Positions 1-64,000 of a stretch of DNA of 64,000 nucleotides are shown here, in pieces. Both the position numbers and the translations under genes were made by a program. The DNA is from Lunularia cruciata. Taxonomy: Eukaryota; Streptophyta; Marchantiopsida; Lunulariales; Lunulariaceae. A model generated the notes under the pieces. The model had not been told where the DNA came from, did not search any database, and saw only the letters and a program-made list of their open reading frames with translations. The stretch covers positions 6,974,744-7,038,743 of the forward strand of contig OX419759.1 of assembly GCA_948567375.1 (NCBI GenBank), in the 5' to 3' direction. Numbering within the stretch: the first letter of the stretch is position 1; each line of letters starts with the position of its first letter.

Positions 1-1432
1 AAGTGAAAGAAAATAGGGTCTTTGGTCGAGATACATACAGTGTCAGCCCCAGTTCGATTAGGTTTTAACTGCATGGAATCAAAACTCTCACTCGATAAAA
101 CGGAATACTCGCGAAACCGAATTAATTCACAAAACCCATGTTGTGGTTCAGGATCCATTTGGTTTTAAATCTTTGAACCACAACTTATTCCATTACCTGA
201 AACCAAACCGATTAATTTGGTTTTGGTTCGAAAATGAACCCGGGAACAAGACCTAATATATACATATATTCAGTTTCTCGTATGCATGGAATACCACCCT
301 CGATTATTCTAGAAATATGTTCTAGGGCTAAAATTTACAAGAAAAGAAAGGAAAACACATGCCAGAATGTGATGGGGTTTGTGGATGAGGGCCCATACTC
401 CAAGTGTAAGTCCTACCCGAAATCCACAGGGTTGGCCTCGTAACCGATTTTCAATTCAAAAGTATTTAAAATAAAAAAATTGAGGAGAAGAATCAGTATC
501 ACTTACATCAAATGATCTGATGTCACACACTATCATTCGAAATAGCAATTTTCGATGTTAGATACCCCATGCTTAACACTAAGCAAAAACCCATATTTCA
601 AAAATAAGAAGTAGAAACAGCAGCATGTACACATCTGCGCATACCATTTTAGAAATCTCAATGCTGATGTTGATCAACAAAGTACATTTCTCGGGAATAT
701 ACAACGCACACGATTATACTTAAGAAGAACCCCAGTCAATAAAAGAAATACCATGAAGATAAGAAAGAGAATACAAGGAGTAGAGATGCGTAAGAAAAAA
801 AAGAAAAAAAGAAAAAGCTCCCCTAAAGAGAAGGACACTAATCGTGGAGGATGCCCGCTAAGTGAGTCCAATATTAGGCGAGCATTAGGAGGCATGTCTT
901 CCTCAAGTAAGAGGAGAGAGAGGCTAAAGTGGGACGATAACAAAGATTTGAGGCTGCAAAAGCAAGCAGCAACAACCGGGCTATTATTCACTTAGGCATC
1001 CAAATCCATTGAACCTCAACTAGAACTACAGGTACTTGTCTTAATAGCGTTTTAGAAGGATCCAAAAATATCATACTTTTCTGCGGAAGGGGAGGGTAGA
1101 AGAAGCTGTGGTGCAAACGCGACACCATCTTCATTCAGTGTATGCATCAAATCAAAGGCAATCTTCTTGGTTCCCTGAGAATCTGGGGACGAGTCAAAGA
1201 GTTCTTAAGTTAGGAGAATCGTCAACCTTAATCCCTACATCCAAGAGAATAGAGTTTAACGAAAAGAAATCAGGAAAAAGGTATTATCAAGAAAATTTTG
1301 TATGATTGGGATCCACATGACTAACTCATGTGGAACCCGATGATTCTTCTATACAGCGAGTGGACATGATAACCAAACAAAAGAACGAGGAAAACAGATG
1401 CCACAAAACCAGATCAAAAAGGGTTTATAATC
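1..1432. other. No gene recognised
   Basis: This stretch has only short open frames without recognisable motifs. I see no repeat boundary, RNA gene or promoter that I could defend. Confidence 0.5.
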
Positions 1433-1949
1433 TGGTTATGTCTAAAAACCTATATTGGATATGAATACCAAAAGCTTTCTCCCTCTCGCCATTAAGTTTA
1501 AAGGCGATATCATTCACTAAAACATCAGTGGAACATAACCCACCATCACAATAGAAAGTGTAGGTATTTTGGCTTGAAAAGTGACTCACTCTCTGAGTCA
1601 TTCTTGGTTATGTCTAAAAACCTACATTGGAGTCGAATAACAAAGGTTTTCTCCCTCTCTCTCCATTCAGTTTAAAGGCGATTTCATCCACTAAAACATC
1701 AGTGGAACATAACCAACCATCACTCTAGAGAGTGCGGGTATTTTGGCTTAATAAGTGACTCATTCTCTGAGTCATATTTGGTTATGTCTAAAAACCTACA
1801 CTAGAGTCCAATTCCAAAGATTTTCCCTCTCTCCATAAGTTTATAGACGATTTCATCCACTAAAACATCAGTGGAGCATAACTCACCATCACTCTAGAGA
1901 GTGTAGGTATTTTGGCTTCAGAAGTGACTCACTCTCTGCGTCATACTTG
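1433..1949. repeat. Three-copy tandem repeat, unit about 172 bp
   Basis: Units run 1433-1604, 1605-1778 and 1779-1949, each starting TGGTTATGTCTAAAAACC. They differ by scattered substitutions and small indels. Each unit ends with a small inverted repeat of TGACTCA and TGAGTCA around a 5-nt spacer (the third unit has one change), and carries a second inverted pair CCACT...AGTGG. TGAGTCA is a known bZIP/GCN4-type binding core. Any function is inference. No coding frame runs through the array. Confidence 0.9.
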
Positions 1950-3794
1950 TCGTGTAAGACATGCTCATAGCATTGCTTCTGAGCCGATCTTATTGGCCCA
2001 GCACAAACAATGTTACACGAGACAGTTTGTTTACTTTTTCACTCATGTGATACAGTATGAAGGACGACAGATCTAAGATCTCACGCAATTTACCACTAGC
2101 TGCTGAAAGGGTCTCCATGGAGATTCTTGCAAGTGCATGAAGTTCCCATTTTCTTGGGAGCTCAAGAGTAGAGGCGTAGCAGTCGGGATTTCCTCACATG
2201 CCGTCTTGTTTTGTTTGGATACCAAAGCACATGTGTGCCAAAAGCTTTTGAGTTTCTCACACTCACAGCCCGATAGTGCCAATCATTAATGGGGCCGAGC
2301 TGCTTTGGAATGTTATAGATTGATGCTAACGGGATGCGTAATAACGTTACTGTTATGAAGACGTAATACATGGCGCTGCTTAGATATGTGTGGTAATATG
2401 TGATTTTTAAGTTGAAGTTCTACATACAGTTCTGCAAAGACGACATATCCTAGGGATTGGAGTTTTCTTTTCTTCTTTACAAAATGCTGGTTTGGTAAGT
2501 GACTGCAATATAGAACAATGTAGTGTGAGTATATAGTATTGGACTTCGATCTTGTTTGGGTGGAAGATGTATATGACTTTCGTCAACGAGAAGGTGGCTC
2601 CCTACACTTATAGAGGAGCCACCAATTTGTCCTTTTCATTCCATTTTCCCTTTTCCACCTCGGTATCTTCTTGCTTTGCTTAATGTGGGCTTCTAAGACT
2701 TGTGTGCCCTTGAGTTGTTATTCAATTTTCAACAAAAAATTTCCGAAGCCTACTGTTACTTATTTGAGATGTTTATATTTTACTCAGCCTTTCCGATCAA
2801 CCATCTTCTCACTTTCGGACTAAACTTTCTATCCCCAGAACGGTGTACATATATTTATAAATGAATCATACCAAAAAAACTGAGTCCTATATGAACTAAA
2901 CCGGAAGCTATTGGCTATAGATCTTACTTTTCTGGGCCGGAGATGACTTGAATATGTAAAATAAAAATAACTGAAAAAACGCACGGATGCGAATAAAAAA
3001 TGCTTTAGCCCTTTGGGTACCTTCTAGGGCTGCTTGGAGTTGTCTCCACCTTTTACTATACTTAGAACGGGTGGAAATGATAAGGAAGGCGTCTTTATAA
3101 TGAGAAGAATCTCATTTGATATTTTATCTATTGGTGTAGTGGATTCCTCGAATAAAAGTATCAAATCCCGGCAAAATAGAAAGTGAGACTCATCCTTTCA
3201 CCCACAGTTTGAAGGCAGTTTACGCAGTTCACCACGTAACGTACAAAGTGAAGAGTCCAGTCAATGCTGAATTCCTTGTTTGAATAGGCCAGGTCCCTAA
3301 CGGTGGAGCTTTTGAATAAGTTTTCTACGGGGGATCAGGAATTAATTTATTATTAATTTAAATCTATATAATAAACACAATGTACTATGTACAGTTCTGA
3401 CCTCCGTAAACTGAATAATTTCACTAAAATATTCATTAATAAAAAAAAATATTGAATAAGTTAATAATTAATTTAATCCATCCAAAAATATGGTGAATGA
3501 ATCACACAATATCGGAGCAAAAGCACGAAATCAAAGTATATGTGTCATTTTATGAGTATTACTTATTTATGATGTCCAAATGTATCTATTATTCAGCTTT
3601 TATTTTTCTTGGTCCATTTTGTGGCTACTTTATTGTATTATTGAACCATGCAACTTCAGTTTTTTCCATCATATCAATATACGTGGGTTTCAGTACTTAC
3701 CCTGAAAGATAGCTCGAGATAGAAGGAAACTTCGCCATGGTAGAACAAGTATCGAAAGCAGCATTTAGCTCTTCATAGTTCTACAATGTTCACT
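1950..3794. other. No gene recognised
   Basis: No coding frame, RNA gene or repeat family was recognised here. The open frames are short and lack domain motifs. Confidence 0.45.
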
Positions 3795-3806
3795 ATTAAT
3801 CTCATC

Positions 3807-3857
3807 TTGATGGGGTCTTCCCATCCTTCTTTGTTTCATACGCACTCGCTTTTTCAC
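3807..3857 (+). mobile_element. 51-bp micro-insertion of the RLE LINE 3' end
   Basis: The insert begins TTGATGGGGTCTTCCCATCC and ends in a degenerate form of the family's terminus (CATACGCACTCGC plus a T-rich tail). It is flanked by a 12-bp duplication, ATTAATCTCATC at 3795-3806 and ATCAATCTCATC at 3858-3869, with one mismatch. It is therefore an extremely 5'-truncated retrotransposition event. It starts at the foot of the terminal hairpin, like the inserts at 40049 and 51883. Confidence 0.8.
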
Positions 3858-3869
3858 ATCAATCTCATC

Positions 3870-6800
3870 TGACTCTCCAAATTGGCCGGGACACGCTGAA
3901 GACACAACACTTCCCTAATGCAGCCAAAGCAAGAATCTTCTCCCCCCACCCAACAGCAACAAGAATATTCGAATTTACGTTTGCTGGTATTTGCACTATT
4001 ATGCTCTATTTCATTGCTGGTATAAAATTATCTCCTTGTTGTCGGGTAACTCTTGTATTTTACGGTAATTCTGTTTCAATTCCAGGTCATCTTGTATGCC
4101 TTGTGTCTATGTCTTCATACTTGATGTCTTCACCGTGTGACTTGAGTCACCTCGTGATTAACAAATTACAAGATAAATACAGAAATAAATGAGTAAAACC
4201 TCACTTCGTCTACAGATACTTGACGTTTGTTTGAATATATTTTAAACTTGTTGTTAAGCTTGTTTCCAAAGCTAAGAAGTTCAAACAAGGAATCTCAAAT
4301 AAATCTTCTTACTTTGCATCTTCTTATCTGGGCAGTACTTTAACTCTTTGTGCATTATTCTGGTAAGCCACCTAAATCCATGTAATGCATACGGTTTTCA
4401 CACATTTAGATTCGCACGTCAGTTACAACTTGGCGTTGATTAATCCTGTAGCTTAAAAATGTCACCAGTAATGCCCGGGGCCAAGAACAAAAGAAATAAG
4501 GAGCCCCTTTAAACCAATCATTCAATATCATAAACCAGTGATTGTACTAAAAAGCTACGATCTGAATCATAAATTGAGATACGATAAATTGGTGCAGTTC
4601 ACTTTATTTTTCAGAACTGAAATACTATGTTAATCTTGCTCTCTTACAATTGATCAGTCATTAAGTACTCTTAATTAATGGAATCAGGGCTGCCTCTCCA
4701 CCGTCCTACAAAGCTATCGACCTGGTCCTAAGGTGGGAGTTTCACGAAGTCCGTAATCGTAAGACCAAGCAAGCTAACGACTAGGATGTCATTCGCGGGG
4801 AATTTCGTTTTGAATCTGGAAGAAAGTTCATTCCAGAAGAGGATGTCCTCCGAACCAAGTAAACGAAAAATTCGTGCTCCTTCGTTGTGAAGACTCTCTT
4901 TCTGGAGTTATACGAACTAACAGCTTCTCGAAGCGCACACGAATTGGCTTGGCACCGCGGTGGTCGATCGTTTCTGTACAGTGGAGAATTTTGTCGATTG
5001 TCTTTCTGCGTGAATGTAGAGTGAGTGGACACGCTATGTTCATGTGCGCATTAGGAGTGCATGAAATAGGTGTTCCTGCTTTCCAAGGTTTCTTGTCGCG
5101 TTTTCTGATGATTTCAACTTGGTCTTTTCATGCACGTAGCATGAATTGGATTCAGTGTGGACGCTTGTTGCGAAACCTGTGTCAAGGCGTCTGGCTGAAG
5201 CTTTCAGCCGAAGAACTAGGAGGGTATATCGAGTGACTTGAGATTCAATCCTAGTTTCTATGTCATCAGGATCAGTCTCTCTTTCCTAGTCCCCTGCCGA
5301 TTAGAGTTTTGACACCTGAAAAGTGGTCCGATGGAACATTGACTCATTGAAGAAATACTGTATTCAATGAACTGTATTCCCCTGCGCCAAGTCATGGTGG
5401 CCAATTTCGGGTTTGTTTCGGTCTAGTTATCAAGGTCCCACCCGCTTTTTTGAAACAGATCGCCTTTGGCAATTATGTGGAAGGGTTATGAAAGTGAAAA
5501 CCATATCTTCTAGGCAGTTTCCGGAAGCGCATTGGGAAACAGCGAAGCTGTCCTTTAAGACACACATCAATAATGGACGAGGATACGATAAGCACAAGTT
5601 TGAAAGAAACGATTCCCTTAAACACACGCAGACTTGATACTTAACGTATCAATCTTAAGTTCGAATATTCCGCATACAGACTGGATACTTACCATACTTG
5701 ATACTTACCTAAACTCGAATAATCCACATACACACGCTGGATGCAGAGGCACCACACATTAAGTGCACCAACACTAGAAGAAGTCTGTTCTCTCATCTTC
5801 TATATACACCTCGAGATGATCTATCTCTAAGAGAAACGCGGATCGTCTTCTTGTTCGTCGTTCATGGATATACAAATTACTCACGTACTCTTCTGTGAGA
5901 ACGTTTCGGACGACATTCCGGGTTACATAGCGTGGACTGTGAAGTATGTTAGACTCACACAAACTGAACTAGTCTCAAATTGTCTTTAGCGACTTGATCT
6001 TTTCAACCCACCCTAAGACTCCGTGATGGTTGGGTTTAAATATTCTGATATCTGAGCTGCAACTCTCGTCCGCATACCCTTTAGAATGGACACCAAACAG
6101 AGTCCCTGAGATCGTTGACTAGACTGCATCAACTATGTCTTTTCAACGTGACATACTGAACCTAATCATTGAACACTGAAGTAATCAAGGTTCGCTCCTC
6201 GTTTCTGTCAGGGTGCGAACTCCATCGGCAAGGACCCGATCAGAGGTTACCCTTGGACAGATTCATGAATCGTGACGAGCGCAGTTGTGGTCTCCAGTAT
6301 ACTCTAGCACGACTTGCAATAGTAGACAGCAAATTAAGTCGGCAAAGGTTCCTAGCAAGAAAAGGATCGTCTTACATTACTAAGGATTTTGAACGAGGTA
6401 CTGTTTCTGTCAATACATGAGAAATTTGAGAATACTGTGCAATTTACAGAGGCGTGGGATATCCCATGGAAAAGGAACAGACAGATTTGGTTATTTAACT
6501 AAAGGAATCCTATCAATCAGTGACTCATTCTTCTTGAATACGAACACCAGAGTACTATGATTACAGATTTCTATCGAAACACGAAATTAGATGATTTTCA
6601 TTCATTACATGCCTAGCGAATGTGGCCGCAATAACGAGCATTGTCCTTCTTGTTTACTTAAATCTCTTCGCTCATGCATCTGATGAAAAAAATTGATACG
6701 TGTTCGATAGTGGCACAGCACCCTGCAGCCATTTGACATTTGGCAGTGTCTCATTTACCTAATTCTTAACCTGCTTCGTTCTTGTATTGACCCTCTCCCC

Positions 6801-9800
6801 GTCAAATTCACATTACTTTTCTCAAACGAAGTCCATGGATCCTGGAGCCAACAACTCCGTGTCAACCCCTTGGCGGCAGGATTCCGTGATCAAAGTTACA
6901 CGACCTTACTCTATCCATGCTCGACGTTCCTGTATACAATCATGTGAAACAGATTTGCCGGACAGGAAGTCCTTACAGACAAAAGATATTGACTGGATGT
7001 GTAGACATGACTGTTTGTCAAGTGTTTCTTTCAAACACATGACATTTGCATGGTTCCTGGTCATGAGTCCTCATCGAAATTTCAGCTGTGGTGTCAAACT
7101 TGTGACTTAAGCCCCACTTGAGAGCCGGTACAAGTTGCACATGTCCTGATATTTATAAACACGAGACCGCAATCTCCACCGATTTCCACACTTATCTACC
7201 TATTCTGCCCCCAACATCCTGCAATGTCTGGTAGTGGAGATAAACAACATTGTGTAAAAGCTCTACTCATGAGCACATTGAGGTCGAAATATCACTAATC
7301 TACTCGATCTTAACAATTTCTTATCTGCGGATTTTACTTCTGTCAGTTGAATGTTCGTTGTTTAGGTGACCGCCACATCAAGTAGATGGAACAAAGAACC
7401 TGTGGTAACAATTGTCCATGGGGCACCAACTTTGTCCTGAGTCAAGAGTGTGGCATATGACAGATCTTCTTCACTAACAAGTGAGGAAGGTCTGCATCGG
7501 CTGTAGAGTAGACACTAACTCAAGGGATGAATTAGATGAGTTCGGATCAAGATTACTTGCATGAAGGGAAGAAATCTTTGAGTCACATTCTCAAGAACGT
7601 CCCAAGTTGTCTGATTCTCACTCCATCCGTCATCTGTCGGGGTAGCATACCGCAAAAGGTTCTGCGGAAGGGAAGCGGGGGCATACGGTGCTTGAAGATG
7701 TGTAGAGGGACGAGGACTGTGCACCACGAACTGTCAGATGTCGGGGCAGCATACTGTAAAAAGCCTTTGCCTGAAGGCAGGTTCGGGAATCTACCATGCT
7801 TGACGGCGTTCAAAGGGACGACAATCGGGGTACCAAATACTCCAAATTTCCATTTCTTATTTGCCCTGTCTTGCAACATGTCTTGTCTTGTAGGCTGCTA
7901 GTGTTCAATTCTTTTCGGTTTGTTTCCCATTTGTGCTGATGTTGCAATCGTACTCTTTCAACTGCTAGATTCCGAGCTTTGTTGTATTCAAAGATTGATA
8001 GTCAAACGGATAAAAGTTCCTAGATACTAGTACAGCCATCGTTGTTGGCTCTCTCTCTCTCACGAAGTTCTAATAAGCTTATTACAGTGATTAAATAGTT
8101 GAGAGAAGGTGATATGAAAGTTCGTTGTACCAGAAGTGAGAGGATATGCCGGTTGAGAACCGGCATGTGGTCGATCGTTATCCATGCCCATCAGACAAAT
8201 AGACAGGCAGACAACCAGCATTCTTGGTCGAATTCATCCAAGCAGCAGATGAAGATTGAAATAGACAGTACTAGAAAACGACGAGTTTAAAGAATAAAAC
8301 AGCCTGTCAGGTATCATCGCAAATGGTTCCGTATCTTCTTCTTTTCTAAAGAGAAGTGGACCGACTAGATAAGACACAATTGTACCCTTTCCAGAACATG
8401 TTCCACCGTCAAGGTTCAGAGTATGTTGGAAGCATTCATCATTTCAAATTGTACACTCTCACCACAACTTTTACGGTATATATTTTTTCACAGATCGTGT
8501 TGAGTCGTCACAGTGAAATGCGCCACCGCATTTAATAAGCGGAGTCAGTTTGAAACACATGAGATAACTGGTGACAAAAAATCGAAGACATCTGATGTAA
8601 ACGCTTACTGCCTTCCGAACAGGGTTATCTGACTCAGAAAGTTTCTTGGGGTTATACTCAGATGTACCACAGCTCAGTGAGCATTCCGTGCTGGTGAGGT
8701 CGAGCACTTGTCCGCCGCAGCAGAGAATTATCCAATTATCCAATTCAGCAACTCTCTGTTGAAGTCATGATTTCAGAGAGGCCATGATGCCACTCGTGAT
8801 GGAAACTAAAGATCAAACTTTCTCACCCAGCTGAGGCATCTCAAAATACACCTGACCGGTGATGCAATGTGTCAAAGCTACGTACCACCTGTTCCAATCA
8901 ATGAAATTCTCGATGTTGTTATAGTAGTACAAGACAGTGGATGAGTTCTCGATCTATTATATGTTATTCAAGCCATGTACGGTGACATCTTTCCAGCGTA
9001 GTTCAACTTGCTCGTCACCAAGTTGGGTGTTCAGATCCATGATCCAACTGTCGCAGATTCATCTCGTGAAGTTCCCGTGTAGCCTACTGACTGTAAGGTA
9101 ACACTTCAACTCAGCACACCCCCTCTCTCTCTCCTCTATGTGACGAGCACTTTAGGCAGAAGAGCTAATGTACCATAGATCGGTCAAACAACTCAACCGG
9201 TCTGATTCAGCTAGTCTCTCCCATCTCGACATAGCTTAAATCATGACATATCAAAGCTAGAAGCACCGTCTTCTAGATAAACAAGTTCGAAACAAAGAGT
9301 CCTACATAGCCTAGTCCACTCAACCCCAGATCACATGTCAAATAGAGAAACAAATACATAGCTGAGGGTCCTACATACCCTACTCCACTCGCAAAGAGAC
9401 CTGAGTGCTGATGTGATAAATGAACTGTCAGACCTCCTCCCCCGTGGTTTCTCGTAGGTACGTTCAGGATTACACCGAACGTACCATCGCAAGGTGACAA
9501 TCACTTGCTGCCTACAGTCTTGCGGTCCTGATTAAACAGTCCAATTCGTATTAGGTGATCAGTTCTCCTCTCTGAATATCATGACAACGGTTCCTACAAT
9601 CACAGCTCTGGTGGCCTGCTACACAACTGACTGATCACGCAAGACACCTGATTCGTGGCTCGTGATGTAACATCCTAAAGCATCAGATATAAGCTCTGCT
9701 ACTCTTCTCTGTCAAAGTTAATCTTGGGACGGCACAGAAATGTACGTCATGCCTGACTTGATCAAATCCTCGCTTCAAAACATCTTCACATCAGTTGCTT

Positions 9801-11343
9801 GTTTTGCATGATAAAAACAGAATGAAGATAGCTCTCAGATCTAGAGAATAATCATGAATGTAAACATCCGTCCTACCATGAACGTCGATACGGGCAACTG
9901 AAATGATCAAATGATGGTTCCTTCATTGCGTCAGGTACTATTGAGTCAGATAACTGCTACTTTGGTAACGACTCACTCTACTCAGTTTTGCATCTGAAGA
10001 AAGTGATATCAACAGAGAAAAAGCCAAAAGAAGAAGAAAAAAAGCTGGTGGCCAAAATCTTCTTAGATTTGATTTTCATCCTAGTGTACATTGTATTGTG
10101 AGCTTTCGTAGCGTCTATCCTTGAAACCAGATTCTTCATAAGTCAACACCAAATTTATCTTCTGGATTCATGAACCAGTCGCAAATCCGAAGCTATCCAT
10201 GTCTGCACTAAACTAAACTGGTTTGGAGCTCAGAGATCCTGAACCATTCTCAGAGCAAAATATGAATTGAATCCATATCCACCCCTCATGAGAAAGCTGG
10301 GTGGATTCAATAGGTGGAAGCAGTGCGAGCTAGCTTTCACATTGCTTCCACCTTAGAAGCATGTAGCCTCTGCCATCAGACAATCAGTGGCACAGAACAG
10401 GTTGCAAAGTTTGTGAATCAGAAATCATTGCTTTCAGTGGCTCCACCTTACAGTTACCCTCTTGTCTATACACGTAACGGTATCATTTAATTCTACTTCG
10501 ATCTGCGCGTAAATCTACTGGGATGACAAAGTGATCGACCTGAGTTTTCCATGAAGGCGAAAATCCTTCTCCCAGTAGAACGAGGGTATCTTCCTTACGA
10601 TCCACGACTTTGTCTCGAGAACACATGATTCATCGCAACAGCAGAAGTTTGGTAATAACAGACACTGGCTTCATGCCACTCCATCTATTGGTGAGTCAAA
10701 TTAGTGATTCTGCTCACACAATGGACAAGGTGGAGATGTAGCTGAAACCTGTCATTTCCTTATTAATATGATGAGGTCTGTGTTCTTAGTTTCAGTCAAG
10801 TTTCTCTTCAACCTACAAACCACAACCACAACAAACAAAGGGAGGCTACTTTCAAGTTCCTCCACGGAGTTTAAGCCTCCAACTAAGCCTTTGAAATAGT
10901 GTATCCCTCTACAGTTTATCTCATGCACGCCTATAGTCCATTTGTGGACAAAGCTAGCACCCAAAATCGAGCCAAGGTTAAATTGACTACATTAGTCCTC
11001 ACTACAAAACTGGAGACTCGCGTATTATCTCTAGACTTTTATTTTATTGTTTTGTGGTTTTATATATCTATAGAGAGAACGCAACTCCCTAGTGAGAACT
11101 GATGAAGTAAATTTACCCTCGGCTCGATCTTTTCTTTCTTTTTATTTATTTATGTCTCTGTTTTAGAGTAACTAAAATACTCTTCTTATCTGAATCAGCC
11201 AAATATTTAGGACGAAAGTCCAGATTTTTGGACCCTGGTGGTGCTTTGATCTAAGTACAACATATTAGGTTAGGTTGCTGGACTTTGAAATTTTGGGAAA
11301 GCATATGCCCGTTGTTTCTAACAGATTCCCTCTAACTTTATTC
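3870..11343. other. Gene-poor region, no confident gene
   Basis: This 7.5-kb stretch has somewhat higher GC than the deserts but no frame with a recognisable domain. There is a diverged direct repeat: a segment beginning near 7629 (CTGTCGGGGTAGCATAC) recurs near 7735 (ATGTCGGGGCAGCATAC), about 107 bp apart. The density of stops in all frames suggests decayed repeats, but I could not assign a family. Confidence 0.4.
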
Positions 11344-11365
11344 CTTGTATACAGTGAATGAAAAA

Positions 11366-11453
11366 GGCGACCGCTTAGGAAAAAAGAAGGATGGGAAGAC
11401 CCCATCAAGCCATACAAGGGAGAGACAAAAAACGTAACATAGGGCTAAGCCCC
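11366..11453 (-). promoter_or_regulatory. LINE 3' UTR with two hairpins (RT recognition candidate)
   Basis: On the minus strand the stop codon lies in a stem-loop of the form GGGGC-TTA-GCCCC (11442-11453 here, with one pair lost). About 35 nt further comes GATGGG-GTCTT-CCCATC (11390-11406), then CCTAAGCGGTCGCC at the end. Both hairpins recur in other copies. In known LINEs the RT binds a structured 3' UTR to begin target-primed synthesis. That this is its role here is inference. Confidence 0.6.
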
Positions 11454-14400
11454 AATAGAGTCTGTATGAGAAATCTGCCCTACCGCACCTAAGATAGCCG
11501 AGCTATGCAAGTCGTACGGTCTACACACAACTGGAGTATCCGAAGAAACATCACCTAATGTGATTGCTCTCCTATGGATTGCACCAGTCACTGCCCTCTG
11601 TAAAGCAATGGACACACGCTGTCTAAAGTAAGCTACAAAGTATGAGAGTGAGAGTGGTACCCCCTGACGCCTAACATGATAAGCTCTCGTGCACTCCCTG
11701 ACAAATGTGTCAAATGCCGTGTCCATCGCTCCATATAACTCCAAGGCTAGAGGAACAAAGAGGTGACCTCGCTGCATGCCCCTATACTTGGAGACCTTGC
11801 GACCTGCTGCTGCACTCGCCGCCCATCCAGGGGGATGGGTAATCACTCCCTCCAAAACTGTATCTTGCGTAGGGTTCGTGACCACAACATCCGCTACTAT
11901 CACCTGATCATCTCGGACCAAGTATAAGTCTGCCTTGACACGTGTCGTCTGCAAAGCATACGAACGCTCCCTCCAAGCCATGTATCCACTCTCTCTGGCC
12001 ATAGCAAACACTATGTCTCTAATGGCATCATTGGTAGCTATCCTCTGTCCTCCAAAAGGACGCCATGTCATGTGGACCGCCGCTGCATCTAGTGTAGAAC
12101 CACACTCACAAGTGAGTAGTGAAGATGCAGATGGGTGGACCAAACCTAGGCGAAACCTCATCACTGTTGAGAAAGTAGTTGGTGCGAGTCTGAAAGCCCT
12201 AATGCATGGTCGAGCTAGGATCCAAGAGCCTGCACCCTTGCCAGAGCAAGAGCGTAGACGTGCTCTAGTAGCCTGAGGAATGGACGAGTCAACTAAGAGA
12301 GAATGTAGCGTATGCTCACACTGTCGCTCCATCAAGGAAGACTGTAGACCTCTTGTCCAATCTGACAATAGTGAAGCAAACGGTGGAAAACCCTCTTGTG
12401 CTTGTGGGGATAGACTATCTCTTGTCTACCACAATAACACCTGGAGAGAAAAGGATCCACCCTCCACCTCTGTCACATAAGTCTCCAAAACCGGCCTATC
12501 AGCAACCACAAAACGAGAGGAAAGTAGGGGTGCCGAGACAACCCAACTACCCAAAAATGCTATTGGTGCCATCTCCTCCATAGTAAGCAAGCCAACCCCA
12601 CCACATGAGATTGGTAGAGCCGTTTGTCTATGTGCCAAATCCCCTGTCACACACTCAAAAGTCCTTGGTCCAATAATATCACCAAAAACTCCCATAATCC
12701 TCCTATCAAATGCTCTCAGACGATAGGAAGGACGGTGAGGGGGGAACTATACAGATGAGGTAGGATGGTCGACGAGCAATACTGGAAGAGAGTATACCAA
12801 ATGCCACCTGCGGATCTCCTAGTAATGGAAGGTCATCCACATGGAGAACATCCTCTGCAAGGGCAGCATCCAATAAGCGTGTGACAAAATCCTCCGATCC
12901 TACTGGCACTCCAAGAACACGAAGTCCATCTGTGGATGGGATACACCCCTTTGGAAGCTCAAGATGGGGAGGGATACCTAAAGGGGACCATGCCCTATAC
13001 TTTGACACCTTGACTTTCAAGCCTACTAGATGTAGCTTGGTAGTCAAGTAGTCAAAGGCCTGCCTAATCTGATCTACAGGGCCTATGATGTGTGTATCAT
13101 CTGCCAAGAAGGGAAATACACAACTTGGCATGGCCAAAGTAGTAGATAGGAGAGCTCTAAAATGAGCCATGGCAAATAAGGCCCCCCCCCCAAAGGATCT
13201 CCCTAACGTGTACCAATAGCTGACTCCTAGACGGTGACTCCCTCCTGTGAACCACCATGCTGGTAGTAAAGGGAAGCAAAAGAGCCATAAAAAGACCGCA
13301 CAAAAGGAATGAGACTCGCCAAGGATCCACCAGCCCCCCTAAGCTCTCTAAAGATGGATGCACGTGAGACGCTATTAAAAGCGTTCTCAACATCCACCTA
13401 TAGGATGACCCACTCCGGATGGATATCTAGGAGTGCTCTAATGCCTAGAGATATAGCCTCATATCCTCCAAGTGTAGCTACTCCAAACTGATGTGGACTA
13501 AGGTGCTGTCAAAAGTGAGAACGATGTTGAAGGACAATGGTACGACTGACCAAACGCAAAAAGATCTCTCTAATAGTAATCAATCTAATGCCTCCCGTGT
13601 CCTTCTTGATCGCGAGAAATTGACTAGCACCTAAGACCCAACTAACAGACATAGGAATGTCTCCTCTCGCTACTGCTGCAGCCACCTAAAACAACTCGGT
13701 AAAACCACTAAAAGGATCATCTGCTTGGAAGCAATCTCTAAGGTGCTCATAAACCATCCCAGACAAGCCTCTTGAGGAAAAGCAAGGGGCAGTGCACAAT
13801 GCTTGTGCAAGTAGCGACCTATCAAGACATAAAGGCTGCTCAGGCTGATAATCTAAGACCTCTAGTGGTAGTCCCTCTACTGCTATAGGATGCAATGAGC
13901 ATAGTGAAGAGATGGTCTCATCAGTAGGACTCGCTATAGACAAAGGGTGTAGCGCTTGTGCTGCTCTACTAAACTCTCCCGCCTGACCCAATGTCCTACA
14001 TCGTCGTAATCGAGTGGAATCTATGGTATCCTGTGGCAATGCTTGCCTCCTAAATCGTGTAGCCCTAACAGACTCCTCCTGAAGGGCTGCCCAATCTCCC
14101 ACTCGGAATCGATGAAATCTAGCCGTCACCTCTCTATGCCCCGCACGTCCCCCTCTAGCATAACGAAGACACCATCAAGGGAGTAGGAGGAATAGGAACC
14201 ACGCTAACTCGTCCAAGGGATCACGTGCCAAACAATCCAGTGGTAGACAAAAAGCGTGTCTAGCCTCATCATGGAGTGTGCGGGGTAGCCTATGGAATAG
14301 ACGTGGACATGGAAAACTAGTCTCAAATAACGCCAAAATGCAACCCGCTTGAGAAGCTAACTACTCCCACGACTCAATCGGTATCCCTGGAACGATCAAC

Positions 14401-14672
14401 AAAGGTATAGAAGAAGCGTGCGTAATCTCGAGTGTCACTACTGTCAATGTGGTCGCTCGTCTCACGTGGGCATCCCAAGTGGTCCAATCATAGTCCTTGT
14501 GCATCCTTCCCACATGGGTCTTTACCCCTTGCAAGGTAAAGCGTCGGTGACACACCGGGCATGGTGTATCCCGACCCGCTCTATGCGACCCCACATGGGA
14601 AGGTGTAGCCATGGCTAGCACAAGAATAGGGATAGTAACACATGATACTCCTCCCCATATCTGCAAAACCAC
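11445..14672 (-). pseudogene. LINE polyprotein, copy A (C2H2 - RT - RLE), broken
   Basis: Domains in order on the minus strand: a C2H2 finger CPVC...H....H (Cys38, Cys41, His53, His58 counted from 14672; Met21 at 14612 is an alternative start); an RT amino-terminal region GLSGMVYEHLRDCF near 13750; RT motif A VDVENAF near 13385; motif B GDPLGG near 13195; motif C FLADDTHIIGP near 13105; then a 307-residue C-terminal block from 12368 to 11445. That block holds CEC...H and the nuclease residues KAD147, AD160 and KVSKY191-195. The last knuckle cysteine is lost (HMTWR where copies B and C have HMTRC). I infer about three frameshifts, one of them at the G-run of GDPLGG, plus several in-frame stops, many of them TAG in place of CAG. 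The function known for the family is target-primed reverse transcription. This copy cannot encode it. Confidence 0.88.
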
Positions 14673-15078
14673 AACCCCTCACATCCCAACTCACATAAGA
14701 AAACAATCTCTCCAAACCCTAAAATCTATAAACTCTCATAACTTTCAATTTCCATCTCCAAAATTTTCAAAAATTAAATTCTCATGAAACTTAATCATGA
14801 AAAACAAGGGATTAGAAATTAAAATTCCCAACCCATCACTCTCAACCCTAAAAAAGCTAAAAATCTTCATAACTTTCTACTCCATTCTCCATAGTCTTCA
14901 ATCTAGGTGCCAATGGAACCGAAATTGAAAAACAAAGAGAATCAACTATTCACTCAAATGCTACATGCTAGAGAGCACTCAGAAATTATCAAAATTGTCT
15001 CACGTCTCTCCCTCCTCTCTTGTCTCCACACTCTCCCGCAGCTCCCCGCAACTCCCCGCAGCTAGTCACCAGTCACCA
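14673..15078 (-). other. 5' leader of LINE copy A with internal imperfect repeat
   Basis: The leader is AT-rich and non-coding. Its distal end is C/T-rich on the plus strand. Two related blocks, 14714-14775 and 14844-14906, both contain CCCTAAAA, CTCATAACTTTC or TTCATAACTTTC, and TCCA-TCTCCA-like stretches. Copy B shares the same leader to near 19900. RLE LINEs often carry promoter or ribozyme activity in the leader; nothing here proves either. Confidence 0.6.
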
Positions 15079-15090
15079 CTTGTATACAGT

Positions 15091-16211
15091 CGGACTTTTG
15101 ATTTAAGTGAAAGTATGGAAGGAAGCCTTTACTCTCGAGCATATATCATATTTAAATTTAGGCTTCTTTTGATCGGATTTAAATCATGAAAGTTAGATCA
15201 TATCATAGAAGTCCAAATTGTAATTGCTATGAAAAAAATTTTCTTCTTATATCTCATTCTTAATTATAAAATATTAGGTGATAAATAATTAATAAGAAGA
15301 CCTATAAGTTCAGTGCTAGAATTGTGAAACATTTTCTCTTCAAAATTGGAAGAGTTTCTTATAACTTCAACAAGATTAGGACTTGGAGTATTACCCAACC
15401 CAATACTAAATCTAAACATTATACGTAATTATAAACTTGCTTATGATTGTTCTTGGTTTGTGAAGATGCATTATAAGGTGAACTTGGAAAATTCTTATTA
15501 TTTGAAATTTCCCCTTTGATGATATTAGTTGATTATTATATTGATGAAACTATAATGAATTAACTAGAAAAACTAGTGAAAGAATAATGTTCACTTAATG
15601 ACTTAATCACAAAAAGAAGAGTTCAACTTTATCCTCAACCATGGCAAAGTAAATAATCTAGAATAGGAATGTGGAGTTTCCACTCTAAAATTTGAACATG
15701 GTGAAAAAAAATGCCAATTTCAATTTGAAAATTTATTTCAATTCTTTATAAAGAAGATTTAATCTACTTGAAGTTTTATTTTTGGAAAAGATTGATACTA
15801 TAATTACTATATATATATTCCATAATATACTTCTACTGATTTTAGAAGAAGACATCTATACCAAGGTCAATACATACACTCGCAGACCAATGTCTGATTA
15901 TCACCGATTGAAAGCTATTGATATATCTTTTGCTTTCATTTGATGTCATAATGTGATTCTAACCTACGGTAACATGTGAGGACCAACTAAAATAAAGACA
16001 AATTGATGTGAAAAACTATATTGATATGGAACTGATAGGATATAGAGAAATGAGGACAGAAGCCGTTCATGAACGGGAGATCCAGAACTCACTGAGTGCA
16101 AATGCGATCAACAATTCAAAAATCTTTTTTAAAATTGTTTTATATTAATATACTATTGATATTATATAAAATTGTGATTTTATAAACATTACATAGAAGA
16201 CTTTCAATCTT
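15091..16211. other. AT-rich spacer between LINE copies A and B
   Basis: No gene or repeat was recognised. Composition is strongly AT-rich, and frames are closed in all readings. Confidence 0.5.
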
Positions 16212-16225
16212 CTTCTAAATATTAG

Positions 16226-19200
16226 TGAAAGGCGACCGCGTAGGAAAAAGAAAGGATGGGAAGACCCCATCAGGCCGTACAAGGGAGAGACAAAAAAAGG
16301 TAACATGGGGCTACGCCGCAATGGAATCTATATGAGAAATCTGCCCTACCGCACCTAAGATATCCGAGCTATGCAAGTCGTACGGTCTACACACAACTTG
16401 AGCATCCAAAGAAACATCACCTAATGTGATTGCTCTCCTATGGATTACACCAGCCACTACCCTCTATAGAGCAATGGACACACGCTGTCTAAAATATGCT
16501 ACAAAGTATGAGAGTGAGAGTGGTACCCCCTATGCCTAACATGATAAGCTCTTGTGCACTCCTTGACAAATGTGTCAAATGCCGTATCCATTGCTCCATA
16601 TTACTCCAAGGCTAGAGGAACAAAGAGGTGACCCCGCTGCATGCTCCTATACTTGGAGACCTTGCGACCTGCTGTTGCACTCGCCGCCCATCCAGGGGGA
16701 TGGGTAATCACTCCCTCCAAAACTGTATCCCGCATAGGGTCCGTAACCACGACATCCGCTACTGTCACCTGATCATCTCGGACCAAGTATAAGTTTGCCC
16801 TGACACGTGTCGTCTGCAAAGCATACAAACACTCCCTCCAAGCTAAGTATCCACTCTCTCTGGCCATAGCAAACACTATGTCTCTAATGGCATCATGGGT
16901 AGCTATCCTCTGCCCTCCAAAAGGACACCGTGTCATGTGGACCATTGCTGCATCTAGTGTAGAACCACACTCACAAGTGAGTAATGAAGATGCAGATGGG
17001 TGGACCAAACCTAGGTGAAACCTCATTGCTATAGAGAAAGTAGCGGGTGCAAGTTGGAAAGCCCTAATGCACGGTCGAGCTAGGATCCAAGAGCCTGTAT
17101 CCTTGCCGGAGCAAGAGCAAAGACGTACTTTAGTAACCTGAGGAATGGACGAGTTGACTAAGAGAGAATGTAGCGTATGCTCACACTGTCCCTCCATCAA
17201 GGAAGACTATAAACCTCTAGTCCAATCTGACAATAGTGAAGCAAAAGGTGGAAAATCCTCTCATGCTTGTGGGAATAGACTATCTCTCGTCTACCGCAAT
17301 GACACCTAGAGAGAAAAGGATCCTCTCTCCACCTTTGTCACATAAGTCTCCAAAATCGGCCTATCAGCAACCACAAAACAAGAGGAAAGTAGGGATGCCG
17401 AGACCAACTACCTAAAAACGCTATAGGTGCAATCTCCTCCATAGAAAGCAAGTCAACCCCATCATATGAGATCGGTAGAGCCGTCTACGTGCCAAATCCC
17501 CTATCACACACTCAAAAGTCCCTAGTCCAAATCACCAAAGACTCCCATAATCCTCCTATCAAATGTCGTGATAGGAAGGACGGTGATGGAGGAATGGTAC
17601 GGATGAGGTAGGATGGTTGACGAGCAATACTTGAAGAGAGTATACCAAATGCCACATGTGGATCTCCTAGTAATGGAAGGTCATCCACATGGAGAACATC
17701 CTCTGCAAGAGTAGCGTCTAAGAAGCGTGTGACAAAATCCTCCGATCCTACTAGCACTCCAAGAACATGAAGTCCATCTGTGGATGTGATACAACCCTTT
17801 GGAAGCTCAAGATGGAGAGGGATACCTAAAGGGGACCATGCCCTACACTTTGGCACCTTGACTCTCAAGCCTACTAGATGTAGCTTGGTAGTCAAGTAGT
17901 CAAAGGCCTACCTAATCTGATCTACAGTGCCTACGATGTGTGTATCATCTGCCAAGGAGGGAAATACACAACCTGGCATGGCCAAATTAGTAGATAAGAA
18001 AGCTCTAAAGAGAGCCATGGCAAATAAGGGCCCCCCCCCCCCCAAAGGATCTCCCTAACGTGTACCAACAATTGACTCCAAGATGGTGATTCCTTCCTAT
18101 GAACCACCATGCTGGTAGTAAAGGGAAGCCGGAGAGCCATAAAAAGACCGCACAAAAGGAATGAGACTCGCCAAGGATCCACCAGCCTCCCTAAGCTCTC
18201 TAAAGATGGATGCACATGAGACGCTATTAAAGCGTTCTCAACATCCACCTGTAGAATGATCCACTCCGGATGGATATCTAGGAGTGCTCTAATGCCTAGA
18301 GATATAGCCTCACATCCTCTCGGTGTAGCTACTCCAAATTGATGTGGACTAAGGTGCTATTGAAAGTGAGAATGATGTTGAAGGACAATGGTACGTCTGA
18401 CCAAACTCAAAAAGATCTCCCCAATAGCAATCCGTCTAATACCTCCCGTGTCCTTCCCCATTGCGAGAAGTCAACTAGCACCTAACACCCGACTAACAGA
18501 CATAGGAATGTCTCCTCTTGCTACTGCTGCAGCCACCTAAAACAACTCGATAAAACCACTAGAAGGATCATCTGCATGGAAGCAATCTCTAAGGTGCTCA
18601 TAAACCATCCTTGACAAGCCTCTTGAGGAAAGGCAAGGGGCGGTGCACAATGCTTGTGCAAATAGCGACCTACCAAAACATAAAGGTTGCTCAGGCTGAT
18701 AATCTAAGACCTCTAGTGGTAGTCCCTCTACTACTATAAGATGTGGTGAGCGTAGGGAAGAGATGGTCTCATCATTAGGACTCGCTATAGACAAAGGTGT
18801 AGCGCTCGTGTTGCTCTACTAAATTCTCTTGCTTGACCCAATGTCCTACATCGTCGTAATCGAGTGGAATCTGTGGTATCTTGTGGCAATGCTTGTCTCC
18901 TAAATTGTGTAGCCCTAACAAACTCTTGAAAGGCTGCCCAATCCCCCGCTTGGAATCGATGAAATCTAGCAGCCACCTCTCTATGCCCTGCACGTCCCCC
19001 TCTAGCATAACAAAGACACCATTGAGGGAGTAAGAGGAATATGAACCACGCTAACTCGTCCAAGGGATCACATGCCAAACGGTCTAATGGTAGGCAAAAA
19101 GCCTATCTAGCCTCATCATGGAGTGTGCGGGGTAGCCTATGGAATAGACGTGGACATGGAAAACTAGTCTCAAATAACCCCAAAATGCAACTTGCCTAAG

Positions 19201-19908
19201 AAGCTAACCACTCCCACGACTTGATCGGTATCCCTAGAACTATCAACGAAGATATAGAAGAAGCGTGCATAATCCAGAGTGTCACTGCTATCGATGTGGT
19301 CGCTCGTCTCACGTGGGCATCCCAAGTGGTCAATCATAGTCCTTGTGCATCCTTCCCACATGGATCTTTACCCCTTGTGAGGTAAAGCATCAGTGACACA
19401 CCAAGCATGGTGTATCCCCGACCCGCTCTAGGCGACCCTACATGGGAAGGTGTAGCCATGGCTAGCACAAGAATAATGATAGTAACACATGTTACTCCAC
19501 TCCATATTTGTAAAACCACAACCCCTCACATCCTAATTCACATAAAAAACAATCTCTCCAAACCCTAAAATCTATAAATTCTCATAACTTTCAATTTCTA
19601 TCTCCAAAATTTTCAAACTAAATTCTCATGAAACTTAATCATGAAAACCAAGAGATTGAAAATGAAAATCTCTAATCTATCACTCTCAATGTATAATGAT
19701 CACTCTAAACCTTAAAAAATCTAAATATCCTCATAATTTTCTACTCCATTCTCTATAGTCTTTAATCTAGGTGTCGATGAAACCAAAATTGAAAAATGAA
19801 ACAAATCTACTATTCAGTCGAATGCTACGCGCTAGAAAGCTCTAAAAAATTACAGATATTGTCTCACTATCTCTCCTTCCTCTCCTCTCTCTACACTCTC
19901 CCGCTGAG
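16226..19908 (-). mobile_element. Full-length RLE-type non-LTR retrotransposon, copy B
   Basis: The element is about 3.7 kb and is flanked by a perfect 14-bp duplication, CTTCTAAATATTAG, at 16212-16225 and 19909-19922. It is collinear with copy A from the leader to the 3' terminus (GGCGACCGCGTAGG on the plus strand at its 3' edge). Small differences are scattered throughout. The TSD differs from that of copy A, so the two neighbouring same-strand copies are separate insertions and not one duplicated segment. Confidence 0.9.
16311..19519 (-). pseudogene. LINE polyprotein, copy B (C2H2 - RT - RLE), broken
   Basis: The order is as in copy A. The finger region near 19440 is frameshifted before its histidines. 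The RT amino-terminal region reads LSRMVYEHLRDCF near 18600, and motif A reads LQVDVENA near 18240. Motif B, GDPLGG near 18050, is interrupted by a G-run of 13. Motif C lies near 17945. The C-terminal block (17200 down to 16311) keeps the complete knuckle CEC...H...C (HMTRC) and reads RANLYL where copy A reads KADLYL, so the first nuclease aspartate is changed to Asn; ADVVVTDP and KVSKY are kept. Frameshifts and in-frame TAG codons break the frame, three of the TAGs at the same Gln positions as in copy A. It is inactive as it stands. Confidence 0.85.
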
Positions 19909-19922
19909 CTTCTAAATATTAG

Positions 19923-22900
19923 GGTTATCTTACAATCTACTACAGTTATCGTACGAACTTAATTTCTATTATAATATTGTTATCAGGACTTAAGTTGTCA
20001 AGTTAACCAGAGCTCTCTGATCATAATAGAGATTCGAATCTCCGCGATGCATCAATAAGTAGTTCATTGGGAGTTGGATTTGATTGGTAATTAGTCCATC
20101 AAAATGTCATATTAGCGATGTAGAAACATATTTCTTCGAATTGCTCCGTTAATTTTGAGATCATTTTGGAAGACAATTTCAGTTAAATCTAAGGGTATGT
20201 TTGCTTTCATCGTGAAGTATAATATTCTGAAGAAAAAGATGAATTTTAAATTAACATAGTATCTAGAACTGATTGGAGGAAGGACAAAAAAGCAAAAAAT
20301 GATGCCAAGTAGTTGAAGCTTAAAAGGAAGACCTTACTGTCAGCATGTAAAGCAGAAACGCGAACTCCTACCTTGTGGTCATGCAAACCTCAAGCTGAGG
20401 TCAACTTCGAACCCCAGGTAGAAAAGCTGACAAGGGAGTGAAGTCAACATCTAACCTCAGGTCATTTGGTCACTAACTGAGAAAGTGTACGAAGCCTCTG
20501 CGGATCCCCGTGGTAGTACAGTGCCGTAGTACTGGATGTCAGGAACACCAAGAAGATTAAGGTTGACAGACTGACCACGACAAGGGCTACGTAGACCCCA
20601 CACCACTGACGGTCTGTAGATTCGTCGACGGTAGACTACGTATGTTGTAGATGCGTAACAACTTGGATAAGTTCGGTTGATTCCATTACCAGTTGAGTTA
20701 GTATCGCTTGGCTGGTCCGATAACTTGAGATCGCAGACTCATGTTAGTAGAAGTTAGTGAACGAGGGAACGAGTGACACTGGAGGGGTCTGTTAACTGAA
20801 TTTTACGGGGTCGCTTTCTTTTCTCCGTCGACAAATTACCGACTCTTTGACTTCTTTAACTTCGTGCCCGGAACGACGTGAATATGGCCACCAAGGGGTT
20901 GTGTAGCCTAACCATGGCGGACTTATAGTTAAGTTAAGGATAAGTCTGCCTTGAAGAGACTTGTTCCGGGCTCCCTCTTAAAGTTCTCGTGGTGCAGGAA
21001 ATCGGATCGAGTCGCAGAGTAATCCTTCAATCCGTGACCCCTTTCCGAGGCTGACTGATCTAAGAAGAGACAGATCGATAACATGCTGTACGCTTTAATT
21101 TCCCACTGCACTGCCAACTTGGCCTTAATGCAGCAATCTAGCTCTGCAGAGCAATGTGCATGAAGACCTGAGGTGATGGATGAGGCACAGAAAAGAGCAG
21201 AGGACGAGATGGTAGGGCCCCGAGTCCTCTGTTGTGGGGGATCAATTTAGCAGTTTCTTGGTCGAGGATTGATAGTCTTTTGCCCCGGAGTAGGGCCTAG
21301 GATGTGAGCGGCTCCTAGATGGTAAGCATTTGGCAGGCCCACGGAGATCGAGAGGGGAGGAACTCTGAGTTCGTTGCGACGGGGCGATTCTGCGGGTCAT
21401 TATGTGTCGAGCCAGCCGACAATCAGGCTCACGCACCTTCTCGTTAGCGATAGCGAAGAACTGCCGTTTAATCGGAGTTATGGGGGAGTTAGAACTTCGT
21501 TCAAGATTTTGGACGTAGTGGTTAGTTTGGTTGCAACAGAACAGAAGAAGACGGAGAGTAGAAACCTGAATGCTACCGTATTTTGTTGGGCTAGTACTGA
21601 GAGAGAAAAGCATGCTGCTGGGCGAGTACAGAAGTGAATGTAAACACTAGTTTTTTATGCTGATTCGGTGGAAAAAATCTGCAATCGAAGCCGTTGTAGA
21701 TACCATCTGGATAATGTCCCAGAGCTTCCATGGAACCCGTGCTTCTGCAAGACGGGTATCCAAATTAACTAAGGTTCGCTTAGTTCGAAACCGAGCCTTC
21801 AGTGTGTAGGATACTCGTTAATCTGGTTAGTCTTGACATTGATTGTGAATCAGGGCAGTTCGTAAGATCTGAGAAAGAAGTTCCATGCTGCTGCATGGAA
21901 CAGCTTTTTGTCATTAAAGCTTCTCCTTCAACGCGGATGCACGATTTGTTTTCTTGCCAACTCACGAACCAACCTCTACTTTATCTGGATTTGTATCCTT
22001 CGTTGGTTGCTTAAGATAGAGGTAAAAGTCAAACTACTTGAAGGAACATCGCCCTTCCCAGCGTTCATACATTTCAATTGTACCGGCAATGCAGATTTTG
22101 TAATCTTTTGAGCTTATAAAAACACTCAACCTCAAGAGATTATATCGAACTCTATTATCCTTTGTCTCCTATTCCTCGGTAATAAGCTCAGGTTCTTAGT
22201 TACAGTGATTTGAATTCCATCTAGTTCTGGGGTCGCAGAATCAGCTTCTTGTGGACATCAATAAAGATCAGGAGAGGTGCCTCTCGATCAAATCCATCAC
22301 ATTATCTCCTGTAAACCTCATGTTGGTGAAAAGATTAAAACATCGTTGTAGTATCGAAAGTTCTACTGGCAACCTCTACTTGCAATGCGTCTATGAGTGC
22401 CATGTGTCTGATGCCATTTGCTCGAAGGTGATAGTTTGTCAAGTCACTGATGAGAGCTGGTCAACTTCATGATGATCTTCACCTTCCTCAATTTAGAAAA
22501 GGAACTCCAATTCTTACAAACTCAGTATGAGATTTTGAATAGCCGATGGAAGAGGTTAACAAGAAAGTCTTCACCGAACTCCCTTCCAAAACAAGAAAAC
22601 ACGTCGAGTCACTGGTAAAAGAGAGGTTTCCTCCAAAGAGATTTATTGCAAATTTAGAAGTAATTTGTGGTGTCATTGGTGAAGAACGTCCTCTTCAGGT
22701 AATATGGTTATCTTACACGATTACAGCGTGAATGAATGAATGTCGTTGAATGTTCACAGAAGTCCAAGAGGGGCCACGGGATACAGAGCAAAACCTTCAG
22801 TAAGAAGTCCGTGTATGTTTCGTTGTACTGTAGCGCGTTAAACATCCGCCTTTTTCTAGACCTTCCCCGGGACACCTGTGCTACTGAGGAAGCTAGAACG

Positions 22901-25079
22901 TGCAGCTGAGGAGGAGGTTCACTGCAAAATTATCACTATTGTTCTCAGAAAGATTACCTTTTTACATTTGTAAGACTCCTCTTGTCAACGTTGCCATCTA
23001 TTTTCATATCTCAGAGATATGAGTAATGGCAGGCGACAGAACTGGAGAAATCCATGTCACCTGTTTAAAGGTGTCAATCCATATCACCAATAACTTGTTG
23101 TCAAGACTGAACATCTACCATCTAAAATCTCAGTCTCCTAGTAGACACATTCCTTCGTCTCCTTCACAGTGCACGGTTCAATCATCCCAGTCAGTACGTG
23201 AGAAGCCCACCCATCGAGAAAGCAATCCACAGGGAAGTAATGTCTGACGAGAGGCGCACTCTTTGATTTACACTCTACACGTCACAAGCATGCTGCTTCT
23301 AGTCCTTTGGCACTCTCAGATTCAACTCCTGGGGCATGTCATGAAGCTTGGCGTAGGTATATTTCTCCGGTGTCCAATAGGTGACTCGTCGAAGAAGATG
23401 ATGGATATGGCTTCAGGAAGTTGGTCGATCGGGTTGGAGGGACCTTTACTTCGTGAAGGAAGCATCTCAATATATTCCGGCTTCCGCGTACCCGCTGTGA
23501 GGAACAGCAGGTCATAGCAGGGACAATGGCCGACCGCCTTACTGCTTATCACATGGGCATCTGGACCCTGATTGCAGTTTCTGAGACATGGTTGAATAGT
23601 TCTCATATTTACACAGCGGCTCGGTGCTCAGCAGATTAAACTGTGTTTCACGGAGCTGGTGGAGTTCACCTCCTTCTGTGTCGTTCGGGGCCCGAGAGGA
23701 AGGATGCTGTAGACAAAGTTGGTAAAATTTATGATTCCCTCCTTAAAGTCGCGTCAAGTGATAAACAATTCAAGTAAGGCGGTGAATCCACAGTGACGTG
23801 AACTGTTGAACGTGGCCGTAGGAATACTACCGTTAGGGGAGCGCCGATTCGCGGAGTTTTGGAGTCCTGCGAAAATCCACAGCAATGGCCAAAGGTTAAG
23901 AAACTTGGCGGTGATTTTCTTACACTGCGTGGTAAGTCAGATGGAACGATCGTTTCCACCTGGTTGAAAGCTTATGAATCAGTAACTTTGACAAAGACCT
24001 CCATATTAGTCCATCATCAATCTGTGGTCTCAGATATTCAACATGAAGCCAAGCTTCTGGTTGCATCTTCTGATCGAAATTTCCCATCTGCGTAGCTACT
24101 ATGTCAGATCAAAGCTCCAATAAGACGCTTTCTTTAACTGCTGCACATGAAAAATCGCACCGCTACACTATAAGGATGTCCCATTACTGTTACTTGTGAT
24201 CTATACATTACGACGGACAAGTTTCTCTTCAGCTCTCGGTGATACAAATTTGAACCATTTTGAACGAGATAGTATCCTACATAGTTCTGCGGGCCAGCAT
24301 TGCGTCTATCGCTTGGAATGGCAAACTGACGTATATCTTCCATTCGTCTCCCGCATTCCGCACTGGCAGAATGCTGTCTCATTTTGAGATACGTGTCTCA
24401 ACGGAGAGTGGGTTGAAGCGCATATTTCCAACATTCGGAAGAGGGATTCGTCAAAGAAACTCAAGACCGTAGACGAGGAAAACGTGTATTCACTGAACGT
24501 ATACGCATATACAGTATCTGGGCTGGTGGCTTGAGTTATATCCAGCAGCTGATTATCAAGGCAAGGTCCTCAGTAAACTTATGAGTTGAAAGGATTGAAC
24601 GAAACCGCAGAAATCGGGGCAGGGGGGGATCACGGAAACAGACAAGTCCCAAATGGGACCCCGTACGGTGAGAGGTGAGTGGTAAGGAACATGGCGACCG
24701 TCTTAAAGTGAACTGAGCCGGACTTAGATCTCAAAGTGCACAAAAGCAGTACGCCCAAGAATGCGGGAAGATCATTAAAGGCGATGAGATGAGATGAAAA
24801 CGAGGTAAATATAGAACCAAAACTTTGTTCACATCGTGCCTTAGTGAATCGATATGTTACAGTGTTGTAAACGTGATGGCTCTCTAGTGCTGCGAGAAAA
24901 TGAAGTGACCAAGCTCTTGACTATCACAACGTTAGGCCCGGTTCAACCTTCGAACCCTCCTTGCGGGTTAGAACACTATTTCTTTTTGTAGAGGGCTAAG
25001 GAGGTTTTAGAACCCATAGTAGCCCGGGAGTAAAAACTAATGTACATGGGATTAGCAGCTGCAGATACCGGCCTCAAAT
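19923..25079. other. No confident gene
   Basis: About 5 kb of moderate GC with short open frames only. None carries a motif I recognise. One segment near 22.6 kb looks like an exon and is listed separately. The rest may be decayed repeats. Confidence 0.4.
22546..22699 (+). other. Possible exon of an unrecognised gene
   Basis: An open frame of about 50 codons begins MEEVNKKVFTELPSKTRKH. Its composition is protein-like (charged and hydrophobic residues alternate), and it ends at CTCTTCAG followed by GTAATA, a plausible splice donor. An acceptor-like ...TTTTGAATAG lies just upstream (near 22541). I cannot name the family or find convincing partner exons. It could be chance. Confidence 0.2.
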
Positions 25080-25461
25080 TCAATCACATAACAGCTCTTG
25101 AAACTGCTGCTGATAATTACCAAAGCTCGACCCTTCCATCCTTCGCCTTGCGATAGACCAGGCAGAATACTTCCCCATCGCTAACCTTCCTACCACTACT
25201 ACACACATGCTATACACCTGTATCCGGAAACTAATCCGACGCAGCTTTACTACAAAAAGTAGCAAGAACAAGCCGAAGATGGAGTCGTTCGTTCGCAAAA
25301 GTAACACTGTTGAGTATTCTTCTCTTCCTCGTAGTCAGTCAGTGAAGCTGCATCAGTGGTCGTAGGATGGTGCCAAAAATAATCCGCCAAGATCCGTAAG
25401 AATAATGAATTTGGGTGGAGTGCAGATAAAAGTACTCGACAGAAGCAGCGGCATTCCATTT

Positions 25462-25929
25462 TCAGAATGCATAGAAATCCAGCAATTCATCCAACTGGGT
25501 TGTTCTGGCAGCGGGGTTGTTAGTCCCGATGAGCCACAGCAGGTGCTCAAACAGCACTGGATCACAAGCTATGGTTAGCCCCCCTTGGTGATTGAAACCG
25601 AACTCTTCTTCGGATCTCTTCAGCAAGGCTTTAAAGAGCTGGTGGCTGAGATACTTCATGCTGATCACGAACCGCTTCTTCTCATTCCCCACGTACACGG
25701 CCAAGCACCCCTGTGGGATATCCCCCGGCAGAGTGTCCAGCCTCGACATCGACTTGGACCTGATCACCCCCAGCACCCCGAACGTTCTCCTCCCGCTTTT
25801 GCTGGTCTTCAGCTGCTTCGAAACCGCGTACTCGCCATCCGAGAAGCTCTCGGTCGACGACCTCCTGGTCAAGCTTTGCACTCTCCTCAACATCTTGTCC
25901 ACTCCCTTGGGCACCGCAGTTCCTGGCAT
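25462..25929 (-). CDS. SAUR family auxin-responsive protein
   Basis: A single intronless frame of 155 codons. The SAUR core spans about residues 70-134: GCLAVYVG, then KRFVI, KYLSHQLFKALL, RSEEEFGF, GGLTIACDPVLFEHLLWLI. The N-terminal part is basic and Ser-rich, and the tail is short and acidic (LDELLDFYAF). SAUR proteins are small plant proteins, many of which inhibit PP2C.D phosphatases and so favour proton-pump activity and cell expansion. That role is known for the family and not shown here. A TATA-like box sits only about 22-30 nt upstream of the first ATG (25929), so transcription may begin at or after that codon. Met13 (25893, MLRRVQSL) would then be the true start, giving 143 residues. 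Open frames on the opposite strand over this locus are shadows. Upstream DNA carries one TGTCTC hexamer. Confidence 0.92.
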   Translation of the reverse strand: MPGTAVPKGVDKMLRRVQSLTRRSSTESFSDGEYAVSKQLKTSKSGRRTFGVLGVIRSKSMSRLDTLPGDIPQGCLAVYVGNEKKRFVISMKYLSHQLFKALLKRSEEEFGFNHQGGLTIACDPVLFEHLLWLIGTNNPAARTTQLDELLDFYAF

Positions 25930-25950
25930 TCTCGCTGCTGCTGGTGCAAT

Positions 25951-25962
25951 AATATATAAAAC
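25951..25962 (-). promoter_or_regulatory. TATA-like box of the SAUR gene
   Basis: On the minus strand the sequence reads TTTTATATATT, a good plant TATA box. It lies about 22-30 nt before the first ATG of the SAUR frame. This is close enough that the start codon may be the internal ATG at 25893. A different, more distal start site would remove the conflict. Confidence 0.5.
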
Positions 25963-25963
25963 G

Positions 25964-27227
25964 CAGCAGATTTACCAAGTGCTCTATCGAACACTTCGGC
26001 TCCTATGGCAGAAAAGCGAGAAGGACTACCCCTCCCTTACCACCAATGCTATAGCGACTTCAACGATTTCGCTGTCTTTGGGAAGCCGCCCGTAAAGACT
26101 CCAACTACAGATTTCGCTCCTCTACTGCTCATCACCCAAGAAATACTACTACGACCCACACAACTCTGGACGCAAGATCAACTGGTAGCAACCGACCGAT
26201 GGAGTAAGAGACGACTGATAGTAAAATCCGCAGCACTCTCCTCAGCCTTCGCCAACCGAAGAGCTCAACCAAACAAAGAAGAAAGAAAGACCTCTCCTCA
26301 AAGAACCCCCGCTAACCTCTCACCTCTCTCTCCACCTCCTCTCTTGCGAGAGAAGAGAAGATGCAGAAGAGAATGGATGGCAAGATCTGTGCGAGGAGGA
26401 AGCGAAAGCTTATGAAGGAGAGGGTCACAAGGGCACAAGAAGTGCGAAGAGACAAAGAATCCGAGCAAAGGAGTGGAGCCGATCGATTGATGGCGAGAGG
26501 AGGAGGAGAGATGTGAAGCGGAGAGAAGAAGTAGTGCGAAGTACACGACAAGTGGGCGCCGAGCTTCAAACGTGCTGGTAGATTTCTTGAGTTCGGTAGT
26601 AATAGATATGTGTGTCGCGGGGAATGGGAAACCCGGACTGGATAGGACCGGACGAGTGTGAGATGGAACAGATCGATGACATCTGCAGCGAGCAGTCCAC
26701 CCTTATAAAGAGACTTGGAGTCAGACCATGAGTTGGACTTTACTTGACCCGGGTTAAACTCCCTAGGGTATCAACGACAGGGCCCCACTTCTGAACTGTC
26801 CCTCCCTGACTGACTTCTGACGGCTGACGAGCACTCCGTGACTGGACCCTGCCCGGCGCTGCGACTCACAGGCTTTGGCCCAAGACGTTATCCATCGCGG
26901 CATCAGATTCCTAAGTATTGTTCTAGGTGGGGCCCACAGGTGAGAGAGAGAGAAAGAGGAGGGACCTGTATGTGCGTTATGGGAACTATGCACGTACGTA
27001 TGTAAGTGGATTTAATTAAGACTTCCTAAGTAACCATGTTTGAATTAGGATAGTCTAACTCTCACTAAATGTAACTTCACCGTAGCTATATTAGCTACCG
27101 GATTCCGTGGATACGCTTCAGCTACTTTTACTCTATCACGGTGAGTCTATTCTTTTGCTTTCGATCCCATCAGCTTTTTCCCTCATCTCCATCTGTCTAA
27201 CCTGCGTTCTGGCTTGGCGGCTCTTGT
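25964..27227. other. Upstream region of the SAUR gene
   Basis: The part nearest the gene is relatively GC-rich, with a C/T-rich stretch around 26310-26350 on the plus strand. Open frames here on both strands are low-complexity and show no domain. I read it as promoter and intergenic DNA. Confidence 0.4.
26449..26454 (-). promoter_or_regulatory. TGTCTC auxin-response hexamer
   Basis: GAGACA on the plus strand is TGTCTC read in the direction of the SAUR gene, about 520 bp upstream of its first ATG. TGTCTC is the classical ARF binding hexamer. One copy of a 6-mer has a sizeable chance background, so it is only suggestive. Confidence 0.35.
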
Positions 27228-27249
27228 TAAAGTGCGATACCCGTTAAAA

Positions 27250-27430
27250 GAAGAAAAAAGGCGACCGCGTAGGAAAAATGAAAGATAGGAAGACCCCATC
27301 AAGCCGTACAAGGGAGAGACAAAAAAGTAACATGGAGCTAAGCCCCAATAGAGTCTGTATGAGAAATCTGCCCTACCGCACCTAAGATATCCGAGCTATG
27401 CAAGTCGTACGGTCTACACACAACTGGAGC
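27250..27430 (-). mobile_element. 5'-truncated RLE LINE fragment, 181 bp
   Basis: This is the last 180 bp or so of the family, from the C-terminal codons (PYDLH region) through the 3' UTR, ending GGCGACCGCGTAGG on the plus strand. It is flanked by a perfect 22-bp target-site duplication at 27228-27249 and 27431-27452 (core AGTGCGATACCCGTT). The tail next to the terminus is a T-run with a little C on the minus strand. The perfect TSD suggests a fairly recent insertion. Confidence 0.93.
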
Positions 27431-27452
27431 TAAAGTGCGATACCCGTTAAAA

Positions 27453-30334
27453 TATGTCAAGGATCGATACTAAAATAATACTTTGATAAAAAGTTATATC
27501 TAGTGTGGACAAACGTATTATTCGCCATAGTACAGACCCGAACTCTTTTACCTACAAAATGCTCCAAATCCTTTCCAAATGAGTAAGTTAACATTAATAT
27601 TAACTCCTTTATTTGGAAAATTATTGCCTAACTGGATAGTATAAGTCCAACACCTATATTTAGGTGTCTGGAATTTACCTTTAAAACATATGATGTCTAA
27701 ATTTATCTTGTCGAAATAGAATCCATTCATCGATCTATCGAGCTAGGATATTAAAATAATATCTTGACAATATCTTCTAAAAAATGCTAAATAAATCACT
27801 TTTGATACAAAACTTGGTTTAGTTGCAACATATTACAAAGTAATAACAAGAAAAATAATCAATTTTATCCAAATAGTTTTTGCGTATAGCATATGTCACT
27901 TCTTTTTACTTCTTTTTTAAGTGGCAAAACTTTGCTTAACCGGATTGTTCAAATCTAACACCCACATGTATCAAAGAATGCCATTTCTAAATTTATCATT
28001 GATTAAGTAATACATTCTACTGAAATTGGATTAGTTCCTAACCTTTTATGAATAAATACTATTATCTCATGGAGGTGTTAAAACCTTACATTCTTAGACA
28101 GAACTGGCTCTATTACTCTTTGTTTTCTGATTTTTCCCACGAAAACCCTCTAGAGATGAGGTGAATGAAGATATGTTGTGATTTTATGCTGTTATTTACA
28201 ACAATATTCTTACCATTGTCCTTTATTATTATTCTAAAGATATCTGTAATGGACTTATAAAATCTTCAGGCTCTCTTGGACGACTGTGATTTACGGAGGT
28301 GGGTGCATAAAAGCTTGCTTATATGTCATTTTAAAAATCTTATTTTAAGTATTTTATAAACCCTAATTTTGCTCTTCATAGATGAGAGATTCAGGAAAGC
28401 AAACCATATTTCTATTCATAAAAAAGTTTTGAATTATTTCAAACGATTGATCTTAACAACATTTGAGATTTTGAACTCATATATATATGTAAAATTCGAA
28501 TTTGGATGAACCTTTATAAAGGTCATATATTCTGAATATGTATAATTGAATATTCCAAACCTTTCAAGAAATAATTAATTCCAATTCTAAATGAATCAGA
28601 AAAATATTTATATAAGAAGATATGTATGTTGAATATAATATAGATCGAACCTTTATTGAGCTTATTTCTGTTTCAAAATACACTAGACTTTTCTCAAACT
28701 GATACATGATACCTAAATTTAACTGTATAATTACAAAGAAATAACTAACTAGCTATAAAAAGTTGATAACATATCTATGTTTATTCTCTCCTTAATTATT
28801 AGAAAAATTATTTTAAGAAAATAAAATAAAATAAAACTGATGTAGATATCTTGAATCGTTCAGAAAGAATAACTTTATTCTCACAAATATTCAACCATAA
28901 TTAATTATTTATTTATAAATACCTATTTGGTTGTATTTCCATATTTTGATAATAAACTATTTCAATAGATAGTAAATCTTGAACTTTCCTTTGAATGACT
29001 ATAATTTGATTATTTTGACCAATATCTATGATATTTCTTTAATTTTTCTTTCCAATTATATATTTGTAATCAATATTTAGATGTCTAAATCATATAGACT
29101 AAGTATTAAGGTGTAATGTATATGTGAGTTTTACATGATATACCTAGAGGAATATATAGATATATGTACATATCACTTCTAATCTCTTCATCCTCATCAT
29201 CACTTTAGAAATAAATAAAAAATTAGATATAATTCCAGATAACTAAAAAACTACATTTTATACTGAAAACTATAGTGTTACAAAAATATACATAAAATAC
29301 ACAAAAATTATTGATTGTTGACTATATCACACTTGACAAAATAAGTCCTCTAAAGAAATCGTTGGAAATAAATTTAATCTGCAAGGTTAATCTAAATAGA
29401 TAAAAAAAAATCTAAACAACATATACACTTATTTAATATATATTTTAGAGCAATAAAAATACCAATAAGATTTTTTCTATATTATAATTAACGCATAAAA
29501 TAGATAATAACTTTAGTGATTTAAGAGGATTTTGAATCTACATACATAAGAATTTCATAGTAAAAGAAAATACAAAACCCATCTAATATCATCTTTTTTC
29601 TTACTTACATGCATTTTTATGTTCATAATTGTTATGTCATACACTATTTTCATGTATTATGATTGTACATCACAGACTAATTTCAATTACATTAGTTTCC
29701 TTTTAATATATCACCAAAGTATAATCATATATTGATTAAATTTAAATTAACATCTATTGAATTTTCCTCCATTATAAAAATACAATATACATACACTAGA
29801 TACAGTAAGTTGCTACAATAGACTTTTAAACTTAAAAAACTAATGATATGGAAGATTTTGAATGCTTTATGAGTAGATTAGAATAAGAACCAAAAGATAT
29901 TTTAATTTCTCAATATATACTTCACAAAATAGTTTTTACCTATTTCAAAAGATATACAATTTTAATACCAGTAAATTATATAATTAGTTTGATATTTTTT
30001 CTTATCATTCTTATTGTATATAGAAAGAAACATAGATTAATACATGGATATTAAGTTAACTTCCTTTGTAATCCTTCAATTAACTTCAATTTTATAATAT
30101 AATGCTAAACAGGTATTTTAGAATGAAATAAGTTTCGACTGATCAATTTGATCTTTTTAAATATATTAGGCCAAAAGACATATCAAGATACTAAGGATCA
30201 TGTTAAAGGAGCTTCTCTAAGTTTATTTACAATTCTGGTAAACATTGATATATTTTAGTGATTTTTTTTCATAACATTTTCCTAAGCTTTGAGTGCGCAG
30301 GTTCTAACTTCTGGTAGACGAAAGCCACCTAAAA
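27453..30334. other. AT-rich desert
   Basis: About 2.9 kb of very AT-rich sequence, with closed frames and runs of A and T. No gene, RNA or repeat family was recognised. It may be old repeat DNA altered by C-to-T decay, but no element ends can be seen. Confidence 0.5.
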
Positions 30335-30336
30335 TA

Positions 30337-30690
30337 CATTTGTTGACATATTTGTCAAGGAATGTATGAAAGTTATCATGTTAGACAAAAGAGGTACCAC
30401 TCTCGTACTTTGTAGTATATTTTAGTAGCGTGTGTGTCTGTCCGTTGCTGTACAAAGAACATAGACTAATACAATCCATTGGAGACAATCATATTCAATG
30501 ATGTTTCCTCAAATGCTCAATAAATAGTTAGGTACATTTGGATATATTAGAATATGTTAAATACAACAGGGTAGATTTTTGATATTGATATTATTGAGAC
30601 ATAGCCCCATTTTACCTCGTTTTGTCTCTTCCTTGCACTCATTTGGGCGGCTTGATGGGGACTTCCCATCGTGTTTGTTAAGCGGTCGCC
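30337..30690 (+). mobile_element. 5'-truncated RLE LINE fragment, about 350 bp
   Basis: It starts at ...CATTTGTTGACATATTTGTC, matching the C-terminal codons GMDTAFDTFV of the family, and runs through TTATCATGTTAGAC, GGTACCACTCTCG and the 3' UTR to AGCGGTCGCC. It is clearly more diverged than copies A and B and carries internal deletions. Short identical CCTAAAA at 30328-30334 and near 30702-30708 may be the remains of a TSD, but 7 bp is weak. Confidence 0.8.
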
Positions 30691-31079
30691 TCTTCAGAGA
30701 TCCTAAAACTGATCACTTTGTATCTCACTATCCTTACCAGTTCTATAATGTATTATTTCTGAATGACCCATAAGTCAATGTCTGTGAAGATATGCTTATA
30801 TCTTTGACAAAGATACTATTATTTTTCCACAAATTGAGTCTCTTCTAAAGCTTTGCCAAAAAGCAGAGTCCAGAATTACGACTCTTAAATTAGTATGAAG
30901 AAAAGGTATCATATTCTTCGGTTACGAATATCCTTTCTAGTTTTGTATATGACTCACCAGTATGGGATGTAGGACTAGACACATCTCTAGTTACGAAATG
31001 AGGAATTATTTGCAGAAACAACGGAAGAAATCTCAAGATCGACATTGACGCTAGACGTGAACGAACAATTTAAGAGCTG

Positions 31080-31830
31080 AGGGAATTATCTTGCGCAACG
31101 TCCCCTCTATTGACGTTCTTGATCGTAACCGAATATTCAATCAACCGAACTACGGTAAGGTTTGAGCCCAACCACCGCCAAGACTAGACGCGTGTCGTAA
31201 TGCTGTTTATCGGCCACAATCAGGACGAGAGATATGGATCTGTCAGGCCTCGAGGCAAGGAAATGATGGCTTGATAATACGGAGCGGGACAGAGCAGCGC
31301 AGGGCAGGCGACGGAAAGACCTGCATGGGCAGGAATTCGCTGAGAGCCATCTGCGACGTGACGTGGCGACGGGATCTGACATGTCCGCCGCTTTCTGTTA
31401 GGGTAACTGGCACGGTTAGGGGACGAGGAAGCCAGGCAGGTAACGCGTCCGTATACGGATCGTATGCTCCGGAAGAAGAGAGGGCAAGCAGTACCTTTCC
31501 GTCTGTCCGGTTGGTACGGTTCCGTCCACCTACCAGTACTCTCCCGTAGCACTGACATTACCGGCACGAATCGCATGTGATTTCTGACCCATCCATTCCT
31601 TGCCTCTCCTTTCCGTCTCTCGTCCGCCGCCGTTGCTTCCTTTCCCCCTTCTGTTCGATTCGCCCAACCTGCCCGGCTCAGGGCAGACAGACCAGGGCAG
31701 ATTATGGCAACCCGTTTCCTCTCGAGTAATACCCTGGCAAACTCCGGCATCTCGGGGACAGTCAAGGACACCTTTGACGTGGTTGACTTTCTCACCCCGT
31801 TCTAACCCGTAATTAACTCTCGACTTCCTG
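31080..31830. other. CpG- and GC-rich block without a recognised gene
   Basis: This block of about 750 bp stands out from its AT-rich neighbours by high GC and many CpG dinucleotides. Overlapping open frames occur on both strands (the longest about 190 codons, minus strand, 31220-31795), but the peptides are low-complexity, rich in Arg, Ser and Pro, with no domain, as expected from GC-rich DNA with few stops. It could be an unmethylated promoter, a 5' exon or a young insertion. Confidence 0.35.
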
Positions 31831-34800
31831 CAGTACATTTCCCGTGGTCTCTTTCTTCCTCGTGAGAACAAAAGAATAAATTTGTTCATGTTCATTGAAT
31901 TTCTTTTCCTCCCACACATTGACAAGGCTATCATGATTGTAAAATCTTGGAACTTGTGTCAGCCATGTTATTGAGTAGAAAAGCTTGATATGGACGACAT
32001 TATGAATCTCACGCCAAGTTCTAGTCATTTCATGGTTTTGTCGTAGAGAACTGGCAAGGCAAAAGTATTGGTGCTCGATTCGTGGAGAACATATAATCTC
32101 GTCGACAACAACCTCTCTATTGACCCTCATTCCCTTCTTCTAATCTTGTCTTTTTCTCCTCACGCATCGGATGACCATCGTGATTAGAGAATTTTGGAAC
32201 TGTATTCCTCCCAAAACCTTGACCTAAATGAATCTTGTGCCATGTGATTGGAGAATTTGGCAAGTATCTTCGCTCCAAAATCTTGACCAAAATGATTCTT
32301 GTGCCATGTTCTACTCCACGGTATTAGGTCAAAGCAATGCCATTTGGATTAAATTTATTCGTTGGTTTTATACTTTGATGTACGTCACACATCCCATTTG
32401 CATCATGATTCTAAAATCAGTTCAGTGTTGATCTTGAAAGTTGTGTCAGCACCGATATTTACTGAATCCTCTGATGTATCATAAGCAATATTAACTCCAA
32501 ACTCACTCCATGTTCTTGTTCATGGTTGATGGCATTCTGCACTCCAATCATCGTTCTAGGTCATGCATTGTGGCAAGACAATGATTATGGTAACAAAGCC
32601 CTAAACTAGACTTTTGAGCTTTCGCAAGAAAAGCTACAAGGCAAACAAAACTTAGTAAGTAATTCAGACTTTGGGTCGCGAGAGTAACAATTTCTTAGAA
32701 AAGCAAGTCAACATGATTCTGGTTCATACCATGGCATCAAATGTAAGTGAAGAAAATCTAGCTGAGAATCTATGAGTAAGCCTAGAGTAACTACTTTAGC
32801 AGTTGTGTTAATCTTTCATGAAACTATATGTTTGTGGTTTTCAGCCATCAGAAGAGCTAAAACTCGTGCAATAAATCCTCCTCCAGGATACTACTACTGT
32901 ACATGCATCTTCTTCTTTTACTATATTCACCACCCTAGGGCCAACGGAATCTTAAACAAAATGATTCTTAATCCCAAGTAAGAATCATTCTTTTCAGAAC
33001 CCAAGAGAGGCCAGGCCATGGCAGGCAGGGCAGATGATGGGAACATTTAATGGTGAACAATTATGCCAAGCTTCAGATATTCAATGCAGTTATTTAGGAG
33101 ACAAGATATTCAGCGGCAGTAATAGTGGCTTGAGAGGAGGAGGAGATTTTCTGGTTATAGGAGTTAAGAAGTATGCCTCGTCCTCGTTATGAGTTACAAA
33201 GTGGGAACATCTCCAGCATAATTGTGAAGGGTTTAGGTTTTTGTCCACACTGTTGGTGTGGAGGAGGAGCCACACTTTGAAGTGTTTGTCAGGTTGAAAT
33301 GATGAACAAACATCTTGAAGGATGTGACGCCTACGAGTTACTACTGTGGGTAGTTGGTGCAATTGATTACATAGCTAGATCGCAAACCTAGGGTCTCCTG
33401 GGTGAGATGATAAAACTTGAGGAATATTTGTGGAAGAGTTATTTCTCTCAATGAGAGGGAAACTTGTTGCTGGTACGGTTTTCTTTCGATCAATCCACAT
33501 TAGGTGTACAATATAAACTCAATATTATGCTCAGTATCTCTGTAATTTCCAAGAGGGAACTTTTCGTAATCAAGAACTTACCCTGACTCCATCTAGCTTC
33601 TCAACTAAAATGGCAGTGGGGATGAAAATAACACTAGAATACACCCATCATGCAGCAAAACCCTTCAGTAGAACTATATTAGAACTAAATATAATTCTAT
33701 TGACTAAAAATTTATAAACATTTGCAATTTTATTTCTCTCTCTTTTAATATTCATTCTTATCACCTAACTTAAAAATCATTTTCTATTTTGAAAACTATC
33801 AACCATAGCTAGTTTACCCATTTGAATCCTAAGTGACTTGATTATTTACCCCTAGTAAATTTCAAGGAATTATTTTATCAAGTATATACCTTTAATCCTG
33901 TGTCCAGAGACATATATCATGGACTAAAATTTTATTTTTCTTTATATATAAAAAATATAAATATTAAAAAATGTACTTGTCTATACTACATATAAAGTAC
34001 CCTCCTAAAAATAGACATATTAAAAAAAAATGGAGCCGGCTATATTCTGGGGATGATTCCGTAACAAAAGTAAAGGTTTGGTGTTAATAGCTAAATATAT
34101 AGAAACTGGTTATGAAATTCAGTTCTTGGAGTGCAGCGAATTGGCCACCCTAAATAATGCATATTTATAGAACCTGATGGATATAGTTCAAAATTTATAG
34201 ACTAGCCATACAGTTATGAAGAATCAAATACAAATTTGTTTTGTCTTAGCTACCTCAAAGTGTACATCCTAATACTCGGGAATTTCTTTTCGCTTTTTGT
34301 CAAGAGTGAATTGAGTGAGTCCTTCTTTAAAGTGTGATAGTGGAGTACTCCGTCTTTTACATTTAAATCCTTTGAAAGGATAAGAAGGTCGAAGTACTAT
34401 ACACACGAGTGATTTGTCCATTGCTCTTTCTCTCTCTTAAAACTTTTATACTAGACAATACCTGCGTGCCTCCTTTGTTGTTTGCAAAAGCCCCTACACA
34501 AGCCATCTAGATGCTGCTCTTTACACAACCCAACAACAACACCAGTGGTGTTAGCGCTACTCGTCAAGGATGCTCGAAAGGCCACTTCATGACGAAGTTC
34601 TTACCGTGAGAACGACGACTCTGTCAGAAAGTTTTTATCTGATACGAATATGAATCTTCTTTGTCACTTGGGGTGTAGAGTTGAGAACACCATTACTCTG
34701 CTATTGTGAGAAAGGATGTACATAATTCGAGAGAAGAGAGAGAATACGCCCATTTTGAACCTCTGTGTTCGGATAAGTGCAGCAGCACCTGGTCTAGCTT

Positions 34801-36901
34801 TTCGCTGGCTGAAGTTTGGTGACTATAAATATCCTGAGATTTTTCAGAACTGAAAAAAGAACTTTTTAGAACAGTATTCTCAAACTCACTACCATGTTAT
34901 TCTGAATAGTCTGGTGATTTCTGCTGGCTCCATTCGCTGAAAAAGATTTGGACAGGCTTGGAAGGAAATCTCCCCGAGCTTTGGTTTTGAATTCCCGTTC
35001 TCGAGATATATCAAGTGGGTAAGTTGTAAAACTCCATCACTTTGCCGTTATCTCGTAGCATGTGCTCTGTGACTGTCCACTTTGTCCATTTATGAGCAAA
35101 GTCATCTCTGCCCACCCCACACATAAATCCTGGCTGTATGGCATTTGAAGCTCGAGTATTTGTCCTCATATAGAGGCTTAATCCAGAGGTTTTGAAGCGA
35201 GAGAAAGTGCACAAAGTGCTCTGTCGTGCTCATGGTCATTCATCTTCTTCCAGCTATATATTCGAATAACGTATTTGGTTGAATTCTGCGCTTACAAACA
35301 TAGAGGAGATCACTTCCCATCCCATCACTTTAAAGGCTTGGAAAAGTTTGTTAAGAGTTTGTCCGACCAAATAGAACATCTTTGGAACCTGGGAATAAGA
35401 TGGTATATTACAACTGTACCATTACGAGGTCTCCCTCAAGGTGTATGAACACTGTTGGAGATTCTTAGCTCTTTAGAATAAGTTTCCATACTTAGCCAAG
35501 ACTTCCGTGAGCAAATGAGGAATGCATGATCCCACATAGTAACATAAGCCAGGTTTCTTCTCTCATGTTGTACGCATGAATGACATAGTTTAACTTGGGG
35601 TGATCTCATGAGAATAAAAGTCAATGAATAAAACCAAATCTGGACATGGCAGACTACTGAAGGCGATGGACATAGACTTCCTACAGGAGCAACACATCGT
35701 TTTATTCTCTTATGATCAGTGAAAGTGGAATGCACCCATTTGAATTGAGGCTTCCAGATTACACTAGGTTAGATATGGGGAGGCAGATGTGTAGCGGGTT
35801 TCTTTGTGGGGGCCCAATAGTTTGGAAACATGACGCCATGGCGCTAGGAATATAATGAGTGGACTTCCTTCCCGTAATAATGTATTTCCTCGATACGAGG
35901 GAGGTCAAAGGAAACAAAACTTGGTAATTTCCTCCAAGCATTGTTTCCGCTGTAGAGGATAATTTCTGATCTACTTAGAAGAATTATTTTTTTTGGTCAG
36001 CCCTTGTGCTTTCTATTGCCTCTTGGAAAATCTTTATATTCTGGTAAATTTAGTGCGGTAGCTTCTTTCTTCTTATTCTACAAGAACTTCGTAGTGGACA
36101 ACAAAGTCTGCTTTATAGACATATAATAAATAGCTAATTGGCCAAACTCAGATAAGGAAAATATGAGTTTATTGCTACTTGGGTGATACGGTTTCCGATT
36201 GTCTTTACATGGGTGAGAGTTTCGGAGTTTGAGGTAAGCACTACCTTATAGTGATCCATCTCAGGCTTGTTTTATAATCTTAACCAAAAGGCCCTTTGGT
36301 TGAGATGCATGGTTATGTTCTGTAGAAGACCAGCTGTAGTTAAAGTGTTTTAGATGTGGATTACGTGCAATTGTTAAAACTAACGTAATTTGGTATGCAA
36401 TGTCTGTCATGGAGAAATCAAAACCTTTTCCCACATCTTTGCATGCAACTTGTCAAAGTTACTCTTGAAGTCCAGACTCAAATCACCATTACATCCTTGA
36501 CTTATAATCTAAGTTGGCATTTTTACTTTTACTTTTGCCTTTTCTACACTTTGTGTAAGGATCATCTGTACTGGTATGGATTGCAGCTGAATATGATATG
36601 TAGAATTCACATCTACAGATAAATAGTTTAGAATGTATGCTGACTATTTTGGGACGATCAGAATATCCTTTCGCTTTCTGGATTAGTACCACAGAAGGTC
36701 AATAAAAAGAGATATATTTTGTCCTCTGTCACTTAGAACTAAACGAAATCTAGTAATAGAGATAGCTAATTTAGCATTAGATCTTTAGGTTTATATGTCA
36801 GAAGAAAAACTATCTCTCTTTCGATTTAACTTCTGTGGTAATAACTCAGATAGCGAGCAGATATTCTGGTGGTCTGAGTGTAGTCAGAATCCCATTCTAC
36901 A

Positions 36902-36903
<2 letters not shown>

Positions 36904-36932
<29 letters not shown>
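36904..36932. repeat. (TA)n microsatellite
   Basis: Uninterrupted alternating AT over about 29 bp. Confidence 0.95.
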
Positions 36933-36934
<2 letters not shown>

Positions 36935-37860
36935 TGGGAATTATGAATTTGATATTCAGCTGCAATGCCTACAGGTATAGATCATATGTACAGAAAGTCT
37001 AGAAGAAGTAAAAGTAAAGAAGTGACAAAACGTAATTATACACCAAGAATGTTATGATGCTTTGAGCTTGGATCTCAAATATCAGACTGGGAATAAATTG
37101 CATGCAAAGATGTGGCAAAAGTTTCTGATTTCTCCAACAGCCATTGCACACCAAATCAGGTTAGTTTAATAAACATTCAGGCACGTAATGCAAATGCAAA
37201 CAATTCAACTACAGCTGGGTCTTCAGAACAGTACAACCATCCATCTCAACCAAAGTGCCTTTCGATTCGAGATGATAACAACAGCATCACATCCAAAGCT
37301 TGAGATGGATCTCAGTAAGATAGTTGCTTACTTGAAACTCCAAACTCTCACCCATGTGAAGACCATCAGAAACCACATAGCCCAAGAAGATAGCAACAAA
37401 CTCATTTTTTTCCTTATTTGAGTTAGGCCAGAATGATAACAACTTCTAGTACAACACACTAGTGTACGTCTAATCGCAACTCATTACCTTTTCTGTGAAA
37501 GGATATACTCTTCTCATATTTGTAAGCCAACATGTGCTTCATAACGTATCAAAAACGTCGTATTGATATGGCTGAAATGGTGGAGAGTATAATCGTGGAG
37601 GGCCTGGAGTCACTATGATAATATCTTTTGACGCTAAAGCGTTGTCTAGAAGATTGTGTTCAAAGTATTCTCTCCTTTTCTTTGGCGTATTTCGAATGGA
37701 GCTTATCTGTGTACTTGTGTACTTGTCTGTGTACTCTTCTGTACCTGAAGACCAGCGTGGCCACTTAAGAATCATGAAATTGAAGACGTGATAATCGGGG
37801 AGTTGACAACATATGTATCTCTTTCACGCTCTTGCCAGCAGACTATTTCGAATCGCAACG

Positions 37861-38850
37861 CAGTATCAATTACCATTGCAGTATCAAAGCGTCTCGTGCA
37901 GAAGCAATCTATGTCTCTTGTTCTACCCTTTAGTTCTCACGCCTCTCGGTACTCTGTTGTCGTTATATACACAAGATCCCAGGTCTTGTTCACAAGTTAA
38001 TCACCACAGTACTTCAAATCGGAAAGCAATATCAACAGAAAAAAGGCGACCATGTAAAACACATGAAGGATGGAAAGACCCCATCAAGACTGTACAAGAG
38101 AGAGAGACAAAAGAGTTAAAAAAGGACTAGGCCCCAATAGTATCAATATGAGAGATCTGCAGTTCGGCATCTTAGATATCTGAACTATGCAAGTCCTACG
38201 ATCTACAAATACTGGAGCATTTGATGAAGTATCACCTAGTGTGATTGTTATCCTATGGATTGCACCAACCAATGCTATGGACACACACTATCTAAGTATG
38301 TTACAAAAGATGAGAGTGAGAGTGGTAATCCATGGCATCTAATATGATAAGTTCTTGCACACTCCCTGACAAATGCATCGAATGCCATGTCCATTGCTTC
38401 ATATAACTCCAAGGTTAGAGGAACAAAGAGGTGACCTCTCTGTATACCCCTACACTTGGAGACTTTGCATGCTATTGCTTTGCTTGCCGCCCATCCCAGA
38501 GGATGAGTAATCACTGTCTCCAAAATTGCATCGAGTGTAAAATCTGTAACCACTACATTTTATATTGTCATTTGATCATCTTGGCCCAAGTAAAAATCTG
38601 CTTTGACACATGTCATCAGCCAAACATATGAATACTCTCTCCAAGCAAGGTATATAATGCCATAGCAAACATTATATCCCTGAATGATGGACCAAAAGCA
38701 ATATCAATTACCATTGCGATATGAAAACGAGTCGTTAAAAGACAATCTATGTCTCGTTATACCCTTTGGTTCTCTGTCCTCTCTGTACTCTGTTGTGGCG
38801 AGATACACACTTCCCAGGTCTTGCTCACAAGTTCATCACCATAACAGCGG
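37861..38850. repeat. Tandem duplication of about 166 bp split by a LINE
   Basis: The block 37861-38022 (CAGTATCAATTACCATTGC...) recurs at 38699-38850 (CAATATCAATTACCATTGC...), sharing CAATCTATGTCTC, TACTCTGTTGT and CCCAGGTCTTG. By eye the two are roughly 80% identical. If the LINE between them is removed they lie head to tail with a period of about 166 bp, so the duplication probably preceded the insertion. Confidence 0.75.
38036..38694 (-). mobile_element. 5'-truncated RLE LINE fragment, about 650 bp
   Basis: It covers the nuclease region to the 3' terminus. On the minus strand it reads GWAASKAIACKVSKCRGIQRG, then the FVRECARTYH and AIHRITITLGD segments. The 13-bp duplication AAAGCAATATCAA at 38023-38035 and 38695-38707 defines the insertion. 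The frame is broken and diverged from copies A and B. It lies at the junction of an older tandem repeat. Confidence 0.85.
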
Positions 38851-40030
38851 TTATATTGCATACTCTGTTACTAGTACGACGGATCCAAATAAATAGACCT
38901 TACATGATCTCTTCTTTCTTCTTTCTTCATTCTCCGTACAAAAGATCTTCCGGAGACATCCAATGTATTGATAATTGCAGATTTGTTTGACCATCCCAGG
39001 AGTCCCTGACTTGCTGTCCTCGGAAATTTGTAGGAGGGATCTTCGCACCTCCAGTTGTGCTTTCTGACTTTGTGAGAAGTCACCTCGGGCTTTGCTTTCA
39101 AGTGTTGCTGGACTTAATGAAGTACGTTTCTTTGAGTTAGGGATTTTTAAATCTATATTATCTTTTTCTAAGGACGTGAATAACATATTTCTGAAACCTT
39201 AACCATGAAGTTACAAAGTACTGTACTTTTCTCATTCTAAAGGACACATATTGTGCTAAACTGGGTAGGAATTTGGACCCTGTTAGAGAAACCAAATTTA
39301 AATCCACTTATTTATCTTGAAGTCTCCCTCTTTGTGTTCTCGTATTTTTGTTTTGGCCACATTATAAGTTCCCAGGAGGCCTATGTTCATAGATTTCCGC
39401 AGAGCTTCCGGCCATTCAAAGTTTTACGTCTCTTTGAGAAGAGAAAATTTAGGCAATTTAGGCGTGCAAACGTGAAGGCTTTTTGCGTGAACTATGGTGT
39501 TTGCATATCTCCCGGTCACGTGGTCAATTCTTGCGCAGCTCCCAAGAGAAATCACAAACAAGAACATTCAAATCTTACATGATGGACCATGTGGTGAAGG
39601 GCTGAGCAGCTTTGAAGAACATCTTTGAATACAGGACCCCACTTCACAACGATAACAAGCCCTTCATTATACCCAAGTCGTGGAGATAAGTTCTTAGAAC
39701 CCGACAGTATCACTTTCCTGGATAGACAATAAAATCCATGGCAGAAAAAACGAAATTACTTCTAATCGACTGGACGACCAAGAGAAATTCCATCCAAACT
39801 TCATCCGTCAACCTTTCGAGTTTCTAGCGTCAGTTGGAACTTCGATGACACGACAATGGATAGCAAAACGACTTTCAAGCCATGAAATCCACTGGCTACG
39901 CCTCCGTACTACCAGTTGAAAGTTTCGTCCAATTCCTGTACTTGAGCCTGTGGCCTCATACTTTCGCATCGAAGTATGAGTAAAGAAGTTATGGCTGAAC
40001 CAAACGAGCATGAGCAAAAGCGCAAGCATG
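38851..40030. other. No gene recognised
   Basis: Short open frames only (one of 109 codons at 39253-39582 on the plus strand, with no motif). Nothing assignable. Confidence 0.4.
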
Positions 40031-40048
40031 ATTTCACAACAATTTCAC

Positions 40049-40103
40049 GGCTTGATGGGGTCTTCCCATCCTTCGTGTTTTCTACGCTGTAGCCTTTCTC
40101 TCC
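40049..40103 (+). mobile_element. 55-bp micro-insertion of the RLE LINE 3' end
   Basis: The insert begins GGCTTGATGGGGTCTTCCC and ends TACGCTGTAGCC followed by a pyrimidine tail TTTCTCTCC. A perfect 18-bp duplication, ATTTCACAACAATTTCAC, lies at 40031-40048 and 40104-40121. The perfect duplication gives exact ends. It starts at the foot of the terminal hairpin. Confidence 0.92.
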
Positions 40104-40121
40104 ATTTCACAACAATTTCAC

Positions 40122-41607
40122 AACAAAAGTGTAACTAAGTAACTCGGGTTTGGTCTCTATGCTCTCCCCGAATGGGATGTGGCATTCCACAACAAAGTTC
40201 CTCTCGATTCCTTTTTCGTGAGATCCAAGGTGCTCGTACACAAGTATTATTGCAGTGCGTATCATAAAGTGCTCCAGTCAATTTGACTCTACGCTTTGAC
40301 ACACATAGACCTTTCACATATTATCCATAATTTAGCAGAAGAGTCCCAGCTGGATCGTCTTCTTTTAACTAGATTACAGGCTTCTTCTTTTCCCTCTTCC
40401 AATGTCTCTAGAATTAATCTAACAGATGTTTTGTGATCAAGGTATAGAAACTAAAACCTTCACAGGCGCCACACCTATAAATGTGAACAGTTTAATTTCG
40501 ATGACATCTTTTGCCAGATGTCTTAACTTAAATTTCACAATTGCTCCAACATATGAAGGACTTGTGAAATGAAATTGGATTCATTTTGCTTTTCTGTGCT
40601 CTTAGATTGTTGGTTAGTCCTATACATGTCGTATTTTGATTGAAAAAGAGACAAAAGACGTGTTTTGGTTAATATCCGAGTGAAAGTCCCATGCAACCTT
40701 TCACTTAAGACATTTTCCCTTTGATGAAAGTCCCAAGATAAGCAGATAGAGAAAGCTAATAAATTCGCACTCCAATGTTTTCAAGCGACCCCAGTGGAAA
40801 TATTGAAATATGTATCGGGTAGGGAAATAGGGAGGATCCATTCTCAAGTAAGGCCCTCATGTAGCTTCTAGATTGCCCCGAGGAATATTTTCTTCTCGTA
40901 TTAACTAATATAAAGGAGATAAGGTCCTGGATGGATTATCTTGAGCAAGCCTCAGCCCCACGAAATGTTGCAAGTTAGATTCAAATTTCTATGCCATCTT
41001 CTTTCTGATACCAAAACTGAGTTGGTAGAGTTGATATGGTATGAATTCCTTATAATATATGCGCTAGCTTATGTTCTTATGATACGTCCAATACCTTGTC
41101 CCATAATTTTTCATGTCCCATGTATGGTGTTGTATACCCAAGCTCGACGACTTCATGGTTTATAGGTTTGCTGCTCATTTTCTCTCGAAATTGATAGTTG
41201 TTGTTCCGATGCCGAGACAAACAGAGTAAACGTGCCGCAAGTAGTCTGACAAGAAAGATGAATTAAGGAATTTTTTATGTTGTCTCTCTTCTCTCTTCTC
41301 TCTCGTCTCTCCCACTAATCCTCTCGTCACATTATGTTAGACCCTCGGAGCTAGCAAGAGAACTATAGAAAACATTCATAGATAAAACCAACACCGACCA
41401 ACTGTATTTAAAATAATTTACATGCACTAAAGTAAAGAATTAATAGAGATAAAATAATAAAACACATTAAATAGGGAACCAACCAAATGTTGTATTACTT
41501 TACTCTTTATAATTCACTGCCTCAATCATTGAGATCTTTATCAAGACAAAATTTGGCAAGAATAAACATAATTTAAGAAAAAAATACCCGAACCCAGATA
41601 GGTAGTA
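40122..41607. other. No gene recognised
   Basis: No domain-bearing frame, RNA gene or element end was recognised. Confidence 0.4.
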
Positions 41608-41744
41608 GACTGATCATTTTATAGGTAGTAGACTGCTTGTTTATAATACGTTTATTTGATTTATATTCCATAAGTTAGGAACGGAATATAAATCAAATAA
41701 ACGTATTATAAACAAGCAGTCTACTACCTATAAAATAATCAGTC
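41608..41744. repeat. Near-perfect 62-bp inverted repeat with 13-nt loop
   Basis: The left arm 41608-41669 and the right arm 41683-41744 pair over 62 bp with one mismatch, around the loop 41670-41682. Just outside the left arm, GGTAGTAGACTG occurs a second time (41601-41612 and 41623-41634). There is no coding capacity. It could be a recent inverted duplication, a foldback or MITE-like element, or a small-RNA hairpin. No flanking duplication was identified. Confidence 0.9.
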
Positions 41745-42590
41745 CCATGAGGAGGTGGTGTCAAATGAGCTTTTTTAGCTTGAGCCTCTTCCTTCAAATT
41801 TTGCCGTCGAGCTAAAGTAGCCGAAGTCCACTTTCGTTGCCCCCTTATAAAGATTACAGAAGTGTCTTAGATATGTACTAAACCTATCTCTCCAAAACTT
41901 GCATACAACTGAGTGTATCTTGATCCAATAGTAACTCTAATGACTGATCATAAGGACAATGTGTAAAATCTCCATCTTAATAGATATTCATCCAAACACA
42001 TGACCATGTGGACCTCCAAACTTGCAGGACCTGACCATGTTTGATGGATGGGATTAATAATGGGAGGTAGGATGAACTCGAGATACACAAAGTATGATAG
42101 ACCTCAAAGTCAAAAAAAAGAAGAGGTTCTTATAACTGAATCAAGGCTAAAAGCCCAAGTAATATAGATCTCCGGTCAGAAGTGGTGCATTTTTGCGGGA
42201 CTCGGGCATCAGCCCTTGAATCAATAAAGTTATGAATTTGGAAGATATCGAGAATCCTATTCCGAGATTCATGAACAACACCAACCTCTAGGTCCAATGG
42301 GAAATAAAATGCCCATTTGAAATGATCAAAATCGAACAAGCACAACACTAATCGCAACCAATTCTTATAATTACAAGTCAATTGATCAATGTATACCACT
42401 CATTCTATCAAATGTGAAATAAGAATAAATCATTCATATGTAACTTAAGTTAAAGAAAACAAGATCTAGAGTTTATAAAAACGATGAAATTATCCCACTT
42501 TCCAATACACACTTAATCGTTAAATTATAACACATAAAATACTACCACTTAAAAAATATCATAGTAAGGTGTAAGTTTACGTGAATTACA

Positions 42591-42960
42591 TCTCCAAGGG
42601 CGGGGGAGCCCTAAGTGCATAAATAGATGTGGGAATACCAAGTGCATGAAACGCATCACTGACCTCATCTTGCAGAACTTTAAACAAATCACCCTTCTAC
42701 AAAATTACATCTGGTTTATGCTCTACTCCAACCCCATTTTCCCTCTCTTGTGCTATTAAGTCTGTACAAGTTGGAACAATTGTGCATAAATATAGTGTAG
42801 AACTGTTGCATGACCTGCTATTGGTCTTACTCTACATACCAATAGTCGCATCACTTATATATGCATGGGGATCAAAGTCTCTTACACTCTTGAGCATTCC
42901 CCCCTTCACATTCTCCAGATAAATGTCTATCTCCATGGGATCTTGGATAGATTCTAAGAG
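42591..42960 (-). other. Coding-like remnant, family unknown
   Basis: On the minus strand two stretches read like protein: LLESIQDPMEIDIYLENVKG (from 42960), continuing GMLKSVRDFDPHAYISDATI, and further on KGDLFKVLQDEVSDAFHALG followed by IPTSIYALRAPPPLEM (to about 42591). A stop and probably a frame change lie between them. I do not recognise the family. A transposon-derived or host pseudogene is equally possible. A further open frame at 42130-42399 on the same strand, preceded by an acceptor-like TTTGATAG, may or may not belong to it. Confidence 0.3.
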
Positions 42961-43383
42961 GTATCTTGATGATCATCTTGACCTATTTGTGAAAGGACCT
43001 AAGTGGAATCTATAATCAAAATCTAAATTAGGCTACCTATGAACGAAAAAAGCATTGAACCTCAATAGAACCTGGATTCATAAAAAAATCAAGTCTCTAA
43101 TTTAAATAAATGAAAAGTCAAGACCAAAGATAAAGATATAAGTAGAACTCTAGAATAACATAAAAGGGGAATAAAAAGTGGAATAGGAATGTAAATAGGA
43201 AACAAAGTGAAAAAAATGAAGAAGAATTCATCCAATTGATAAGTAGGAACAAGTCAAGAAGGTGAGAATCACAATGAAGGAGGATGTAAGGAAAAGAAAC
43301 CAGAAAAAGGAAAGGAAGTACTTGTATGCTTTGGAGATGGGGAAAAATTTGATCTGAAAATTCATAGAAGAAACATTGGAGAA

Positions 43384-43540
43384 CAGACCATACGACTTGC
43401 ATAGCTCTATATATTAGATGCTGTAGAGTAAATTCCTCTAACGGATACTCTTGAGACTTAACCCCATTTTACACCCTATGTTTTTTCCTTGTATGGTTTG
43501 ATGACATCTTCCATCCTTCTTGGTATCACACACGGTCGCC
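43384..43540 (+). mobile_element. 5'-truncated RLE LINE fragment, about 160 bp
   Basis: It starts CAGACCATACGACTTGCATAG, as at the C-terminal codons of the family, passes TTAACCCCATTTTACACC and GGTTTGATGACATCTTCC, and ends CACACGGTCGCC. It is diverged, with the terminal hairpin weakened. No clear TSD was found. Confidence 0.8.
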
Positions 43541-44954
43541 TTCTTCTCAAATAAGATGTTCTTGTGTATGTTGTCGTAGATTATTCTTGTCTTGTTACAA
43601 GGGTTTTTCGGAATTATGAAATTCTTTAAGATTGTCTTGTACTGCTTCTTTATTTCTCCACCATTTGATTACTTGTCAACATCACCAATGGCTCGATTTG
43701 TAGATCTGGAGATACTGAATCATTTGAGACCCCAAGCTCCCACATGCTGGTCCTCTGTCATGCCCCGGCTTGGGTCCAGATCTCTAGGTTCGATTGACCA
43801 AAGCTAGTTCACTTATTAGTGTTAATTGGCTCTCTCTTTACCTTAGCTGATCTGTGGTTCTTAATTCAAGACTAATTTACATTTGAGACTGCAGTGGGTT
43901 GAGCACCCATGCAAACCCATACTTGGAATTAGTGCCATTATGTATATAAAAAACTGTTATTTTCACCACTTCTTTTACTATTTCCACCACAACACTTAAA
44001 TTAATCGACCCTAAAGTAGTCTCGGCATGAGGGTTTGAAGTTAAATGTGGTGGAAGTAATTAAAAAATGTGATGGAAATAAATAAATAAATAATATATAT
44101 CCCTTTCCCTTGAGAAAGCATCGATTTTATTGATACTTTTTTCCTCAAGTGTTAGAAACTCGTTGAAGTTCTTGTCCTTTCTCTCAACTAAGAATCATAG
44201 ACATTCCGGTTATCGCAACTAAGGACAGTATACATTCTTCCAAGCAGTTTTTTCTTTCCACCGCCAACGGACAATACATTGTATAGCGAATTGCACAATT
44301 AAGCAAGGGGTTTGGGTAATAATTTAAACTCTTTTCTTTTAAACCTTCCAATCATTTCGTAAACCCCTATAACCTCTCATGCTACTCTTTACATGCCGCA
44401 AAGTCGTCTTTTCAACCTCAAGTATTTTCTGTAACTTATAGAGCTCTATTATCTTGCAAACCGTTTATGAAGCACATCCGTCAACCATGCACTTACCATA
44501 CCTCAACTGATGCAGGAAATTGTAATATTCCGAAGATAGGAGACATGAAGAAAAACACACCAGAGAAACACACACTTTTACGTTCAAACTCCGATGCCCA
44601 AAAGGAGCACCCTCTTTTTATTATATAGGCAAAGCGGATTTCCTCCAATGAAGTTCCACCATAGGATTAGGTACATAGATAGGTGATATGTCATCAAGCT
44701 CCACCCTTAGATTACTTACTTGGATGGGTGACATGTCGGTCCTGGTCCTATTTGGTTGGTCAAATAAGTATTGACCGGAAGGAATCTTTTAGTGAATCTT
44801 CTTGTAGGAATCTCATAATCATGTGGGTGAGGTACCGTTGGAAAGCTCTCGACAAGACAAAGCAAGGGGGAGGGAAGGCCAACCTTTCCTTTGTTTAAGA
44901 GGGTGGTATCTGCACATTTTCGAGGTCTAATTCATTTGTTTAGGCCTCCAAAAT

Positions 44955-45288
44955 TGCCTTCAAAGATTTTAGGCATATTTTGGTTCCAACTCTATTAGTA
45001 GAAGTCTCCTTTTGGTGATACCTCTTTCTGATCTATTTATTCCATCTTGTGTAAAATCCTTCCAAATATTACCAACCCAATTCTCACCTTCAAATCATAT
45101 GTATAGCTATTGGTTCTAAGGTTTTCAAATCTATTTTGGTTTTTTGCACTATTAGCAGAAGTACCCTTTTGGTGATACTTCTATCTGATCTATTTTGACC
45201 ATCATGTATAACATCATTCCATATATTACCAAACCAAATTTCACATCTAGATCATATGGCTAGCTTTTGGTATTATAGAAACTAGAGT
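44955..45288. repeat. Two-copy tandem repeat, unit about 168 bp
   Basis: Units at about 44955-45118 and 45119-45288 share TATTTTGGTT, CTTTTGGTGATAC, CTGATCTATTT, ATATTACCAA and ATCATATG in the same order. They are diverged by scattered substitutions. Non-coding. Confidence 0.75.
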
Positions 45289-45445
45289 AGCTTCAAACCA
45301 TTGAGGTAATGGCGATTAGTTACTTAATAAAACAGATGAGTAAAATAATAGAACTGTGACCATTTCTCAACCCAATGATCCCTATTTCAAGGTTCACCAA
45401 TCCAATACCTGTTGTACTCTTTAGGAAACGCTGTTTAAAAAGATA

Positions 45446-47387
45446 GATTGCTATTTGCACAAGCATTGTGCACTGCCTCTCGCTTTTCCTCAGGAGGCTT
45501 GTCAGGGATGGTTTATGAGCACCTTAGAGATTGCTTCCAGGTAGATGATCCTTCTAGTGGTTTTACCGAGTTGTTTCAGGTGGTTGCAGTAGTAGCAAGA
45601 GGGAGACATTCCTATGTTTGTTAGTCGGGTGTTAGGTGCTAGTCAATTTCTCGCGATGGAGAAGGACACAGGAGGCATTAGACCGATTGCTATTGGAGGG
45701 AACTTTTTGCGTTTGGTCAGTTGTACCATTGTCCTTTAGCATCATTCTCACTTTTAACAACACCTTAGTCCACATCAGTTTGGAGTAGCTACTACTTTGG
45801 TCATATCAGGTTGTGTATTTCCCTCCTTGGTAGATGATACACACATCGTAGGCCCTATAGATCAGATTAGGTAGGCCTCTGACTACTTGACTACCGAGCT
45901 ACAACTAGTAGGCTTGAGAGTCAAGGTGTCAAAGTGTAGGGCATGGTCCCCTTTAGGTATCCCTTCCCACCTTGAGCTTCCAAAGGGGTGTATCACATCC
46001 ATAGATGGACTTTGTGTTCTTGGAGTGCTAGTAGGATCGGAGGATTTTGTCACACGCTTCTTAGACGCTACCTTTGCAGAGGATGTTCTCCATGTGGATG
46101 ACCTTCCATTACTAGGAGATCCACAGGTGGCATTTGGTATACTCTCTTCCAATATTACTCGTTGACCATCCTACCTCATCTGTACAGTTTCTCCCTCACC
46201 GTCCTTCCTATCACATCTGAGAGCATTTGATAGGAGGATTATGGGAGTCTTTGGTGATATTATTGGACCAGGAACCTTTGAGTGTGTGACAAGTGATTTG
46301 GCACATAGACAGACTGCTTTGCTGATCTCATGTGATGGGGTTGGCTTGCTTTTTATGGAGGAGACAACACCTATAGCGTTTATGGGTAGTTGGGCTTTCT
46401 CGGGGCAGACGAGAGATAGTCTATCCCCACAAGCACGAGAGGATTTACCACCGTTTGCTTCACTATTGTCAGATTGGACTAGAGGTTTACAATCTTCCTT
46501 GATGGAGCGACAATGTGAGCATGTGCTACATTCTCTCTTAGTAGACTCGTCCATTCCTCAAGCTACTAGAGCACGCTACGCTCTTGCTCCGGCAAGGGTG
46601 TAGGCTCTTGGATCCTAGCTTGACCGTGCATTAGGGCTTTCCGACTCGCACCAACTACTTTCTCTACAACGATGAGGTTTCGCCTAGGTTTGGTCCACCC
46701 ATATGCATCTTCATTACTCACTTGTGAGTGTGGTTCTACACTAGATGCAGCAGCGGTCCACATGACACGATGTCCTTTTGAAGGACAGAGGATAGCTACC
46801 CATGATGCCATTAGAGACATAGTGTTTGCTATGGCACGAGAGAGTGGATACTTGGCTTGGAGGGAGCATTGGTATGCCTTGCAGACAACATGTGTCTAGG
46901 CAGACTTATACTTGGTCCGAGATGATCAGGTGACAGTAGCAGAGGTCGTGGTTATGGACCGTACGCGGGATACAGTTTTGGAGGGAGTGATTACCCATCC
47001 CCTTGGATGGGCGACGAGTGCAGCAGTAGGTCGCAAGGTCTTCAAGTATAGGGGCATGCAACGAGGTCACCTCTTTGTTCCTCTAGCCTTGGAGTCATAT
47101 GGAGCGATGGATATGGCATTTGACACATTTGTTAGGGAGTGCACAAGAGCTTATCATGTTAAGCGTCAGGGGTACCACTCTCACTCTCATACTTTGTAGC
47201 ATATTTTAGACAGCGTGTGTCCATTTCTCTACAGAGTGCAGTGGCTGGTGCTATCCATAAGAGAGCAATCACATTAGGTGATGTTTCTTCAGATGCTCCA
47301 GTTTTGTGTAGACCATATGACTTGCATAGCTCGGATATCTTAGGTGCGGTAGGGCATATTTCTCCTATAGACTCTATTGGGGCTTAG
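45446..47387 (+). pseudogene. LINE polyprotein, copy C, partial
   Basis: Segments in order: LSGMVYEHLRDCFQ near 45500; a jump near 45800 from FGVAT to the motif C region, where the text reads SLVDDTH, so RT motifs A and B are missing; TKLHLVGL-like DYLTTELQLVGLRVKVSK from 45880; MGVFGDIIGP from 46241; then the knuckle CEC...HMTRC near 46730 and the nuclease ADLYLVRDD at 46900, VAEVVV (Asp replaced by Glu) and KVFKY near 47040. The stop TAG lies at 47385-47387 inside the hairpin loop. Several stops and frame changes are present. It is useful as an independent witness: it keeps CAG where A and B have TAG at two glutamine codons. Confidence 0.85.
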
Positions 47388-47391
47388 CCCC
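47379..47391 (+). promoter_or_regulatory. Stop-codon hairpin of LINE copy C
   Basis: A perfect GGGGC-TTA-GCCCC stem-loop in which the reading-frame stop TAG spans the loop. The same stem is present with one changed pair in copy A and in the fragment at 27250. Confidence 0.6.
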
Positions 47392-47485
47392 ATGTTACCT
47401 TTTTTGTCTCTCCCTTGTATGGCTTGATGGGATCTTCCCTTCCTTCGTTTTTCCTACAGGTTTGCATTTTTCCGATTTAAAAAGA

Positions 47486-48404
47486 AAAATAAAGAAAATA
47501 AATAACGAATATAAGCATCCGTAGTTAAAAAGGATAATATGCTCCTTTATCTAAAATGTTTCATGATATTTTGGAGTCTGGTCTTGTCTTATCTGAGCTG
47601 TCCACATCCACAATGTGCAGAACATGGACCGCAGACTTCACTAATGGAACATTGACGCGAAGGCCTAAATTTGGCGGAGCACTTGAAGTTAGGGGAGGAC
47701 AAGAAACAGATCGATCAAACGTAACCTGAATTTACGCCGAGATCCTTCCATTTTGGAGCTGTCTCAAACCTAGAATCTTCCAACCAATCTGGAAGATGGT
47801 TCTTATGCGTGTCGCTTTCCCTTTCTGGAAAAGTACAGGAACTCACGTGGTGGGCCAGATGTGGGACATATCTAACCAGGGTTAGGATTAAACCTTCAAG
47901 GGTAACGTCTACCACGGGTAAACTGGAAGAGATCCTTCCAGTTCTGGATTCTTTGTAACTTATCTGGAAGCGATGTAGAGTAACAGCAACTCCCCGCGGG
48001 GTTTTGTAGGAGACGCCGCCTCTTTAGGGAGCCTCAATCATTATACAGGACAGAAGGATCCACCGTAGAACCAGGAACGTTAGGATTCCTGGTTTCGTGG
48101 GACCAGAAGAGGGAATTTCAGAGGAGAACCTCTCTGACTCACGAGGTGCACCACCCAAGACAGTTTAAACCACGGTTGAGATTTAACATTCAAGTGTAAC
48201 GTGTACCAACGTGGAGATGTTTGAGGTGTTCCTCCACAATGTAACATTGGATGGCCCCTAACTCAAGGTGTGTCAGATCCCAATCGTTGATATGCAAACT
48301 GCCATGGTCCACTCTGAACCCTAACCACAGAAACAGGTCAACCCTAGCAAAGTTAGACTACAGAACTACGATGTCAACACTGCTGGAACCAAGGGTGTAA
48401 CCCT
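47486..48404. other. No gene recognised; diverged internal repeat
   Basis: Two related segments lie about 300 bp apart: one near 47840-47915 (ACTCACGTGGTGGGCCAGA, AACCTTCAAGGGTAACG) and one near 48135-48215 (ACTCACGAGGTGCACCACC, AACATTCAAGTGTAACG). No coding domain. Confidence 0.4.
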
Positions 48405-48416
48405 ACTCTAAAGATG

Positions 48417-48445
48417 TTTGCTACGCGGTCGCCTTTTCCCCTTCC
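48417..48445 (+). mobile_element. 29-bp micro-insertion of the RLE LINE terminus
   Basis: The insert reads TTTGCTACGCGGTCGCC followed by the pyrimidine tail TTTTCCCCTTCC. The first 17 nt match the family's extreme 3' end. A perfect 12-bp duplication, ACTCTAAAGATG, lies at 48405-48416 and 48446-48457. It is the shortest insertion of the family in the window. Confidence 0.85.
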
Positions 48446-48504
48446 ACTCTAAAGATGAGACTGCCTAACATTTCTTTACAGGGACAATAGTAGAGTTATT
48501 TTAC

Positions 48505-48521
48505 GCGTCGCGAAGCGACGC
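48505..48521. repeat. CpG-rich 7-bp palindrome
   Basis: GCGTCGC-GAA-GCGACGC, a perfect inverted repeat in an otherwise AT-rich setting. Role unknown. Confidence 0.7.
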
Positions 48522-48573
48522 ATAAAGGCTGAAATTTATTCGAAGAGGAGAAAAATTCATGGAGAACAATGAT

Positions 48574-48767
48574 TACTAATGCATTAGGAGATTACAACGT
48601 CACTTGAGAGAACTTGACTTCCATACGGACCAAAACTTGTTCTCCTACTAGGGTTGAAATGCATTTGTTTTACTAATGCATTAGGAGATTACAACGTCAC
48701 TTGAGAGAACTTGACTTCCATACGGACCAAAACTTGTTCTCCTACTAGGGTTGAAATGCATTTTTGT
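48574..48767. repeat. Near-perfect 97-bp tandem duplication
   Basis: Units 48574-48670 and 48671-48767 are identical apart from the last few bases (TGTTT versus TTGTC). The very high identity implies a recent event. Non-coding. Confidence 0.95.
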
Positions 48768-48945
48768 CTTCTTTCTCGTACAGTTTTGTACATTCTGTGG
48801 AAACTACAGTATAGCCAAGTTGTTTCATTAAACTCATTGACTCTTGAGATGTGAGGACTCTGGGAAAATTGGTTCCCATGTGCTCTACAGTGGACAACGA
48901 CTTGCCTTTGCTTCATAATGGCCATTTAAACCGTGAAAGACTTAT

Positions 48946-49102
48946 ACTCACTTGCATAGGTCGGATAGCTCGAATATCTCAGATCTGCAGGACAGATTTC
49001 TCATACCGATGCTGCTGGGATTTAGGCTCATTGTACCTCTTGTGTTTTATCCTTATTCGGCTAGATGGGGTCTTCCCGTTCTTCTCATTTCCCTACACGC
49101 CT
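48946..49102 (+). mobile_element. 5'-truncated, diverged RLE LINE fragment
   Basis: It matches the family from ACTTGCATAG...CTCGAATATCT through ACAGATTTCTCATA to GGCTAGATGGGGTCTTCCC and CCCTACACGCC. It is old, with small indels. No convincing TSD. Confidence 0.7.
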
Positions 49103-49559
49103 GACTAACTTGATACACGAAAGATACAATATAGACAAAGCAAGAAGAAAGACCCAAATCTCTTTCTTCACGCGTTTCACCTATTGACTTCCTCACTGTG
49201 CTTTTGCAGGAATTCAAACTTTTCAGATACTTCAGTACAATTGCCAGATGGGACTGAATAGTTATCAAGTGCTCTAGTTCTGCTGCTGTCCTGGCTCTTA
49301 TTTAGATCGTTACAAGTCACCATGCAAATCCAACTAAACTATGTAAACTGAAACAGATTTACGCAATTAAAGAAGTGGAATTTGAGGGGGTAAATCTTAA
49401 CAAGAATATGTGGAATCGGATGGAAATCAAGATAGACTAACCCGTTACTCTCACTGAATTAAGATCTGTTCAATCTTGGTGAATCACGACTTAAGCTTCA
49501 GATTAGCTAACTACAGACCTCCACTAACCCAGGTTTAGCTGAGCCAAGACTTAAGTTTC

Positions 49560-50200
49560 GGGTTAGTCCACTGAAGAAGTCTAACTGACCTCCAAAAGCC
49601 GTGTAGATCCCGTACGTGAACTGGTCGTACTTAGCGACGCCATCTTGGAGCCGCACCTCCCATGCAGCAAAGCTAGCTATGAGGGCTCTCCCCGGGGGGG
49701 CCACCCCCGGCCTCCCTGGGGAGAGCCCTTCGGCCTTCGGGCCTTTACTCTGATATAAAAGGACTTTACCGCGAGTCAACCAGTAGCTGGGCGTTAACGG
49801 TACCCCCTCAGAGCACCCGTCGAGGGATTCAAGAACCTTGCCACCTGCCTTCTGCCCAATGTATCGTCGCAGCAGAACGTACCGTACAGAACGTGCCACA
49901 TGGAAGATCTAGCGCCAGGACCATTGGACGACAACAACAAACATAACAGATCGGGTTGCCGGAACCCGCCTCCCTAGATTCAACGATAATATCGCGGCGG
50001 GCGCTCGGGAGGAAGATTCACTTTAACGTGTCGCACACAAGCTCACTCTGCCTGCCACCCTCTAGTCTAACCCAAGGGACAACCCACGGACTAGTTAAGC
50101 AAACCCCAGATACACCCATCACGAGGTAAGCCAATAACAGTATCACCCAAACAGGCAACCCCTGGCTGAACTCGTGTTAAGCCCAAGGTGGGCCATTTTA
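49560..50200. other. GC-rich block with two adjacent hairpins
   Basis: A GC-rich island of about 600 bp. At 49682-49729 a 15-bp stem (left AGGGCTCTCCCCGGG, right CCTGGGGAGAGCCCT, one mismatch) encloses a G/C-rich loop. Directly after it, 49732-49743 is GGCC-TTCG-GGCC, a UUCG tetraloop stem. A minus-strand open frame of 130 codons (49507-49899) crosses the stems and has no domain. It may be part of an unidentified repeat. Confidence 0.5.
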
Positions 50201-51760
50201 AAACAACTTGGCGAATAATTTCAAGCTAGAGATTCAAATAATCTATATCAGAATGTGGTCTACTCATGCTTCTCTCATGTCCAACTCCTTTTGATCTGCT
50301 TTGCATGGCAGACGTATGTGGTCGATTGCCACAAGTTAAATCAAACGGAGGGCTTGTGTAATTGGTTTTGAGCATCTGGACCTACGTAAAATCGGTGTAA
50401 AGTTCAGGCTCGTATTTGATCATGAATTGAGTATTTTGGAAGGATATGTATCATAGTTTCCAGTCGTGTATGACGCGCTTGATGGGATTCTTACGAGTCA
50501 TGAGTGCATTGGGTAAGATGTGGCAGTATGAGTGGTTCCACGTCCATCAAATCATGAAAAGATCCTGATCTGAAAAGTTAGACAAGAAGTTGAGACAGTT
50601 TCTCTAAATTACACTCCTGGTTGTGGTTACTTGTCTCTGTAAGATAAACGAAGCAAAGGAAGTTTGTATTTACATATTCATAGAGAACCGTCACGATAAA
50701 TAAACAGAGGAAAAAACAAAAAAGAGAAAAAATGATGCTAGTAGAGGTTGACCCAAAACGCAATACAAATCGAACTCTTCTGGTTCTGCTTCACTCTCTC
50801 CCTAGCAAAACATAAGAGACCGTTATAATCACACGTGTTTCAACTCTATCAATTCCAACTCCCTTTGGGGATGGGTATTTAAGCTCGTATACCGTATCGT
50901 TAAAACAAAAGAAGGGAGTAAAACGGAACCACTCGTCAAGATAAACACGAGAAAGGACTCACGAGAAATCAATCCCCATTGTGGATAGCACTCAAAGAGT
51001 CCAATAATGATGGCATCAAAACTCTCATCCTATAACAACCTACATATTACCTTCACAATGTCAACAATGTCAACTTGTACCAAACATTAAAACTTTCCAG
51101 GGTGTCGAACCTAAGCTACCATAGGCAGCAATCATATTGGGGGAGTATGCGACTATTTTCAGATACTAGCCCGGCAAAAGTATCAAGAACCCCAGTGTTT
51201 CAACTGAGGGGGGTCCCAGTCCTTATAAACTAAACATAAGCCACTACTGCAGCAGCATAGGAGTTGACTACAAATACAACTCAATGCATAGATTTCAGAA
51301 ACCCACCCCATTGGTGGTGCTTGTCTGAATGTGAAAGACTTCATGCTTTAGAAATGGATCGTTTCGTTGACCAGAAACAAAAATACAAAATCTTCAGGTT
51401 GGCTTACCTGGATCTCAACCTCCTACTTCACAACTTTCCTATCGTCAATGCTAGAATTTTTCCTGCTGGTTGTACTAAAAACTGAAAAGGAATAAAAAGA
51501 AAAGGAGAAATTAGGAAAAAGGAAAAGAAGCGGCATGTTGGTTGTAGTCTACTTTCTGTGAGATACCATGAGTGATAATCCTTGAATTTTTCTTTTTTTC
51601 TTCTAAAATATGATTTTTTGACTTTTCTATGCAAACGAAAACTGAATCAAGAAACATAACCCGCGGAAAAAGAAAAAAGAACCAAAAAAAAAAGTGCAAA
51701 ACACCGAAAAGTACATCAAAGAAGAACGCAACGCAAGCCCGGCAAGAGAGAAAGACAAGC
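50201..51760. other. No gene recognised
   Basis: No domain-bearing frame. A purine-rich, low-complexity stretch lies near 51480-51720. Confidence 0.4.
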
Positions 51761-51794
51761 CCTTTCCTTAGGTTGCGGGTCGCCTTTCCTTAGG
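51761..51794. repeat. 12-bp direct repeat flanking 10 nt
   Basis: CCTTTCCTTAGG at 51761-51772 and 51783-51794 flank TTGCGGGTCG. With the following CC the middle resembles the LINE terminus (GCGGTCGCC), so it may be a minimal insertion, but the match is too short to be sure. Immediately downstream, GGCGTAGGGC and GCCCTACTACGCC form a small inverted pair. Confidence 0.35.
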
Positions 51795-51882
51795 GTTCTC
51801 CTTAGGCGTAGGGCAAAGCCCTACTACGCCTCAGGAAAGCTCCGTAACTAACCAATGGTGTGATATATAGTTAAGGTCTATT

Positions 51883-51935
51883 GAAGTAGAAGGCGACCGC
51901 GTAGAGAAAACGAAGGATGGGAAGACCCCATCAAG
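51883..51935 (-). mobile_element. 53-bp micro-insertion of the RLE LINE 3' end
   Basis: On the minus strand it reads CTTGATGGGGTCTTCCC... and ends TACGCGGTCGCC with a pyrimidine tail TTCTACTTC. A 31-bp duplication with one mismatch lies at 51852-51882 and 51936-51966 (core ATATATAGTTAAGGTCTATT). The 5' junction shares GG microhomology with the target. This is the longest TSD in the window. Confidence 0.92.
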
Positions 51936-51999
51936 CCAATGGTGTAATATATAGTTAAGGTCTATTTAGGTTTAGGCATTTGAAGTTGGGATGTTTGGA

Positions 52000-54780
52000 G
52001 CTTGAAGATCATCCGATGAGTCTACTGTTATAGTGTCTTCTCGCTGGGATTAATTCACTGCTTGTGTTGATATTTGAGTTTGTGTTAGAGAAATTAATTA
52101 TCACGTACGAATTAGGTTTTCTCTAAAAAATTGAACCTGCTATAGTTTCTATCCAGAAATAGTCCGAAGCATGATAGATACTTTTATAGTACAAGTAAAA
52201 TGCTCGTTAATCCATAGCACTCTTTCCATCACTCTAAAAAATAAATCTATTCACTATATTTTTCCTTCTTTCATTGCTATATTTTTTGATTTGTCATTCT
52301 GTTGAGAAATTTTGCATATCACATTGTTTTCAGGATAACGATTTAAGAACTGATTAGTGATTTTTAGGATTTAAAAGATAATGATTGTTATACATCGTGT
52401 AAAGCATCGAAATAATATCAATTTTTTTTTAAAATATTTGAGATAAATGTGTGGTGCGTAAAGTATACTGTTATAAGATTAAACCGGCGCAATATAATAA
52501 ATAAATAAAGGATTTCTTTTATTGATGAACTATTAAAATTTATACTACTTGTAAACTATACTTTATCATTTTTTTCCTACAAACATGTCTCTATTATCTA
52601 TTAAAGACTTCTTGTTATGGTCGGTGACATTACTAACTACTGGGGAGATAACCTTGGAATCTTCAAAGTATAAGTAAGAACTTGGCTCTAATAAGCGTGA
52701 GTGATAAATATTTAATTCTCTTGATTTATCAATGTTCTCCATGTGTTTAAAGTCTCAAACCGAAATGAAAAAAGTATAAAAATATTTATAGAAAATATTT
52801 ATAAGCTAAATATATAAATGGTTTTCATTCAAAAGATTAATTTCTTTTCTAGTAATTTTACAAAATCGCTACCTTATAATTATTTCAAGTAGTAGAACTA
52901 TTTCATTCTTACAAATTGTCCAATTAAAGTTATTATTGTTACAACCTTACAGTTTATCAATGAACTAATGAGTCCTCAAGAAATATATCCTTCATAAATT
53001 GCCAATAAATATATATCCATGATTATATAATATTTGATACCAGTATGCAAGATAAACACATGTCCTATATGATTTTAATGTTCCTATTGCTAATAAATAA
53101 GGATGTTAATAAAGAATAATTACATAAAAAAATATTCTGAGATAGATTTTAAGTATTTAAGATCCATCGAGGTAGATATTCAAAGGGGAACAGTAAAATA
53201 AATAATTATTATTATTATTTTCATATATATAATAAATCATATGCGGAGTTCAAATAATGTAAAGTTTCTAATAGCAAGATTTACTTACGGATCACCATCA
53301 AAACATTAGTAAGTTCACTAAACATCACGTCGATTATATAAGTCTATAGAAAACATAATAAGTAAAAAATTTAGTAAAAATGGAAATGCCATAAAAATTT
53401 AACTCAGTATAACTTGTTAAATGATCTGAATCTATTATGATCTATTAATATATTAATAAAACGTAATAAACATCATCTATACATTTATCAATAAGACATA
53501 ATAATGAAAAGCAACTCCTTCTGATATTTTTTTTGCTTAATATAAAAGCTTAGGAAACATGAGAATATTACCTTGAATAATGAACCAAATTTTTCTGCGG
53601 ATATCTAGATATGTCACTCTAGTGACATAGAAAATAAGTAAGAAAATTATCAAATGCACAAAAATTCCAGTAAAATAAATTTAAGATATTAAATCAATTT
53701 GATGATTCTAAATAGTTCATATATAGTCCTAAGCTAACATTTATTCTAACAATTATCCAAATAAATTTTTTTATTCAATCATCAATTCTATTTAATTCCA
53801 AATTTTCTACACATGTTCATTGAATATAATAAATATGTCACTGAGACTTAATCAGTAACCAAAATTAGTTATACTTTCTGATTTTCAAATTCTATATATT
53901 TTAATCAAATTAAAAAGTATTTCACTTGTACTTACATGTTATTTTCACTTCTATGTTCTTAAAAATCTATCTCCTTTAATCTAAAATTTTGGTCCATTTC
54001 ATATCAAAATATGTGATTATTAATATTGATTTTAAATTCTCAGATTACAGTAAGCTTTAAGTTCTTATATTTATGTTAAAATGAAATTTAAAACCATTAT
54101 AGAAAATTATAATAAATTAAAACTACTTATATCAATATATAGTTTAAGGTTATTTCATTGCTAACGAATTTGTTTTTGTTTTTGTTTTTGGAGATTTTTC
54201 TTGCATATATTTCCATATAGAACGACATGATACCAAAATAGAGATAAACCTTCATTCATGTCAATTATTGAGTTCAACAATGTTGTTTAAGGAATTCCTA
54301 GATAACGTTTTTGATTATCAATCTTTCTCTTTTTTTTTTTTATTATGAAAAAGCATGTTGATTGTGAATGATGAATATGGCATACTCCTGACAAAAGGAT
54401 TGGATTATTGGATTCAGACTAATTAAACATGATCATGTACCCATATTACATATATCTAAAACAAAATTTCAAGTTTGAGTACTGTAGAATAAAGCAAAAC
54501 AAAGAGGCTATTATCAATTCTGGAAGCTCCGTATTAATTTTCTCTCTAGAGCTGAGCATTTAACCACCACCACCAATATCCTAAACTTCATTGGTTTTAC
54601 ATTACCCATGAGTTCTAAGCCACATCAAATTCAGGACTAAAGGAACGATAGTTAAAAGACAAAACCAAATTACCCTAAACACACCCTAAACATAGGGCAC
54701 ATGCCTTCAGAATATTTGTCATAAACAGTGAATCAACAAGTGGCTCAACAGTGTCATGATAACTAATTCTACGTTGTTTT
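52000..54780. other. AT-rich desert
   Basis: About 2.8 kb of very AT-rich DNA without genes or recognisable element ends, similar in character to 27453-30334. Confidence 0.5.
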
Positions 54781-54880
54781 GTTTTTGTTTTATTCTTTAT
54801 TTTAACATGTCTAAGTCGTTAGAGAAGAGGCAGCAGCAGCTGAGAAGGTTTTTTGTTGTTCCCTGTCCAAATCTAGTTGC

Positions 54881-55036
54881 ACGAATTGAATTGAATTGAA
54901 TTGAATTGATCTACATCTTCTGAACCGAAGAATGTTTTTCTTGTTGAGCACATCAACAATGATTCACTCCCACGAATTGAATTGAATCTGTATCTATATA
55001 TGGTGAACTGAAGAATGTTTTCTCGTTGAGCACATA
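54881..55036. repeat. GAATT microsatellite inside a diverged tandem repeat
   Basis: (GAATT)n at about 54883-54909. The segment CACGAATTGAATTGAAT...GAAGAATGTTTT...GTTGAGCACAT occurs twice (54881-54953 and 54972-55036). Confidence 0.75.
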
Positions 55037-55599
55037 ATCTTCATCGTTTGTTTTCTCGAACATCTTAAGCGCTTCCCATGAATCCAAAAGAAACGCGTGA
55101 TGACTATGAGTGATTTATTTACCAACAAAGACAGATCAAAGTCTGCTTGAACCAAGTGAATTTTTTTCTGTTTTCAAGTCATAGATAGAAGTATACCAGA
55201 ATTTTTTGTAAAGGTGGAAAATATGCAGAAGAGGGAAGGTCAAAATTAGTTACCCTTGTCAACTTCACGGGTCCTGGAGACAAATAATTACCGTCTACGA
55301 TAAATGAAATTCAATTTCAGTATATATTCAAGAGTATATTACATACAACGAGCCCTTTTTTTCTTATTATTTAACTTTAAAAGTATCACATGAAAAATTC
55401 GACGAGGAATCTGATCAACATTACTATTGTTTTAGATAAAAGTTTCATATTGTCCTCTTTCTTGACAACGAGCAATTTCAGTGCTGTTACAAAAGGATTT
55501 CATAGGAGGCTAAATAAAATGTCGAAAAACTAAAGCAGCAAAATCATGACCCATTCATATTTATATATAAACTACGTTTTCGCAGAGGCCAATGTTTTC

Positions 55600-55624
55600 A
55601 GGGCCTTTTTTCCATGAAGGCCCT
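55600..55624. repeat. 8-bp stem hairpin
   Basis: AGGGCCTT and AAGGCCCT flank a 9-nt loop. Short and of unknown role. Confidence 0.5.
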
Positions 55625-55949
55625 AAAAAGGTACTCTTGTTGAAAGCAAATCGAATAACGTAATTGAAAAGCCCTGGTCTACTGGTAAGTAGTCAAAATA
55701 GGTTACCACAACATCAAACCAACACCAATAGAAATGTAAAGGTCTTATTATATTTGGTATATGGAGTTGGATATCTATCTATCTGACTGGTGAAGGGTTC
55801 TATCTCCAGACATATTGCATTACCCGTACCAGATAGTATATGTTGCTGTCATCGAAAAGAAAATGATTATTTTGCTCTACAAAAAGGTTCTGATGGATTT
55901 GATTCTTACGATGCGTGTATCTATCCACGTACGAAAATGTATGGAAGGT

Positions 55950-55976
55950 GAAAGTGGATGAAAATCATCCACTTTC
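55950..55976. repeat. 12-bp perfect hairpin with 3-nt loop
   Basis: GAAAGTGGATGA and TCATCCACTTTC flank AAA. Outer GGT/ACC bases extend the pairing after a small bulge. It is too short for a typical plant miRNA precursor. Confidence 0.6.
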
Positions 55977-57546
55977 ATTTCACCAGCAAAATATGATGGT
56001 TTTTGTCACCAGCTGAATTATTTATTCTCCTCCCCCTGAAGCACATCAATCTGCTGACCCTGAAAATCTTCTTATTCTCTTTGGTGTATTTAGACCTTCA
56101 TGTGACAATGAGCTTGGTATCGGTGTATTATTGGTTCAACCCTGAAGACCAAATACATTCTAGAAATATGTCACGAGGAATAGTGAAAGCAATAAATAAT
56201 TATTGGTTGTTACCATAATCCACAATTGAGTAGCACACTATGTAGTGTATGAAGGCTGAATTTCTAAAACGTAAATATATAACACAAATGCCGACAAAGA
56301 CAATAAAAGAGAACATTTTGAAGAAGTATTTAAAGATGGTCTATACTGATTCCACAATGTAAAAGGACAATGAAGTGAAAAGATTCAATTCGTTCAGTAA
56401 AATTTGACGAATGATTTGCTTCATGTCTAGTCCAGGTAACAAATATTTATCCATCAGAAAGCTAAATAATAAGCCCTCACTTCGAGTACCAAAGTTGATA
56501 TTAAGAATGCAGTGTGATGTGATGAAGCATCTCACTAACGCTTTCGAGAATGTCATGAAGAGAATCCAGTAAACTTCTCAGTAAGAAGATCGAAGTCCTG
56601 GACATGGGTAGTCAGGAAACAAGACAAATCTGTCGATGGTTGAAAGATATGCCCTGCAGTGGAAGCTTTGCAAAAGGATCTGATCCAACACCAGATTCAG
56701 AGAAGCACCGAATGCACCTGGTCTGGTCAGATCTCGTCGCGATAGAGGTAGCTGGGGGTACTAATTTCTGTGTAAAGAAAGGAGGCATGAACAGCACGAC
56801 ATCCACATCTCGTATCTATATCTCTTAATGTTTGTGTGGGTGTGTAAATGTACCGTAAATGTCTGTCTCTTTCTGTCTATTATTCGATCAGTCAGAACTA
56901 TGGCGCTCGGAATTGCAGACAGATGGGCAGACCTCCCGAACTGAAGCAGTTGGTCCGCATCGCAAGAAAGCAACCACAGACGACCAATGCTGGACGCTCG
57001 TGATGTTGGTGGTGGTGGAGACTCCAAATCGAGTTACACCTCACCATTACCACTGTACAGCCGGTAAAATCGACGACGAAGAGTGTGTGGGTGAAATGAT
57101 AAAGGAAATCAGCTACGCCCCTTGCTTTGGAGCATTGAAACATACCCTCCTCACTAAACTCGTGACTCGATAACCTGATAGGGATCATCGTGCATTGGCG
57201 GCCAGTGATAAACTTGACACTCCAAATTTCACCACCACTATGATGGCACTACCTCACGCAGGACAAGAAGCTGGACAGAGTTCCCCGCTGCGTATAGATG
57301 ATGTACAACCATTCATAGCTCACACTCACTTACAATGTCACTCGAGTTCTTCCCTCCGCGCCGCAGCGGAGGACTTTCCCCGTTTACTTTTTCGAGGTTT
57401 CTGCTGCTGCTTTTCTCAATGCTGGACGTGAGTTCTGGCACATGGTGGTGGTGGGGCTTCTGAACGTGACTTTGTGGACGAGAGCTCAGAGCACCGGATA
57501 GAGGCAAAGAGTGAGATATTTTATTGCAATTTTTTTCCATGGGTGT

Positions 57547-57741
57547 GAGAGAACTATGAATTTGTCAGTGTCCTCTGCCAATGTCGAAAGAATCCTCTAC
57601 TTCAGTAGGATGATGAGATAATCCTATGAGAGAGAACTATGATCGTTCTGTGTCCTTCTGCCAATGTCAAAGTGAATCCTCTACTTCAGTTTCTCTTAGC
57701 GAAACGCGACAAACATAGGATGATGAGATTAGCCCATGTGT
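57547..57741. repeat. Diverged two-copy tandem repeat
   Basis: Units about 57547-57629 and 57630-57741 share GAGAGAACTATGA, CTGCCAATGTC, AATCCTCTACTTCAG and TAGGATGATGAGAT. The second has an extra stretch of about 26 bp. Confidence 0.75.
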
Positions 57742-57862
57742 GTCTGCTTTTCGGCACACATAGGATATCATCATGAAGTCAAGGTAAATGGGATAAGTCC
57801 GTGAATGAGAAATCGGCTCTCATGCGTCTGGATATCAGAGTTAAGTAGTCAATGTAGTGACG

Positions 57863-60045
57863 AATGGAGTATTCTGAGAAGTAGCATCATTGTTCTCCTA
57901 TGATTGATGCTCTATAAATTGCATCAAAGTGTGTTTTATGAAGAGCAATAGACACCCATTATCTAAAATAAATCACAAGATAAGAAACTAAATTACAAAA
58001 TAAGAAAGTGAAATTGGTACTCTTTGTCATTTCGTATGCAGGTTCTTGTTTAGTTCTCCATAAATACACCAGATCCATATCCATAGCTCGATATATAACT
58101 CTAAACCTAGAGAAACAAAGAGTTGACCTCAATATATACCATATACTTTGAGATCTTGATTATTACCATGCCAGTATATACTTGGAAACTTTGAATTGTT
58201 ACCTCCCTTACCGGTCCTCTTGTTGCACATTTAGGAAGATAGATAATCATGTTCTCCAAAATTGTATTGTGTGTTAATTTGTAACCATAACATTTACTAT
58301 TTTAATTTTATCATCTGGACCATATAGTGGTCTACCATAACTTATATTATCTACAATATATATACTAATGTTCCCTCTAAGTATATACACTCTCTTGTGC
58401 TATCACAAATACTATGTCTTTGATAGCATCATGGGTAACTATCCTTTGTACTCCAAAAGAGCAATGAGTTATATCCACCTTTGTTATATCTAAGGTAGCA
58501 TCACACTCATAATTGAGTAATGAAAATTATAGGTCTACCAAATCTAGCCAGAACTTTCTTATTGTAGATAAAGTAGCCTATTTGAGTCAAAATGTCTCTA
58601 ATACAAGGTTAAGCTAGAGTCCAAGAGCCTCCACCTTTAGCCAAACTAAAGCAAAAGCATGCCAAATCGCAAGAAAGAATGGATAAGTATACTTGAAGAG
58701 AATATAAAGGTTATTGAAAATATCAATATATGGAACAAGATTCAATTAGGTCCAATTGAAAAGCAAAGAGGCAAAGGATAGAAGAACATCTAGTACTTGA
58801 AAGGACAAACTACCTCTCTTCTACTACAATAGTCCTCGGAGAGTAAGGTATCCCTTATTTACCTCCATCGCATATGTTTGTAAGTTTAGCTTATCCAAGT
58901 ACCACAAAACTAGAGAAAAGCAATGAAATCAAAAGTGCTCAACTACTAAAAAGCATTATATGTGTCATCTACTCCACCTAAAACTGGTAAAGATGTCTAC
59001 CCACATACTAAGTCTTCTTCACTCACACAAAAGTCCTTGGTTTAATGATATCACAAGAGACTTCCACGATCCTCTCATAATAGACTCTCAAACATGATAA
59101 AAAGTTCAAAGAAGGACAAAGAGAACAAAGGAGGATGGTTGATTGACAACTATACAAAATATCAATAAAGGATTCCCTAGTAAATGATCTATCAAAAACA
59201 TAATCTCTTCTAGTGCAATTTTAAGTAGCATAGGACAGAATTCTCATACCTTACATGTATCCCAAGAATACATAAGCCATTTGTAAATGTAATATACACT
59301 TTAAGAAACTAGAGGTGAGAGGATTACAATGCACCACACATTTTCTCAATAGTAAAATGGTTAAAGACCAGCTTAATCTAGTCTATAAGGACTCTTTTAT
59401 ATATATATATATATATATATATCAAGGAGAGAAAAACAAAACCTAACATGGCCAAAATAGTAGAAAAAAGAGCAAAATATATGCTATGACAAAAATAAAT
59501 TCCCCTAAGGGATCTCCTTATGATGTATCTGCAACTTATTGAAGAGTAGTGACTTTCTCGGGTAAAAGCTATACTAGTAGTAAAGAAAAGAAGGTGAACC
59601 ATAGAAGAACCACCATAAGATAGGAAAAATACTTGCTAAGAATCCACTCTTTAAGGATGGATCCAGATCCACTTTTTACTACTTGTTCTCAACATCCACA
59701 TGTAAAACAACACAATCTAGATGGATATCTAAGAGTGCTCTAACGCAAAAAGATACAGTCTCACAATGAACTATTATAGCAGCCTTAACCAATATAAATT
59801 AAGGTGTTGCTAAAATGAGTATGATATTAAAATTTTATCATATGATTAATAATGCACAATAAGACTTCTCCTATAATAATCTAATACACTCTACATCCTT
59901 CTCAAGAAGTTAACCACCACCTAGCTTCTTATTCACTTTTGTAGGAATCTCTACTTGCCTCTCCTTGAGCCACATGGACCAATTCCATGAACCTACTTAA
60001 GTGATATCTACTTAGTTGAAATCTCAAAGATGCTTAAAAAGTCTT
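57863..60045 (-). mobile_element. Old decayed RLE LINE copy M
   Basis: Collinear matches to copies A and B run from the C-terminal codons (TCTCCTATGATTGATGC near 57896) through the knuckle region (ATCACACTCATAATTGAG near 58500), the segment before the nuclease (CAAAAGTCCTTGG near 59023), and RT motif A (ATCTAGATGGATATCTAAG near 59715), to the RT amino-terminal region near 60040. Identity is much lower than between A and B. The sequence is strongly shifted to A and T, with many small indels and all frames closed. Neither the 3' UTR nor the leader was recognised. This copy is the oldest of the family here. Confidence 0.8.
59398..59422. repeat. (TA)n microsatellite
   Basis: About 25 bp of alternating TA, lying inside old LINE copy M. 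Confidence 0.95.
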
Positions 60046-60250
60046 CTAATTATGATAAAGATATTATGATGAATTCTATTCCATTAGAATTTTCTTTACA
60101 TGATTGAATCAAGAATTATTGATGACATGAGACCTTTAGTTCAATTGATAGCACTTTTAACATATGAATAGATAGATTTTTCAATTTTTCCTTCATCTAA
60201 TATAAGGAAGTGAGAGTAGATGAGATGGAGACAAGTTCACTCTTACTCTT

Positions 60251-60925
60251 TCCCATCCTAAACGCAGATTGTATGCTTATCCTCAACTTCAAGCTAAACA
60301 TAACTAGGATCTATATAGCAAAAAACTTTACAAGAACCGTGATATTAAAATCAAAAAGCTTGTACATGTTTAACGTTTTGTATGGTAGGTCAACTTCAAA
60401 ATGTTTTTGATAAACACAATTTTCTATGCTTTAACATTGGAATATACGTAGTTTGACTTGCAAAGATATAAAAGTCATCTTTCTTGCAATCCCAATAGTT
60501 TATCATAGAAGCATATCAAAATATCAAGCAAACTATTCCGAACATGTACTCTCAACAAGATTGACGTGAAATGTAAAGCTCAGATATCTCCCGTCCTAAC
60601 ACAAATTGTATGCTTATCCTCAACTTTAAGCTTAACATAACTAGGATCTATATAGCAACAAAATTTACAAGAATCGTAATATTAAAATCAAAAAGCTTGT
60701 ACATGTTTAACGTTTCTATGATAGATTAACTTCTAAATGTTTGTTGATAACACAATTTTCTATGCTTTAATACTGAGATATACGTACTTTGACTTGCAAA
60801 GATATGAAAGTCATGCTTCTTGCAATCCCAATTTTTTATCATATAGAAGTGAAAATATCAAGCAAACTATTCAAGGACATTATACTCTCAACGAGATTGA
60901 CGTGAAATGTAAGAGCTCAGACTTA
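60251..60925. repeat. Two-copy tandem repeat, unit about 338 bp
   Basis: Units 60251-60588 and 60589-60925 share long blocks such as TTGTATGCTTATCCTCAACTT, AAAGCTTGTACATGTTTAACG and ATATCAAGCAAACTATTC. They differ by substitutions and short indels. Open frames in each unit are short, and I read them as non-coding. Confidence 0.85.
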
Positions 60926-62852
60926 TGAAATCATTTTTTGCCCGTCTTGTATGGCCATCAACAAAACTACACAATTTGGGGTATGCATATTATTGATTGA
61001 CTTGAGATCTCTTAATTGACACCTTGGTATGCATTGAAAAGATTACTTATTACATTTATTACCGTAATTCATTTTCAAGTTGTATACATATTTTTAAGCT
61101 GAGTAGCTGTACCCATGTAAGTGTTTTAATCTATCAATTTTCATATAAGCCTAATGCACTTTATTTTTCTACTTTCTTTTTATGTGATTAACTCTGTAAT
61201 CCGACTTGTCATTTGGGTTAATGAACTACCTGTAACCTAAAAAAATTTGTGTTACACTAGTTTCAGAAACTTGCATTATGATTTGATTTCGTCCTATATC
61301 CGAATTAGTAAAAAAGGAGGAATTTCCGTTTGACTGTGCAGTTTCAAAGCTTGATTTAAATTATTTGGTACCGTCGTGATTTCTAAGATCACCACGAAAT
61401 TTCATATGAAAAGCACAAAGGTGTACTTCACATTTGTGCTTTTTGAGGGCAAAAGAAAAGGCACAATATCCAGGAAACAAGAGAACAATATCCAAGAAGC
61501 ATGTTAGAGATCTAAAGGATACTTAATATTCTTTGAAATGGAATCACTAGAGTTTGGTCAACTTCAATCTCAGAGCAAAAATCAGAAGATAAACAATAAA
61601 AATAAAAGTTTCACACTAGTGGGCCTTTATTGTCTCGAGGGTGGATGGGGTTCCCATTTAAATTAAGACTGATGCTTGGTATATGAGAATATCACAAGAA
61701 AGATCATGGCAAGCATTGTTGCAATATACATGACCAACAAGACTCCACCAAAATAAGAATAGATTTTGTTCCTCTGGTGGAAAACAGTGGTTGATTTTTT
61801 TGAATTAACAAGGTTTTATATTAGATGCAACTTGTCGGACACAATTTTTTCAATGGGTCTGCCTGCTTTTCCACGTGATTAAAGGGTTTTCAGTTGATTT
61901 TACACTGCATCTCCTCAAAAATCAAATGATTTCAAGGCTACAAGTTTGACTAGAGCATGTGATAGATCTCGAGCAATAGAAAAAGACATGTTATACGCTA
62001 ATCCATTTCGATATTTTATATATAGTAGATATCTCTCCTTATTATTATTATTCTAAATGACTTTTTCTAATAATACTGCAGTCTGTCTCTTTTTTTTTCA
62101 CATAAGAATGTTTTTTTTTTATCAAGAAATGATCTCCGCAATTTTCACTTGTCGGCTCTTACCATTTAAAAAACAAAGTTGTTTCAGCAAATCTATTATA
62201 GTTATAATGTGCAACTTTTCTCTCAAAAGAAAGAACCGACATGTTTTTCTCCTGTTGCTTTTTGTGACAACTATTAAACGATCAGTCATTGTCCTCAAAT
62301 TTTCCAGATTCCAAGACAAGCCGTACCATTTGGGAGGTACGTCTCTCTTCTTTTATAGGAGATCAAAACTTGGGGGGTCTAAAAGGTCAATAGTCTTTGG
62401 TTAGAAACTTTTGAAGCTTCGTACATAGAGAGCCCATTTTTCAACCCCTTTTCTTCTTCACCCATTGTGAACAAAGTCCAAGTAAATGAACGATGTGATT
62501 GGTTTGGTAAATATCCACTTTCGGTTCCTTGGGAACATGAATATCTATTCAGCAATCTTTATTTATTTATTTATTTATTCAAGTACTGTTGATTTCTGAA
62601 CACTCTCAAAAGGCTTTGCATGTGCTGCTCAATCACTCGTTGATTCAGAACACGAATGTGTTTAAGACACCTAAGTGTTTAGAAATTGTGTTCTTATGGT
62701 TGCATCTCAGCAAAGATAGATTCAATTTTAAGCAGTTTGTCAAATTGTTTACGTTGATTGAGACAGAAGAATTTTGCATTCTATTAGAGGTAAGAGATCA
62801 TCCGGAGAAAGTAGGCAAATAGGTTTAAGCAGTTTGATCCTGGCAAGAATAG

Positions 62853-62885
62853 TTTCAGATTATAACTTATGATATGCATGAAAGA

Positions 62886-62926
<41 letters not shown>

Positions 62927-62956
62927 ACCATATCTTTCATAAGTTATAATCTGAAA
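62853..62956. repeat. 20-bp perfect inverted repeat around a (TA)n tract
   Basis: The left arm TTTCAGATTATAACTTATGA (62853-62872) is the exact reverse complement of 62937-62956. A (TA)n tract (62889-62923) occupies the middle. It could extrude as a cruciform, or be a small foldback element whose centre expanded as a microsatellite. Confidence 0.85.
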
Positions 62957-63220
62957 GTTATAGCTAACGATATACTTTGTATTAGATAAGTTGCCTTCAG
63001 TCAACGGTAACTTTTTCTTCACCTAGAACTATAAATCCCTCATGTTTTAGAAAATAACAACTATTTGGTTTATTATAAGGTACATGTTCTGTACAGAAAG
63101 GTAAAGAAAATCCGTACACTTAAAGTACCCCTATTTTCCAAAGTATACAGTACGCTTGAGCATTTATTGTACCTCAAGGTACTCGTGGTACGATATAATT
63201 GTTTAAAAGAACATAAATAT

Positions 63221-63420
63221 CTATTGTGTAAGATATAGGCGTACCCTATACGATTTACGATACTCTATACACTAACATTTTACTCTACTACTAGTTTATC
63301 TTTGTTTCGATTTTTGTGTCATACCTAGATAATTATCTATTGTGTAAGATGTAGATGAAACATTCACTCTACAGCTAGTATAGTTTTGTTTCGATTTTGT
63401 GTCATACCTGGATCATTACC
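63221..63420. repeat. Diverged two-copy tandem repeat
   Basis: Units 63221-63336 and 63337-63420 share CTATTGTGTAAGAT, TTGTTTCGATTTT and TGTGTCATACCT. The second is shorter by about 30 bp. Confidence 0.65.
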
Positions 63421-64000
63421 TAGATCTATAAATAAAGTTAAAATATGGTATATGATGTTGGTGAATGAAGGGGAAATAGTGTGAATGTTGATAATCTGGT
63501 TGGAATGAAATAAATGCTAGAAATTGGAGTTGTTATTTGAGTATGAATGACGATAAGAGTAAATGAAAATGTCATCTGTTGGGACCTTCTCCCGACTGGA
63601 AATATTATAGAATGTCAGAAAATAACTTTGTTTGCTTTTTCTTTTATTTTGTAAGAGTGCTTTCTTTGACCAGATTATACTTCTGGTGGCTTTATGGACA
63701 CGAAGATCCTTAATATTCTATATATTTAAGGGTTTCTTCCATTTATGAGTTTTTGTAAAACGGTAAATGTGGTTAATAGTACTACACGAAACCAGATCTC
63801 ATTGCATGATACTAGTTTTTCTTTTGTATGTACTAATTTTTTGGATTAAATGATATGTTTATAATAAGCATATCCGACAAGCAACGTTTGCCATTTGGTA
63901 AGGAAGGTTTTCTTTTGGATGCATTTCAATGTAACCATGAGATTTCTTGAAGTAAATTGAAGAGTTTCCGTCCATGAAATGAATTAGGCTCTTTAAGTTT

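Follow-up and report, generated by a model that had tools for sequence, protein, structure and literature searches.

Short insertions of a LINE 3' end with starts clustered near the foot of a hairpin in a 64-kb window of the Lunularia cruciata genome

In the 64-kb window (the whole stretch of DNA that was analysed), we recognised 12 copies of one LINE family that retain its 3' end, two of them near full length, seven truncated with a defined 5' end and three old with an undefined one (Table 1). The copies have a common 3' end with variable 5' truncation, and nine of the 12 are bounded by target-site duplications (TSDs) of 10, 12, 12, 12, 13, 14, 18, 22 and 31 bp (none is certain in the three old copies), both of which are features of non-LTR elements. 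The 3' tails are T/pyrimidine runs, not poly(A). The two near-full-length copies share a strand, are separated by about 1.1 kb and are 90-93% alike in most blocks and 82% alike in one block near the 5' end; the points at which their homology stops are close to each other, differing by about 35 nt. An old relic of the same family, without a recognised 3' end, occupies 58080-59765 on the minus strand. The flanks of the copy at 38036-38694 carry a 30-bp repeat (93% alike) outside both TSD copies and in non-colinear order, which probably predates the LINE insertion. Other features of the window are an auxin gene of the SAUR type (Pfam PF02519, E 3.6e-28), which points to a land plant as host, a near-perfect inverted repeat at 41608-41744 (62-nt arms, 98% complementary, 13-nt spacer) and, at 48573-48763, a tandem duplication of a 97-bp unit whose 100% matches indicate that it is either recent or an assembly effect.

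Table 1. Copies of the LINE family in the window, with their duplications and one hairpin
Feature	Coordinates	Strand	Remarks
Micro-insertion, 51 bp	3808-3858	+	TSD 3796-3807 / 3859-3870, 12 bp, 1 mismatch
Near-full-length LINE, ~3.7 kb	11356-15078	-	12-bp TSD ACTGTATACAAG
Near-full-length LINE, ~3.7 kb	16226-19908	-	14-bp TSD CTAATATTTAGAAG
5'-truncated LINE, 181 bp	27250-27430	-	22-bp exact TSD
Old diverged LINE 3' copy, 5' end undefined	30343-30694	+	
5'-truncated LINE, ~0.66 kb	38036-38694	-	13-bp TSD TTGATATTGCTTT, the second-ranked repeat, picked for its position at the end of the LINE homology
TSD of the 40049 insert, left copy, 18 bp	40031-40048	+	
Micro-insertion, 55 bp	40049-40103	+	18-bp exact TSD ATTTCACAACAATTTCAC
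Hairpin of the 40049 insert	40054-40070	+	GATGGG-GTCTT-CCCATC, -8.0 kcal/mol as an isolated 17-mer
TSD of the 40049 insert, right copy, 18 bp	40104-40121	+	
Old diverged LINE 3' copy, 5' end undefined	43385-43546	+	
5'-truncated LINE, ~2.0 kb	45444-47475	+	10-bp TSD TTTAAAAAGA, weak alone (E 0.42, third-ranked), picked for its position at the end of the LINE homology
Micro-insertion, 29 bp, without hairpin	48417-48445	+	TSD 48405-48416 / 48446-48457, 12 bp exact
Old diverged LINE 3' copy, 5' end undefined	48965-49098	+	
Micro-insertion, 53 bp	51883-51935	-	TSD 51852-51882 / 51936-51966, 31 bp, 1 mismatch

Motifs in its broken ORFs suggest that the element is probably an R2-type LINE, that is, one with a restriction-like endonuclease (RLE). 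The ORFs contain a C2H2 finger, the RT-like box LADDTHI, a CCHC-like knuckle and then, toward the C-terminus, ADLYLVRDDQV.VADV and KVSKY, and in copy 11356-15078 the finger, LADDTHI, D-X12-D and KVSKY can all be read. The N-terminal finger, a feature of RLE elements, is CPVCHRRFTLQGVKTHVGRMH in copy 11356, and copy 16226 has it at the corresponding position, interrupted by a stop; its Pfam zf-C2H2_4 score (E 0.0097) was below the cut-off. LADDTHI and its context were recognised by eye, and Pfam gave no RT match, including with a composite of pieces from two LINE copies as the query. The catalytic residues of the RLE are spaced as D-X12-14-D/E. In six frames of the window the strict joint pattern of D-X12-D and KX2KY occurs once, and with N allowed for D it occurs twice, in copies 11356 and 16226, an agreement at the level of motifs in which the P of PD is replaced by A; KX2KY, reported to contain the catalytic lysine of the restriction-like endonuclease in LINEs (PMC5678591), is not specific alone, as it occurs in other frames too. 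Pieces of the RLE motif are also present in copy 45444, with a stop just before them. The knuckle is spaced CX1CX9HX3C, compared with the published CX2-3CX7-8HX4C (PMC5678591). The PGPD motif, placed by the same source in the RT0 loop of RLE LINEs, was not found by eye in the ORF pieces, where the nearest sequence is RGLSGMVYEHL and the broken state of the pieces makes for a weak test. Pfam and PDB sequence searches with the LINE protein returned no specific match and none to solved R2 structures, a PDB profile search was unspecific (best E 0.28), AlphaFold yielded low-quality models (mean pLDDT of 38 and 40), and comparisons of the protein pieces with viral contigs (two queries) and genome contigs (one query) confirmed no relative.

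Three of the truncated copies, of 51, 55 and 53 bp, are the extreme 3' end of this one ~3.7 kb LINE. The original prediction had described them as inserts of 51-55 bp, each with its own TSD of 12, 18 or 31 bp, and a base-by-base re-check of the boundaries of five inserts agreed with this, the 12- and 31-bp duplications having one mismatch each; the coordinates 40049-40103 and 51883-51935 were retained, whereas the insert placed at 3807 had been off by one and in fact spans 3808-3858. The TSD copies of the latter, TTAATCTCATCT and TCAATCTCATCT, are exact over their final 10 bases. The insert at 40049-40103 reads GGCTT, hairpin, linker, GTAGCC and pyrimidine tail. Common descent of the three inserts is ruled out by their flanks and TSDs, which differ between them, and the sequences support the view that each is an independent retroinsertion of the 3' end of one LINE.

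A fourth micro-insertion, at 48417-48445, is new to this study and was recovered twice, by a scan for the 3' terminus and, independently, among direct repeats listed for lying near each other. Its TSD is ACTCTAAAGATG, its 5' start lies about 7 nt downstream (3') of the hairpin position, and at 29 bp it is a very small recognisable product of target-primed reverse transcription (TPRT). The scan took GGTCGCC with at most one mismatch and inserts of less than 300 bp, giving 18 sites, of which three had a TSD score of at least 9 against about 1.0 expected (87 of 1500 control sites); the same three scored at least 12, with about 0.24 expected (20 of 1500). These were the known copies at 27250 and 51883 together with 48417-48445, and there was no other new insert, in a scan that by its terminus and length criteria misses nine of the 11 other copies and recovers two.

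Several small repeats lie beside the inserts. A short GC-rich palindrome at 48500-48530 (ACGCGTCGC-GAA-GCGACGCA) is about 60 bp from the 48417 insert, and a palindromic repeat at 51783-51850, around AGGCGTAGGGC-AAA-GCCCTACTACGCCT, adjoins the insert at 51883. At 51761-51794, TTGCGGGTCG(CC) is flanked by two 12-bp repeats CCTTTCCTTAGG and is similar to GCGGTCGCC; this is possibly a 10-12 bp insert of the LINE tail or a piece of a foldback repeat. We set aside the candidate insert of 10-12 bp at 51773-51782, as its 12-bp repeat sits among other CCTTAGG repeats.

The hairpin marks the 3' end of the family. Its 17-mer, GATGGGGTCTTCCCATC, occurs 10 times in the window with at most 3 mismatches, against 0.10 expected and with none of 100 shuffles reaching 10, and each of the 10 overlaps a region that BLAST aligned with the 3' end of the one LINE family; BLAST located two further LINE 3' ends, at 43385-43546 and 48417-48437. 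Across the 11 of the 12 copies that could be counted, the 48417 insert being without a hairpin, the hairpin is less variable than the linker, with departures from the majority at 13/187 and 40/183 positions, respectively (Fisher 4.6e-5, an optimistic value as the copies are related to each other). The eight LINE copies alone gave 13/136 versus 32/132 (P 0.0017), with 42/239 in the 30 nt upstream, and the three micro-insertions 0/51 versus 5/51 (P 0.056). Covariation was rejected as proof of the hairpin, as no pair of the hairpin or of the outer pairs changed on both sides, and shuffled 3' letters paired equally well in 500 of 500 controls. Fold z-scores were -2.86 for the 40049 insert and -2.41 for the 3808 insert and were not exceptional for the 51883 insert (-1.26), the 48417 insert (+1.48) or two longer LINE 3' ends (-0.62 and 0.00). 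In the computed fold of the 40049 insert, and likewise in that of the majority module, the initial GGC pairs with the terminal GCC; these outer pairs do not form when the 51883 and 3808 inserts are folded as cut, the two being without the GG or GGC. An exact 21-mer search of viral contigs and a search for similar 21-mers in genome contigs gave no match, the three stretches matched by the exact 17-mer in viral contigs have flanks unlike the LINE and were rejected as relatives, and the 14-base hairpin core was not found in print in the literature searched.

With 5' microhomology allowed for, the insert at 40049 starts 7 to 5 nt before the first hairpin base, that at 51883 5 to 3 nt and that at 3808 3 to 1 nt before it, so that the three starts lie 1-7 nt upstream of the hairpin and span 2-6 nt. 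A 2-nt microhomology to the target can be read by eye at each of the three 5' junctions, the one at 40049 only if the source carried AC before GG; the random expectation of at least 2 nt is 0.16 per junction.

We put the chances at about even that the three inserts are 5'-truncated TPRT products whose favoured end is the upstream edge of a 3' RNA module recognised by the RT. The putative module, of about 45 nt, would comprise the GATGGG-GTCTT-CCCATC hairpin, a variable linker, the terminal GGTCGCC and then a U/pyrimidine-rich tail, and its upstream edge, the GGC that is able to pair with the terminal GCC, would be the point at which the template that is copied preferentially ends. Most likely, the RT would take apart the structure by which it recognises its RNA in the course of copying it and, its hold lost, let go of the template. 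The short cDNA would then be joined to the target, possibly aided by the 2-nt microhomology; a template trimmed beforehand from its 5' end to the protein-protected module would yield the same product and is counted within this explanation. We infer that the RT recognises the hairpin, that release follows its copying and that the enzyme is R2-like. Simple structural stalling of an RT is expected before a stem is copied, not after, and loss of the protein-RNA contact is therefore the more probable reason for a stop at the 5' foot. The earlier suggestion that the RT halts just after copying the hairpin is still live as a release step. Stringent-type LINEs are described as requiring a 3' stem-loop (PMC5135761), and the R2Bm protein as binding a core of about 40 nt of its 3'UTR, a 43-nt tag being sufficient for TPRT (PMC10499050). 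The size of the module is close to those of the three inserts, which fits either release of the RT on clearing the structure or copying of trimmed RNA. Truncated LINE inserts are reported often to carry 5' microhomology (PMC4245944), although R2-mediated insertions, against this, are reported to rely on it minimally (PMC11331408). By analogy, the U6-L2 chimeras of the platypus, which contain a short L2 piece (PMC4476161), are consistent with an RT that leaves its LINE template soon after the tail.

The serious rival to a preferred truncation end is chance combined with ascertainment: truncation would be strongly biased to short products, the conspicuous hairpin-bearing inserts would be the ones noticed, and their starts would coincide accidentally, which we regard as a distinct if minority possibility. 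The start point is common to only three of the seven truncated copies with a defined 5' end; the distance between 5' junction and terminal GGTCGCC is 42-48 nt in these three and about 17, 170, 648 and 2022 nt in the other four, a scatter that speaks for chance. The 29-bp insert without the hairpin indicates that truncation is not confined to one point, and that it went unnoticed in the original prediction, which had all the inserts truncated at the hairpin foot, is an instance of this very bias; what stands of that claim is the cluster of three. On the other side, the scan, independent of the hairpin, gave only one additional micro-insertion from its 18 sites, at a recovery of two of 11 known copies. 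When truncation points of seven copies were drawn log-uniformly over 17-3650 nt, three fell within 2, 3 or 5 nt of each other in 0.5%, 1.1% and 2.5% of draws, respectively, and with 10 copies in the same type of simulation in 2.1%, 3.4% and 7.1%. Across all eight nulls and the three widths, the coincidence arose in 0.2% to 7.6% of draws depending on the null, and it stayed below 5% in all eight nulls at widths of 2 and 3 nt and in five of the eight at 5 nt. As the simulated widths were compared by hand with the observed span of 2-6 nt and the test was chosen post hoc, the clustering of three starts at the hairpin foot in this one window is suggestive, short of proof, and of marginal significance.

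The remaining alternatives differ in how the template would come to end at this point. Trimming, the sub-case in which LINE RNA is degraded 5'->3' up to a bound, protected module and the remainder of about 50 nt is copied to its end, appears somewhat doubtful as the specific route. It agrees with the sufficiency of the 43-nt R2 tag as a TPRT template (PMC10499050), with the suggestion that degradation of the template from its 5' end limits R2-mediated insertion (PMC11331408) and with the coincidence of the start with a possible GGC/GCC closing helix, but the starts differ by 2-6 nt and each can be read with a 2-nt microhomology, which suits an interrupted cDNA better. If trimming were true, a discrete small-RNA 3' fragment would start at GGCTTGATGG. 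A physical stall of the RT as it meets the hairpin, which can act beside the other processes, is improbable: the 29-bp insert at 48417 stops some 7 nt short of the hairpin's 3' foot, a position at which such a stall could occur, but a single insert is no pattern, and the three clustered inserts hold the whole hairpin, which a stall leaves unexplained. Least probable is a SINE-like unit, in which the 3' end would give rise to a short RNA of its own, about 50 nt long and mobilised in trans. The three inserts are alike in length (51, 53 and 55 bp) and end 3' in T/pyrimidine runs, as some SINEs do. However, the window has no Rfam match at the gathering threshold and no tRNA match, no Pol III A/B boxes were seen by eye, the linkers differ among the inserts so that no single master sequence is evident, and the fourth insert is of another length (29 bp). 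An autonomous 50-nt SINE is therefore unlikely, and the short stable RNA or SINE-like module that had been put forward for these inserts is not borne out.

Of the parts of the preferred reading, truncation of inserts at the 5' end, microhomology at their junctions and hairpins near the 3' end have all been described before. For a hotspot or checkpoint of 5' truncation at a LINE 3' hairpin, no report was found by title or by the start of the abstract among the papers listed from literature of partial coverage. More tentatively, the 3' recognition module of the RT may be a discrete quantum of retroposition in stringent LINEs, with clearing of the module acting as a checkpoint comparable to promoter escape; failure would scatter 'footprint' inserts of about 50 bp with full TSDs, the smallest LINE-derived mobile units, and a second stop would lie just before the hairpin. 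If a genome-wide peak of truncation exists at the hairpin foot, LINE 5' truncation would be more than random loss of processivity, since a definite checkpoint early in copying would be linked to recognition of the 3' RNA. The RNA module bound by the RT of a stringent LINE could then be read from the fossil record that genomes preserve, and some insertions of 30-55 bp with long TSDs, easily overlooked in repeat annotation, would be LINE products. The LINEs of flowering plants are reported to belong almost entirely to the L1 clade, RTE being present in several species (PMC3747384), and a dispersed RLE-type LINE in a land plant would in itself merit confirmation.

Compared with known systems, the element resembles R2, Utopia and other RLE LINEs in its N-terminal C2H2 finger, RT-like box, CCHC-like knuckle and C-terminal D-X12-D plus KX2KY, and by analogy with R2Bm its RNA could be recognised through a short module at the 3' end. 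It differs from them in its CCHC spacing, in that PGPD was not seen in its ORF pieces and in giving no sequence match to solved R2 structures, as well as in being dispersed, with TSDs that range from 10 to 31 bp. Site specificity is described for most RLE LINEs (PMC5678591; PMC4640811), though the title of one paper names non-site-specific R2-like elements (PMC7650587). A possibly conserved hairpin near the 3' end is a likeness to the tails of stringent LINEs and SINEs (UnaL2, ZfL2, SART1 and the plant L1-clade tail of ~50 nt). Plant L1 and SINE tails are described as sharing about 50 nt with a hairpin whose loop contains UCU (PMC3747384), and the 5-nt loop here has UCU too, whereas the stem is followed by CTTC here and by CGAG there (PMC3747384). 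Unlike in the stringent systems, what is inserted here is just the tail, with no SINE body attached, and the protein has RLE-like motifs. In mammalian tailless retropseudogenes the ends of retroinserts likewise follow RNA structure, but their hotspots, which are explained by internal priming, are 3' ends located in single-stranded stretches (PMC4476161, PMC5322556), and the clustered ends here are 5' ends. With ordinary 5'-truncated LINE copies the micro-insertions have in common their TSDs, their 5' truncation and a possible 2-nt microhomology at the 5' junction; they stand apart in their extreme shortness (29-55 bp) and in the three starts at nearly one position.
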